A DNA stretch of 64,000 bases from Geodermatophilus siccatus (GTDB lineage Bacteria; Actinomycetota; Actinomycetes; Mycobacteriales; Geodermatophilaceae): the NCBI RefSeq assembly GCF_900103785.1, contig NZ_FNHE01000004.1, forward strand, positions 248,001-312,000, in the 5' to 3' direction. Below are positions 1 to 64,000 of this stretch, in pieces. Both the position numbers and the translations under genes were made by a program. A model generated the notes under the pieces. It saw only the letters and a list, made by a program, of their open reading frames with translations. It was not told where the DNA came from and did not search any database. Each line of letters begins with the position of its first letter. The stretch's first letter is position 1.

Positions 1-1
1 G

Positions 2-844
2 CTGCACCGCTCGGAGGAGCGCACCGCGACCGCACCGGACGGCGCCGAGGTGCACGGGTGGGTGACCGTGCCCGGCGGACCGGGGCCGCACCCGGTGCTG
101 CTGTGCCTGTCCGACCCGCTGCGCCGCCCCGAGGGCTGGTCGCTGTCGGTGGACACCCAGGTGCTGGTGTCGGCCGGCTACGCCGTCGTCCGCTGCGCCC
201 CGCGGGGCTCGCCCGGGTACGGGCAGGCGCACGCCCGGGCGGTGCGCGGCGCCGGCGGCACGGTGGACGCCGACGACGTCACCGCGTTCCTCGACGCCGT
301 GCTCACCGACCCGGCGCTCGACCCCGAGCGGGTCGGCGTCATGGGCACCGGCTACGGCGGCTGGCTGGCGACCGTGCTCACCGGCCGGACGACGCGGTTC
401 GCCGCGGCCGTCGTCGACGGGGCGCTCACCGACCCGGCCGGTCTGGTCGGCACCTCGGACGTGGGCTGGTGGTTCGTCGACCAGTACCTCGGCGTGGACC
501 CGCCGGTCCCGTCGGCCGCGACCAGCACGCCCACCCTGGTGGTGCACGGGGAGGACGACCGGCGCTTCCCGCGCGAGCAGGGGGTGCGGCGCTACGTCGA
601 GCTCAAGCGCCGCGGCGTCCCGGCGGAGCTGCTGCTCTTCCCCGGGGAGGGCTCGGACCTCGGCCGGACCGGGCGGCCCCGGCACCGGCTGGCCCGGCTC
701 GACCACCTGCTGCGCTGGTGGGCGCGCTGGCTGCCGGTCACCCCTGACCAGGACCTCCCGGGTGCCGTCGTGGACGGCGCACCGCTGCCGGGCGACCACG
801 ACGGCCGGGGACCGCTGACCGTGCGGGCCACCCGGCTGGACTGA
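2..844 (+). CDS. S9 (prolyl oligopeptidase)-like C-terminal domain, 5' end outside window, probable pseudoenzyme
   Basis: The reading frame is open from the first base of the window, so only the last 280 residues are seen. The fold signature is that of the alpha/beta-hydrolase domain of S9 peptidases (acyl-aminoacyl peptidase/DPP-like): the nucleophile-elbow region, the acid loop HGEDDRRFP and a final PRHR-LARLDHLLRWW stretch. The elbow reads GVMGTGYGGW where the family has GVMGGSYGG, so the Ser is replaced by Gly. The acid Asp is kept, but the catalytic-His position reads PGEGSDLGR instead of the usual GESH-type motif. Two of three catalytic residues therefore appear lost. It may be a binding or scaffold protein, or a decaying enzyme. 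The family call is firm; loss of activity is inferred from motif comparison. Confidence 0.8.
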   Translation: MHRSEERTATAPDGAEVHGWVTVPGGPGPHPVLLCLSDPLRRPEGWSLSVDTQVLVSAGYAVVRCAPRGSPGYGQAHARAVRGAGGTVDADDVTAFLDAVLTDPALDPERVGVMGTGYGGWLATVLTGRTTRFAAAVVDGALTDPAGLVGTSDVGWWFVDQYLGVDPPVPSAATSTPTLVVHGEDDRRFPREQGVRRYVELKRRGVPAELLLFPGEGSDLGRTGRPRHRLARLDHLLRWWARWLPVTPDQDLPGAVVDGAPLPGDHDGRGPLTVRATRLD

Positions 845-866
845 GCAGACGGTCGCCGGCCGCGTC

Positions 867-899
867 CTCCTCCGCACCCCGGGACCGCACGCGGAGGAG
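867..899. terminator. Hairpin downstream of the S9-like gene
   Basis: A 9-bp perfect inverted repeat (CTCCTCCGC at 867-875, GCGGAGGAG at 891-899) begins 23 bases after the stop codon at 842-844. There is no T-run, as is common for actinobacterial terminators. Confidence 0.4.
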
Positions 900-985
900 C
901 AGAGCAGCCGTGCAGCAGCCGTCCCCGGGGCGGCCCGCAGCGTGCAGACGACGGCTCGCCGTTGCCGTCGGTGTCCGCGCGTCCC

Positions 986-991
986 TAGGGT
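986..991 (+). promoter_or_regulatory. Candidate -10 box (TAGGGT) of a leaderless transcript
   Basis: TAGGGT lies 5 bases before the ATG at 997, so transcription would start at or near the start codon. No clear Shine-Dalgarno sequence precedes this ATG. Confidence 0.4.
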
Positions 992-996
992 GCGGC

Positions 997-1998
997 ATGG
1001 ACGTCGTCGAGGTCACGCCCACGTTCGAGCAGTACGCCTACACCTTCGGTGGTGTCGCACCCCTGATGCGGATCAGGCCGGGGACGGCGCTGCGGGTGTG
1101 GTCCGAGGACGCGTTCAACGGCGCGCTCCGCTCGACCAAGGACCTCTCGAGCGACAAGGTCGACCTGCGCTTCATCAACCCGCAGACCGGCCCCTTCCAC
1201 GTCGAGGGCGCCGAGCCGGGGGACACCCTGGCCCTGCACTTCGTCGCGATGGAACCGGCACGGGACTGGGGCGCCTCGGCCACCATCCCGTTCTTCGGCG
1301 GGCTGACCAGCACCGCGGTGACCGCGACCCTGCAGGAGGCGCTGCCGGACACCACCTGGATCTACGAGCTGGACCGCGCGGCCAACACGGTGACCTTCGC
1401 CGCCCGGCACACCGACCTGGAGATCGCCCTCCCGGTGGAGCCGATGCTCGGCACGGTCGGCGTGGCCCCGATGGGCGGCGAGGTGCGCAGCTCGCTGGTC
1501 CCCGAGCGCTTCGGCGGCAACATGGACACCCCGCAGATGCGGCCCGGCACCACCTGCTTCCTCGGGGTCAACGTCGAGGGCGCGCTGTTCTCGATCGGCG
1601 ACGGGCACTACCGGCAGGGCGAGGGCGAGGCCTGTGGCACCGCGGTCGAGGGCGCGATGACCACCACGCTCATCGTCGAGCTCATCAAGGGCGACGCGCC
1701 GGCCTGGCCCCGCTTGGAGGACGACACCCACTGGATGACCGTCGGCTCCAGCCGCCCGCTCGAGGACGCCTGGCGGATCGGTCAGGTCGAGCTGGTGCGC
1801 TGGTTCCGCGACCTCTACGGGTTGGACCCCATGGACGCCTACCAGTTGCTCTCGCAGATCAGCGAGGTGCCCATCGCCAACGTGGTCGACGCGAACTACA
1901 GCGCCGTGGTGAAGGCCCGGAAGTCGCTGCTGCCGCGGGCCACCGCGTACGGCGGGCTGCACGACGACCTCCGCCGCCGCGCGGCCACCCTGCTCTGA
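997..1998 (+). CDS. Acetamidase/formamidase family protein
   Basis: The protein has 333 residues and matches the FmdA/AmdA family, which hydrolyses short amides such as formamide or acetamide to ammonia and the acid in the cytoplasm. Supporting segments are the N-terminal beta-rich part (FNGALRSTKDLSSDKVD, then NPQTGPFHVEGAEPGDTLAL), the central GGNMDTPQMRPGTTCFLGV and the IGDGHYRQGEGEACGTAVE metal/active-site region. An in-frame GTG at 910 would add 29 Arg/Ala-rich residues unlike the family, so the ATG at 997 is preferred; a TAGGGT box just upstream suggests a leaderless mRNA. An SDR gene follows 19 bases later on the same strand, probably in one transcript. The exact amide substrate cannot be told from sequence. 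Confidence 0.85.
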   Translation: MDVVEVTPTFEQYAYTFGGVAPLMRIRPGTALRVWSEDAFNGALRSTKDLSSDKVDLRFINPQTGPFHVEGAEPGDTLALHFVAMEPARDWGASATIPFFGGLTSTAVTATLQEALPDTTWIYELDRAANTVTFAARHTDLEIALPVEPMLGTVGVAPMGGEVRSSLVPERFGGNMDTPQMRPGTTCFLGVNVEGALFSIGDGHYRQGEGEACGTAVEGAMTTTLIVELIKGDAPAWPRLEDDTHWMTVGSSRPLEDAWRIGQVELVRWFRDLYGLDPMDAYQLLSQISEVPIANVVDANYSAVVKARKSLLPRATAYGGLHDDLRRRAATLL

Positions 1999-2017
1999 CG
2001 CCCTCCCGGAGGTACCC

Positions 2018-2779
2018 GTGGACCTGCAGCTCACCGGCTCCCGCGTGCTCGTCACCGGCGGCACCCGCGGCATCGGCCGGGCCGTCGTCGAGACCTTCGT
2101 CGACGAGGGCGCGGTCGTGGAGTTCTGCGCCCGCGACGCCGCCGAGATCGAGGCGACCGAGAAGGCGATCGCGGAGCGCGGGGGCCGGGTGACCGGCGCG
2201 CGGCTCGACGTCCGCGACGGGCCGGCGCTGACCGGCTGGGTCGAGGCGGCCGCCGGCCGGCTCGGCGGGCTGGACGCCGTCGTCGCCAACGTCAGCGCGC
2301 TGGCGATCCCGGACACCGAGGAGAACTGGTACACGAGCTTCGAGGTCGACCTCATGCACACCGTGCGGCTCGCCACGGCCGCGATCCCGCACCTGGAGGC
2401 CAGCCCGAACGGTTCGATCGTCGCCGTCTCCAGCGTCTCCGGGCGCGAGGCCGACTTCGCCTCCGGCCCCTACGGGACGATGAAGACCGCGGTCGTCGGC
2501 TACGTCTCGGGGCTGGCGTTCCAGCTGGCCGGGCGCGGGGTGCGGGCCAACGTCGTCTCGCCGGGCAACACGTACTTCACCGGCGGGGTCTGGAACCAGA
2601 TCGAGCAGCGCCAGCCGGACCTGTACTCGACCGCGATGGGCCTCAACCCCACCGGCCGGATGGGGACGCCGGAGGAGATGGCCCGCGCCGTGGTCTTCCT
2701 GTCCAGCCCGGTGTCGAGCTTCACGACCGGCACCAACCTCGTGGTGGACGGCGCCCTCACCCGCGGCATCCAGCTCTGA
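2018..2779 (+). CDS. SDR family NAD(P)-dependent oxidoreductase
   Basis: This is a 253-residue classical short-chain dehydrogenase. The Rossmann motif TGGTRGIG is at residues 13-20, NVS at 91-93 replaces the usual NNAG, and the catalytic set is Ser139 (AVSSVSG), Tyr152 and Lys156 (YGTMK). The C-terminus has the common VFLSSPVSSFTTGTNLVVDG ending. The GTG start at 2018 has a strong ribosome site (GGAGG at 2008-2012). It follows the acetamidase gene by 19 bases. It resembles 3-oxoacyl-ACP reductase-like members, but the substrate is unknown. Confidence 0.9.
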   Translation: MDLQLTGSRVLVTGGTRGIGRAVVETFVDEGAVVEFCARDAAEIEATEKAIAERGGRVTGARLDVRDGPALTGWVEAAAGRLGGLDAVVANVSALAIPDTEENWYTSFEVDLMHTVRLATAAIPHLEASPNGSIVAVSSVSGREADFASGPYGTMKTAVVGYVSGLAFQLAGRGVRANVVSPGNTYFTGGVWNQIEQRQPDLYSTAMGLNPTGRMGTPEEMARAVVFLSSPVSSFTTGTNLVVDGALTRGIQL

Positions 2780-2790
2780 GAGGCTGCGGC

Positions 2791-3069
2791 ATGGCGCTCA
2801 TCTACCCCGTGCAGGCCGACTCCCCGGAGCCCGAGGACGGCACCGAGCCCGAGTTCGCCGAGCTGGCCGCCGACCTCTCCGACACCTGGCTGGTCGAGGT
2901 CGCCCTCAGCGACGACGGGGACGACGCGTGCTTCGGCCCGCTCACGGCCCGCGCCGCCTGGGACCTCGCGATCGGCATCGACGAGCGCCGTCCCGGGTGG
3001 ACGGTCTCCGTCGTCCCCCTGCACGTGGCCGGCACCCCCGACGAGCTGGTCGAGCTCTTCGAGGAGTGA
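2791..3069 (+). CDS. Small acidic hypothetical protein
   Basis: A 92-residue acidic protein starts 11 bases after the SDR stop, with GAGAGG as a weak ribosome site. It has no signal peptide or membrane segment. Asp/Glu residues are frequent at both ends, and a central segment (FGPLTARAAWDLAIGID) is likely helical. Codon use is as GC3-rich as its neighbours, which supports a real gene. I do not recognise a family; co-directional spacing suggests it is transcribed with the SDR. Confidence 0.7.
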   Translation: MALIYPVQADSPEPEDGTEPEFAELAADLSDTWLVEVALSDDGDDACFGPLTARAAWDLAIGIDERRPGWTVSVVPLHVAGTPDELVELFEE

Positions 3070-3076
3070 CCGCGGC

Positions 3077-3733
3077 TCACCAGCCGCGGGCGCGCCACTC
3101 CGCGAGGTGCGGCCGCTCGGCGCCCAGCGTCGTGTCCTTCCCGTGCCCGGGATAGACCCACGTCTCGTCGGGCAGCGTGCCGAACAGCCGCTCCTCGACG
3201 TCGTCGACCAGGCTGGTGAAGTCCTCCGGCGACCAGGTCTTGCCCACCCCGCCGGGGAAGAGGCTGTCGCCGGTGAACAGGTGCGTGCCGGCGCCCTCCG
3301 GCCCGCGCCAGAGCAGCGCGATGCTGCCCGGCGTGTGCCCGCGCAGGTGGATGACCTCGAGGGTCTGCCCGCCGACCCGGACCGTGTCGCCGTGCACCAC
3401 CGGCCGCTGCACGGGGACGGGCAGCTCGTCGGCGTCGGCCGGGTGCGCGACGGTGACCGCGCCGGTCGCCTCGACCACCTCGGGCAGCGCGCGGTGGTGG
3501 TCCCAGTGCCCGTGCGTGGTGACGACGGTGTGCACGCCGGCGTCTCCGATGAGGGCGCGCAGCGCCTCGGGCTCGGCCGCGGCGTCGATGAGCACGGCCT
3601 CACCGGTGTCCGGGTCGCGCAGCAGGTACGCGTTGTTGGCCATCTCGCTGACCGCCAGCTTGCTGATCGTCAGCCCCGGCAGCGCCCGGACGTCGGCCGG
3701 CCCGCCCACCTCGACGTCCCCGGTGTACCCCAT
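3077..3733 (-). CDS. MBL-fold metallo-hydrolase (glyoxalase II-like)
   Basis: The 218-residue protein belongs to the metallo-beta-lactamase superfamily. The metal motif is THGHWDHH near residues 93-100, followed by HLRGHTPGS (third metal His), FTGDSLFP (bridging Asp) and YPGHG (last His). This order fits small hydroxyacylglutathione hydrolase-like thioesterases. Its stop is 7 bases from the stop of the convergent small gene. A GGGAGG-type ribosome site lies before the ATG at 3733. It is divergent from the amidase, with only 50 bases between the starts. The natural thioester or lactone substrate is not evident. Confidence 0.88.
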   Translation of the reverse strand: MGYTGDVEVGGPADVRALPGLTISKLAVSEMANNAYLLRDPDTGEAVLIDAAAEPEALRALIGDAGVHTVVTTHGHWDHHRALPEVVEATGAVTVAHPADADELPVPVQRPVVHGDTVRVGGQTLEVIHLRGHTPGSIALLWRGPEGAGTHLFTGDSLFPGGVGKTWSPEDFTSLVDDVEERLFGTLPDETWVYPGHGKDTTLGAERPHLAEWRARGW

Positions 3734-3771
3734 CCCCAGCCTCCCGTTCGGAGAGTGTCGGCGGCCGCGGT

Positions 3772-3777
3772 TACGGT
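3772..3777 (+). promoter_or_regulatory. Candidate -10 box (TACGGT) for the amidase, leaderless
   Basis: TACGGT ends 7 bases before the ATG at 3784. The 50-base divergent gap leaves no room for a long leader, and no Shine-Dalgarno sequence is seen. Confidence 0.45.
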
Positions 3778-3783
3778 CCAGGC

Positions 3784-5262
3784 ATGGACGCTAGCGGAGG
3801 TCTTCCCGCCGGTCGGATCGTCGGGCTCCCGGCCACCGAGCTGGCCACCCGCGTCCGGTCGGGGGAGCTGACCGCGGTCGACGTCGTCCGCGCCCACCTG
3901 GCCCACCTCGACGCGGTGGAGCCGCGCGTCGGCGCCTTCCGCGTCGTCCGCCGCGAGGCCGCCCTGGCCGAGGCGCACGCCGTCGACACCGCGCTCACCC
4001 GCTTCGCGATGCCGCTGGCCGGGGTGCCGGTCGCGGTCAAGGACAACGTCGCCGTCGCCGGTGAGGTCTGCACCGACGGCTCCGCCGCCCGCACCGGGCC
4101 GCCGGAGACCCGCGACGCCGAGGTGGTGGGACGGCTGCGCCGGGCCGGGGCGGTCGTCGTCGGTATCACCCGGATGCCGGAGCTGGGCCTCTACGGCGCC
4201 ACCGATGGGCCGGGCACGGTCACCCGCAACCCCTGGGACACGGCGCGGTCGCCGGCCGGCAGCTCCGGCGGCAGCGCGGCGGCGGTCGCCTCCGGCGCGG
4301 TCCCGCTGGCCCACGGCAACGACGGGATGGGCTCGTTGCGCCTGCCGGCCGCGGCCTGCGGGCTGGTCGCCCTCAAGCCGGGGGTGGGGGTGGTGCCCGG
4401 CGGCATCGGTGCCGACGACTGGTCCGGGATGGCGGTCAACGGAGCACTGGCGACCACGGTGGCCGACCTCACGGTGGCCCACGCGGTGCTGGCGGGGGAG
4501 GAACCGGGCCCGCTCGAGGCGCCGGGTCGGCCGCTGCGCATCGCCGTGTCGACCCGCTCCCCACTGCCGGGGACGCGCGCCGACGGCCCCGCCCGGGCGG
4601 CCGTCGACGCGGTGGTCGCGGCCCTCACCGCGGCCGGCCACACCGTCGTCCGCCGCGACCCGCCGATCACCCCGGGTGCCGCGGCCGGCGTGCTGACCCG
4701 CTGGATGGCAGCGGCTGCCGACGACGCCGCCCACCTCGGCGTCCCTCTCGCCGACCTCCAACCGCGCAGCCGCACGCACGCGCGCATCGGCCGCGCCGTC
4801 CGGGCCGCCGGCCTGGTCCGCCCGGCGACCGCCGAGCGGTTCCGCGAGCGGATGGTGGGGTTCTTCGACGGAGCGAGCCGTACGGCCTCCCCGCAGGGCC
4901 CCACCGCGAGCGTGCGAGGGGTGGGGGGCGGAGAGGTCCTTGATCTGCTCCTCACCCCGGTCGTGACCGGCCCGCCGCTGCCCGCCCGGCCCTGGCACGA
5001 GCGCTCGTTCGCGGCCAACCTGACGGCCAACGCCCGCTGGGCACCGTGGACGCCGGCCTGGAACCTGGCCGGCCTCCCGGCCCTCGTGCTGCCCGCCGGC
5101 ACCCGCCCCACGGGGCAGCCGCTGGCGGTCCAGTTCGCCGGCCCCCCGGGTGCCGAGAGGCGACTACTCTGGCTGGCCGGAGAGCTGGAGCGTCGGCTGC
5201 CCTGGCGTCGTCACGCTCCCGTCTTCGACCCCGCCGGAGCGTCGTCCCCGGCTCCCGTCTGA
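3784..5262 (+). CDS. Amidase signature family protein with an internal repeat-derived insert
   Basis: This is a 492-residue amidase-signature enzyme (GatA/FAAH-like). The Ser-cisSer-Lys triad is visible: Lys86 in VAVKDN, Ser160 in AGSSGGS and nucleophile Ser184 in DGMGSLRLP, with the 24-residue spacing between the two serines expected for the family. It would hydrolyse an amide bond in the cytoplasm; the substrate is unknown and there is no GatB/GatC context. Residues about 363-385 (from [10 protein letters not shown] to VGGGEV) look like an extra segment between FFD and LDLLLTP. The DNA there (about 4870-4940) is a reverse-strand copy of the palindromic element found between genes elsewhere in the window. 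The active site lies upstream of the insert, so activity may be kept. The start is supported by a leaderless -10 box. Confidence 0.88.
4872..4940 (-). repeat. Palindromic element copy A, inside the amidase coding sequence
   Basis: Read on the minus strand, it runs from AGGACC through CCCCACC-CCTCGCACGCTCG to GGGGCCCTG and GAGGCC, matching copy B at 44192-44252 over nearly its whole length. The arms CCCCACC and GGTGGGG and the outer CCTC/GAGG blocks can pair. It keeps the amidase frame open and encodes about 23 residues. Confidence 0.75.
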
Positions 5263-5399
5263 GCACCCGGGCGAGCGGCAACGTCGCCGTCGTCACGGAT
5301 TGCACCCGGGCGGTGACGGCGTTGTCCGTATCGACATCTCGACATCTCCACCGCGGGCCCGGCGCGACCGGCCGGCCCGGCTGACCGACAGGGATCACA
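5263..5399. other. Intergenic leader upstream of uvrA
   Basis: The 137-base gap contains a tandem TCGACATC-TCGACATC direct repeat near 5334-5349 and no recognisable LexA box (no GAAC-N4-GTTC palindrome). An AGGGA-like ribosome site lies just before the TTG start. Confidence 0.4.
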
Positions 5400-8291
<2,892 letters not shown>

Positions 8292-8376
8292 GCGGTGGTC
8301 GGGCGCTCGGGCGGGGCCCGGCCCCACCCCTGAAAGCCGCTCGACGCCCCGTGACCGGGCTGCCAGCATCAGGGCC

Positions 8377-9027
8377 GTGGACCTGGTCGCGGCCTCACCG
8401 GCGTTCGTCCTCGCCGTGGTGCTGATCGCGGCATCGCCGGGGCCGGCGGTGGCCCTCATCCTGCGGCGGGCCGCGCTGCGCGGCTTCCGCGGCGCGGTGC
8501 CGACCGTCCTGGGGCTCGAGGTGGGGCTCTACGTGTGGGCCCTGCTGGCCGCTGCGGGTTTCGCCGCCCTGGTGGCCGCCTCCGAGGTCGCCTTCCTGGT
8601 CCTGCGGGTCGTCGGCGCGGCCGTCCTGGTGTGGATGGGGCTGCAGGCCTGGCACGCCGCCTGGCGCGCGCGGAGGTCCCCGATCGGGGCCGGTGCCCCG
8701 GCACCTCCGGTCGGCCCCGACCGGCGCGGCCGGTGGACGGCGTTCGGCGAGGGGCTCCTGGTCCAGCTCGCCAACCCCAAGGCGGCCGTCTTCCTCATGG
8801 CCTTCTACCCGCAGTTCGTCCCGACCGACCGGCCGCTGTTCGCCACCACCGCCGCGCTGGCGCTGGTCCAGGTGGCCATCGAGACCGCGCTGTACACGGG
8901 GCTGGCCGCCGCCGTCGCCCGTGCCGGCGCGTGGTTCCGCCGCCCCAGGGTCCGCAGCCGTCTGGAGGCGGTCAGCGGCACGGTCCTCGTCGGCCTCGGC
9001 GTCCGGGTCGCGGCCGCCGACCGGTGA
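8377..9027 (+). CDS. LysE/RhtB family exporter
   Basis: This 216-residue membrane protein has five to six hydrophobic segments and the family signature near the N-terminus (ASPGPAVALILRRAALRGFRGA) followed by GLEVGLYVWALLAAAG. The second half carries the conserved ANPKAAVFLMAFYPQFV. Members export amino acids such as lysine, threonine or homoserine, or related small solutes, by proton exchange. The GTG start at 8377 follows a weak CAGCAT box by 7 bases, possibly leaderless. The exported solute cannot be predicted. Confidence 0.88.
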   Translation: MDLVAASPAFVLAVVLIAASPGPAVALILRRAALRGFRGAVPTVLGLEVGLYVWALLAAAGFAALVAASEVAFLVLRVVGAAVLVWMGLQAWHAAWRARRSPIGAGAPAPPVGPDRRGRWTAFGEGLLVQLANPKAAVFLMAFYPQFVPTDRPLFATTAALALVQVAIETALYTGLAAAVARAGAWFRRPRVRSRLEAVSGTVLVGLGVRVAAADR

Positions 9028-9087
9028 GACCCGGACGGGCTCCGGGAGCGGCCTGCCGCCGACGGGCCGCTGGGTGACGATGGCCGG

Positions 9088-10317
9088 GTGACGGACGCAC
9101 AGCGGGACCACGACCTCGTCGTCTACGGCGCCACCGGCTTCGTCGGCCGGCTGCTCGCCGCGTACCTCGCCGGCGCCGCCCCGGCCGGCCTCCGCATCGC
9201 GCTGGCCGGCCGGTCGCGAGGCCGGCTCGAGCGGGTGCGTGGCGAGCTGCCGGCGGCCGCCCGCGACTGGCCGCTGGTCGAGGCCGACTCCACCGACGCC
9301 GCGTCGCTCGCCGCGCTGGCGGCCTCGACCCGGGTGTTGGCCACCACCGTCGGGCCGTACCTCCGCCACGGCCTGCCGGTGGTCGAGGCCTGCGCCCGGG
9401 CCGGCACGCACTACGCCGACCTCACCGGCGAGGTGCTGTTCGTCCGCCGGGCGATCGACGCCGCCGACGCGGTCGCCCGCGACACCGGCGCCCGCGTCGT
9501 CCACGCCTGCGGCTACGACTCCATCCCCTCCGACCTCTCCGCCCTCCTGCTCGCCGAGCGGGCGCGGGCCGACGAGGCCGGCGGTCTGCGCGACGTGCAA
9601 CTGGTCGCCACCGCCCGCGGCGGGATCAGCGGCGGCACCGTCGACTCCGCCCGCGCCCAGTTCGAGGAGCTGGGCCGCGACGCCGCGGCCCGCCGGCTGG
9701 CCGGCGACCCGTTCGCCCTCAGCCCCGACCGCGCCGCCGAGCCCGACACCCGTCAGCCGCGCGACGCCGGTCCGCCGTCGCGCACCCCGGACGGCCGGTG
9801 GACCGCCACCTTCCTCATGGCCCCGTTCAACACCCGCGTCGTCCGCCGCAGCAACGCCCTGCAGGGCTGGGCGTACGGCCGCGGGCTGCGCTACGGCGAG
9901 GTGATGGGCTGCGGGCGGGGGATCGCCGGCGCTGCGACGGCGACCGCGGTCACCGCGGGGCTGGCCGGCATCTTCGCGGCGATGGCACTGCCCCTGACAC
10001 GGTCCCTCCTGGACCGGGTGCTGCCCGAACCGGGCACCGGCCCCGGCGAGCAGACCCGGGCCCGCGGCTGGTTCCGCATGGAGGTCGACGCGACCACCGG
10101 GAGCGGACGCCGCTACCGCGCGACCGCCGCCGGACAGGGCGACCCCGGCTACGCCGCCACCGCCGTCATGCTGGGCGAGACCGTCCTCGGCCTGGCCCTG
10201 GACGGCGACCGGCTGCCCGACCGGGCCGGGTCGCTCACCCCCGCCACCGCGCTCGGGCCCGTGCTGGTCGAGCGCCTGCGTGCCGCCGGGCACAGCTACG
10301 AGGTCGCGGAGATCTGA
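9088..10317 (+). CDS. Saccharopine dehydrogenase-like / trans-acting enoyl reductase family protein
   Basis: The 409-residue protein opens with a Rossmann dinucleotide motif (VVYGATGFVGRLLA) and continues with ATTVGPYLRHGLPVVEAC, HYADLTGE and HACGYDSIPSDL. These are hallmarks of the saccharopine dehydrogenase-like family that includes mycobacterial trans-acting enoyl reductases (Rv2953-like). Family members usually reduce lipid or polyketide intermediates or have unknown roles; the true lysine-pathway reaction is not implied. A hydrophobic stretch around residues 275-310 could contact a membrane. The GTG at 9088 is the natural start. No polyketide synthase is nearby, so its partner is unknown. 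Confidence 0.85.
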   Translation: MTDAQRDHDLVVYGATGFVGRLLAAYLAGAAPAGLRIALAGRSRGRLERVRGELPAAARDWPLVEADSTDAASLAALAASTRVLATTVGPYLRHGLPVVEACARAGTHYADLTGEVLFVRRAIDAADAVARDTGARVVHACGYDSIPSDLSALLLAERARADEAGGLRDVQLVATARGGISGGTVDSARAQFEELGRDAAARRLAGDPFALSPDRAAEPDTRQPRDAGPPSRTPDGRWTATFLMAPFNTRVVRRSNALQGWAYGRGLRYGEVMGCGRGIAGAATATAVTAGLAGIFAAMALPLTRSLLDRVLPEPGTGPGEQTRARGWFRMEVDATTGSGRRYRATAAGQGDPGYAATAVMLGETVLGLALDGDRLPDRAGSLTPATALGPVLVERLRAAGHSYEVAEI

Positions 10318-10432
10318 GCCCTCCGACCGGGGGACGGCGGGCTTGAGCGGAGGGCGACCCACGCCCTACCCTCCGTGTGATCCACGTCACGCCGTCGTCG
10401 CGGTGTGGCGGTCCCCGATCGAGGAGGCGCCG

Positions 10433-10729
10433 GTGACCGCGCTCACGCCCGACTGTGACCCGGACCTGTCGAACTGCGGCTCGCCGACGTCCCCGGGGGG
10501 CGGCGTGCGGTCCACGGTCGTCCTCCTCGCCCTGGTGGCCATCGCGGTGCTCGCGGTCACCGGCGAGGCGGTGCCGGGCGCGGTCGCCGTCCTGGCCGGC
10601 GGCGTGGGCGTGCTCTCGGCCCTCGTGCTGGCCCGGCGTGCGGTGCGGCTCGCCGGTCGGGCCGGTGCCGCCGTCGCGGCGCACGGGCCGTGGTCCGGGA
10701 CGGCGCACCGCTCGCGTCCGGTCGGCTGA
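10433..10729 (+). CDS. Small two-helix membrane protein of unknown function
   Basis: A GTG at 10433 with a strong GAGGAGG ribosome site (10421-10427) gives a 98-residue protein. A polar N-terminus with two Cys (DCDPDLSNCGS) is followed by two adjacent hydrophobic segments (about residues 27-45 and 49-65) and a basic C-terminus. Longer in-frame starts (10280) overlap the upstream gene and lack a ribosome site. No family is recognised. Confidence 0.6.
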   Translation: MTALTPDCDPDLSNCGSPTSPGGGVRSTVVLLALVAIAVLAVTGEAVPGAVAVLAGGVGVLSALVLARRAVRLAGRAGAAVAAHGPWSGTAHRSRPVG

Positions 10730-10814
10730 CCGCGGCGGGCCGCCCCGGACCTGCGCGGGCGGCGGTGGACGGGCAGGCTGACCGGCGACGACGCCGCCCG
10801 AGGAGGCCCGCCCG

Positions 10815-11735
10815 ATGACCAGCCCAGCCCCCGTCACCTGGATCGACGCCCGCGACGGCGCCCGGCTGGCCGAGCGCCGCTGGACGCCCGACGGCCCGGT
10901 GAGGGGGACCGTCCAGCTGGTGCACGGGCTCTCCGAGCACGCCGGGCGGTACGAGCGGCTGGCCGGCGCGCTCACCGCGCAGGGGTTCGCCGTGGCCGCG
11001 CTCGACCAGCGCGGGCACGGGCTCACGGCGGGGTCCACCGGCCCCGGCGGCTTCGGCGAGGGGGCCACGAGCGACGCCGTCCTCGACGACGCCTGCGACC
11101 TGGGGCAGCGGCTGGCCGCCGACCACCCCGGCGTCCCGCGCTTCCTGCTCGGCCACTCGCTGGGCTCGGCGGTCGCGCTGGCCTCCGCCGAGCGGGACGG
11201 CGCGGACCTGGCCGGCCTGGTGCTGTCCGGCCCGATCGGCGTCGCGCCGCACCTGGCCGCGGCGGTGCCGCAGCTGGAGGCGGCCGTCGCCGGCGGCATG
11301 GGCGACCAGCCGATGGACGCCCTCGGCGCCTTCAACGCGCCCTTCGAGCCCGCCCGCACGCCCTACGACTGGCTCACCCGCGACCCGGCGGAGGTCGACG
11401 CCTACCTGGCCGACCCGCTGTGCGGCGACGACGTCCCGCCCACGTACCGCTACGGCGCCGGGATGTTCGCCCTGGTCACCCGCGCGGCCAGCCCCGAGGG
11501 CGTGGCCGGGCTGCCCGGCGGGCTGCCGGTGCTGCTGCTGGCCGGGCAGCGCGACCCGGTCGGCGGGACCGACGCCGCCCAGGTCGCCGCGCTGGCCGAC
11601 CTGCTGCGCGACCGCGGCCTGCCGGTGGAGCTGCGGGTCTACCCCGACGCCCGGCACGAGGTCTTCAACGAGACCAACCGCGACGAGGTGACCGCCGACC
11701 TGCTCGCCTGGCTGGGGGCCCGGCTCGGCGGCTGA
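10815..11735 (+). CDS. Alpha/beta hydrolase, monoacylglycerol lipase-like
   Basis: The 306-residue serine hydrolase has the oxyanion region VHGLSEHAGRYERLA, DQRGHGLT and the nucleophile elbow GHSLGS, with Asp in GQRDPVGG and His in YPDARHEVFNE. This is the typical pattern of monoacylglycerol lipases and lysophospholipases (COG2267). No signal peptide is present, so it acts in the cytoplasm or at the inner membrane face. A GAGGAGG ribosome site precedes the ATG. It is co-directional with uvrC, 69 bases apart, but uvrC appears to have its own leaderless promoter. Confidence 0.9.
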   Translation: MTSPAPVTWIDARDGARLAERRWTPDGPVRGTVQLVHGLSEHAGRYERLAGALTAQGFAVAALDQRGHGLTAGSTGPGGFGEGATSDAVLDDACDLGQRLAADHPGVPRFLLGHSLGSAVALASAERDGADLAGLVLSGPIGVAPHLAAAVPQLEAAVAGGMGDQPMDALGAFNAPFEPARTPYDWLTRDPAEVDAYLADPLCGDDVPPTYRYGAGMFALVTRAASPEGVAGLPGGLPVLLLAGQRDPVGGTDAAQVAALADLLRDRGLPVELRVYPDARHEVFNETNRDEVTADLLAWLGARLGG

Positions 11736-11791
11736 CCGGCGTCCGGATCACACCGGTGTCCTCTGGTCGGCGAACCGTCGTCCGGCCCACC

Positions 11792-11797
11792 TAACCT
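11792..11797 (+). promoter_or_regulatory. Candidate -10 box (TAACCT) for uvrC, leaderless
   Basis: TAACCT ends 7 bases before the uvrC ATG at 11805, the same geometry as the amidase, ABC-F and sirtuin genes in this window. Confidence 0.5.
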
Positions 11798-11804
11798 GGG
11801 GTAC

Positions 11805-13865
11805 ATGCCCGACCCGTCCACGTACCGACCGGCGGTCGGCAGCATCCCGGAGTCACCCGGCGTCTACAAGTTCCGCGACCCCAACGGCCGGGTGGTCTAC
11901 GTCGGCAAGGCCAAGAGCCTCCGGCAGCGGCTGAACAGCTACTTCGCCGACGTGGCGGGCCTGCACCCGCGCACCCGGCAGATGGTGACGACGGCGGCCA
12001 GCGTCGAGTGGACCGTCGTGGGCACCGAGGTCGAGGCCCTCCAGCTCGAGTACAACTGGATCAAGGAGTTCGACCCGCGGTTCAACGTCCGCTACCGCGA
12101 CGACAAGAGCTACCCGTCGCTGGCCGTGACGCTGAACGAGGAGTACCCGCGGCTGCAGGTGATGCGCGGCCCGAAGAAGAAGGGCGTGCGCTACTTCGGC
12201 CCGTATGCGCACGCCTGGGCGATCCGCGAGACGCTCGACACCCTCACCCGGGTCTTCCCGGCCCGCACCTGCTCCAACGGCGTCTTCAAGCGCGCGGGGC
12301 AGATCGGCCGCCCGTGCCTGCTGGGCTACATCGGCAAGTGCGCCGCCCCCTGCGTCGGCCGGGTCTCCGCCGAGGAGCACCGGGAGATCGTCGACGGCTT
12401 CGTCGAGTTCATGGCCGGCCGCACCGACCAGATGGTCCGCCGCCTGGAGCGCGAGATGGCCGCCGCGGCCGAGGCGATGGAGTACGAGAAGGCCGCCCGG
12501 CTGCGCGACGACCTCGGCGCCCTCAAGCGGGCGATGGAGAAGCAGGCCGTCGTCCTCGGGGACGGCACCGACGCCGACGTCGTCGCCTTCGCCCAGGACG
12601 AGCTCGAGGCCTCGGTGCAGGTCTTCCACGTCCGCGGCGGGCGGGTGCGCGGCCAGCGCGGGTGGATCGTCGACAAGGTCGAGGAGGTCACCACCGGCGA
12701 GCTGGTCGAGCAGTTCCTGCTGCAGGTCTACGGCGGCGTGGACGAGGCGACCGGCGTCGGCGAGGCGGGGGAGGCCGTGCCCAGGGAGGTGCTGGTCCCC
12801 GAGCTGCCCGACGACGCCGACGTCTACGAGGAGCTGCTCAGCGAGCTCCGCGGCAGCCGGGTCAGCCTCCGGGTGCCGCAGCGCGGCGACAAGCGGGCCC
12901 TGCTGGAGACGGTGGAGCGCAACGCCAAGGAGGCCTTCGCCCGGCACCGGGTCAAGCGGGCCAGCGACCTCACGGCGCGCTCGCTGGCGCTCTCGGAGCT
13001 GCAGGAGGCGCTCGAGCTGCCCGAGGCGCCGCTGCGGATCGAGTGCATCGACGTCTCACACGTCCAGCAGACCAACGTCGTGGCGTCGATGGTGGTCTTC
13101 GAGGACGGGCTGGCGAAGAAGTCGGACTACCGCCGCTTCTCGGTCCACCAGGGCACCGACGACACCGCGGCGATGGCCGAGGTCGTCCGCCGCCGGTTCG
13201 CCCGCCACCTCAAGGAGGAGGCCGACCGCCGCGACGAGCAGGGGATCGCCGCGGAGGAGGGCCGGCCGCGCCGGTTCGCCTACCCGCCGAACCTGCTCGT
13301 GGTCGACGGCGGCGCGCCACAGGTCGCCGCGGCCGCCCGGTCGCTCGACGAGCTCGGCGTCGTCGACGTCGCCGTGTGCGGCCTGGCCAAGCGGATGGAG
13401 GAGGTGTGGCTGCCCGGGGAGTCGGACCCGGTCATCCTGCCGCGCACCTCCGAGGCGCTGTACCTGCTCCAGCGGGTCCGCGACGAGGCGCACCGCTTCG
13501 CGATCACCTACCACCGGCAGAAGCGGTCCACCAGCATGCTGGTCTCCCTGTTGGACGACGTCCCCGGCCTCGGGGAGTCGCGGCGGAAGGCGCTGATGAA
13601 GCAGTTCGGGTCCCTCAAGCGGCTGCGTGCCGCCACCGTCGAGGAGCTGGTGGCCGTGCCCGGCATCGGCCGGCGGACGGCGGAGGCCGTGCTCGCGGCG
13701 GTGGCGCAGCCGGAGGTGGGGGAGGCAACGGCCCCGGCGCACGCGGACGACGACGCCGCGGAGGAGGTCGTCGAGGCGACGACCGCCCCGGCCGGCCCGG
13801 CCGAGCGCGGCACGCCCCGCAGCGGCTCCGGCGCCACCGCCGAGGTCGGACTGGTGGTCTCGTGA
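11805..13865 (+). CDS. uvrC: Excinuclease ABC subunit UvrC
   Basis: The 686-residue UvrC makes the dual incisions in nucleotide excision repair. The order is canonical: N-terminal GIY-YIG nuclease ([20 protein letters not shown], residues about 15-35), a Cys-bearing segment, the UVR coiled-coil ([18 protein letters not shown] near 225-240), the RNase H-like 3' domain ([19 protein letters not shown], later LLVVDGG) and a C-terminal helix-hairpin-helix pair ([14 protein letters not shown]). A non-conserved acidic/Ala tail of about 50 residues follows the HhH. Its TGA overlaps the GTG of rapZ, tying repair and the rapZ-yvcK-whiA genes into one transcript, a common actinobacterial arrangement. 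Confidence 0.97.
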
Positions 13866-14881
13866 GCGAACGGGTCGAGACCGCACCCCAGGAGACCGCA
13901 CCCCAGGACGCCGTGCAGGACACCGACCACCGGGACACCGCCCACCTCGAGGTGCCCCCCGGGGCGCCGGGCCACCCGCACAGCGACGTCCCGCCGCCGC
14001 TGGACCCGTCCTCCACCGAGACCCAGCCGCTGGACGTCGTCGTCGTCACCGGGCTCTCCGGCGCCGGCAAGAACAGCGCCGGGCGGGTGCTGGAGGACCT
14101 CGGCTGGTTCGTCGTCGACAACCTGCCGCCGGCGCTGCTGCTGCCGATGGTCGAGCTCGGCGCGCGCGGTGACGTCCGCCGGTTCGCCGCCGTCGTCGAC
14201 GTGCGCAGCCGGGCCTTCTCCAGCGACCTGCAGGAGGCGATCCGGGTGCTCGCCGAGGCCGGCCACCGCCCGCGGGTGGTCTACGTCCACGCGCGCGACG
14301 AGGTGCTGGTCCGCCGCTACGAGTCCAACCGGCGGGAGCACCCGCTGCAGGGCAGCGGCACCCTCACCGACGGCATCACCGAGGAGCGGGCCCTGCTGAC
14401 CGGCATCGCCGGCGAGGCCGACCTCTGGGTCGACACCAGCGACCTCAACGTCCACCAGCTGCGCGCCACGCTGGAGAACGCCTTCGCCCGCGAGGGCAAG
14501 ACGCCGCCGCTGACCGCGACGGTGCTCAGCTTCGGGTTCAAGTACGGCCTGCCGCTGGACGCCGACCTCGTCGTCGACGCCCGCTTCCTGCCCAACCCGC
14601 ACTGGCTGCCCGACCTGCGCCCGCACACCGGCCAGGACCCGGACGTGCGCGACTACGTCCTCGGCCAGGAGGACGCCCGGCCCTTCCTCGACCGCTACAC
14701 CGACGTGCTGCGGCTGCTCATCCCCGGCTACCGCCGGGAGGGCAAGCGGTACCTCACCCTCGCCGTGGGCTGCACCGGCGGCAAGCACCGCAGCGTCGCC
14801 ATCGCCGAGGAGTTCGCCCGCCGGCTGCGTGCGGACGGCGTCGACGCCGCCGTCCAGCACCGCGACCTGGGCCGCGAGTAG
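13862..14881 (+). CDS. rapZ: RapZ/YvcJ family nucleotide-binding protein
   Basis: GTG at 13862 overlaps the uvrC stop (GTGA) and gives 339 residues. About 57 poorly conserved residues (rich in Pro, Thr, Asp) precede the P-loop. The P-loop reads GLSGAGKN (residues 64-71), with Asn where Ser/Thr normally follows the Lys; other actinobacterial members also deviate here. [41 protein letters not shown] and the C-terminal [20 protein letters not shown] are strong RapZ signatures. In E. coli RapZ controls GlmZ sRNA decay; in actinobacteria the role is less clear. Position next to yvcK and whiA is the conserved synteny. Confidence 0.95.
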
Positions 14882-15969
14882 TGGGCGCCGCGGAGTCCGT
14901 CCGGCCCGACGGCGCGGCCGGGACCGGGGCCCGGCCGCCGCGGGTCGTCGCCTTCGGCGGGGGCCACGGCCTGGCCGCCGCGCTCGCCGCCTGGCGCCGG
15001 ATCACGCCGGACCTCACCGCGGTCGTCACCGTCGCCGACGACGGTGGCTCCTCCGGGCGGATCCGCCGGGAGATGCCCGTGCTGCCACCCGGGGACCTGC
15101 GCATGGCCCTGGCCGCCCTGGCCGGCGAGCGCGAGGACACCCGGCAGCTGGCGGCGCTGCTGCAGCACCGCCTCGGCGGCACGGGTGTCCTCGCCGGCCA
15201 CTCGGTGGGCAACCTGGTGCTCACGGGGCTGACCGAGATGCACGACGGGGACACCGTCCGCGCGCTGGACGACGTGTGCCGGCTGCTCGGGGCCTGCGGG
15301 CGGGTGCTGCCGATGGCCGACGTCCCGCTCGACCTCGTCGCCCAGGTGGAGAGCGCCGACCCCGACGACCCGGTCCGCACCCGCACGATCCGCGGGCAGT
15401 CGGCGATCGCCGCGACCCCCGGCCGGGTGCGCCACATCCTCGTCGCGCCGGCCGACCCGCCGGTGCCCCCCGCCGTCCTCGACGCCATCGCCGCGGCCGA
15501 CGTCGTCTCGCTCGGCCCGGGCTCCTGGTACACCTCCGTGCTGCCGCACCTGCTGGTGCCGCGGCTGCGCGCCGCGCTCGCCGCGAGCGGCGCCCGGGTG
15601 GTCGTCGTCCTCAACCTCGAACCCCAGCCGGGGGAGACCGACGGCTTCTCGCCGGAGGAGCACCTGACCGTCCTGCAGGGCCATCTCCGCGGAGTGGCAT
15701 TGCACACGGTGATCGCCGATGAGGAATCGGTGGTTGACCGCTGTGGTCTCCTGTCTGCGGTACGTGAGTGCGGTGCCGAGCTCGTGCTGGCCCCGGTCGC
15801 CGAGGACGGTGGCGTGCCGCGGCACGACCCGGCGCGCCTGGCCGGAGCTCTCCGGCAGGCGCTCGGGACGCGGCAGGGCATGGACGAACGCGAGCCGGTA
15901 CCGCAACCTCACGTACCGGATCCGGTACGAGGGGGAGACGAAGGGAACGCCGCACATGGGGCTGGTTGA
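14881..15969 (+). CDS. yvcK: YvcK/CofD-like gluconeogenesis factor
   Basis: The GTG at 14881 shares its G with the rapZ TAG stop. The 362-residue protein begins with VVAFGGGHGLAAAL and has VADDGGSSGRIRREM, both typical of YvcK (UDP-GlcNAc-binding regulator of carbon flow and cell-wall synthesis), followed by LGPGSWYTSVLPHLLV and LNLEPQPGETDGFS. The CofD fold is shared with 2-phospho-L-lactate transferase, but synteny with rapZ and whiA marks it as YvcK. The length includes a 30-residue polar C-terminal tail. Confidence 0.95.
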   Translation: MGAAESVRPDGAAGTGARPPRVVAFGGGHGLAAALAAWRRITPDLTAVVTVADDGGSSGRIRREMPVLPPGDLRMALAALAGEREDTRQLAALLQHRLGGTGVLAGHSVGNLVLTGLTEMHDGDTVRALDDVCRLLGACGRVLPMADVPLDLVAQVESADPDDPVRTRTIRGQSAIAATPGRVRHILVAPADPPVPPAVLDAIAAADVVSLGPGSWYTSVLPHLLVPRLRAALAASGARVVVVLNLEPQPGETDGFSPEEHLTVLQGHLRGVALHTVIADEESVVDRCGLLSAVRECGAELVLAPVAEDGGVPRHDPARLAGALRQALGTRQGMDEREPVPQPHVPDPVRGGDEGNAAHGAG

Positions 15970-15996
15970 GCCCGGGGGAACGTGGGGGTGGACGGC

Positions 15997-16977
15997 ATGG
16001 CGATGACGGCCATGGTCAAGGACGAGCTGTCGCGCGTGGAGTGCACGAAGACCTCCGAGCGCAAGGCTGAGGTCACCGCGCTGCTGCGGTTCAGCGGCGG
16101 CCTGCACATCGTCGGTGGCCGGGTGGTCATCGAGGCAGAGCTGGACACCGGGTCGGTGGCCCGTCGCCTGCGTCGCGACATCAGTGAGGTCTACGGCTAC
16201 ACCAGCGGTGTGAGCGTGCTGGCCGGCGGCAACATCCGCCGCGGGGTGCGCTACCTGGTCCGCATCGCCAAGCACGGCGAGGGCCTGGCCCGGCAGACCG
16301 GGCTAGTCGACCAGCGCGGTCGTCCGGTCCGCGGGCTGCCGCCGTCGGTGGTCAGCGGTGGGATCAACGACGCCGAGGCCGCCTGGCGGGGGGCCTTCCT
16401 GGCGCACGGCTCGCTGACCGAGCCGGGCCGGTCCTCCTCGCTGGAGGTCACCTGCCCGGGGCCCGAGGCCGCGATGGCGCTCGTGGGTGCGGCCCGCCGG
16501 CTGGGCATCGCCGCGAAGGCCCGCGAGGTCCGCGGCGCCGACCGGGTGGTCGTGCGGGACGGCGACGCGATCAGCGCGCTGCTGACCCGGATGGGTGCCC
16601 ACGACGCGGTGCTGGCCTGGGAGGAGCGGCGGATGCGCCGCGAGGTCCGGGCGACCGCCAACCGGCTGGCCAACTTCGACGACGCCAACCTGCGCCGCTC
16701 GGCCCGCGCCGCGGTCGCCGCCAGCGCCCGCGTGGAGCGGGCGCTGGAGATCCTCGACGGCGACGCCCCCGAGCACCTGCTCGTCGCGGGCCGGCTGCGG
16801 CTCGAGCACGGCCAGGCCTCGCTGGAGGAGCTGGGTCAGCGCGCCGAGCCGCCGATGACCAAGGACGCCGTCGCGGGCCGGATCCGCCGGTTGCTGGCCA
16901 TGGCCGACAAGCGCGCCAAGGACCTCGGCATCCCGGACACCGAGTCCGTCGTCACCGAGGACATGCTGACCCAGTAG
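15997..16977 (+). CDS. whiA: DNA-binding protein WhiA
   Basis: The ATG at 15997 gives 326 residues beginning [15 protein letters not shown], the usual start of the family; a GTG at 15982 would add five residues and has its own GGGGGA, so it cannot be excluded. WhiA combines a degenerate LAGLIDADG homing-endonuclease-like N-terminal domain with a C-terminal helix-turn-helix ([31 protein letters not shown]). In Streptomyces it works with WhiB-type proteins to trigger sporulation septation. [20 protein letters not shown] and [20 protein letters not shown] are near-invariant. It is the last gene of the uvrC-rapZ-yvcK-whiA run and is followed by strong hairpins. Confidence 0.95.
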
Positions 16978-16985
16978 CGGGCGGG

Positions 16986-17035
16986 CCTCGCCCCGTCCAC
17001 CTCCGCGGGCCCAGGGCGGGACCCGGGACGGGGTC
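16986..17035. repeat. GC-rich hairpin element after whiA (CCGGGACGGGG type)
   Basis: CCCCGTCC is followed about 30 bases later by GGGACGGGG, so the arms pair. The right arm and flank, GGGACCCGGGACGGGGTC (17018-17035), recur identically at 63838-63855, and a variant ending in GGGACGGGGCC is at 23332-23384. Confidence 0.5.
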
Positions 17036-17052
17036 GTCCCGGCCGGCCACCA

Positions 17053-17084
17053 GGGGCACTCCCCGCTGCTGCGGGGGGTGCCCC
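17053..17084. terminator. Strong hairpin, likely whiA terminator
   Basis: GGGGCACTCCCCGC (17053-17066) pairs with GCGGGGGGTGCCCC (17071-17084), 14 bp with one G-T wobble and a TGCT loop. No T-run follows. Confidence 0.6.
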
Positions 17085-17122
17085 GTCGCGTCACCCGGTC
17101 GGAGAGGGTCTCCCGCGGGGGC

Positions 17123-17365
17123 CCCGCTGCAACCGGTGCCGGTCGCCCGCGAGCAGGCGGTCGACACAGTGCGCATCGGCGTCGCCGTCCGCCCCGCGGA
17201 CCGCAGCGCCCCGGCCGCGTTGCTGGAGGCCGCCGCCCAGGCGCCCGACACCGCCGAGGCCACCGGCCGGGACCGGGTCCTGGCCGCGGTCCCGGCGGTC
17301 CGGACGGGGTGCACGCCCCCGTTGCGGGCGGCGCCGGCGTCGCGGAGCCGGTGCCCGGCTGCTGA
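17123..17365 (+). pseudogene. Possible relic of a GGDEF (diguanylate cyclase) C-terminus
   Basis: This lies in the 499-base gap between whiA and gap. A GC3-rich frame reads [20 protein letters not shown], then [20 protein letters not shown]. It resembles the end of GGDEF domains (SIGVA, then ALLxxADxALYxAKxxGRDRV), but the ALYxAK core is degraded and no GGDEF motif or upstream domain remains. The frame then shifts to reach a TGA at 17363-17365. I read it as a fragment; by motif only, so confidence is modest. A minus-strand coding reading was judged less likely. Confidence 0.4.
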
Positions 17366-18481
<1,116 letters not shown>

Positions 18482-18483
18482 CG

Positions 18484-19677
18484 ATGCGGACCCTCGACGA
18501 CCTGCTCGCCGAGGGCGTCTCGGGTCGGCGCGTGTTCCTGCGCGCCGACCTGAACGTCCCGCTGGACAAGTCCACCCGGGCGATCACCGACGACGGCCGG
18601 ATCCGCGCCAGCCTGCCCACGCTGCAGGCGCTGCGCGACGCCGGCGCCCGCGTCGTGGTCGCCGCCCACCTGGGCCGGCCCAAGGGCGCACCGGACCCGC
18701 AGTACTCGCTGGCGCCGGTCGCCGCGCGGCTCGGGGAGCTGCTCGGCGCCGACGTCCCGCTGGCGGCCGACGTCGCCGGGGAGGACGCCCGGACCCGGGC
18801 CGGGGCGCTCGGCGACGGCGACGTCCTGCTGCTGGAGAACGTGCGCTTCGAGGCCGCCGAGACGTCGAAGGACGACGCCGAGCGGGGCGAGCTGGCCGAC
18901 CGGTTCGCCGCCCTCGCCGACGTCTTCGTCGACGACGCGTTCGGCGCGGTGCACCGCAAGCACGCCTCGGTGTACGACGTGGCGCTGCGGCTGCCGCACG
19001 TCGCCGGGCGGCTGGTGGCCACCGAGCTCGGCGTGCTGACCCGGCTGACCCGGGACCCCGAGCGACCCTACGTCGTGGTGCTCGGCGGCTCGAAGGTCAG
19101 CGACAAGCTCGCCGTCATCGAGGCGCTGCTGCCCAAGGTCGACCGGCTGCTGGTCGGCGGTGGGATGTGCTTCACCTTCCTCGCCGCCCAGGGCCACGGC
19201 GTCGGCAAGTCGCTGCTGGAGGCCGACCAGGTCGAGACCTGCCGGCGGCTGCTGGCCGAGGCGGGGGAGCGGATCGTGCTGCCGCTCGACGTGGTCTGCG
19301 CGCCGGAGTTCAGCGCCGAGGTGGAGACGACCACCGTCCCCGTCGACCAGATCCCGGACGACCAGATGGGCCTGGACGTCGGCCCGCGCACGGTGGAGGC
19401 CTTCGGCCGCGAGCTGGGCGGTGCCCGCACCGTCTTCTGGAACGGCCCGATGGGCGTCTTCGAGCTCAGCACCTTCCAGGCCGGCACCCGCGGGGTGGCC
19501 GAGGCGGTGGGCGCGGTCGACGGCCTGTCGGTCGTCGGTGGCGGCGACTCCGCCGCCGCGGTGCGCCAGCTCGGCCTCGACGAGGCCGCCTACGGCCACA
19601 TCAGCACCGGCGGCGGCGCGTCGCTGGAGTACCTCGAGGGCCGGCAGCTGCCCGGCCTCGCGGTGCTGGCCGACTGA
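18484..19677 (+). CDS. pgk: Phosphoglycerate kinase
   Basis: The 397-residue Pgk transfers phosphate from 1,3-bisphosphoglycerate to ADP. It shows [28 protein letters not shown], the hinge region [25 protein letters not shown] and the nucleotide-binding [15 protein letters not shown] with [12 protein letters not shown]. It starts 2 bases after the gap stop and ends 15 bases before tpiA, clearly one operon. Length is normal for bacterial Pgk. Confidence 0.97.
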
Positions 19678-19692
19678 GCGAGGAGGACGGAC

Positions 19693-20520
19693 GTGGCACG
19701 CAGGGGCACTCCCGCACGCCGTGAGGGACGCCGGCCGCTCATCGCCGGCAACTGGAAGATGAACCTCACGCACCTCGAGGCGATCGGCCTGGTGCAGAAG
19801 CTGGCGTTCAGCCTCAAGGAGCCAGAGCTGGAGGCCGCCGAGGTCGTCGTCCTGCCGCCGTTCACCGCGCTGCGCAGCGTGCAGACGCTGGTGACCGGCG
19901 ACAAGCTCGAGATCGGCTACGGCGCGCAGGACCTCTCGGTGCAGGACTCCGGCGCCTACACCGGCGAGGTCAGCGGCGCGATGCTCGCCGCGCTGGCCTG
20001 CCGCTACGTCGTCGTCGGGCACTCCGAGCGGCGCACGCTGCACGGTGAGGACGACGCCGTGGTGGCCGGCAAGGTGCAGGCGGCGCTGCGGCACGGGCTG
20101 GTGCCGATCCTCTGCGTGGGGGAGGGGCTGGAGGTGCGCCGGGCCGGCGAGCACGTCGGGCACTGCACCGCCCAGCTCGACGCCGCGCTCGAGGGGTTGA
20201 CCGCCGAGCAGCTCACGAGCCCTGGAGGGGGCACCGGCATCGTGATCGCGTACGAGCCGGTGTGGGCGATCGGCACCGGCGAGGTCGCCACGCCCGAGGA
20301 CGCTCAGGAAGTGTGCGGTGCCCTACGGCCACGGCTCGCCGAGCGTTTCGGCGCCGAGACCGCCGGGATCGTCCGTATCCTCTACGGCGGGTCGGTGAAG
20401 GCCGCGAACACGGCCGGGATCCTGGCCGGGCCGGACGTCGACGGTGCACTCGTCGGCGGTGCCAGCCTGGACGGCGACGAGTTCGCGCAGATCTGTCGGA
20501 CAGCCGCCGACGTCGGCTGA
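19693..20520 (+). CDS. tpiA: Triose-phosphate isomerase
   Basis: The 275-residue TIM interconverts dihydroxyacetone phosphate and glyceraldehyde-3-phosphate. Active-site segments are GNWKMN (Lys22), [17 protein letters not shown] and YGGSVKAAN. The GTG start at 19693 has AGGAGG six bases upstream. The N-terminus carries about ten extra basic residues ([12 protein letters not shown]) before the usual [10 protein letters not shown]. Third gene of the operon; the next gene starts 28 bases later and is not glycolytic. Confidence 0.97.
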
Positions 20521-20548
20521 CCGCCGCCGCCGGACGGGCGGGGAGCGG

Positions 20549-22342
20549 GTGGGGTTGGACAGCACGCTGGAGCGGGGCCCCGCCTGGGCGCGGGGCACCC
20601 GCGGCCGGGTGGCCGGCATCGCCGCCGTCGTCCTGCTGGTGGTCGCGGTGGCGGTCAGCTGCGCCAACGCCGGTGAGGACGACTCCACGCTCCCCGTCTT
20701 CGGCGGCGGCCCGGACACCGGCGTCACCGGCGTCCGGGCGCCGTCCGAGGCCGCCGGCGGCACGCTGCGGGTGGTGACCGGCGAGGTCGACAACCTCGAC
20801 CCGCAGCGCTCCTACCTCCCCGGCGTGTGGAACCTCATGCGGCTCTACACCCGCACGCTGGTCAGCTACTCCTCCGAGCCCGGCCGCACCGGCGAGCTGG
20901 TGCCCGACCTCGCGACGGACCTCGGCACCACGCCGGACGGCGGCACCACCTGGACGTTCACGCTCCGCGAGGGCGTCCGCTTCGAGACCGGCGCGCCGAT
21001 CACCTCGCGCGACGTCAAGTACGGCATCGAGCGCTCGTTCGCCTCGGACGTCGTCGTCGGCGGCCCCACCCGCGTGGTCGAGCTGCTCGACGACCCGGAG
21101 AACCCCTACGCCGGGCCGTACCAGGACGAGACCCCCGGCCGGCTGGGGCTGGCCTCGGTCGAGACCCCCGACGACCGCACGATCACCTTCCGGCTGCGCT
21201 CGCCGCAGCCGGACTTCGCCTACGTCATGGCGCTGCCCTCGAGCAGCCCGGTCCCGGCCGACAAGGACACCGGCGCCGACTACGGCGGCGACCCGGTGTC
21301 CTCCGGCCCGTACGCGGTCGCCACGCGGGACGACGTCACCGGCATCGTGCTCGAGCGCAACCCGCAGTGGGACCCGGCGACCGACGAGGTCCGCACCGCG
21401 CTGCCCGACCGGGTCGTCGTGCGCACCGGGCTCACCGGCGTGGAGCGCGACCAGGCGCTGCTGGCCGGGTCCGCCGACGTCGACATCTCCGGCGCCGGCA
21501 TCCAGGCCCCCACGACGGCCCGGCTGGGCGAGGACACCGGCGGCGACGTCCCGCTGGTCGACCGCATCGACGAGGTGACGAACAACGTCGTCCGGCTGCT
21601 CGCGCTGCCGACCGACGTCGCGCCGTTCGACGACCCGGCCTGCCGGGCCGCGGTCGCCGGCGTGGTGGACCGCGCCGCGGTGCAGGAGGTGCTCGGCGGG
21701 CCGACGGAGGCCGTGCGCACCTCGCAGCTGTGGCCGCGCGATGTGGAGGGCGGTCCGGAGGAGCCCGATCCGACACCCGACCCGGCCGCGGCGGAGGAGG
21801 CCCTGGCCGCCTGCGGGCAGCCGGAGGGCTTCGACACCGTGCTGGCCGTTCCCGACGCCCCCACCGGTGTGGCCGTCGCCGAGGAGGTGGCCGAGCAGCT
21901 GTCGCGCGTCGGCATCCGGGCCGAGGTCCGCCCGCTGGACGCACCCAGCTTCTACGCCACCGAGGTGGGCAACCCCGACCGGGTCCGCGACAACGGCATC
22001 GGCATCGTGCTGGCCACCTGGACCGCCGACTTCCCGACCCCCGGCTCGTTCCTCGTGCCGCTGGTCGACGGCCGGTCGGTGAGCACCGTCGGCAACACCA
22101 ACTTCGCCCGGCTCACCGACCCCGGGATCGACGGCCTCATCGACGCCGCGCGCGCGGCCGCCGGCGACCCGGAGGCCGCCCGCGCCGCCTGGCGGGAGGT
22201 GGCGACCGCCGCAACCGCCACCGGCGCGTACGTGCCGCTCGCCGAGTCGCGGGTGCAGCTGCTGGCCGGCCAGCGGCTGCGCAACGGCGTCGTGATGGGC
22301 CCGTACACGAGCTACGACCTGGCGACCGCCGGCGTCCGCTGA
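20549..22342 (+). CDS. ABC transporter substrate-binding lipoprotein (family 5)
   Basis: From GTG 20549, with GGGGAG upstream, the protein has 597 residues. An Arg-containing n-region and hydrophobic stretch end in AVSC, a lipobox placing the lipid-modified Cys at residue 38. The mature part is a family-5 (peptide/nickel/oligosaccharide) binding protein: NLDPQRSYLPGVWNLMRLYTR, ITSRDVKYGIERSF and SSGPYAVATRDD. No permease or ATPase gene is adjacent, so it is an orphan or works with a transporter elsewhere. It sits between tpiA and secG. A longer frame back to 20444 would overlap tpiA and lacks support. Confidence 0.88.
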   Translation: MGLDSTLERGPAWARGTRGRVAGIAAVVLLVVAVAVSCANAGEDDSTLPVFGGGPDTGVTGVRAPSEAAGGTLRVVTGEVDNLDPQRSYLPGVWNLMRLYTRTLVSYSSEPGRTGELVPDLATDLGTTPDGGTTWTFTLREGVRFETGAPITSRDVKYGIERSFASDVVVGGPTRVVELLDDPENPYAGPYQDETPGRLGLASVETPDDRTITFRLRSPQPDFAYVMALPSSSPVPADKDTGADYGGDPVSSGPYAVATRDDVTGIVLERNPQWDPATDEVRTALPDRVVVRTGLTGVERDQALLAGSADVDISGAGIQAPTTARLGEDTGGDVPLVDRIDEVTNNVVRLLALPTDVAPFDDPACRAAVAGVVDRAAVQEVLGGPTEAVRTSQLWPRDVEGGPEEPDPTPDPAAAEEALAACGQPEGFDTVLAVPDAPTGVAVAEEVAEQLSRVGIRAEVRPLDAPSFYATEVGNPDRVRDNGIGIVLATWTADFPTPGSFLVPLVDGRSVSTVGNTNFARLTDPGIDGLIDAARAAAGDPEAARAAWREVATAATATGAYVPLAESRVQLLAGQRLRNGVVMGPYTSYDLATAGVR

Positions 22343-22350
22343 CAGCCCGG

Positions 22351-22384
22351 GAGCATCGCAGCGAGCGCCGGCGAGCGAGGAGCG
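22351..22384 (+). repeat. 34-bp dispersed repeat, copy 1
   Basis: Starts GAGCATCGCAGCGAGCGC and ends GCGAGCGAGGAGCG, just after the binding-protein gene. Its exact reverse complement is at 55183-55216. Confidence 0.7.
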
Positions 22385-22487
22385 GACCCGGGCGCGGACG
22401 CGGGCCGTGTGCACGGCCGCTGACCGCCCGGGGACGCCGGGCGGCCGGGGACACGGTCGGCTCGACGGCCTCCCGCGGTCGGTCGGT

Positions 22488-22493
22488 TACCCT
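22488..22493 (+). promoter_or_regulatory. Candidate -10 box (TACCCT) for secG, leaderless
   Basis: TACCCT ends 6 bases before the secG ATG at 22500. Confidence 0.4.
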
Positions 22494-22499
22494 CGGGGC

Positions 22500-22733
22500 A
22501 TGGTCGAGCTGGTCCTCAACGTGCTGCTGGTGCTCACCAGCGTGCTCCTCGTGGTGCTGATCCTGCTGCACCGCGGCAAGGGCGGGGGCCTGTCCTCGAT
22601 GTTCGGCGGCGCGGTCTCCTCGCAGCTGTCCGGCTCCTCGGTGGTGGAGAAGAACCTCAACCGGCTGACCGTCTTCATCGGCCTGATCTGGACGGTCTGC
22701 ATCATCGCCCTGGGCATCCTGCTCAAGGTCTGA
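22500..22733 (+). CDS. secG: Preprotein translocase subunit SecG
   Basis: A 77-residue inner-membrane protein with two transmembrane helices (about residues 2-20 and 53-73) separated by the conserved cytoplasmic loop LHRGKGGGLSSMFGG. It assists SecYE/SecA protein export. The ATG at 22500 fits the family start (MVELVLNVLLVLTSV); the longer frame from 22407 is non-conserved. Location downstream of tpiA is the classic actinobacterial position. A palindromic element follows the stop directly. Confidence 0.95.
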   Translation: MVELVLNVLLVLTSVLLVVLILLHRGKGGGLSSMFGGAVSSQLSGSSVVEKNLNRLTVFIGLIWTVCIIALGILLKV

Positions 22734-22806
22734 AGAAGGACCCCGCGTCCCCCCATCCCTCGCGCGCTCGGGACGGGACCCTGACGCGGGGCCGTTCCAG
22801 CACGTC
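22734..22806 (+). repeat. Palindromic element copy C, directly after secG
   Basis: Begins at the base after the secG TGA with AAGAAGGACCCCGCGTCC, continues through CCCTCGCGCGCTCGG and GGGACCCTG, and ends GCGGGGCC-GTTCCAGCACGTC. Arms GGACCCCGCGTC and GACGCGGGGCC pair, so it likely works as the secG terminator. The tail GGCCGTTCCAGCACGTC (22790-22806) is repeated at 22835-22851. Confidence 0.7.
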
Positions 22807-22927
22807 ACCAGGCTCGCGGCGAGCCTGTGGACGAGGCCGTTCCAGCACGTCCCCGCGCTCCCCTCGGCCTCCGGTGAACGCCGAGGTCACCGGGACCAAA
22901 GTCCTCTCCGCGGCAAGATCCAGGCCC

Positions 22928-22933
22928 TAGACT
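22928..22933 (+). promoter_or_regulatory. Candidate -10 box (TAGACT) for rbpA
   Basis: TAGACT lies about 52 bases before the rbpA GTG. No SigR-type GGGAAT/GTT pair was recognised. Confidence 0.3.
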
Positions 22934-22985
22934 GCCCCGGCGGCCACTCGTCGCCGCAGATCGCCGAGACGCGCAGGGGGCACTG

Positions 22986-23327
22986 GTGGCTGGTGGTAAC
23001 GCGATCCGGGGGACGCGGGTGGGAGCGGGCCCGATGGGGGAGGCCGAGCGCGGCGAGGCAGCGCCCCGCCGGCGGGTGCCGTTCTGGTGCGCCCAGGGCC
23101 ACGAGACGCAGGTGTCCTTCGCCTCCGACGCCGAGGTGCCCGAGCTGTGGGACTGCCCTCGCTGCGGCCTGCCGGCCGGTCAGGACCAGGCGGCGCCGCC
23201 CCCCGCGCCGCGCACCGAGCCCTACAAGACCCACCTGGCCTACGTCCGCGAGCGGCGCAGCGACGCCGATGGTGACGCCCTCCTCGAGGAGGCGCTGGCC
23301 AAGCTGCGGGCCCGTCGCGGCGCCTGA
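22986..23327 (+). CDS. rbpA: RNA polymerase-binding protein RbpA
   Basis: The 113-residue RbpA is an actinobacterial transcription factor that binds the principal sigma factor and stabilises open complexes. The N-terminal GGNAIRGTRVGAGPMGEAER segment, the zinc-ribbon-like core (VPFWCAQGHETQVSF, then WDCPRCGLPAG) and the sigma-interaction helix (RTEPYKTHLAYVRERRSDAD) are all present. The GTG start is fixed by the conserved N-terminus. It is monocistronic, followed by a GC-rich hairpin. Confidence 0.96.
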   Translation: MAGGNAIRGTRVGAGPMGEAERGEAAPRRRVPFWCAQGHETQVSFASDAEVPELWDCPRCGLPAGQDQAAPPPAPRTEPYKTHLAYVRERRSDADGDALLEEALAKLRARRGA

Positions 23328-23331
23328 GCGC

Positions 23332-23384
23332 GGACCCCGTCCTCGTCCTGCGCGCAGCTCAGGGGGCGGGATCCGGGACGGGGC
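23332..23384. repeat. GC-rich hairpin element between rbpA and the minus-strand genes
   Basis: GGACCCCGTCC pairs with GGGACGGGGCC across about 30 bases. It lies between convergent rbpA and the 52-residue minus-strand ORF and can terminate both. The right part resembles 17018-17035 and 63838-63855. Confidence 0.5.
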
Positions 23385-23402
23385 CACCCCTGAGATCCCG
23401 TT

Positions 23403-23561
23403 CTACTCGCGGGGCGGTCGCGGCTGCGGCACGGTCGTCCAGACCACCCAGGCCGCCCGCTCCCAGTTCCAGTAGCACCCCCGGTGCCCGGGCGGTGCCA
23501 CGGGGACGACCTCCCGCACCGGACGAGGCGTGCGGCGGATAGCGGGGGCGGGGCGCGTCAT
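23403..23561 (-). CDS. 52-residue Trp-rich basic protein
   Basis: ATG at 23561 is preceded by GGAG eight bases upstream. The product starts MTRPAPAIRRTPRPVREVVP and ends with YWNWERAAWVVW followed by TTVPQPRPPRE. Five of the last 23 residues up to the Trp cluster end are aromatic, and codon third positions are GC-rich as in real genes here. It lies 99 bases downstream of pgl on the same strand and stops before a strong hairpin. No family is recognised. The amphipathic Trp/Arg-rich C-terminus could bind membrane or nucleic acid, which is only a guess. Confidence 0.55.
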   Translation of the reverse strand: MTRPAPAIRRTPRPVREVVPVAPPGHRGCYWNWERAAWVVWTTVPQPRPPRE

Positions 23562-23660
23562 CGCGGGCTCCACGGGGAGGGCCGGCGGCCGGGTGGCTGC
23601 GGTCGCGGACCGCAGTCTGCTCGCCGCCCGACCTCCCGGCCAGGGTCGCCGGACCCCGGC

Positions 23661-24476
23661 TCAGCTCCGCCCGTCGAGCTCCGCAGCGGCCTCGGCGTCC
23701 AGCAGCCACCGGGTGGCCCGGCGTCCGTGCACCCCGGCCGCGGGCAGCTCGTCCGGCGTCGTGCCGGCGGTCAGCGCCCGCGCCACGGCCGGTGCCTTCG
23801 CCGAGCCGGAGACGAGCAGCCACACCTCCTCGGCCGCGTTGATCGCGGGGAAGCCCAGGCTGACCCGGGTGGGTGGCGGCTTGGGGCAGTCGCGCACCGC
23901 GACCACGGTGCGCTCGTCGGAGACCGCGGGCGTCCCCGGGAAGATCGACGCCACGTGACCCTCCGGGCCCATGCCCAGCAGCAGCACGTCGATGCGGGGG
24001 AGCGACCCGCCGTCCGGTGCCGCGGCGGCCAGCTGCTCGGCGTACCAGGCGGCGGCGTCCTCGGGCTCGGCGAACCCGGCGTCCGAGGCCGGCATCGCGT
24101 GCACCCGCTCCGCCGGGACGCCGGCCGGGTCCAGCAGCGCCCGCCGGGCGCCGAGCTCGTTGCGCTCGTCGTCGTCGGCCGGGACCCAGCGCTCGTCGCC
24201 CCACCAGACGTCGACGGCGGTCCAGTCCACCCGCTCCCGCGCCGGCTCGCGGACCAGGTCGGCGACCCGCTCGAGGACGGCGGTGCCGATGCCCCCGCCG
24301 GTGAGGACGACCGACGCCGTCCCGTGCACCGCCTGCGCCGCGGCCAGCCGGGCGACCAGCGCCGTGGCGACCGCGCGGGCCAGCCGGTCGGCGTCGGGCT
24401 CGACGACGACGTCCGGGACGGGCCGGCCCTCCTCGGCCCGCCGGGCGGCGATCCGGTCCCCCGGAGGCAGCGTCAC
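23661..24476 (-). CDS. pgl: 6-phosphogluconolactonase
   Basis: GTG at 24476 overlaps the opcA stop by 4 bases (GTGA) and gives 271 residues. Pgl hydrolyses 6-phosphogluconolactone in the oxidative pentose phosphate pathway. Typical segments are SVVLTGGGIGTAVLE, VDWTAVDVWWGDERWVP, DVLLLGMGPEGHVASIFPG and RVSLGFPAINAAEEVWLLVSG. The gene order zwf-opcA-pgl is the standard actinobacterial oxidative branch. A longer frame to 24623 is inside opcA and is not conserved. Confidence 0.95.
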   Translation of the reverse strand: MTLPPGDRIAARRAEEGRPVPDVVVEPDADRLARAVATALVARLAAAQAVHGTASVVLTGGGIGTAVLERVADLVREPARERVDWTAVDVWWGDERWVPADDDERNELGARRALLDPAGVPAERVHAMPASDAGFAEPEDAAAWYAEQLAAAAPDGGSLPRIDVLLLGMGPEGHVASIFPGTPAVSDERTVVAVRDCPKPPPTRVSLGFPAINAAEEVWLLVSGSAKAPAVARALTAGTTPDELPAAGVHGRRATRWLLDAEAAAELDGRS

Positions 24477-25594
24477 GACACGGCCTGCCCGGCGTCGCGG
24501 GCGCCCTGGTCGGGGTCGTCCACGCCCTGCTGGGCGACCTCGTCGGTGCCCTCCGAGTCCGGTGGGACGGCGGGGAGCGTCTCCCCGCCGCTGCCGGCGT
24601 TCTCCTCGGCGGGGTCGAACCACACGTACTCGCGCACGGGGGAGCGGTACGCCAGGTCCGGGACGCCGGTCGTGGCCTCCAGCGCGTCGGCGAACGGCTC
24701 GTCGGGGTCCAGCCGGCGCAGCTCCTCACCGACCAGGTCGCCGAGCTGCCGGTCGGGCAGGGCCACGGTCGCCTCGGGCCGGTAGGGCTGGTGGATGACC
24801 GCGCCGCCGCGCCGGGCGGCCTCCACCCGCACCTGCTCGTCCTGGTCGAGCTCCAGCACCACGGCCGAGACCCCGCTGGGGCCGGGGCGCCGCTCGCCGG
24901 ACACCACCGGGATCTCGCAGCCGCAGCGCGCGCTCAGCCAGCCGGCCAGCAGCAGCGCGGTCGCGTGCCCGGGGTCGCCCTCCACCCGGCCGCCGAGCAC
25001 CCGGACGGCGTCCCCGCGCCGCCCGGAGACCGAGTCGACCGTCGAGGTGAGCGTGGACCGCCACGGCGTGCTGCGGGTCCAGGCCAGGTCGGTGTCGCCG
25101 GGCGCGTAGTCCTCGGCGCGGGCGCGCAGCGCGGCCAGCTGGTCCTCGGCCAGCGAGCTGTCGGTGATCCGCCGGTCGGCGATCACCGCCAGCGCGTCGG
25201 TGGCCAGCTGCTCCGGCGGGGTGCCGTGCCACCAGGTCACCACGGGCGCGTCGGCGGCCAGCAGCGGCAGCACGACCGACTCGGCGTGCAGCGCCAGCCG
25301 GCCGTACATGCGCATGACCACGGCCTCGCCCGGACCCAGCCGCCCGCCGATCAGCACCTCGGCGTCCAGCCGCGGGGTCGGCGCCTCGATCTGCCGGCGG
25401 ACGACGATCAGCAGCCGGCAGGGATGCTGCTCGGCGGCGGCGGTCGCGGCCTCCTCGGCCTCGGCCACCCGGTTCTCGTCGGCCACGACCACGAGGGTCA
25501 GCGCGACGCCGGAGAGCACCGCGCCGCCGGTGCGCCGCTGCGCGGCGAGCTCCTTGACCACCGCGGAGCCGGTGGTGTCCCACAGGGTCGTCAT
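24473..25594 (-). CDS. opcA: Glucose-6-phosphate dehydrogenase assembly protein OpcA
   Basis: The 373-residue protein opens with MTTLWDTTGSAVVKELAAQR, as in actinobacterial OpcA, and has the conserved ENRVAEAEEAA, HPCRLLIVVR, PLLAADAPVVTWWHGTPP and DRRITDSS segments. OpcA is an allosteric partner or assembly factor of glucose-6-phosphate dehydrogenase, first shown in cyanobacteria and common in actinobacteria. It follows zwf by 40 bases and overlaps pgl, supporting a shared transcript. The C-terminal Asp/Glu-rich tail of about 35 residues is variable. Confidence 0.94.
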   Translation of the reverse strand: MTTLWDTTGSAVVKELAAQRRTGGAVLSGVALTLVVVADENRVAEAEEAATAAAEQHPCRLLIVVRRQIEAPTPRLDAEVLIGGRLGPGEAVVMRMYGRLALHAESVVLPLLAADAPVVTWWHGTPPEQLATDALAVIADRRITDSSLAEDQLAALRARAEDYAPGDTDLAWTRSTPWRSTLTSTVDSVSGRRGDAVRVLGGRVEGDPGHATALLLAGWLSARCGCEIPVVSGERRPGPSGVSAVVLELDQDEQVRVEAARRGGAVIHQPYRPEATVALPDRQLGDLVGEELRRLDPDEPFADALEATTGVPDLAYRSPVREYVWFDPAEENAGSGGETLPAVPPDSEGTDEVAQQGVDDPDQGARDAGQAVS

Positions 25595-25634
25595 CGGGTT
25601 CCCTCCCGTCGGGCGGCTGTCGCCGGTACCCGCC

Positions 25635-27152
25635 TCACGGACGCCGCCACCGGCGGCCCTCGGCGGCGAGCATCTCGTCGGCCGCCCGCGGCCCCCACTC
25701 GCCGGCCCGGTACGGCTGCGGCGTGGTCCCGGCCCAGAACTCCTCGAGCGGGTCGATCACCGACCACGAGGCCTCGACCTCGGCGTTGCGGGGGAACAGC
25801 GTGGCGTCCCCGAGCAGGACGTCGAGCAGCAGCCGCTCGTACGCCTCGGGGCTGGCCTCGGTGAACTGCTCGCCGTAGAGGAAGTCCATCGACACGTCGC
25901 GGACCTCCATCACGCTGCCGGGCACCTTCGACCCGAACTTGAGGGTGACCCCCTCGTCGGGCTGCACGCGCACGACCAGCTGGTTGTGGCCCAGCTCCTC
26001 GGTGTCGGTGTCGGCGAAGGGCAGGTGCGGCGCGCGCTTGAACACCAGCGCGATCTCGGTGACCCGCCGAGGCAGCCGCTTGCCGGTGCGCAGGTAGAAC
26101 GGCACGCCCGCCCAGCGCCGGGTCTCCACGCCCAGCCGGACGGCGGCGTAGGTCTCGGTGGTGGAGTGCGGGTCGACTCCCTCCTCCTGCCGGTAACCGG
26201 TGGCCCGCTGGCCGGCCAGCCACCCCTGCTCGTACTGGCCGCGGACGGCGAAGGTCGAGAGGTCCTCGGGCAGCGAGATCGCGCGCAGCACCTTGAGCTT
26301 CTCGGTGCGGATCTCCTCGGCGGAGAACTCGACCGGCTCCTCCATCGCGGTGAGCGCGAGCAGCTGCAGCAGGTGGTTCTGCAGCACGTCCCGGGCGGCG
26401 CCGGTCTGCTCGTAGAACTGCGCCCGCCCGCCGATGCCGACGTCCTCGGCCATGGTGATCTGCACCGAGTCGACGTGGTGGCCGTTCCAGACCGGCTCGA
26501 ACAGCTCGTTGGCGAACCGCAGCGCCATCAGGTTCTGGACGGTCTCCTTGCCCAGGTAGTGGTCGATGCGGAAGACGTCCTCGGCGGTGAACACGGAGTC
26601 GACCAGCTCGTTCAGCTCCCGGCTGGAGGCCAGGTCGGTGCCGAACGGCTTCTCCACCACGACCCGGCGCCACCGTCCGGGGGTGCTGTCGGCCATGCCG
26701 GTGCGCTGCATCTGCTTGAGCACGACCGGGAACATCGCCGGCGGGATGGACAGGTAGAACGCGGCGTTGCCGCCGATGCCGTGGCTGCCCTCGAGCTCAC
26801 CGAGGGTGGCGGCCAGCTCGTCGAAGGCGTTGTCGTCGTCGAAGGAGCCCTGGACGAAGCGCACGCTGCTGGCCAGCCGCTCCCAGACCTCCTCCCGCCA
26901 CGGGGTCCGCGCGGCCTTGCGGGCGGCGTCGCGGGCCAGCTCGGCGAAGTCCTCGTCACCCCAGTCGCGGCGCGCGAAGCCCAGCAGGGCGAAGTTGGTC
27001 GGCAGCAGCCCGCGGTTGGCCAGGTCGTAGACGGCCGGGAGGAGCTTCTTGCGGGCGAGGTCCCCGGTGATGCCGAAGACGACCAGGGCGCAGGGCTCGG
27101 GTACGCGGGGCAGCCGCCGGTCCCGCGGATCGCGCAGCGGGTTGGAGATCAT
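25635..27152 (-). CDS. zwf: Glucose-6-phosphate 1-dehydrogenase
   Basis: ATG at 27152 with GAGGA upstream gives 505 residues starting MISNPLRDPRDRRLPRVPEP, matching the family start; the longer frame to 27293 is non-conserved. The NADP-binding motif VVFGITGDLARKKL is at 25-38 and the active-site RIDHYLGKE near residue 200, with EKPFG and YLRTGKRL also present. The enzyme oxidises glucose-6-phosphate and supplies NADPH. It sits between tal and opcA in the pentose phosphate cluster. Confidence 0.97.
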   Translation of the reverse strand: MISNPLRDPRDRRLPRVPEPCALVVFGITGDLARKKLLPAVYDLANRGLLPTNFALLGFARRDWGDEDFAELARDAARKAARTPWREEVWERLASSVRFVQGSFDDDNAFDELAATLGELEGSHGIGGNAAFYLSIPPAMFPVVLKQMQRTGMADSTPGRWRRVVVEKPFGTDLASSRELNELVDSVFTAEDVFRIDHYLGKETVQNLMALRFANELFEPVWNGHHVDSVQITMAEDVGIGGRAQFYEQTGAARDVLQNHLLQLLALTAMEEPVEFSAEEIRTEKLKVLRAISLPEDLSTFAVRGQYEQGWLAGQRATGYRQEEGVDPHSTTETYAAVRLGVETRRWAGVPFYLRTGKRLPRRVTEIALVFKRAPHLPFADTDTEELGHNQLVVRVQPDEGVTLKFGSKVPGSVMEVRDVSMDFLYGEQFTEASPEAYERLLLDVLLGDATLFPRNAEVEASWSVIDPLEEFWAGTTPQPYRAGEWGPRAADEMLAAEGRRWRRP

Positions 27153-27331
27153 GTCCGTCCTCGAGGTCGGGAGGGGACCCGCGCTCCGGCGCGGCGGTGC
27201 ACCGGGCGACGGGGGCATGCGGGAACTGCGTCGATTCTCCGTCTCCGCGGCGGATCCGCGCGGTGAGCGGCCTCCCGCGGCGCGGCGGACCACCGGCCGG
27301 GAGCCCCCGCTCGGCTCCCGGCCGACGGAGC

Positions 27332-27375
27332 GGGGCCCCGCACCCCCGCCGACGAGGCCGGGTGCGCGGGGCCCC
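27332..27375 (-). terminator. GC-rich hairpin after transaldolase
   Basis: GGGGCCCCGCACCC (27332-27345) pairs with GGGTGCGCGGGGCCCC (27360-27375) with a two-base bulge. It lies just beyond the tal stop, between tal and zwf, and may reduce read-through in the operon. Confidence 0.5.
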
Positions 27376-27381
27376 GGGGGG

Positions 27382-28485
27382 TCAGGCCTTGTCCTCCAGC
27401 TGGGTCCGCACCGACTCGGTCAGCTCGTCCCACGAGTCGACGAACTTCTGCACGCCCTCGTCCTCGAGCACGCGGAAGACGTCGTCGAGGTCGACCCCGG
27501 CGTCGGCGATGGCCTTCATCGTGGCCGCGGCGTCGTCGTAGGTCTTCTGCACCGGGGTGCCCGGGCTGCCGTGGTCCGCGTAGGCCTTCATCGTCTTCTC
27601 CGGCATCGTGTTGACGGTGCCGGGCGCGATGAGCTCGCTGACGTAGAGCGTGTCGGCGTACTCGGGGTTCTTCACGCCGGTCGAGGCCCACAGCGGCCGC
27701 TGCGGGTGGGCGCCCTTGGCCTCCAGCGCCTTCCAGCGGTCGGAGGAGAAGACCTCCTCGTAGGCCTGGTAGGCCAGCTGCGCGTTGGCCAGCGCCGCCT
27801 TGCCCTTGAGCTGCTCGGCGCCGGCCTTCTCCAGCCGCTTGTCGATCTCGGTGTCCACGCGGGACACGAAGAACGACGCCACCGAGGCGATGCCTGACAG
27901 GTCGGCGTCGGCGTCCTCGGCCAGCCGCTGCTCCAGGCCGGCGAGGTAGGCGTCCATGACCGCCCGGTACCGCTCGAGGCTGAAGATGAGGGTGACGTTG
28001 ACGCTGATGCCCCGGGCGATGGACGTCGTGATGGCCGGCAGGCCGGCCTCCGTCGCCGGGATCTTGATGAACAGGTTGGGCCGGTCGACCAGCCACCACA
28101 GGTGCGCTGCCTCGGCCGCGGTGGCGTCGGTGTCGTGCGCCAGGCCGGGGGCGACCTCCAGCGACACCCGGCCGTCACCGGGCTGCCGCTGCGCGACCGG
28201 CGCGAGCAGGTCGCAGGCGTCCCGGACGTCGGAGGCGGTGATGGTGCGCAGCGCCTCCTCGACGCTCACCTTCCGGACGGCGAGGGCGTGCAGCTGGTCG
28301 TCGTAGGAGTCCGATCCGCTGATCGCCGCGGCGAAGATCGTCGGGTTGGTGGTGACGCCGACGACGGAGTACTCGTCGACCAGGGACTGCAGGTTCCCGC
28401 TGCGGATGCGGTCGCGGGAGAGGTCGTCGAGCCAGACGGCGACCCCGGCCGACGACAGCTCGGCCAGCTTCTCGTTCTGTGCCAT
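27382..28485 (-). CDS. tal: Transaldolase
   Basis: The 367-residue transaldolase transfers a dihydroxyacetone unit between sugar phosphates through a Schiff base on Lys141 ([10 protein letters not shown]). [43 protein letters not shown] and [12 protein letters not shown] are conserved in the long actinobacterial class. ATG 28485 has AGGAGGACC six bases before it. It lies between tkt and zwf; a palindromic element occupies the 85-base gap to tkt and abuts this ribosome site. Confidence 0.96.
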
Positions 28486-28501
28486 GTCAGGTCCTCCTGG
28501 T

Positions 28502-28570
28502 GAGGTGCTGGAACGGCCACCCTTCAGGGTCCCGCGCCGAGCGTGCGAGGCGTGGGGGGAAGGGTGGTCC
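28502..28570 (-). repeat. Palindromic element copy D, between tkt and tal
   Basis: On the minus strand it begins immediately after the tkt TGA (GGACCACCCTTCC), contains CACGCCTCGCACGCTCGG and CGGGACCCTG, and ends GGGTGGCCGTTCCAGCAC. Arms CCACCCTT and AAGGGTGG pair. It closely matches copy E. Confidence 0.75.
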
Positions 28571-30796
<2,226 letters not shown>

Positions 30797-31164
30797 CGGT
30801 CTGTCGTGCTCCCTCGGGTCGGCCGTGCGGGACCCGCCCGGGCGATCGGCGACCTGTCGGACCCGGGCGGACGGCGGTGCCTGGCCCCAGCGACCGGCCT
30901 CGCGTCAGTCACGGCCCGGCTGCTCCTCACCAGGACGCACCGTCGTCGTCGACGTCGGCCCTACCCGCTGCGTGCGCGGCACCAACGTGATCGACCCTAG
31001 TGGTCTGCGCGGGGGAGGAGACCCTGGTCATGCCGACCGTGGGCGGGGGTGGCCGCGGGCTACAGTTGGTCCGTTCTCCCGTCCCCGGTCGAAAGGGACC
31101 CCGTGCTGTCCAGGTGCCCGGTGGTGCCCTGTGCGCGCGCCGACTCCCCGTCGGTGGCCGCCCG
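30797..31164. promoter_or_regulatory. Divergent tkt/ctaB control region
   Basis: The 368-base gap holds no convincing gene. Candidate -10 boxes are TAGGGT on the minus strand (30994-30999) for tkt and TACAGT on the plus strand (31061-31066) for ctaB, giving leaders of about 190 and 95 bases. GAGGGAGC precedes tkt by about 13 bases. Confidence 0.35.
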
Positions 31165-32085
31165 GTGACGACGCTCTCCGAACGCCCGACGGTCCAGGCC
31201 CGCCGGCTGTCGGCCACGCTGCGCGCCTACGTCGCGTTGACCAAGCCGCGGATCATCGAGCTGCTGCTGGTCACCACCCTGCCGGCGATGATGCTGGCCT
31301 CCGGCGGGCTGCCGTCGTGGGAGCTGCTCCTGGCCACGATGGCCGGCGGCACCCTCGCCGCGGCCGCGGCCAACGTCTTCAACTGCTGGTACGACCGCGA
31401 CATCGACCGGCTCATGCACCGCACCGAGCGGCGCCCGCTCGTGACCGGCGAGGTCACCCCGCGGGCCGCGCTCGTCTTCGGCCTGGTGCTGTCCGTGCTG
31501 TCGGTCGCGCTGCTGTACGCGACGACGACGCCGCTCGCGGCCCTGCTGGCCGCGGGGGCGATCTTCTACTACGCCGTCCTCTACACCATGGTGTTCAAGC
31601 GGTACACCCGCCGCAGCACCGAGTTCGGCGGGGTGCCGGGGGCGGCGCCGGTGCTCATCGGCTGGGCGGCGGTCACCGGCACGCTGGCCTGGCCGGCGGT
31701 GGTGTTCTTCGGCGTCGTCTTCTGCTGGCAGATGCCGCACTTCTGGGCCCTCGCCATGCGGTTCCGCGCCGACTACGCGCGCGCCGACGTCCCGATGCTC
31801 CCGGTGGTGGCCAGTGCGCTGTCGGTCGGGCGGCAGACCGTCGTCTGGACCTGGCTGACCGTCGTCGTCTCGCTGCTGCTGTGGCCCGTGGCCGACGGCT
31901 TCGGGATCGGCTGGGTCTACACGGTGGCCGCGGCCGCGCTGGGGCTGTGGTTCGTCGTCGAGGCGCACCGGCTGCTGCGGCGCATCCGCGCGGGTGCCGA
32001 GACCAAGCCGATGCAGCTGTTCCACGTCTCGATCACCTACATGACCCTGCTCTCCATCGCGATCATCGTCGACGTCCTGGTCTGA
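31165..32085 (+). CDS. ctaB: Protoheme IX farnesyltransferase (heme O synthase)
   Basis: GTG at 31165 gives 306 residues. CtaB attaches a farnesyl group to heme b, making heme O for cytochrome oxidase. The prenyltransferase motif NCWYDRDIDRLMHRTERRPL is near residues 72-91, and a second conserved region reads CWQMPHFWALAMRFRADYARADVPMLP. About eight or nine membrane helices are visible. The ribosome site is weak, and upstream GTGs at 31000-31130 cannot be fully excluded. Divergent from tkt and convergent with ctaA, with a DUF559-like pseudogene between. Confidence 0.95.
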   Translation: MTTLSERPTVQARRLSATLRAYVALTKPRIIELLLVTTLPAMMLASGGLPSWELLLATMAGGTLAAAAANVFNCWYDRDIDRLMHRTERRPLVTGEVTPRAALVFGLVLSVLSVALLYATTTPLAALLAAGAIFYYAVLYTMVFKRYTRRSTEFGGVPGAAPVLIGWAAVTGTLAWPAVVFFGVVFCWQMPHFWALAMRFRADYARADVPMLPVVASALSVGRQTVVWTWLTVVVSLLLWPVADGFGIGWVYTVAAAALGLWFVVEAHRLLRRIRAGAETKPMQLFHVSITYMTLLSIAIIVDVLV

Positions 32086-32110
32086 GAGGGCCGCGGCCGG
32101 CCGGGGCGGT

Positions 32111-32158
32111 GTGCGTCTGCCGGCGGGGTCGCCGGCCGGGAGCCCGCCACAGACGCAC
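32111..32158. repeat. Hairpin element, left flank of the DUF559-like pseudogene
   Basis: GTGCGTCTG (32111-32119) pairs perfectly with CAGACGCAC (32150-32158); inner GGCGGG pairs with CCCGCC. It abuts the stop codon of the pseudogene (32160-32162) and resembles the hairpin at 33159-33209. Confidence 0.75.
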
Positions 32159-32159
32159 G

Positions 32160-33075
32160 TCACGGGGCCGTCAGCAGGGCTCGCCGCGTCGCACAGACCT
32201 GCAGGACCTGGCGGCGGCAGGCCTCAGCCTCCCTCATCAGCCGCCGGTAGCTGAACCGCAGGACCACCCATCCCCGCGCCGCGAGGGCGACGTCCCGGCG
32301 GGTGTCGCTCTCCCGCGCCTCCGGTGACCCGTGAAGGCAGCGCCGTCCATCTCGATGGCGATCCTGAGGTCAGGGATCGCGGCGTCGAGGTGGACGGTGC
32401 CGAACGGCAGGCCCACCGGGTACTGCTGGACGATCCGCGGCATCCCGGGAGCACGGAGCACGTGGCGGACGCCCCAGATCTCGAGCTCGCTCCGGCACCC
32501 CGCCGCGACCAGGCCGACCAGCTGCCGCAACGCGGCCCGTCCCGGCATCGTCGGATGCCGGGTCAGCTCGGCCGTCAGCTGCCCGACCCCGACCTGCCGT
32601 TCCCGGAGGGTCGTGATGACCGCACCTCGCGCCAGCTCGACCAGCCGTGGACGCCCGTGGGCGCCGTGGGCGAGCCCCCACGCATCCACGAGCGAGCGAG
32701 GGAGACCGGTGACCGGGTAGGGCCCGAGCCGGTCGATCGACAGATCCCGGACCCGGTGCACCGTGAGGCCGGGCCGTTGCAGGGCTCGCCTGGACGCGGG
32801 CACGGAGACGTGGACGGGGGTGTGCTCGGCGGCGACCCGCCAGACCGTCAACGCGGACGTGTGGCTGAGGACGCCGTCGGTCCCGTACACGGCGGCGAGG
32901 CGCAGGTCCGCCACTCCTCCATGCGCTCGGGGAGGACGACCACGCCGGGGTACGGGCGCAGCAGCCTGGGGGCGGCCACCCAGCCACCGATGCTGTGCCG
33001 GTCGACCACCCGCCCGAGGTCCGCGGTCCGGGCGACCCCGTCGGGGCCGAGCAGGGCGACGAGGTCGTGAGCCAC
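32160..33075 (-). pseudogene. AbiEi-like winged-helix plus DUF559 nuclease-like protein, frameshifted
   Basis: The intact product would have about 305 residues. The N-terminal part (VAHDLVALLGPDGVARTADL, GTG at 33075) resembles AbiEi-type winged-helix domains. The middle (DGVLSHTSALTVWRVAAEH) and the C-terminus (LDAAIPDLRIAIEMDGAAF, later RGWVVLRFSYRRL) match the DUF559/Vsr-like PD-(D/E)XK fold. Two single-base deletions break it: near 32895 (after the residues EEWRT) and near 32333, where one missing C would restore FHGSPEARESD. Codon use is native-like. No AbiEii toxin gene is adjacent. Similar hairpins flank it on both sides, and it splits the ctaB-ctaA pair, suggesting insertion. Sequencing error is possible but would have to occur twice. 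Confidence 0.7.
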
Positions 33076-33158
33076 GACGCCAGGCTGTCCCCGCCGACGT
33101 CCCGTGTGCCGCAGGGAGACAGGCGTGTGGACGCCGCATCCGGCTGTGGATCCCCGCG

Positions 33159-33209
33159 GTGTGCGTCCGTGGCGGGTCCTGGCCGGGAACACCCGCCACA
33201 GACGCACAC
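33159..33209. repeat. Hairpin element, right flank of the DUF559-like pseudogene
   Basis: GTGTGCGTC-C-GTGGCGGGT (33159-33177) pairs with ACCCGCCAC-A-GACGCACAC (33191-33209): 18 of 19 pairs with a 13-base loop. It has the same order and orientation as 32111-32158. Confidence 0.75.
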
Positions 33210-33292
33210 CACCGGACTCAGCAGTGCGGCCCGCCGCCGCCCGACGGCCGCCCGTCGGGGACGTAGGTGTCGGGGCGGCGTGGTCGAGACGG

Positions 33293-34237
33293 TCAGCGGG
33301 CGGCGGTGGTGGGGACGGCGGGGCTGTCCACGGGGACCTCGGAGGCCGGGCCACGCACGGACCACACCAGCCGGGCGGTCCACACCGTCACCAGCACCGC
33401 GCCCAGCATGTGCAGCAGCACCAGCACGACCGGCAGGTGCGTGAAGTACTGCACGAAGCCGATTCCGCCCTGCAACAGCTGGATGACGAGCAGGTCGCGG
33501 GCGGCACGGCGGACCCGGCCCGGGGCGTCGGTGGCGTGGAGGGCCACCAGCAGGGCGATCGTGAGGCCCACGAGCAGGAAGACGACGTCGGCGTGCAGCT
33601 GGCTGACCAGCTCGATGTCGAAGCCCATCCGGTCGCCGGTCGGGACGTCGTTCGCGTCGACGTCGCCGCTGTGCGGGCCGCTGCCCGTGACGATCGTCCC
33701 CAGCACCAGCACGGCCGCGGTGACCCCGGCGATCCCGCCGACCAGCAGGGCGATCGGACGGCGGACCAGCGGCTGACCCACCCCCGGCTCCCGGGACCGC
33801 AGCCACAGCACCGTGGCCACCGCGGTCAGGACGACGGAGACCAGGAAGTGGACCGCCACCGTCCACGGGTTGAGCCCCGTCAGCACCGTGACGCCGCCGA
33901 TGGCCGCCTGGGCCGGGATGCCGAGGAAGGCCAGCGCGGCCAGCGGGCGCAGGTCGCGCCGGGGCGAGCGGAAGACCGCCACGAGCAGGGCGACGGCGAC
34001 GGCCGTGAGGACGAAGGTCAGCAGCCGGTTGCCGAACTCGATGACGCCGTGCCCGGCGAGCTCGGGGGTGGTGACGAAGCTCTCCTCGGTGCACCGCGGC
34101 CAGGTCGGGCAGCCGAGCCCCGAGCCGGTGAGCCGGACGACGCCGCCGGTGACGATGATCGCGCCGTTGGCGACCACGTTGGCCAGCGCCAGGCGCGAGA
34201 CGGCAGCGGGGGAGAAGGCGGTGGGGAGGACCGGCAC
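33293..34237 (-). CDS. ctaA: Heme A synthase (COX15/CtaA family)
   Basis: The 314-residue membrane protein has about eight helices and conserved His positions typical of CtaA (FGNRLLTF preceded by a His, AVHFLVS, QLHADVVFLL and LLHMLGA). It oxidises heme O to heme A for cytochrome c oxidase. The early loop LTGSGLGCPTWPRCTEESF carries two Cys as in many actinobacterial forms. GTG 34237 is preceded by TAGCAT, six bases away, so the mRNA is probably leaderless. It is convergent with ctaB. Confidence 0.93.
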   Translation of the reverse strand: MPVLPTAFSPAAVSRLALANVVANGAIIVTGGVVRLTGSGLGCPTWPRCTEESFVTTPELAGHGVIEFGNRLLTFVLTAVAVALLVAVFRSPRRDLRPLAALAFLGIPAQAAIGGVTVLTGLNPWTVAVHFLVSVVLTAVATVLWLRSREPGVGQPLVRRPIALLVGGIAGVTAAVLVLGTIVTGSGPHSGDVDANDVPTGDRMGFDIELVSQLHADVVFLLVGLTIALLVALHATDAPGRVRRAARDLLVIQLLQGGIGFVQYFTHLPVVLVLLHMLGAVLVTVWTARLVWSVRGPASEVPVDSPAVPTTAAR

Positions 34238-34243
34238 GGGCCG

Positions 34244-34249
34244 ATGCTA
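34244..34249 (-). promoter_or_regulatory. Candidate -10 box (TAGCAT) for ctaA, leaderless
   Basis: On the minus strand TAGCAT ends 6 bases before the GTG start at 34237. Confidence 0.4.
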
Positions 34250-34476
34250 GCCGCGCGGACGGACGCTCCTCGGTTCGCCGAGAGCGGAGCGCGGGGCGGA
34301 AGGACGGGCCCCTGTCCTGCGCTGTACGGGACGCGAGCGGCCGAGTCGCCGCCACCGGTGTCGGTGCGCCCACCCGGGTAAGGGAGCCGCAGCGGGAACG
34401 CCCCGCGAGTCGGTCCCCGAGTCCCGCGGGACCTCCCGGGCGCCCACCGACCGATCCGATCCCCTGGACGTGAGGC
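34250..34476. other. Divergent ctaA/clpC-like intergenic region
   Basis: No gene, HAIR/CIRCE heat-shock palindrome or clear -10/-35 pair was recognised for the downstream ATPase. The segment has several short GC-rich inverted repeats such as CGAGTC/GACTCG-like blocks near 34410-34430. Confidence 0.3.
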
Positions 34477-37020
<2,544 letters not shown>

Positions 37021-37046
37021 CCGCCCGGACGTGCTCCCGGTCACAC

Positions 37047-37085
37047 GGCCGGCGGGGGAGGCGTGCCGCACCGCTCCCGCCGGCC
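37047..37085 (+). terminator. Hairpin after the ClpC-like gene
   Basis: GGCCGGCGGGGGAG (37047-37060) pairs with CTCCCGCCGGCC (37074-37085) with a two-base bulge, 27 bases after the stop. Confidence 0.5.
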
Positions 37086-37124
37086 CGGCCGCGGCTCCGG
37101 CTCAGGCCAGGAGCCGTGCCCGGC

Positions 37125-37161
37125 TTAGGTTGCCCTTGCTTGCACGCCGCCGGAATTAGGT
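37125..37161 (+). promoter_or_regulatory. Candidate operator/promoter of the suf operon
   Basis: Two TTAGGT hexamers (37125-37130 and 37156-37161) lie 31 bases apart just upstream of sufR. The first extends to TTAGGTT, an IdeR/DtxR half-site; the second is in position for a -10 element. SufR or an iron regulator may bind here. This region is AT-rich compared with its surroundings. Confidence 0.4.
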
Positions 37162-37173
37162 GAGACTCGTGTT

Positions 37174-38070
37174 GTGGAAAGCAGTGCGGTGCAGGTCGGC
37201 GGCGGGGCGAGCAGCCCGTCGCGCCCCTCGCCGTCCGCCGAGGACGGGCGTACGCGGCAGCGCGTCACCGCCCTGCTGCTCGAGCACGGCCCGCAGACCG
37301 CGACCGAGCTCGCCGGGCGGCTGGGGGTCTCGCCGACCGCCGTCCGCCGGCACCTCGACGCGCTGGTGGCCACCGGCCGTGTCGAGGAGCGCCATGCGCC
37401 GGGCACACCCCGGGGCCGGGGCCGCCCGGCCCGGCTGTTCCACCTCACCGACGCCGGCCGCTCGGCCTTCCCGCACGCCTACGACGACCTGGCGCTGACC
37501 GCGCTGCGGTTCGTCGCGGCGCAGGGCGGGCCGGACGCCGTCCGCGCGGTGGCCGAGGCCCAGCTCGCCGGGCTGGAGCAGCGCTGCTCGGCCGCGGTGG
37601 AGACCGTGCCGGGGCCGCCGGTCGACCGGGCCCAGGCCCTCGCCGCGGCGCTCACGGCCGAGGGCTACGCTGCCTCGGCCTCGGCGATCTCGGGTGGCGG
37701 CCAGCTGTGCCAGCACCACTGCCCGGTCGCGCACGTGGCGGCGGAGTTCCCGCAGCTGTGCGAGGTCGAGACGGCCGTGATCGGCCGGCTCGTCGGCACG
37801 CACGTGCAGCGGCTGGCCACGATCGCCCACGGCGACGGGGTGTGCACCACGCACATCCCGGGGCCGGTCCGCCGCACCGACCTGTGGCCGGGTCCTCCAC
37901 CGACGGGTGAGGAGGACCGGGTCCTTGCTCACACGCGCGCGGGGAACAGATCGGGCCCCGCGAGCCCTGTACCGGACGAGCGCGCGGCGCACCGGCTCCG
38001 AGCCGGCGGGCGCACCGCACCGTCCACCAGCAGCACCCCCACGAACGACCGGGAGAGGACGCCCGCATGA
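37174..38070 (+). CDS. sufR: SufR-type iron-sulfur transcriptional regulator
   Basis: The 298-residue protein has an N-terminal winged helix-turn-helix ([20 protein letters not shown] near 45-64) and a C-terminal ligand region with Cys in [23 protein letters not shown] and [10 protein letters not shown], the pattern that binds an Fe-S cluster in SufR. It would repress the suf operon when clusters are sufficient. The last 55 or so residues are a disordered, Arg/Pro-rich extension not typical of the family. It starts with GTG at 37174. Its TGA overlaps the sufB ATG (ATGA). Confidence 0.92.
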
Positions 38071-39509
38071 CCAGCACCCAGCAGCCGGTGACCGGCACGC
38101 CGCTGACGCAGGACGAGCAGATCGAGCAGCTCGGCCGCTACCAGTACGGCTGGGCCGACGCCGACGTCGCCGGGGCCTCCGCCCGCCGCGGCCTGGACGA
38201 GGACGTCGTCCGGGACATCTCCCGCCGCAAGAACGAGCCCGAGTGGATGCTCGAGCGGCGGCTCAAGGCCCTCAAGCTGTTCGGCCGCAAGCCGATGCCC
38301 GACTGGGGTTCGGACCTGTCCGGGATCGACTTCCAGAACATCAAGTACTTCGTGCGCTCGACCGAGGCCCAGGCGACCTCGTGGGACGAGCTGCCCGAGG
38401 ACATCAAGAACACCTACGACAAGCTGGGCATCCCGGAAGCGGAGAAGCAGCGGCTGATCGCCGGTGTCGCCGCCCAGTACGAGTCCGAGGTCGTCTACCA
38501 CAAGATCCGCGAGGACCTCGAGGAGCAGGGCGTCGTCTTCCTCGACACCGACACGGCGCTGAAGGAGCACGAGGACCTCTTCCGCGAGTACTTCGGCTCG
38601 GTCATCCCGTCCGGCGACAACAAGTTCGCCGCGCTGAACACCGCGGTGTGGTCGGGTGGCTCCTTCATCTACGTGCCGAAGGGCGTGCACGTCGAGATCC
38701 CGCTGCAGGCCTACTTCCGGATCAACACCGAGAACATGGGCCAGTTCGAGCGGACGCTGATCATCGTCGACGAGGGTGCCTACGTGCACTACGTCGAGGG
38801 CTGCACCGCGCCGATCTACAAGTCGGACTCGCTGCACTCCGCGGTCGTCGAGATCATCGTCAAGAAGAACGCGCGCTGCCGGTACACGACCATCCAGAAC
38901 TGGTCGAACAACGTGTACAACCTGGTCACCAAGCGGGCGATCGCCCACGAGGGCGCGACCATGGAGTGGATCGACGGCAACCTCGGCTCCAAGGTCACCA
39001 TGAAGTACCCGGCGGTCTGGATGACCGGCGAGCACGCCAAGGGCGAGGTGCTCTCCATCGCCTTCGCCGGCGAGGGCCAGCACCAGGACGCCGGCGCCAA
39101 GATGGTGCACGCCGCGCCGAACACCTCCTCGACGATCGTGTCCAAGTCCGTCGCCCGCGGCGGCGGCCGCACCTCCTACCGCGGCCTGGTCCAGGTCGAC
39201 GAGGGCGCGCACGGCTCGAAGTCCACGGTGAAGTGCGACGCGCTGCTGGTCGACACGATCAGCCGGTCGGACACCTACCCCTACGTCGACGTCCGCGAGG
39301 ACGACGTCGCCATGGGGCACGAGGCGACCGTCTCCCGGGTCAGCGACGACCAGCTCTTCTACCTGATGAGCCGCGGTCTGTCCGAGGACGAGGCGATGGC
39401 GATGGTGGTCCGCGGGTTCGTGGAGCCGATCGCCCGCGAGCTCCCGATGGAGTACGCCCTCGAGCTGAACCGCCTGATCGAGCTGCAGATGGAAGGTGCC
39501 GTCGGCTGA
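38067..39509 (+). CDS. sufB: Fe-S cluster assembly protein SufB
   Basis: The 480-residue SufB is the main scaffold of the SufBCD complex that builds iron-sulfur clusters. Strong matches include [69 protein letters not shown] and [15 protein letters not shown], ending [20 protein letters not shown]. The Cys in VEGCTAP is in the conserved region. It overlaps sufR by 4 bases and sufD by 1 base. No intein, which interrupts mycobacterial sufB, is present. Confidence 0.97.
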
Positions 39510-40849
39510 TGTCGGCCAGCAACAACACCCCAGGGACCACCGGGGACGTCAACACCACCGGTCTGACCACGGAGTCGGCCACCCTCGCCGGTGAGCTGTT
39601 CGGCGAGGGGGTCGGCACCCAGGCCGGCCCGCCGGCCACCCCGGCCGCGGGCACCGGCACCGCCGGCCAGGCCGCACCGGGTGCGCACTCGCACGGCGGG
39701 ACGACCCCCACCGGCTCGCCGGCCGAGCGCTTCACCTCGACCGACCCCGACGCCTTCGGCGTGCCCACCGGCCGCGAGGAGGACTGGCGCTTCACTCCCA
39801 TGAAGCGCATCCGCCCGCTGCTGGACGGCGCCCCGTCGGACGCCCACCTGCAGTGGGACACCGACCTGCCCGAGGGCGTCGAGCTGGTCAGCGTCGAGGT
39901 CGACGACCCGCTGCTCAAGGGCCTGCCCGAGCCGGTCGACCGGCTGGCCGCCCTCACCCGGCAGCGCAGCGGCGGGGCTGCCGTCGTCCGCGTCCCGGCC
40001 GAGGCCCAGCTGGACCGCCCGGTCACGCTGCGGCTGTCGGGCACCGGCTCGGACGACGTCGTCTGGGGCCAGCTGGTGATCGAGGTCGGGGCCTTCGCCC
40101 AGGTGACGGTGGTCCTCGACCACGGCGGCCTGGCCAGGTACGCCGGCGGCGTCGCCGTCCTCGTCGGTGACGGCGCCCACGTCAACCTCGTCTCGGTGCA
40201 GGACTGGGCGCCCGGCGCCGTCCACGGCGCGCAGTACGACGCCGTGGTCGGCCGTGACGCGACCTTCACCCAGGTCGTGGCCACCCTCGGCGGCGACCTG
40301 GTCCGGCTGGTCAGCAACGTGCAGTACGCCGGTCCCGGCGGGACGGCGGAGCTCTTCGGCGTCTACTTCTCCGACGAGACCCAGCACCAGGAGCACCGGC
40401 TGTGGGTGGACCACGCGGTGCCCAACTGCACCAGCAACGTGCTCTACAAGGGCGCGCTGCAGGGCGAGGGCGCGCGCACGGTGTGGATCGGTGACGTCCG
40501 GATCCGCCCCGCGGCCACCGGCACCGACACCTACGAGCTCAACCGCAACCTGGTGCTCACCGACGGCGCCCGCGCCGACTCGGTGCCCAACCTGGAGATC
40601 GAGACCGGCGAGATCGTCGGCGCCGGCCACGCCAGCGCCACCGGCCGGTTCGACGACGAGCAGCTGTTCTACCTCTGCTCCCGGGGCATCGACGCCGAGA
40701 CCGCGCGCCGCCTGGTCGTCCGCGGCTTCTTCGCCGACGTCGTCCAGCGCATCGGCATCGACGAGCTGCAGGACCGGCTCATGCGCACCATCGAGACCCG
40801 TCTCGGTGCACTGCCCGGCCTGGACGAGCAGCCGGTCGAGGTGGCCTGA
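39509..40849 (+). CDS. sufD: Fe-S cluster assembly protein SufD
   Basis: ATG at 39509 shares its A with the sufB TGA. The 446-residue SufD partners SufB and SufC. The fold region starts near residue 75 (RFTSTDPDAFGVPTGREEDW) and ends with SVPNLEIETGEIVGAGHAS and FYLCSRGIDAETARRLVVRG. The first 70 or so residues are low-complexity (Thr, Gly, Ala, Pro) with GAHSHGG and are unlike typical SufD. A later Met or GTG start could remove part of this extension, but the stop/start overlap favours the long form. Confidence 0.95.
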   Translation: MSASNNTPGTTGDVNTTGLTTESATLAGELFGEGVGTQAGPPATPAAGTGTAGQAAPGAHSHGGTTPTGSPAERFTSTDPDAFGVPTGREEDWRFTPMKRIRPLLDGAPSDAHLQWDTDLPEGVELVSVEVDDPLLKGLPEPVDRLAALTRQRSGGAAVVRVPAEAQLDRPVTLRLSGTGSDDVVWGQLVIEVGAFAQVTVVLDHGGLARYAGGVAVLVGDGAHVNLVSVQDWAPGAVHGAQYDAVVGRDATFTQVVATLGGDLVRLVSNVQYAGPGGTAELFGVYFSDETQHQEHRLWVDHAVPNCTSNVLYKGALQGEGARTVWIGDVRIRPAATGTDTYELNRNLVLTDGARADSVPNLEIETGEIVGAGHASATGRFDDEQLFYLCSRGIDAETARRLVVRGFFADVVQRIGIDELQDRLMRTIETRLGALPGLDEQPVEVA

Positions 40850-40852
40850 AAC

Positions 40853-41206
40853 ATGTCCTTCGAGCGGGTCTGCGCGCTCTCCGAGGTGCCCGAGAACGGC
40901 GCCCTGCGGGTCGAGCTGGCTGACATCGACATCGCCGTCGTCCGGTTCGAGGGCGAGGTCTACGCCCTCCAGGACGTCTGCTCGCACGCCGAGGTCCCGC
41001 TGTCGGAGGGCGACGTCGAGGAGTTCGACGGCGCCCCCACCATCGAGTGCTGGCTGCACGGGTCCTGCTTCGACCTGCGCACCGGCGAGCCCACCAACCT
41101 GCCGGCCACCGAGCCGGTCGACGTCTACCCGGTCCGCGTGGAGGGGGAGGACGTGCTCGTCGACACCGAAGCCGACGGCCGCCTCCCGCTCGCGGCCGGC
41201 AACTGA
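40853..41206 (+). CDS. Rieske [2Fe-2S] ferredoxin of the suf operon
   Basis: The 117-residue protein has the two Rieske ligand motifs C43-SH45 (CSHAEVPL) and C66-WLH69 (CWLHGSCFD), binding a [2Fe-2S] cluster by two Cys and two His. It resembles soluble NirD/BphF-type ferredoxins. Actinobacterial suf operons often encode one between sufD and sufC, and it is likely an electron donor or cluster carrier. It is 3 bases after sufD and 15 bases before sufC. Confidence 0.92.
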   Translation: MSFERVCALSEVPENGALRVELADIDIAVVRFEGEVYALQDVCSHAEVPLSEGDVEEFDGAPTIECWLHGSCFDLRTGEPTNLPATEPVDVYPVRVEGEDVLVDTEADGRLPLAAGN

Positions 41207-41221
41207 GGAGCGAGAAGAGAA

Positions 41222-43331
<2,110 letters not shown>

Positions 43332-43332
<1 letters not shown>

Positions 43333-43805
43333 TGCAGCTGGCGTCGATGTACCAGGAGATCATCCTGGACCACTACCGCAACCCGCACGGCCGCGGGCTG
43401 CGCGAACCGTTCGAGGCCGAGGTGCACCACGTCAACCCGACGTGCGGTGACGAGGTCACCCTGCGGGTGCACCTGGACGGCGACACCCTCGCCGACGTCT
43501 CCTACGAGGGGATGGGCTGCTCGATCAGCCAGGCGTCGGTGTCGGCGATGTACGAGCTCGTCATCGGCAAGTCGGTGCCCGAGGCACTGGAGACCGGCGA
43601 GCACTTCATGACGCTGATGCAGAGCAAGGGCGACGCGGCGGTGGCCGAGAAGCTCGAGGACGAGCTGGAGGACGCCATCGCGTTCGCCGGCGTGTCCAAG
43701 TACCCGGCGCGGATCAAGTGCGCGCTGATGAGCTGGATGGCCCTCAAGGACGCGTCCGCCCGCGCGCTGGCGGCCACCCCCCCGACTGGAGGCGACAAGG
43801 CATGA
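43332..43805 (+). CDS. sufU: SufU-type sulfur acceptor
   Basis: The 157-residue SufU accepts persulfide sulfur from SufS. Zinc ligands correspond to Cys38 and Asp40 (NPTCGDEV), Cys63 (GMGCSISQAS) and Cys130 (RIKCALMSW). LDHYRNPHGRG is the usual N-terminal motif. Gram-positive and actinobacterial SUF systems use SufU in place of SufE. Overlaps sufT by 4 bases. Confidence 0.96.
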
Positions 43806-44191
43806 GCGAGACCACCGAGAACGCCACGCCGGCGACCGACGGGGCGCCCGGCGACCTGCCGGCCTACAAGTCGGCCCTGCTCGAGGACGTCGAGGAGGCC
43901 ATGCGCGACGTCGTCGATCCCGAGCTCGGCGTCAACGTCGTCGACCTCGGCCTGGTCTACGGCATCGACGTCGTCGACGACGTCGCCGTCATCGACATGA
44001 CGCTGACCTCGGCGGCCTGCCCGCTGACCGACGTCATCGAGGACCAGGCCCGGCAGGCCCTCACCGGCGGCCCCGGCCCCGGCCTGGTGGACGACGTGCG
44101 GATCAACTGGGTCTGGATGCCGCCGTGGGGCCCCGACAAGATCACCGACGACGGTCGCGAGCAGCTGCGCGCCCTCGGCTTCCGCGTCTGA
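43802..44191 (+). CDS. sufT: SufT/DUF59 metal-sulfur cluster assembly factor
   Basis: The 129-residue protein starts at ATG 43802, overlapping the sufU stop. The DUF59 (MIP18-like) core reads VVDPELGVNVVDLGLVYGID and TSAACPLTDVIEDQ with the conserved Cys73, ending WVWMPPWGPDKIT. SufT is an accessory maturation factor for Fe-S proteins. A 20-residue polar N-terminus is variable. It is the last gene of the operon and is followed directly by palindromic element copy B and a second perfect hairpin. Confidence 0.95.
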   Translation: MSETTENATPATDGAPGDLPAYKSALLEDVEEAMRDVVDPELGVNVVDLGLVYGIDVVDDVAVIDMTLTSAACPLTDVIEDQARQALTGGPGPGLVDDVRINWVWMPPWGPDKITDDGREQLRALGFRV

Positions 44192-44252
44192 GGAAGGACC
44201 CCTCCGCCCCCCACCCCTCGCACGCTCGGGGCGGGGCCCTGCGGGAGGGCCG
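44192..44252 (+). repeat. Palindromic element copy B, directly after sufT
   Basis: Begins at the base after the sufT TGA with GGAAGGACCCCTCCGC, then CCCACCCCTCGCACGCTCGG, GGGGCCCTG and GCGGGAGGGCC. The outer arms pair imperfectly. The sequence is nearly identical to the minus strand of copy A within the amidase gene. Confidence 0.75.
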
Positions 44253-44264
44253 CCTCTGAGGCCG

Positions 44265-44299
44265 CGACGGCCCGCACCCCTCCGGGGTGCGGGCCGTCG
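44265..44299. terminator. Perfect 16-bp hairpin between convergent sufT and a membrane-protein gene
   Basis: CGACGGCCCGCACCCC (44265-44280) pairs perfectly with GGGGTGCGGGCCGTCG (44284-44299) around a TCC loop. It can terminate transcription from both sides. Confidence 0.8.
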
Positions 44300-44305
44300 T
44301 CGTGT

Positions 44306-46102
44306 CTAGCGCATGTCGGCCAGACGGGCGTCGAAGCCGGCGACGGGGTACCGCTCACGCCGGGCGCCGACCGCCAGCAGCACCACGCCCACCACGAGCG
44401 CCCCGGACACGGGCAGCGGCAGCGCCAGCACGGCCAGGCCGAGGGCCAGCGCCACCGTGGTCCAGGCGGCGATCAGCAGCGGAGCCCGCACCGCCCGCCA
44501 CGCGGCCACGGCCATCACCGCGGCGGCCACGAGCAGCACCAGCACCGGGCGGGTGCTCCCGGGCGCCACCACCGCCCACACCACCGACGGCACCGCCGCG
44601 ACCAGCAGTCCCGGACCCCACGCCGGCCAGGACGGTCCGCCGGCCAGCCGCGGCCCCGCGGCGAGCAGCAGTCCCAGCGCTGCCGGCAGCGTGTACGCCT
44701 CGACCACCGACCAGCCCGCGAGCGCGGCGGCCGTCCACGCGGCCACCACCAGCTGGGCCGCGCCCGCCCGCCACGCCGGGGAGCCCTCGGGTGCGCCCCT
44801 GCGCGGGTCCGGCGTGTGCCACACGAACCAGCCCCAGGCGCAGGTCAGCAGCCCCTGCGCGGCCAGCTGCACCGCCAGCATCCCCCGGTCCCGAGCGAGG
44901 ACCAGCAGCACCACGGCCAGGGCTGCGCACACCGCGCCGGTGACGACGGTGGCCCGCCGGGTCTGCGGGTCGAGCACCAGGCCCGCGCCGAGCGACGCCG
45001 CGTAGAGCACGCCCAGGAAGCCCGCGGCTCCGCCGACGCCGACCAGCCCGCTCGCGGCCGCGACCAGTGCGGCGGCGGCCAGGCAGCCGACCGCCGCGGG
45101 GGCGGCCACCGGCCGGTCGTCCCCGCGCAGCGCCGCGACCAGCACGCACGGCAGCGCGGTGAGCACCAGCAGGAGGACCAGCTCCAGCCACCGCGACCCG
45201 GCGACCAGCTGGCCGACGCTCAGCACCACCAGCGTGCCGCCGGTCGCCAGGGCCGCCGGCAGGAACAGTCCGCGCACCCAGCCGGTCAGCAGTGCCGCGG
45301 CGGCCGCGGCGAGCAGCACCCCGGTGTAGCCGGCGAGCAGCACCGCACCGGGTCCGGGAGCGCCCAGGGCGCCGCCGAGCGCCGCGCCCGAGACCGCGCC
45401 GGCCAGCACGGGGACCGCGACCGGTGGTCCGAGCAGCGGCTCCAGCCGGCGCACCAGCCGGGCGGCGACCAGCTCCAGCGCAGCGGCGACGGTCAGCGCG
45501 GCCGACGTCCAGCGGGCGGCCGCGTCGTCGCTCCACGCCGTCCCCAGGGCGCCCAGCACACCGGCTCCCCACCACGGCGCGGTGGTGACCAGGGCGACCC
45601 GCGCGACGAGCCGTCGGGCGCCGAGCGCCACGCCGAGCCCGACCAGTGCGACGGTCAGCAGTTCGGCGGTGCGGACGACGCCGGCCTCGGATCCGTCCAG
45701 GGCGCGCACCGCGGCCAGCTGCAGGGCCAGCCAGGCCGCCAGCGGCCAGGTGGCGGGGCGCGGGAGCAGCCGGGCGAGGACGAGGAAGACCCCGCCCAGC
45801 ACCAGCGGCGGGACGACGGAGCCGCGCAGCAGCGGGGTCCCGGCGTCGGCCCCCAGCACGGCCAGCGCCACCGCCGCGGCGGCGAGCGTCTCCTCGGTGG
45901 CGCGCAGCCGGGCGCGCGACCCCCAGGCCGAGGCACCGGCGGCCGCGGCGGCGAGCGCGAGCAGCAGCACCCGTGCGGACCCGCCGCCGTAGACCGCGGC
46001 CGCTGCTCCGCCGGCGCTGACGACCAGCACGGCGCCGACGACCAGCAGCAACTGCGACGGACGGGCGCGGTAGCGGAGCGGCGGCGCCGGCGCTGAGCCC
46101 AC
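44306..46102 (-). CDS. Large polytopic membrane protein, SCO7613 C-terminal-domain-like
   Basis: This 598-residue protein is almost wholly made of Ala/Leu/Val-rich membrane helices, probably 18-20, and ends in a short cytoplasmic tail (RRERYPVAGFDARLADMR). Motifs shared with the next protein are RATEETLAAAAVAL near the start and VVEAYTLPAALGLLLA in the C-terminal half, so the two are paralogs. They resemble the SCO7613-type actinobacterial membrane proteins of unknown function. A GTG start at 46102 has a GGGAGGGGGAGG site. It lies 72 bases after the paralog and probably shares its transcript. No catalytic motif is visible. Confidence 0.75.
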   Translation of the reverse strand: MGSAPAPPLRYRARPSQLLLVVGAVLVVSAGGAAAAVYGGGSARVLLLALAAAAAGASAWGSRARLRATEETLAAAAVALAVLGADAGTPLLRGSVVPPLVLGGVFLVLARLLPRPATWPLAAWLALQLAAVRALDGSEAGVVRTAELLTVALVGLGVALGARRLVARVALVTTAPWWGAGVLGALGTAWSDDAAARWTSAALTVAAALELVAARLVRRLEPLLGPPVAVPVLAGAVSGAALGGALGAPGPGAVLLAGYTGVLLAAAAAALLTGWVRGLFLPAALATGGTLVVLSVGQLVAGSRWLELVLLLVLTALPCVLVAALRGDDRPVAAPAAVGCLAAAALVAAASGLVGVGGAAGFLGVLYAASLGAGLVLDPQTRRATVVTGAVCAALAVVLLVLARDRGMLAVQLAAQGLLTCAWGWFVWHTPDPRRGAPEGSPAWRAGAAQLVVAAWTAAALAGWSVVEAYTLPAALGLLLAAGPRLAGGPSWPAWGPGLLVAAVPSVVWAVVAPGSTRPVLVLLVAAAVMAVAAWRAVRAPLLIAAWTTVALALGLAVLALPLPVSGALVVGVVLLAVGARRERYPVAGFDARLADMR

Positions 46103-46174
46103 GGCCTCCCCCTCCCGCGTCCGTGCGACCGGTCCACGGTAGGGCGGGGCGCCCCCCCGGCGCGCTCCGGTCGC

Positions 46175-48277
46175 TCAGCGCATCTGCACCACCCAGGCCA
46201 CCGCCTCGCGGGCCTGCTGCCGTCGGCGCTCGTAGGTCGCGCCCAGCGCCAGCAGGAGCAGGCCAACCACTGCCAGCGTCAGCCACCGCGGGGCCAGCGG
46301 CGCATAGGGCGTCAGCCGGCCCAGCACCACGAACGCCAGCGACGCGGCGCCCACCACGAACGGCGCCTGCCGGTGGGTCAGCGTGCCCACGACGGTCAGC
46401 GCGCCGGCGGCCAGGACGACGAGCACCAGCCGCAGCGCCGACGGATCGGCGACCACCACCAGCGCGGAGGGGACCAGCGCGGTGGCCACCGCAGCGCCCT
46501 CCGCCGCCCACGACCGTGCGCCGGCCCGCAGCTGCGGCAGGGCCACGACCAGGAGGCCCGCCGCGGCCGGCAGCGTGTAGACCTCCACGGTCTGCACCGC
46601 CGCGCCGCCCGCGGCCACCCAGCAGGCCACGACCAGGTCGGCGACGGCGAGCACCGCCACGTCGCGCCGCTGCGCCACGAGCGCGTAGGTCCCGGCTGCG
46701 GCGCCGGCCACGGCGAGCTGGACGGCCACCTGGCCCCAGGCCCCCGTCTCCGCCGTGGACCCCGCGGCCAGCAGCGTGGCGACGGCCGCCGCGCCGGCCG
46801 CTGCCCACTCCTCCGGCCGGCCGGCGCGCGCGGCGGCCAGCGCGAACCCGGCCGCGGCGACCAGCACCAGGAGGAGGCCGGCGACGGCGGGGGTGAGCCA
46901 CCCGGCGTCCCGGGTGAGCAGCGCCGCCCCGACCGGGCACAGCAGCGCGGCGACCGTGGCGCGCGGCCGGATCGCGGGGAGCCGTGCCGCGGCCAGCGCC
47001 GCGGGCACCGTGCCGGCGAGGAGGACGAGCCCGAGGACGCCGGTACGGCCATCCGCCCCCAGCAGCACCGCGCCACTCGCGGTGAGCACCCCGCCGCCGG
47101 GAAGCAGGGCGGCCAGCGCCGTCCGGCGTGGCGCGGCGGGCACGGCCGCGGTGAGCAGGACGAGGCCCAGCGCGGCGGCGACGACCCAGCCGGGCAGGTC
47201 GGCGCGGGCCAGCGCGCCGGTGAGCGCCAGGGCGGTGGCCGCGGCACCTGCGGCGGCCACGGCTGGGGCCGCGGGGAGCCGGGCGGCCAGCCGCGCGTCC
47301 TGCCGCAGCAGCAGCCCCACCGCGCCGGCGGCCGCCAGCAGGGCGGTTGCGGTCCACGCGTCGACCGCCGTCCCCACCCAGGCGACGAGCACGCCGCCGG
47401 CCACCGCCGCCGCCGCCCACAGGGTCGCCAGGACCTGCGCGACCGGTGCCAGCACCCGGCGCAGGCGCAGCACGACCGCCACGTCGAGCAGCGCGCAGCC
47501 CAGCACGGCCGCCACCCCGGCGGCCCCGGCGATGGCGTCCTCGGGGAGGAGCAGGAGCGGGACGAGCTGCACCGCGAGCAGGGCGACCAGCGGCCACGTG
47601 AGCGTGCTGCGCGTCAGCCGGCCGAGGCCCAGCGCGACCGCCGCGACGAGGGCGCAGGAGACCGCGGTCCACAGCCGCACCGGGACGCCGTCCAGCCCCC
47701 ACAGCCCCAGCGCGTGCGCCGCGCCGAGGTCGACGGCGAGCAGCGCCGCTCCCGCCGCGGCCAGCGCCTCCTCGGTGGCCCGCAGGCCGCGGCGCGCCGT
47801 CCACGCCGAGACGCCGCAGGCGGTGGCGGTCACGGTCGCCATCACGGCGGACTGGAAGACCAGGCCCAGCCGGGTCCAGGCGACCGCGACGAACGCGATG
47901 CCGGCGGCCACCACGAGCAGCGCGCCCAGAGCCAGGAGCACCTGCTGCGGGCTGACCCGCCGCGGCGGCCGGCCGGGCGGCGCGGGGAACAGCGGCGGTG
48001 GAGCGGCGACCGGTGGCGCCGGGGGAGCGGGGGCGGCGGGCGGGGCAGGGGCCGGAGCCGGGCGGGGGAGCGCGGTCGCCGTCCGCAGCGTGGCCAGGAG
48101 CCGGTCGCGGTCGCGCGACAGCTCGTCGATCGTCGCCCCGATGCGGGCGACGACGCGGGCCGCCTCGCCGACGGCGGGCAGCCCGCAGGAGGGGCAGGGT
48201 GCCGGCCCCGGTCCGGCGCTCGGCAGGCCGCACACCGGGCACGGCGGGCCCCACGATGGGCCGGACGTCGAGGTCAT
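46175..48277 (-). CDS. Membrane protein with N-terminal double zinc ribbon, SCO7613 C-terminal-domain-like
   Basis: ATG 48277 gives 700 residues. The N-terminus has two CxxCGLP knuckles (Cys13/16 and Cys28/31), then a helix (VARIGATIDELSRDRDRLLATL), a Pro/Ala linker to about residue 100 and then 20 or more membrane helices. RATEEALAAAGAALL and VEVYTLPAAAGLLVVA repeat in its downstream paralog. The tail (YERRRQQAREAVAWVVQMR) is cytoplasmic. The layout of a zinc-ribbon sensor on a multi-span body is typical of SCO7613-like proteins; function is unknown. It is divergent from the ABC-F gene, 127 bases apart. Upstream in-frame starts to 48586 run into that gene and are rejected. Confidence 0.78.
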   Translation of the reverse strand: MTSTSGPSWGPPCPVCGLPSAGPGPAPCPSCGLPAVGEAARVVARIGATIDELSRDRDRLLATLRTATALPRPAPAPAPPAAPAPPAPPVAAPPPLFPAPPGRPPRRVSPQQVLLALGALLVVAAGIAFVAVAWTRLGLVFQSAVMATVTATACGVSAWTARRGLRATEEALAAAGAALLAVDLGAAHALGLWGLDGVPVRLWTAVSCALVAAVALGLGRLTRSTLTWPLVALLAVQLVPLLLLPEDAIAGAAGVAAVLGCALLDVAVVLRLRRVLAPVAQVLATLWAAAAVAGGVLVAWVGTAVDAWTATALLAAAGAVGLLLRQDARLAARLPAAPAVAAAGAAATALALTGALARADLPGWVVAAALGLVLLTAAVPAAPRRTALAALLPGGGVLTASGAVLLGADGRTGVLGLVLLAGTVPAALAAARLPAIRPRATVAALLCPVGAALLTRDAGWLTPAVAGLLLVLVAAAGFALAAARAGRPEEWAAAGAAAVATLLAAGSTAETGAWGQVAVQLAVAGAAAGTYALVAQRRDVAVLAVADLVVACWVAAGGAAVQTVEVYTLPAAAGLLVVALPQLRAGARSWAAEGAAVATALVPSALVVVADPSALRLVLVVLAAGALTVVGTLTHRQAPFVVGAASLAFVVLGRLTPYAPLAPRWLTLAVVGLLLLALGATYERRRQQAREAVAWVVQMR

Positions 48278-48391
48278 GGCCGAGATGGTGGCGTGCCGGG
48301 GGTCCGCGTGGGAGCCGCTTCCCCCGTCTGTGGACGACGGGCTGCCGCCGACGTCACCCGAAACCCGGTCGGGCGCGGGCCGCCGAGCGCC

Positions 48392-48397
48392 TATCCT
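48392..48397 (+). promoter_or_regulatory. Candidate -10 box (TATCCT) for the ABC-F gene, leaderless
   Basis: TATCCT ends 7 bases before the GTG at 48405. No Shine-Dalgarno sequence is present. Confidence 0.5.
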
Positions 48398-48404
48398 GGG
48401 ATCA

Positions 48405-50006
<1,602 letters not shown>

Positions 50007-50017
50007 GCCACGGGGCG

Positions 50018-50037
50018 GGCCGCCGTCCGAGGCGGCC
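50018..50037 (+). terminator. Hairpin after the ABC-F gene
   Basis: GGCCGCC (50018-50024) and GGCGGCC (50031-50037) flank a 6-base loop, 12 bases after the stop. The remaining 170 bases to the next gene hold no recognised element. Confidence 0.45.
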
Positions 50038-50208
50038 TCCGCACGTGGGTGGAGTCGGTCCACCTGGTCACCCGTTCGCGTGGCCGTCGTCGTCCTCCTG
50101 GGTGATCATGAGGAGGTGGGACGCCGAGGTCAGCGGGGCCCGGCGCCGACGGGACGAGCAGCCTCGACGGGCCAGGGGCCCGCGGCTGGTTGCTGACGGA
50201 GGGGAGTC

Positions 50209-50436
50209 ATGGCCGACTCGAGCACCGCGGACCTGAGCAAGGGCAAGCGCATCACCGGGGGCGACCGCACGTCGCTGGCCGACGAGCTGCGCAAGCGCTA
50301 CGACGGCGGGGAGAGCATCCGGTCGCTGGCGTCGTCGACCAACCGGTCCTACGGCTTCGTGCACCGGCTCCTGTCGGAGTCCGGCGCCACCCTGCGCAGC
50401 CGCGGGGGAGCCAACCGGAACAGCAGGAAGAGTTGA
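50209..50436 (+). CDS. Small helix-turn-helix protein
   Basis: The 75-residue basic protein has a recognisable HTH: ADELRKRYDGGESIRSLAS, then RSYGFVHRLLSESG, like the small actinobacterial HTH proteins often found next to ABC-F and enoyl-CoA hydratase genes. Lys/Arg/Ser-rich ends flank the motif. A GGAGGGGAG ribosome site precedes the ATG. It probably binds DNA; targets are unknown. Its TGA overlaps the next gene's TTG start. Confidence 0.82.
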   Translation: MADSSTADLSKGKRITGGDRTSLADELRKRYDGGESIRSLASSTNRSYGFVHRLLSESGATLRSRGGANRNSRKS

Positions 50437-51209
50437 GCGGTCCCGACCAGGACGGGTGGGTGAGGACGGCTCGCGACGGCGTCGTCCTCACCGTCACCCT
50501 CGACCGGCCGGACCGGCTCAACGCGCAGACCCCCGCCACCTGGGCGGCGCTCGCCGCCGTGGGAGCAGCCCTGGACGACGACGTGCGGGTCGTCGTCGTC
50601 CGCGGCGAGGGGCGCTCGTTCTCCGCGGGCCTGGACCGCAGCCTGTTCAGCACCGACCCCGGCACCGCCGGCGGCCTCGGCCAGCTGGGACGGCTGCCCG
50701 CCGAGGAGACCCAGGAGCGCATCCGCCGCTACCAGGGCGGGTTCCGGTGGCTGCGCTCGCCGGGGATCGTCTCCGTGGCGGCGGTGCAGGGGCACGCCAT
50801 CGGCGCCGGCGCGCAGCTCGCGCTCGCCTGCGACCTTCGCGTGCTGACCGAGGACGCCGACCTGCGGCTGCCCGAGGCCACCCTCGGGCTGGTGCCGGAC
50901 CTCACCGGCACGAGCACGCTCACCGAGCTGGTGGGCTACTCGCGGGCGATGGAGATCTGCCTGACCGGCCGGCCGGTGCCGGCCGCCGAGGCGCTCGAGC
51001 TCGGGCTGGCCAACGCCGTCGTCCCCGCCGACGCGCTCGACGGGGCGGTCGGCGCGCTGGTCGCCGCGATCACGGCGGCGCCCGTGGGGGCCAGCCGGGA
51101 GACCGCGGCACTGGTCCGCTCCGCCGTCCGCAACGACCCGGAGACCCAGGACGCCGCCGAGCGGGCCGCCCAGACCCGGCGCCTGGCCGAGCTGGTCGGC
51201 GGCCGCTGA
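50433..51209 (+). CDS. Enoyl-CoA hydratase/isomerase family protein
   Basis: TTG at 50433, overlapping the HTH stop and preceded by AGGAAGAG, gives 258 residues. The crotonase fold is shown by TLDRPDRLNAQT, the first oxyanion-hole segment RSFSAGLD and the second VQGHAIGAGAQLALACDLR. A Glu in LRLPEATLGLVPDL occupies a usual catalytic place. It would act on an enoyl-CoA thioester, possibly in fatty-acid oxidation. Longer in-frame starts would overlap the HTH gene in a non-conserved region. Confidence 0.88.
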   Translation: MSGPDQDGWVRTARDGVVLTVTLDRPDRLNAQTPATWAALAAVGAALDDDVRVVVVRGEGRSFSAGLDRSLFSTDPGTAGGLGQLGRLPAEETQERIRRYQGGFRWLRSPGIVSVAAVQGHAIGAGAQLALACDLRVLTEDADLRLPEATLGLVPDLTGTSTLTELVGYSRAMEICLTGRPVPAAEALELGLANAVVPADALDGAVGALVAAITAAPVGASRETAALVRSAVRNDPETQDAAERAAQTRRLAELVGGR

Positions 51210-51288
51210 ACCGTCGGAGGGCACTGCCAGACTGCCTCCGGAACAGCCCGCCCGGTGGGGGTGTTGGCCGGTCGGGAGAGGGGGTGGC

Positions 51289-53187
51289 ATGGACATGAGC
51301 GGTCCCATGACCTCCATGGCGGCGATGCGGTCCTTCCGCCGCGACCCGTCGGTCGTCGCGCGGGAGCTGCCCAAGGGCACCGTCCGGCGCATCCTCGGCA
51401 TCGCCCGGCCCTACCGGCGCGACCTGACCTGGTTCGTGCTGCTGGTGGTCGGCTCGTCGGTCATCGGTGTGCTGACCCCGCTGCTGGCCGGGCGGATCGT
51501 CAACCACATCGCGAGCCTGGAGGGGACGGCGGGCGACGTCGTCCGCATCGCGCTGCTCATCGCCGGTCTCGCGGTCGTCGACGCCGGCATCTCGCTGGCC
51601 ACCCGCTGGTACTCCGCGCGCATCGGCGAGGGCGTCATCTACGACCTGCGCAGCCGGGTGTTCGAGCACGTCCAGCGGATGCCGGTCGCCTTCTTCACCC
51701 GCACCCAGACCGGAGCGCTGGTCAGCCGGCTGAACAACGACGTCATCGGTGCCCAGCAGGCCTTCACCTCGACGCTGTCCGGGGTGCTGTCCAACGCCAT
51801 CGGCCTGGTGCTCACCGCCGGCGTCATGTTCTCGCTGTCCTGGCAGATCACCGCGCTGTCGCTGGTCCTGGTGCCGGTGTTCGTCCTGCCCGCGCGCCGG
51901 ATCGGCCGGCGGCTGCAGGAGATCACCCGGGAGTCCTACGGGCTCAACGCCTCGATGAACGCGACGATGACCGAGCGGTTCAACGTCGCCGGCGCGCTGC
52001 TGGTCAAGCTCTTCGGCCGGCCCGAGGCGGAGGCCGAGGGGTTCCGGGGCCGGGCCGCGCGGGTCCGCGACATCGGCGTCCTGTCGGCCATGTACGGCCG
52101 CACCTTCTTCACCGCGCTCACCCTCGTGGCGGCGTTGGCCACCGCGCTGGTCTACGGCCTCGGCGGGTGGCTGGCCTTCACCGGGTCGCTGAGCCCCGGC
52201 GACGTCGTGGCGCTGGCGCTGCTGCTGTCCCGGCTGTACGGCCCGCTGACGGCGCTGTCCAACGTCCGGGTCGACGTGATGAGCGCGATGGTCAGCTTCG
52301 ACCGCGTCTTCGAGGTGCTCGACCTGCAGCCGATGATCCGCGAGGAGCCCGGCGCCGTCCCGGTGCCCGCGGACGGCCGGTCGATCGAGTTCGACCACGT
52401 CTCCTTCAGCTACCCGTCGGCCGCGGACGTCTCGCTACCGTCACTGGAGGACGTGTCGCTGCCCGAGCACGGCGGGCCCACGGCGGTGCTGCACGACGTC
52501 TCCTTCCGCGTCGAGCCCGGCCAGCTCGTCGCGCTGGTCGGCCACTCCGGTGCCGGGAAGTCGACCATCGCCAACCTGGTACCGCGGCTGTACGACGCGA
52601 CCAGCGGCACCGTGCGGGTCGGCGGCATCGACGTGCGGCGGGCCACGCTGGCCTCGTTGCGCGACGCGATCGGCGTGGTCACCCAGGACGCGCACCTGTT
52701 CCACGACACGATCCGCGCCAACCTGCTCTACGCCCGGCCGCAGGCGACCGACGACGAGCTGTGGGCCGCGCTGGGCGGCGCCCGCATCGCCGGGCTGGTG
52801 CGGTCGCTGCCCGACGGCCTGGACACCGTCGTCGGCGACCGCGGCTACCGGCTCTCCGGCGGGGAGAAGCAGCGGCTGGCGATCGCGCGCGTGCTGCTCA
52901 AGGCGCCGGGCATCGTGATCCTCGACGAGGCCACCGCGCACCTCGACAGCGAGTCGGAGGTGGCGGTGCAGCACGCGCTGGACACCGCGCTGGAGGGCCG
53001 GACGTCGCTGGTCATCGCCCACCGGCTGTCCACCATCCGCAGCGCCGACCAGATCCTCGTGGTCGACGACGGTCGCATCGTGGAGTCGGGCACGCACGCC
53101 GAGTTGCTGGCGCTCGGGGGCCGGTACGCCGACCTCTACCGCACGCAGTTCGCCGTCGGCGAGGGGCGAACGGTCGGCGCGGCGTGA
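51289..53187 (+). CDS. ABC transporter, fused permease and ATPase
   Basis: The 632-residue half-transporter has a six-helix domain (about residues 45-330) followed by an ATPase domain with Walker A GHSGAGKST near 418, signature LSGGEKQRLAIARVLL, Walker B IVILDEATAHLD and the H-loop AHRLSTIRSAD. An extra segment between the first strands of the ATPase domain (SAADVSLPSLEDVSLPEH) is common in actinobacterial forms. It would act as a homodimer exporter of lipid or drug-like molecules; the substrate is unknown. The Met-rich N-terminus (MDMSGPMTSMAAM) is notable. The start has a GGGGGTGG-type site. Confidence 0.92.
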   Translation: MDMSGPMTSMAAMRSFRRDPSVVARELPKGTVRRILGIARPYRRDLTWFVLLVVGSSVIGVLTPLLAGRIVNHIASLEGTAGDVVRIALLIAGLAVVDAGISLATRWYSARIGEGVIYDLRSRVFEHVQRMPVAFFTRTQTGALVSRLNNDVIGAQQAFTSTLSGVLSNAIGLVLTAGVMFSLSWQITALSLVLVPVFVLPARRIGRRLQEITRESYGLNASMNATMTERFNVAGALLVKLFGRPEAEAEGFRGRAARVRDIGVLSAMYGRTFFTALTLVAALATALVYGLGGWLAFTGSLSPGDVVALALLLSRLYGPLTALSNVRVDVMSAMVSFDRVFEVLDLQPMIREEPGAVPVPADGRSIEFDHVSFSYPSAADVSLPSLEDVSLPEHGGPTAVLHDVSFRVEPGQLVALVGHSGAGKSTIANLVPRLYDATSGTVRVGGIDVRRATLASLRDAIGVVTQDAHLFHDTIRANLLYARPQATDDELWAALGGARIAGLVRSLPDGLDTVVGDRGYRLSGGEKQRLAIARVLLKAPGIVILDEATAHLDSESEVAVQHALDTALEGRTSLVIAHRLSTIRSADQILVVDDGRIVESGTHAELLALGGRYADLYRTQFAVGEGRTVGAA

Positions 53188-53230
53188 CCACTACCGTCAC
53201 TCCTGTCCCAGCAACGCAGGAGGAGCCAGC

Positions 53231-53695
53231 GTGACGTCCGCGCACCCGAACGACGCCCAGATCCGCGGTCTCTACGCCCAGTTCCTCGACGGTTGGAACC
53301 GACGCAGCGGCGCCGCGGTCGCAGCCGCCTTCGCCGACGACGGGGACATCATCGGGTACGACGGCACCCACCACCACGGGCGTCTGGCCATCGCGGCCGA
53401 CTTCCGGCAGATCTTCGGGAGCCATCCGACGGCCGCCTACGTCGCGGTGATCCGCTCCGTGCGACCGGTGGCGCCGGGCGTGGCGATGCTGCTGGCCCAC
53501 GCCGGGATGATCCCGCCCGGGGACAACGACATCGACCCGCGCTACCACACGGTCCACACGGTGGTCGCGGTCGACGAGGGCGCCGGCCGCTGGCGGATCT
53601 CCCTGCTCCAGGCCACCCCCGCGGCCTGGCAGCAGCACCCGGGGGGCCGCGAGGCGCTGACCCAGGAGCTGCGGGGGCTGCTCGCAGCCCAGTGA
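53231..53695 (+). CDS. SgcJ/EcaC (NTF2-like, DUF4440) family protein
   Basis: The 154-residue protein has the NTF2-like cone fold pattern: an N-terminal helix (QIRGLYAQFLDGWNRRSGAA), AFADDGDIIGYDGTHHHGR, and strands YVAVIRSVRP and HTVVAVDEGAGRWRI. SgcJ/EcaC/SnoaL-like members include small enzymes and binding proteins; no catalytic role is clear. GTG 53231 has an AGGAGG site. It is 43 bases after the ABC exporter and probably co-transcribed. Confidence 0.82.
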   Translation: MTSAHPNDAQIRGLYAQFLDGWNRRSGAAVAAAFADDGDIIGYDGTHHHGRLAIAADFRQIFGSHPTAAYVAVIRSVRPVAPGVAMLLAHAGMIPPGDNDIDPRYHTVHTVVAVDEGAGRWRISLLQATPAAWQQHPGGREALTQELRGLLAAQ

Positions 53696-53741
53696 CCTGC
53701 CGATTCATCATCCCGGTACAGCCACTGTAGGGACTGCCCGA

Positions 53742-53800
53742 GGCATGGCCCTCCTGCAGGGTCCCGCCGCGAGCTGGCGAGTGGTGGAGGAGGGTCCTCT
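53742..53800 (-). repeat. Palindromic element copy F
   Basis: On the minus strand it runs from GAGGACCCTCCTCC through CACTCGCCAGCTCGCGG and CGGGACCCTG to CAGGAGGGCC. Arms GACCCTCCTCC and AGGAGGGCC pair. It lies 47 bases past the NTF2-like stop, pointing toward that gene. Confidence 0.65.
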
Positions 53801-54162
53801 CACAGCGGTCTCCGGTTGGGTTGACGGGTCGGGGTGAGCGGGTGGGTGGGCCGGTGGCCCCCGATCGGGGTGATACGCCCCCCGGTGCCGGGTCGGGCCG
53901 GACGACGCCTTCTGCGTCCCGGGGCGCGTCGGCCGGACACCCTCCCGTGGCGGCTCCACCCCTGCTTACACAGGGAAGCAGGGGTGGAGGTTCCGCACAG
54001 GTGCTGCACCCGTGCGGGCTCGTCGGCGGTTGCTGCCGTGCTCGATCCGGGGGCTCTCGGCGGTGTCTCCTCCGCACGACGCGTGCCCGCTCCGTCCGGA
54101 CTCCCGGGTGACACCGACCCCGCCAACCCACCTGAGAATCGCTGTCAGTGCAGGACCTGCTG
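53801..54162. other. Non-coding region between convergent genes
   Basis: Open frames here lack the GC3 bias of real genes. It contains a G-run cluster (53826-53850: GGG, GGGG, GGG, GGG, GGG with loops 2, 5, 1, 1) able to form a G-quadruplex. It also holds a perfect 14-bp hairpin (53954-53967 with 53976-53989) and, at its right end, an 18-bp tandem duplication (54141-54176). Confidence 0.5.
53954..53989. terminator. Perfect 14-bp hairpin
   Basis: CTCCACCCCTGCTT pairs exactly with AAGCAGGGGTGGAG across an 8-base loop (ACACAGGG). It may terminate the minus-strand SMR/chelatase transcript. Confidence 0.5.
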
Positions 54163-54176
54163 TCAGTGGAGGACCT
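54141..54176. repeat. 18-bp tandem duplication at the end of the SMR gene
   Basis: GCTGTCAGTGCAGGACCT (54141-54158) is followed at once by GCTGTCAGTGGAGGACCT (54159-54176), one mismatch. The second unit contains the end of the SMR reading frame, including its stop at 54163-54165. Confidence 0.8.
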
Positions 54177-54420
54177 TGAGCCCCACGACGCAGCCGACGA
54201 TCCCGGCGAGCAGCAGCAGCCGCACCAGGGACGCCGGCTCCTCGCCGGACACCATGGCGATCACGACGGTCAGCACCGCGCCGATGCCGACCCACACCGC
54301 GTACGCCGTCCCGACGGGCAGCTCGCGCATCGCGTAGGCCAGCCCCAGCATGCTCAGGAGCAGGGCGACGGCGAACACCACCGACCGCTCGTCCGGGGGC
54401 CCGTGGGGGCCCACCCCCAT
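54163..54420 (-). pseudogene. SMR-family multidrug transporter lacking the first transmembrane helix
   Basis: The frame gives at most 85 residues from ATG 54420, against the usual 104-110. Helices 2-4 are well kept (VVFAVALLLSMLGLAYAMRE, LPVGTAYAVWVGIGAVLTVV, LLLLAGIVGCVVGLKVLH), but helix 1, with the membrane Glu essential for proton-coupled export, is absent. The chelatase gene ends only 24 bases upstream, so there is no room for it. A deletion fused the remnant to the upstream gene edge; a GGGCCCACCCCCATGGGCCC palindrome marks the junction. It is probably non-functional as a transporter, unless it pairs with a full-length partner. Confidence 0.65.
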
Positions 54421-54443
54421 GGGCCCAGACCGCGGGCCTCCCG

Positions 54444-55160
54444 TCAGGCCGACCAGGCGGCGACCGCGGCGTCGTAGCGGTCGAGCAGGACGGCGGCGAT
54501 GCGGTCGTCGGGCAGCAGGGGAGCGGTGACCGCGTCCGCGCCGGCCCCGCCGAGCTTGTCGTGGAAGTGGCCGGGCGCCAGCAGGTAGGCGGCGAGCACC
54601 ACCCGCCGCGCGCCGGCGGCCCGGGCGGCGGCGACGGCCTCGGGCACCGGGGGCTGCGCCGCCGAGCCGTAGCCGGTCGTCACCGGTCCGGTCCAGCGTT
54701 CCTGCAGCGCGGCCGCGGTGGCGTCGACGTCGGCGACTGAGCGCGGGTCGCTGGAGCCGGCGGCGGCGAGCACCACGGCGGTGGCCGGGTCGTCGGGGTC
54801 GGCGCCGGCGGCGAGCAGCCGGTCGTGCAGGACGGCGACCAGCCGCGGGTCGGGGCCCAGCGGACGGGCGGCGCGGGCCGCGGCGTGCTCGCGCACGGCC
54901 CGGGCGATGTCGACGTGCACGTGGTAGCCCCCGGACAGCAGCAGGGGGACGACCACCGCGGGCCGCCCGTCCCCGGCCAGGCCCGCCACGACGTCGGCCA
55001 CCGTGGGCGGCTGCACGTCGACGAACGCCGCCGTGGTGACCAGGCCGGGGCGCAGTTCGCGGGCGGCGAGGGCCAGCTCGGCGATCAGCCGCCGGCCGGT
55101 GGGGTTGCGGGTGCCGTGCGCGCAGGCGACCAGCACCGGCGCACCGGTCACGGCGTCCAC
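54444..55160 (-). CDS. CbiX/SirB-type sirohydrochlorin chelatase-like protein
   Basis: The 238-residue protein starts with GTG 55160 and opens VLVACAHGTRNPTGRRLI, the metal-binding HGT motif of class II chelatases, with VPLLLSGGYHVHVDI providing the second His region. Two homologous halves are discernible (VVLAAAGSSDP in the second). Such enzymes insert iron or cobalt into sirohydrochlorin for siroheme or cobalamin. No other siroheme or cobalamin gene is in the window, so the exact role is uncertain. Confidence 0.85.
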   Translation of the reverse strand: MDAVTGAPVLVACAHGTRNPTGRRLIAELALAARELRPGLVTTAAFVDVQPPTVADVVAGLAGDGRPAVVVPLLLSGGYHVHVDIARAVREHAAARAARPLGPDPRLVAVLHDRLLAAGADPDDPATAVVLAAAGSSDPRSVADVDATAAALQERWTGPVTTGYGSAAQPPVPEAVAAARAAGARRVVLAAYLLAPGHFHDKLGGAGADAVTAPLLPDDRIAAVLLDRYDAAVAAWSA

Positions 55161-55182
55161 GGGTCCGCCTCCGCGGCCGCTG

Positions 55183-55216
55183 CGCTCCTCGCTCGCCGGC
55201 GCTCGCTGCGATGCTC
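55183..55216 (-). repeat. 34-bp dispersed repeat, copy 2
   Basis: Exact reverse complement of 22351-22384. It fills half of the 70-base gap between the chelatase-like gene and the SDR gene. Confidence 0.7.
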
Positions 55217-55230
55217 ACGCCCACGTCGGC

Positions 55231-55992
55231 TCACGGCGTCCTCAGCCGCCCACCGTCCACCGCGACAGAGGTGCCGGTGACGTAGGAGGCGGCGGGGGAG
55301 AGCAGGAAGGCGGCCACCCGGCCGAACTCGGCGGGCTCGCCGACCCGGCCGAGCGGGATGCCGGCCTCGGCGCAGGCGCGGGCGCGGTCCGGGTCGCCGG
55401 AGGCGTCCTCGCGCTCGACGACCAGTTCGGTGGCGAAGGTGCCCGGCAGCAGGCCGACCACCCGGATCCCGCGGGGGGCCAGCTCGTCGGCCAGCTGCTT
55501 GGCGGTCATGGCCAGGCCCGGGCGCAGGCCGTTGGAGACCGCCAGGTCGGGCAGCGGGGAGCGGGCGGAGGTGGAGAGCACGAAGCCGATCACGGCGCCC
55601 GCGCCGAGGTGGGGGACCAGCGCGCGCACCAGCCGGAGCGGACCGAGCAGCACGGCCTCCATGCCGTCCCGCCAGGCGTCCTCGGGGGTGTCCAGCACGG
55701 TTCCGGGCTCCGGGCCGCCGACGCTGATCAGCGCGCCGTCCACCCGGCCTAGCCGGTCCCGGGCGGCCGCGACCAGCCGCTCGGCCGTGTCGGCGGCGGT
55801 GAGGTCGGCGGCCAGGCCGTGCGCCGCCGGCGGCCCGCCCAGCGTGGCGACGGCGGCGTCCACGGCGTCGGTGGCGCGCGCGTTCACCAGGACGCGCGCC
55901 CCGTCAGCGACGAGGGCCTGGGCCGCCGCGAACCCCAGCCCCCGGCTCGCGCCGGTGACCAGGTATCCGCGGCCGCCCAGGCCCAGGTCCAT
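55231..55992 (-). CDS. Atypical SDR family protein lacking the YxxxK motif
   Basis: The 253-residue protein has the cofactor motif TGASRGLG at 13-20 and the C-terminal VAAFLLSPAASYVTGTSVAVDGG, but the active-site region reads VLSTSARSPLPDLAVSNGLR. The position of the catalytic Tyr is Val152/Ser153 and that of Lys is Arg157. A known subgroup of SDR proteins with LSNxxR instead of YxxxK looks the same, so this is likely an ancestral trait of that subgroup rather than recent decay. Its reaction is unknown. ATG 55992 lies 8 bases after the acnA stop, suggesting co-transcription. Confidence 0.85.
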   Translation of the reverse strand: MDLGLGGRGYLVTGASRGLGFAAAQALVADGARVLVNARATDAVDAAVATLGGPPAAHGLAADLTAADTAERLVAAARDRLGRVDGALISVGGPEPGTVLDTPEDAWRDGMEAVLLGPLRLVRALVPHLGAGAVIGFVLSTSARSPLPDLAVSNGLRPGLAMTAKQLADELAPRGIRVVGLLPGTFATELVVEREDASGDPDRARACAEAGIPLGRVGEPAEFGRVAAFLLSPAASYVTGTSVAVDGGRLRTP

Positions 55993-56000
55993 GCGGGGGA

Positions 56001-58826
<2,826 letters not shown>

Positions 58827-58985
58827 TTCTCTGCGCCTACCCCTCAGCTGGTCCGTCGCGCTGCTTGCCACCCTGCATCATCCCAGGGCCCCGCCACCCT
58901 GCGGAGGTCAGGCGACCCTTCCTCGTCCCGAGAGGCTGCCCCGGGGGGCTCCTCGCGGCCCCTCGACGACCGGGTGAGCTGATCG

Positions 58986-59028
58986 ATCCGGCTCCTGGCT
59001 CAGCACCGGGGTGAGCGAGGAGCCGGAT
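58986..59028. promoter_or_regulatory. Hairpin/possible operator between acnA and the sirtuin gene
   Basis: ATCCGGCTCCT (58986-58996) is the exact reverse complement of AGGAGCCGGAT (59018-59028); inner GCTCA and TGAGC also pair. It lies between divergent genes, so a role as terminator is less natural than as operator or leader structure. Confidence 0.45.
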
Positions 59029-59063
59029 GGGTGGTCCGGGCTGATCGTCGGGGGAGGGGCTCC

Positions 59064-59069
59064 TACGGT
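59064..59069 (+). promoter_or_regulatory. Candidate -10 box (TACGGT) for the sirtuin gene, leaderless
   Basis: TACGGT ends 7 bases before GTG 59077, identical in sequence and spacing to the amidase box. Confidence 0.45.
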
Positions 59070-59076
59070 GGGCGCC

Positions 59077-59811
59077 GTGACGCCTCCTGGCTGGCTGACC
59101 GGCGCGCGGCGCGTGACCGTGCTCACCGGCGCGGGCATCTCCACCGACAGCGGCATCCCCGACTACCGGGGGCCCGACGGCCTGTGGACCCGCGACCCGG
59201 ACGCCGAGAAGCTCGTGACGCTGTCCTACTACGTCGCCGACCCCGACATCCGCCGCCGGGCCTGGCTGATGCGCCGCGACACCGCGCCCGACGCCCGGCC
59301 CAACGCCGGGCACGCCGCGCTGGTGGACCTGGAGCGGCAGGGCCGGCTGCGGGCGCTGCTCACCCAGAACGTCGACGGGCTGCACCAGGCGGCCGGGTCG
59401 TCACCGGATCTGGTCGTCGAGCTGCACGGCACGGTGCACGCCGTCGAGTGCCTCGCCTGCGGCGACCGGACGACGATGGCCGAGGCGCTGGCCCGCGTCG
59501 CCGCCGGCGAGCCCGACCCGGCCTGCCGCGTCTGCGGCGGCATCCTGAAGTCGGCCACGGTGAGCTTCGGCCAGACGCTGGACCCGGCGGTCGTCGAGGC
59601 GGCGGTGGAGGCGGCGACCGACTGCGACGTCTTCCTCGCCGTCGGCACCTCGCTGACCGTGCACCCGGCGGCCGGGCTGACCGACCTGGCCCAGCAGTCC
59701 GGCGCGCGGGTCGTCGTCGTCAACGCCGAGCCGACCCCCTACGACCACCTCGCCGACCTGGTCGTGCGCGAGCCGATCGGGACGTCGCTCCCGCGGCTGC
59801 TGGCGCCGTGA
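59077..59811 (+). CDS. Sir2-family NAD-dependent protein deacylase
   Basis: From GTG 59077 the protein has 244 residues, the normal size. GAGIS is at 18-22, IPDYRGPDGLW follows, TQNVDGLH is at 97-104, the catalytic His117 is in ELHGTVH, and the zinc site is Cys125/Cys128 and Cys150/Cys153. It removes acyl groups from lysines, consuming NAD. An upstream in-frame GTG at 59011 would overlap the hairpin and lacks conservation. Two small genes follow with 4-base overlaps, so they are co-expressed. Confidence 0.92.
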   Translation: MTPPGWLTGARRVTVLTGAGISTDSGIPDYRGPDGLWTRDPDAEKLVTLSYYVADPDIRRRAWLMRRDTAPDARPNAGHAALVDLERQGRLRALLTQNVDGLHQAAGSSPDLVVELHGTVHAVECLACGDRTTMAEALARVAAGEPDPACRVCGGILKSATVSFGQTLDPAVVEAAVEAATDCDVFLAVGTSLTVHPAAGLTDLAQQSGARVVVVNAEPTPYDHLADLVVREPIGTSLPRLLAP

Positions 59812-60146
59812 CGCGGGACGAGCCGTTGGGCCGGGCACGCCGGCAGGCGCTGCTCGCCCGCTACCGCGAGCTGGTGGACGCCGAGCTGCCGCGGCGGGCG
59901 CGGGAGGGCCGCTGGGTGGTGACCGCCGACCACTGCTTCGGGCGGATCCTGCTCGACCACGCCGTCGGTGGGCGCTGGTACGACGTGCTGGACCGGCGCC
60001 GCTCGCCGGCGTCCGGCCAGCTGGACGACGACCAGCTGGCCGCCGCGGTCGCGCTGGCCGAGCGGGTGCTCGCCGAGGGCGACCCGCTGCTGCGTGCGCT
60101 CGACGCGCAGAGCCTGGCCTGGCGCGGCAAGCGACCGAAGCGGTGA
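59808..60146 (+). CDS. Conserved-looking protein of unknown function, 112 residues
   Basis: GTG 59808 overlaps the sirtuin stop (GTGA). The basic protein contains RWVVTADHCFGRILLDHAVG, GRWYDVLDRRR and AQSLAWRGKRPKR at its C-terminus. The pattern of DHCFxRILLD with a C-terminal WRGKR resembles an uncharacterised actinobacterial family, as far as I recall. No membrane segment is present. Tight coupling with the sirtuin and the next membrane protein suggests a joint role, which is inference. Confidence 0.7.
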   Translation: MTRDEPLGRARRQALLARYRELVDAELPRRAREGRWVVTADHCFGRILLDHAVGGRWYDVLDRRRSPASGQLDDDQLAAAVALAERVLAEGDPLLRALDAQSLAWRGKRPKR

Positions 60147-60565
60147 AGCTGCTGGCCGTCCACCTGGCGCTGACCGCGGCCTACGCCGGCTTCCAGTGGA
60201 CGGTGCGGGCGCTGGTCTACCCGCAGTTCGCGCTCGTCCCGCCGGCGGTCTTCCCGGCCTACGAGCGCCGCCATCAGCGGCGGATCACCCGGGTGGTGGG
60301 CCCGCTGTTCGCCGGGCAGGGCGTCACGACGTCGTGGCTGCTCGTCGCCCGGCCGGAGGGGACGCCGCTGCTCCCGGTCCTCCTCGGCGCGGCCTGCCTG
60401 GCCGTCGTCCTCGGGGCCACCGCGCTGGGCGCCGTCCCGCTGCACCGCCGGCTCGGGACGGCGTGGGACGACGCGGCGTACCGGCGGCTGCTGCGGGTCG
60501 ACACCGTCCGCGCGGTCGCGGCCACGATCGGGACCGCCGCCGCGCTGGCCGCGCTGCTCGGCTGA
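60143..60565 (+). CDS. Four-helix membrane protein, DUF1772-like
   Basis: GTG 60143 overlaps the previous stop. The 140-residue protein has about four hydrophobic helices; the motifs FPAYERRHQRRITRVVGPLF and VPLHRRLGTAWDDAAYRRLL fit DUF1772-type integral membrane proteins. Function is unknown. It is the last gene of the sirtuin transcript and is separated by 94 bases from the acyl-CoA ligase. Confidence 0.72.
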   Translation: MKLLAVHLALTAAYAGFQWTVRALVYPQFALVPPAVFPAYERRHQRRITRVVGPLFAGQGVTTSWLLVARPEGTPLLPVLLGAACLAVVLGATALGAVPLHRRLGTAWDDAAYRRLLRVDTVRAVAATIGTAAALAALLG

Positions 60566-60659
60566 GCCGGGGACCACCGGACCACGAACGGCCGCTAGCG
60601 TGATCGGCACCACGTCGAGCGGCCGGCCGGCTGGTCGGCCCGAGGACCCGGGAGCCCCG

Positions 60660-62195
60660 ATGCGCGTGCCCTTGACCACCCGAGACTTCCTCGACCGCGC
60701 CGAGCTGGTCTACGGCGACCGCGTCGGGATCGTCGACGAGCCCAACCAGCCCGCGCCCTCGCTGGGGGAGGTCACCTACCGGGAGGTCGCCCGGCGCGGG
60801 CGCGCGCTCCAGGCCGGCCTCGACGCGCTCGGCGTCGGGGAGGGCGAGCGGATCGCCGTCGTCAGCCACAACGCCGGCCGGCTGCTGGAGTGCCTGCTGG
60901 CGCTGCCGTCGTCCGGGCGGGTCGTCGTCCCGGTGAACTTCCGGCTGCAGCCGGACGAGGTGAGCTACATCGTCGGGCACTGCGGCGCGCGGGTCCTCTT
61001 CGTCGACCCGGAGCTGGAGACCTCGCTCAAGCGCGTGGAGGCCGAGCACCGGTTCACCACCGGCGAGGAGTACGAGCAGCTGCTGCGTTTCGACACCGAG
61101 CCGGTGCCGTGGTCCGAGCCCGACGAGGACGCCACCGCCACGATCAACTACACCAGCGGGACGACGGCCCGGCCCAAGGGCGTGCAGATGACCCACCGCA
61201 ACGAGTGGGTCAACGCGGTCACCTTCGCCATGCACATGCAGCTCAGCGACCGCGACGTCTACATGCACACGCTGCCGATGTTCCACTGCAACGGCTGGGG
61301 CCTGCCCTACAGCACGGCCGGCGTCGGCGCCCGCCAGGTGGTGCTGCGCAAGGTCGACGGCGCGGAGATCCTGCGGCGGGTCGAGCAGCACGGCGTGACC
61401 GTCATGGCCGGGGCGCCGGCGGTGTGGAACGCCGTCCTGGACGCCGCGGCCGAGTGGGACGGCGAGGTCCCCGGGCGCGACCGGGTGCGGATCATCGTGG
61501 CCGGCGCCCCGCCGCCCTCGAAGACGATCGCGCGGGTCGAGGCGGAGCTCGGCTGGGAGTTCAACCAGATCTACGGCCTGACCGAGACCGCGCCGCTGAT
61601 CACCATCAACCGGCCGCGCGCCGAGTACGACGACCTGGAGCGCGAGGAGCGGGCCAAGCGGCTCTCCCGGGCCGGGGTGCCGGCGCTGGGCACCCGGCTG
61701 CAGGTCAGCGAGTCCGGCGAGGTCCTGGCCCAGGGCAACACGGTTCTCGCCGGTTACTGGAACAACCCCGACGCCTCGGCCGAGGCCCTCGAGGGCGGCT
61801 GGTTCCACACCGGGGACGGCGGCAGCATCGACGACGGTGGCTACCTCACCATCTCCGACCGCAAGAAGGACGTGATCATCACCGGCGGTGAGAACGTGTC
61901 GTCGATCGAGGTCGAGGACGTCGTCTTCAGCCACCCGGCGGTCGCGGAGGTCGCGGTCATCGGCGTCCCGGACGAGAAGTGGGGCGAGATGGTGACCGCC
62001 GTGGTGGTCGTCGCCGAGGGCCAGCAGGTCACCGCCGAGGAGATCGTCGCCCACTGCCGCGGCCGCATCGCCGGGTACAAGATCCCGAAGCGGGTGGAGT
62101 TCCGCGACGAGCTGGCCCGCACCGCGACCGGCAAGATCCAGAAGTTCAAGCTGCGCGAGGCCTTCTGGTCGGACTCCGACCGCCAGGTGAACTGA
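60660..62195 (+). CDS. Acyl-CoA synthetase (AMP-binding)
   Basis: ATG 60660 with GGGAG upstream gives 511 residues; the longer frame to 60600 adds a non-conserved 20 residues. The adenylation P-loop is YTSGTTARPKG, followed by PMFHCNGWG, YGLTETAPL, WFHTGDGGSIDDGGYL and the C-terminal catalytic Lys in TATGKIQKFKLRE. MFHCNGW is typical of fatty acyl-CoA ligases of the medium/long-chain FadD/AlkK type. It activates a carboxylic acid to its CoA thioester. A perfect 20-bp hairpin follows the stop. Confidence 0.92.
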   Translation: MRVPLTTRDFLDRAELVYGDRVGIVDEPNQPAPSLGEVTYREVARRGRALQAGLDALGVGEGERIAVVSHNAGRLLECLLALPSSGRVVVPVNFRLQPDEVSYIVGHCGARVLFVDPELETSLKRVEAEHRFTTGEEYEQLLRFDTEPVPWSEPDEDATATINYTSGTTARPKGVQMTHRNEWVNAVTFAMHMQLSDRDVYMHTLPMFHCNGWGLPYSTAGVGARQVVLRKVDGAEILRRVEQHGVTVMAGAPAVWNAVLDAAAEWDGEVPGRDRVRIIVAGAPPPSKTIARVEAELGWEFNQIYGLTETAPLITINRPRAEYDDLEREERAKRLSRAGVPALGTRLQVSESGEVLAQGNTVLAGYWNNPDASAEALEGGWFHTGDGGSIDDGGYLTISDRKKDVIITGGENVSSIEVEDVVFSHPAVAEVAVIGVPDEKWGEMVTAVVVVAEGQQVTAEEIVAHCRGRIAGYKIPKRVEFRDELARTATGKIQKFKLREAFWSDSDRQVN

Positions 62196-62200
62196 AGAAG

Positions 62201-62250
62201 GGCCCCTCCAGGAGGTCCCCGAGGCCGTGAGGGGACCTCCTGGAGGGGCC
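62201..62250 (+). terminator. Perfect 20-bp hairpin after the acyl-CoA ligase
   Basis: GGCCCCTCCAGGAGGTCCCC (62201-62220) is the exact reverse complement of 62231-62250, with a 10-base loop. It begins 5 bases after the stop, no T-run follows, and AAGAAG precedes it as in element copy C. Confidence 0.8.
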
Positions 62251-62387
62251 GCGGCGGACACCCCATTTCCGGCAGCGGCATCCCCCCACGTGGGGAGTGC
62301 CCGCTCAACCCCTTCCTTGATCTTGTCGTTCCGGCACCGGAGTGCGCCTCCGGGCGCCGGTCGACGAGGTCGTGAGGAAGGTCGGAC
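62251..62387 (+). promoter_or_regulatory. Leader of the NlpC/P60 gene
   Basis: Contains a perfect 12-bp palindrome CCCCACGTGGGG (62284-62295) inside a longer imperfect hairpin (GGCA/TGCC outer arms), a relatively AT-rich stretch CCTTGATCTTGTCGTTCC near 62313-62330 that may hold promoter elements, and a GAGGAAGG ribosome site. I could not recognise a ydaO-type riboswitch. Confidence 0.35.
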
Positions 62388-63731
62388 GTGGGCAGGACGG
62401 ACGAGCGGGAGAGCCATCCGAGGCGCTCCGGGTGGCTGGCGCGCGCAGCCGGGACGGCGGTCACCGCCCTGGTCCTGGCCGGCCTGGTGCCGGGGACGGC
62501 CGTGGCCGCCCCCGGGGACGACGAGGTCGCCGCCGCGCAGACCGGGCGCGACGCCGCGGCCGCCCGCGTCGGCGCGATCAGCGCGCAGCTCGCGCAGGCC
62601 CAGGAGCGGGTGGACGCCGCCCGCCGGGGCGCGCAGATCGCGCTGCAGGAGTACGAGGTCCGGCAGGCCGCGCAGGAGGAGGCGCGCGTCGCGGCGGACG
62701 CCGCCGCCGCTGCTGCCGAGCGGGCTGCTGCCGAACTGGGGCGCGGCCGCGACCAGGTGGTCGCCTTCGCGCGGTCGAGCTACATGCAGGGCAGCACCAC
62801 CCCGGGGACGGCCGCGCTGGTCACCGCCGAGGGTCCGGCCCAGCTGGTGGAGCGGGCCGCGCTGCTCGAGGCCGCGGGCGGCCACCGGGTCGACGTCGTC
62901 GCCGAGCTGACCGTCCTGGAGCAGCAGGCCGCCGCGGCGGACGTGGCGGCGCAGACCGCGGTGCGGACGGCCGACGAGGCCGAGGACGCCGCGGCCGGGG
63001 CCCTGGCCAGCGCCCAGGAGCAGGAGGTCTCGGCGCGCGCCCAGGCCGCCGAGCTCGCCGACCGGCGCGAGGTGCTGGAGGCCGAGCTGGCCGAGGCGCA
63101 GGAGGTCCTCTCCGGCACCCGGGGTGCGGCTGCCGCGGCAGCTGCTGCCGAGGCCGCGACCGCCGCGGCGCAGGCGCGCCCGCCGGCGCCGAGCACGCCG
63201 TCGGTCTCCTCGTCGGCGGGGTCCCCGGAGCGGAGCGCGTCGTCCTCCGGCTCGTCCTCGTCCTCCCGCGGTGGCTCGCCGACCGGCACGGACACCACGG
63301 CCGGCGATCCGGCCGGGTCGGTGGTGCAGCGGGCCATCGCGGCGGCGAAGAGCCAGCGGGGGCTGCCCTACAGCTGGGGCGGCGGCAACGCCAACGGCCC
63401 GACGTGGGGCATCCCGCCGGACACCGACGTGTTCGGGTTCGACTGCTCGGGCCTGACCGAGTACGCCTACGCGCAGGCCGGCGTGCGGATCGGCGGCACG
63501 AGCCGCGAGCAGTACTGGCGCTTCCGCGACCGGACGGTGGCCGCCGACGACCTGCAGCCCGGCGACCTGGTGTTCTGGGGCGAGACCGCCGACCACACGT
63601 CGATCTACCACGTGGCGCTCTACATCGGTGGCGGCCAGGTCGTCCAGGCGCCGCAGAGCGGGGACGTCGTGCGCATCTCGGACATGTGGTTCGGCCGCGA
63701 CTACTACGGCGCCGTCCGGCCGACCGCCTGA
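62388..63731 (+). CDS. Secreted NlpC/P60 peptidoglycan hydrolase (RipA-like)
   Basis: The 447-residue protein has a signal peptide (Arg-rich start, hydrophobic core, cleavage after AVA at residue 40), then an Ala/Glu/Gln-rich coiled coil (about 45-250), a Ser/Pro/Thr linker (about 265-310) and a C-terminal NlpC/P60 domain. Catalytic Cys353 lies in FDCSGLTEYAY and His408 in YHVALYIGGG; the third polar residue is probably Gln423 in QAPQSG. It cleaves peptide stems in the cell wall, probably at division. Coiled-coil plus NlpC/P60 is the layout of RipA-type proteins. Element copy E follows its stop. Confidence 0.92.
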   Translation: MGRTDERESHPRRSGWLARAAGTAVTALVLAGLVPGTAVAAPGDDEVAAAQTGRDAAAARVGAISAQLAQAQERVDAARRGAQIALQEYEVRQAAQEEARVAADAAAAAAERAAAELGRGRDQVVAFARSSYMQGSTTPGTAALVTAEGPAQLVERAALLEAAGGHRVDVVAELTVLEQQAAAADVAAQTAVRTADEAEDAAAGALASAQEQEVSARAQAAELADRREVLEAELAEAQEVLSGTRGAAAAAAAAEAATAAAQARPPAPSTPSVSSSAGSPERSASSSGSSSSSRGGSPTGTDTTAGDPAGSVVQRAIAAAKSQRGLPYSWGGGNANGPTWGIPPDTDVFGFDCSGLTEYAYAQAGVRIGGTSREQYWRFRDRTVAADDLQPGDLVFWGETADHTSIYHVALYIGGGQVVQAPQSGDVVRISDMWFGRDYYGAVRPTA

Positions 63732-63803
63732 CGGAGAGCCAGCCTTCCCCCACGCCTCGCGAGCTCGGCGCGGGACCCTGGAGGACGGCCGTTCCAGCAC
63801 GTC
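63732..63803 (+). repeat. Palindromic element copy E, directly after the NlpC/P60 gene
   Basis: Begins at the base after the TGA, with CCAGCCTTCC, then CACGCCTCGCGAGCTCGG, CGGGACCCTG and GGCCGTTCCAGCACGTC. It is close to copy D and shares its tail with copies C and D. Confidence 0.75.
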
Positions 63804-63837
63804 GCCAGGCTCGCGGCGGCCGCCTGCAGGGACCGAG

Positions 63838-63899
63838 GGGACCCGGGACGGGGTCAGGAGATGGGGCGTCGGGCAGCCACGGGGGGAGCTGCCCGACGC
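63838..63899. terminator. Repeat fragment plus 12-bp perfect hairpin near window end
   Basis: GGGACCCGGGACGGGGTC (63838-63855) matches 17018-17035. It is followed by GCGTCGGGCAGC (63866-63877) pairing exactly with GCTGCCCGACGC (63888-63899). No gene is resolved from 63732 to 64000; the hairpin may end a gene on either side. Confidence 0.5.
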
Positions 63900-64000
63900 A
63901 GGACCGAGGCTAGCAGTCGGCGGGGGCTGCGGGCAGGTGTGTGCACGCGTCCCGTGCTCCCCGGGCGTCGCTCACCGTCGGTGTCCGATCGGCTCGCCCG

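Follow-up and report, generated by a model that had tools for sequence, protein, structure and literature searches.

Our results show that an amidase gene of Geodermatophilus siccatus carries, in frame, a copy of a short palindromic repeat, very probably a mobile and non-autonomous one, that is found mainly behind stop codons and occasionally inside genes. Within the window (the whole stretch of 64,000 nucleotides that was analyzed), the gene occupies positions 3784-5262 of the plus strand and encodes an amidase-signature enzyme of 492 amino acids, as recognized from a single Pfam Amidase domain (PF01425, E 1.3e-76) and from its similarity in fold to 6-aminohexanoate cyclic dimer hydrolase (3a2q, E 4.1e-34), the best match in a comparison with solved structures. 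The repeat copy, a type 1 element of 57 nt that starts with AAGGACC, lies at 4885-4941 on the minus strand, antisense to the amidase, and the open reading frame runs through it uninterrupted. An earlier note on this DNA had claimed that the minus strand here is nearly identical to an element behind a gene it labeled sufT and that the frame stays open, and both claims held. Specifically, positions 4883-4941 (minus strand) share 54 of 59 bases with positions 44194-44252 (E 1.2e-19), against a null in which the same query finds at best 17 nt in the reversed window (E 0.35), which rules out chance similarity. A general repeat search of the window also returns the two places as an inverted pair (92%).

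Alignment with homologs that lack the element maps the gap to residues 362-386, encoded at 4867-4941 (plus strand). These 25 residues replace three (e.g., SDV) in the empty orthologs, for a net gain of 66 nt or 22 residues; the earlier note, which had proposed about 23 extra residues at 363-385, was right about the place and off by up to two residues at its limits. In the AlphaFold model, which has a mean pLDDT of 89, the insert is preceded by a helix (347-361) and followed by a strand (388-392), and residues 366-382 score under 50, so that it is predicted to form a disordered loop within a confident fold. The catalytic residues Lys86, Ser160, and Ser184 lie upstream of it, as had been noted, and are invariant in a 36-row amidase alignment. 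The insert is presumably translated in the cell and may be nearly neutral for the amidase. Could it instead be a lineage-specific expansion of an amidase loop, with a merely fortuitous likeness to a repeat? High GC content raises chance similarity in general, and small, unrelated length changes do occur here in three homologs (L059, L066, and L089). This explanation is nevertheless refuted, and has practically no probability left, given the null search, the like inserts in three other genes (below), and the score of the amidase copy (76.5 bits, for a match at 4866-4945) under R1, a covariance model from 33 copies of the same genome that excludes the amidase copy, although these 33 were originally found through their likeness to it.

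The repeat is spread throughout the genome (a 5.2 Mb assembly), where blastn at E ≤ 10 finds 41 places (40 with E ≤ 1.5e-5) and where there are at least 151 R1 matches, with 150 of 14,499 first-look candidates scored. At least 202 R1 matches at E ≤ 0.01 lie in the window and in 90 further stretches that were picked for the copies they contain (721,816 bases), and the window, which is an unbiased sample, holds six at E < 1e-6. Besides the amidase copy, these include copy B at 44190-44269 (plus strand, 73.0 bits), right after the stop codon of the putative sufT gene (43802-44191); a copy at 22732-22811 (plus strand, 84.9 bits), right after a TGA at 22731-22733; and a copy at 28497-28576 (minus strand, 84.9 bits), immediately behind the TGA that ends gene 28571-30796 (minus strand). 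A further copy at 63730-63808 (plus strand, 63.2 bits) lies behind the stop codon of gene 62388-63731, and a weaker one at 53729-53804 (minus strand, 49.0 bits, E 5.6e-8) lies between the convergent genes 53231-53695 (plus) and 54163-54420 (minus). Among 57 Geodermatophilaceae genomes, 47 have an R1 match, many of them with about 80 or more copies, and 10 have none at E ≤ 0.001. In a sample of 295 genomes from elsewhere in the class, for which 15 candidates per genome were scored, a single genome gave one weak match (E 6.6e-5). With that exception, the repeat has so far been observed in Geodermatophilaceae only.

The element measures about 57 nt (19 codons), starts with (R)RAGGACC, has a purine-rich 5' flank (RRRA), and comes in two or more subtypes; its loop is conserved and close to CTCGCANGCTCG in sequence. 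An alignment of 33 copies supports a two-part hairpin with an outer and an inner stem: 83.2% of the cells are paired, compared with 76.4% in shuffled controls, and 35 cells have changed on both sides, compared with 11.5 in shuffles; the structure was assigned by hand and its pairs were then counted. RNAalifold, run on a MAFFT alignment, recovered the inner stem only, because the lengths of the arms vary. Folding energies for the four strands of two copies were not outstanding relative to shuffles (z -1.48 to 0.10), and an Rfam search of the 64,000-base window gave no match at the gathering score. A tail, GTTCCAGCACGTCACCA, follows some copies (22794-22860 and 63787-63846 in the window) and is present, at up to four mismatches, in 41 of the 202; it also recurs alone and is perhaps a longer form of the element or a second repeat. 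The window additionally holds a 37-nt inverted pair, at 22348-22384 and 55183-55219 (97% complementary, 32.8 kb apart), that appears unrelated and may represent another dispersed repeat family.

The nearest relatives of the amidase are found in Geodermatophilus, Blastococcus, Modestobacter, and Klenkia. We aligned 65 of 74 homologous loci (L031-L095, with L096-L104 left out) with the window protein, and of these, 58 are empty, some with a few unrelated additional residues. Five hold a full in-frame insert, namely those of G. chilensis (L031), G. poikilotrophus (L032), G. ruber (L037), Blastococcus sp. TF02-09 (L056), and Geodermatophilus sp. TF02-6 (L091), and two hold eroded pieces (L033 and L035); the frame is preserved in all seven. 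Applied to 65 amidase loci (L031-L093, L096, and L097), R1 returned the same five full copies and nothing else, all on the minus strand of the amidase. In a tree of 62 of the 66 rows, from which the insert columns were removed and L064, L075, L082, and L085 (the last of which is partial) were left out by choice, filled and empty rows are intermingled within Geodermatophilus, and this mixture requires either several insertions or several losses.

The Blastococcus homolog, which lies far from the other filled rows on this tree, carries DNA that is related to the element (E 3e-7), rather than the same residues encoded by unrelated DNA. Relative to its near sister L046, which is empty, it has gained a net 57 nt, or 19 codons. 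The flanks of its insert match this sister at 84 of 90 bases upstream and at 90 of 90 downstream, compared with 59 and 84 of 90, respectively, for the filled L091; in two windows across alignment columns 451-630, it matches L091 at 82 of 90 bases each and L046 at 79 and 80. Because the flanks are of the empty-sister type, the Blastococcus insert reflects either an independent insertion or an exchange over a very short stretch. In the G. poikilotrophus amidase, a second element, of a different subtype, lies inside the first, again in frame.

In total, nine of the 202 copies lie inside predicted open reading frames. Four of these, all antisense, are flanked by coding signal on either side and have orthologs without the element: besides the amidase copy, they lie in the genes L136 (PH domain), L189 (pentapeptide), and L117 (GNAT). 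For the PH-domain, pentapeptide, and GNAT genes, for which 26, 25, and 26 genomes, respectively, have a match, we aligned 14 loci each. Of these 14, five are filled for the PH-domain gene, with additional copies in three, and two for the pentapeptide gene, with L252 looking eroded. In the GNAT gene (L117:1187-2050, minus strand; L263-L267), the protein ends at its own stop codon in nine loci; in the other five, in-frame elements, nested and numbering one to three, fuse it to a second protein, with three nested copies in genome G358. Nesting recurs in the PH-domain gene, the GNAT gene, and the G. poikilotrophus amidase. By our own count, the nested GNAT and PH-domain copies begin at the same offset within the first copy, in its loop region, and the third copy in G358 sits inside another copy at another offset. 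The other five of the nine copies, three sense and two antisense, were not counted as insertions: three form C-terminal read-through extensions with no coding signal beyond (L145:1501-1580 and L168:1501-1580, sense; L122:15875-15952, antisense), and two are N-terminal, where the start is doubtful (L112, antisense; L108, sense).

The in-frame copies examined also share one codon register. In all 26 of the antisense matches examined across the four genes, in a search that covered the antisense strand only, the first G of GGACC pairs with position 1 of a codon of the gene. These 26 matches represent four or five independent first insertions (one each for GNAT, PH, and pentapeptide, and one or two for the amidase, counted by genus), and the rough chance of their sharing one register among six is (1/6)^3 to (1/6)^4. 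Such a register may reflect either selection on the peptide or a preferred target that, in genes of high GC content, coincides with one codon position.

Most copies in this genome lie outside of genes, and their placement there is strongly biased. With genes called by a purpose-made codon-usage gene finder (which called the amidase and uvrA genes of the window as expected), 178 of the 202 copies are intergenic, 15 extend across a gene end, and 9 fall within a predicted open reading frame. Among the 190 copies that have two neighboring genes and are not inside one, 127 start within 12 nt of a stop codon on the same strand, compared with 38.4 expected for random place and strand (sd 4.3, maximum 54, 2000 runs) and 48.5 for random place with the strand kept (maximum 65). 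In co-directional gaps, 103 of 123 copies are sense and 20 antisense, and divergent gaps hold only 7 of the 190. Further, in 80 of 128 stop-adjacent copies, GGNCC follows the stop codon at a distance of exactly 4 nt. Taken with the covariation of the stems, this placement would fit a functional 3' RNA element (a terminator, a barrier to RNases, or a brake on ribosome release) that is maintained by selection and spread by gene conversion, with the intragenic copies being accidental. We consider that explanation unlikely, since a run of TTTT within 25 nt, as expected behind the hairpin of an intrinsic terminator, follows none of the 128 copies, since nested and in-frame copies occur within coding sequence, and since no match at E ≤ 0.001 was obtained in 10 of the 57 family genomes.

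The stop codons themselves do not readily account for the anchoring. TGA, TAG, and TAA precede 110, 15, and 3 of the 128 stop-adjacent copies, a usage similar to that of the background (536, 73, and 7), which prompted the idea of a termination-coupled insertion at any stop codon. That idea was weakened by the finding that TGA makes up 111 of the 113 stops with GGNCC at exactly +4, compared with 321 of the 372 stops whose following 19 nt are free of GGNCC (Fisher p 1e-4). A plain TGA target was not borne out either: among copies away from stops, TGA occupies the corresponding position ahead of GGNCC in 3 of 62 (2 of 35 in one group and 1 of 27 in another), a rarity that would also be in line with the 3' RNA explanation. 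The preference for TGA at +4 stops does not carry over to copies elsewhere, which counts against the reading as a mobile repeat. The +4 spike is clear in the stretches of this genome that were chosen around copies (110 of 591 genes), and in the unbiased window, where GGNCC stands at +4 in 3 of 52 cases and at +5 in 6 of 52, there is no such spike. Among relatives, it is visible in the stretches of G041 (8 of 64) and G030 (5 of 67), doubtful in those of G039 (3 of 62), and not seen in those of G034, G011, G051, and G037. These observations establish the spike for this genome and suggest it for only some of its relatives. A group of 27 copies has no upstream gene on the same strand (26 have one on the opposite strand and one has none), and several of these are preceded by AnnnTA (e.g., L109:1501, L116:1501, L190:1501, and L131:1501), which by eye resembles the -10 box (TAnnnT) of a gene on the opposite strand, as if the element adjoined promoters too.

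Comparisons between relatives revealed both gain and loss of copies at orthologous gene ends. On the syntenic contig of G. chilensis (G051), homology with the window, at 97.6%, extends through the whole stop codon that ends at 22733; it returns 142 nt farther on, where G. chilensis has 7 nt and no copy. The copy at 28497 is likewise absent from the G. chilensis ortholog, and at one further orthologous stop codon, the two genomes hold different subtypes. In two more blocks, with 14 copies compared, six are missing behind an orthologous stop codon in G. chilensis, two in a cluster are missing, one is eroded (L106:8085), one is of a different subtype (L105:5092), one is shared (L105:1501), and three are not comparable. 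The differing subtypes at orthologous stop codons could be due to exchange between resident copies. In five further genomes, orthologous gene ends are patchily occupied; that such ends so often lack a copy is again difficult to reconcile with a selected 3' RNA element. Behind the ortholog of the window gene 22500-22733, a copy is present in this genome (G000), G030, and G011, is missing in G041, and is doubled in the syntenic block of G034, where two copies stand in tandem (L208:3810-3889 and 3904-3982). As judged by eye, about 6-14 nt have been replaced at the site in several empty/filled pairs, and no target-site duplication was seen. With respect to the features of MITEs, the outer arms of the element are complementary, and by eye, bases have been replaced in the empty/filled pairs, with no duplication seen.

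We favor a mobile repeat, and these patterns can be hypothesized to arise as follows. An enzyme supplied in trans, probably other than a Y1 or RAYT enzyme of this genome, would copy the palindrome. Copies would then persist where they are least harmful, that is, behind stop codons, in older copies, and in flexible loops of proteins. Those that enter a coding sequence at a flexible place, and add a multiple of three bases, could survive as a disordered loop or linker, and a resident copy could, in turn, offer a harmless landing site for further in-frame copies. More tentatively, the repeat might act as a DNA-level generator of linkers in free-living Actinobacteria, in which a 19-codon element enters genes in one strand and one register, with its own hairpin loop as the preferred next entry point, and so builds translated, nested, disordered linkers and gene fusions.

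The element is reminiscent of the palindromic elements of Rickettsia and Wolbachia, which are repeats located between and inside genes that are inserted in frame and kept open (PMC10969869, PMC2229807). Like the Rickettsia elements, the repeat described here is palindromic and lies in frame in genes that have empty orthologs, a likeness of description. The Rickettsia elements, for which 105-146 nt is quoted, are longer than the present repeat (about 57 nt) and reside in hosts of a different phylum. The present repeat also differs in that its copies, in its own genome, lie mostly behind stop codons, are nested, and share one codon register in four genes. The resemblance, which the earlier note had proposed for the amidase copy, is strengthened by the empty orthologs, the retained frame, the predicted disordered loop, and the three further genes, and by this analogy, we read the repeat as one that may work like the Rickettsia palindromic elements.

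A second comparison is with the GTAG- and CGTC-tagged REPs, described in one study as sequences of 20-40 bp with tagged ends, mainly from gamma and alpha Proteobacteria, of which the GTAG REPs are tied to RAYTs (PMC3733652). There, they are placed mostly near the 3' ends of open reading frames, in convergent and co-directional gaps, with some inside open reading frames and some twice in one (PMC3733652). The present repeat is similar, as it consists of high-copy palindromes near the 3' ends of open reading frames, some within them, with repeated insertion in a single frame; it differs in its length of about 57 nt, in the lack of GTAG or CGTC adjoining the stem in 33 copies inspected by eye, and in the lack of a Y1 transposase in the genome. 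Mobilization of the repeat as an ordinary REP, by a REP-associated tyrosine transposase (RAYT), would fit the size class, the palindromy, the place behind genes, and the in-frame intragenic copies, all of the kind known for REPs (PMC3733652), yet it is highly improbable here: Y1_Tnp (PF01797) has no match in this genome, whereas the same search was positive in 5 of 14 control genomes, and the 33 aligned copies, by eye, have no tag adjoining the stem, the CGTC-containing tail lying farther out in 41 of 202. Closer in this respect are the untagged REP-like sequences of M. tuberculosis, D. radiodurans, and others, which are mentioned in the same study (PMC3733652). They share the lack of conserved terminal tags, and one of their hosts is an actinobacterium.

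Position near stop codons has parallels as well. The MIRU of Mycobacterium are actinobacterial interspersed repeats that lie at stop codons and have a TGA-containing target, and they are not known to be palindromic and are often in tandem, whereas the repeat here is a hairpin and also occurs inside genes. In E. coli, REPs close to stop codons stall ribosomes when the hairpin lies within about 15 nt of the stop codon; the present hairpin is similarly placed, a likeness of position.

Our searches of the literature on repeats in Geodermatophilaceae and Actinobacteria, which covered titles and the beginnings of abstracts, with most subscription papers outside their reach, found no report of this element. 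The main text of PMC3733652 makes no mention of actinobacter-, Geodermatophil-, or Blastococcus names, and PMC9686282 uses "palindromic" for CRISPR only. REP-like inserts in frame are already known outside Rickettsia, according to PMC3733652 and PMC2229807. Because REPs, too, lie near the ends of open reading frames and sometimes inside them, the principle of in-frame palindromes is already known, and the novelty lies in the family, its lineage, and the pattern. Specifically, the novel combination is that of an untagged actinobacterial family, with no Y1 transposase in this genome, nested in-frame copies, and gene fusion. How small repeats reach such places becomes a concrete question here, given how tightly they cluster behind stop codons and that no transposase is known for them. 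Translated palindromes in Rickettsia and in some REP-rich genomes have been argued to be a route by which selfish DNA gives rise to new protein sequence, and the Geodermatophilaceae repeat, which has at least 202 copies in this genome, sites that are cleanly empty in relatives, several nestings in the same genes, and one gene fusion, makes this route testable in non-pathogenic bacteria from culture collections.
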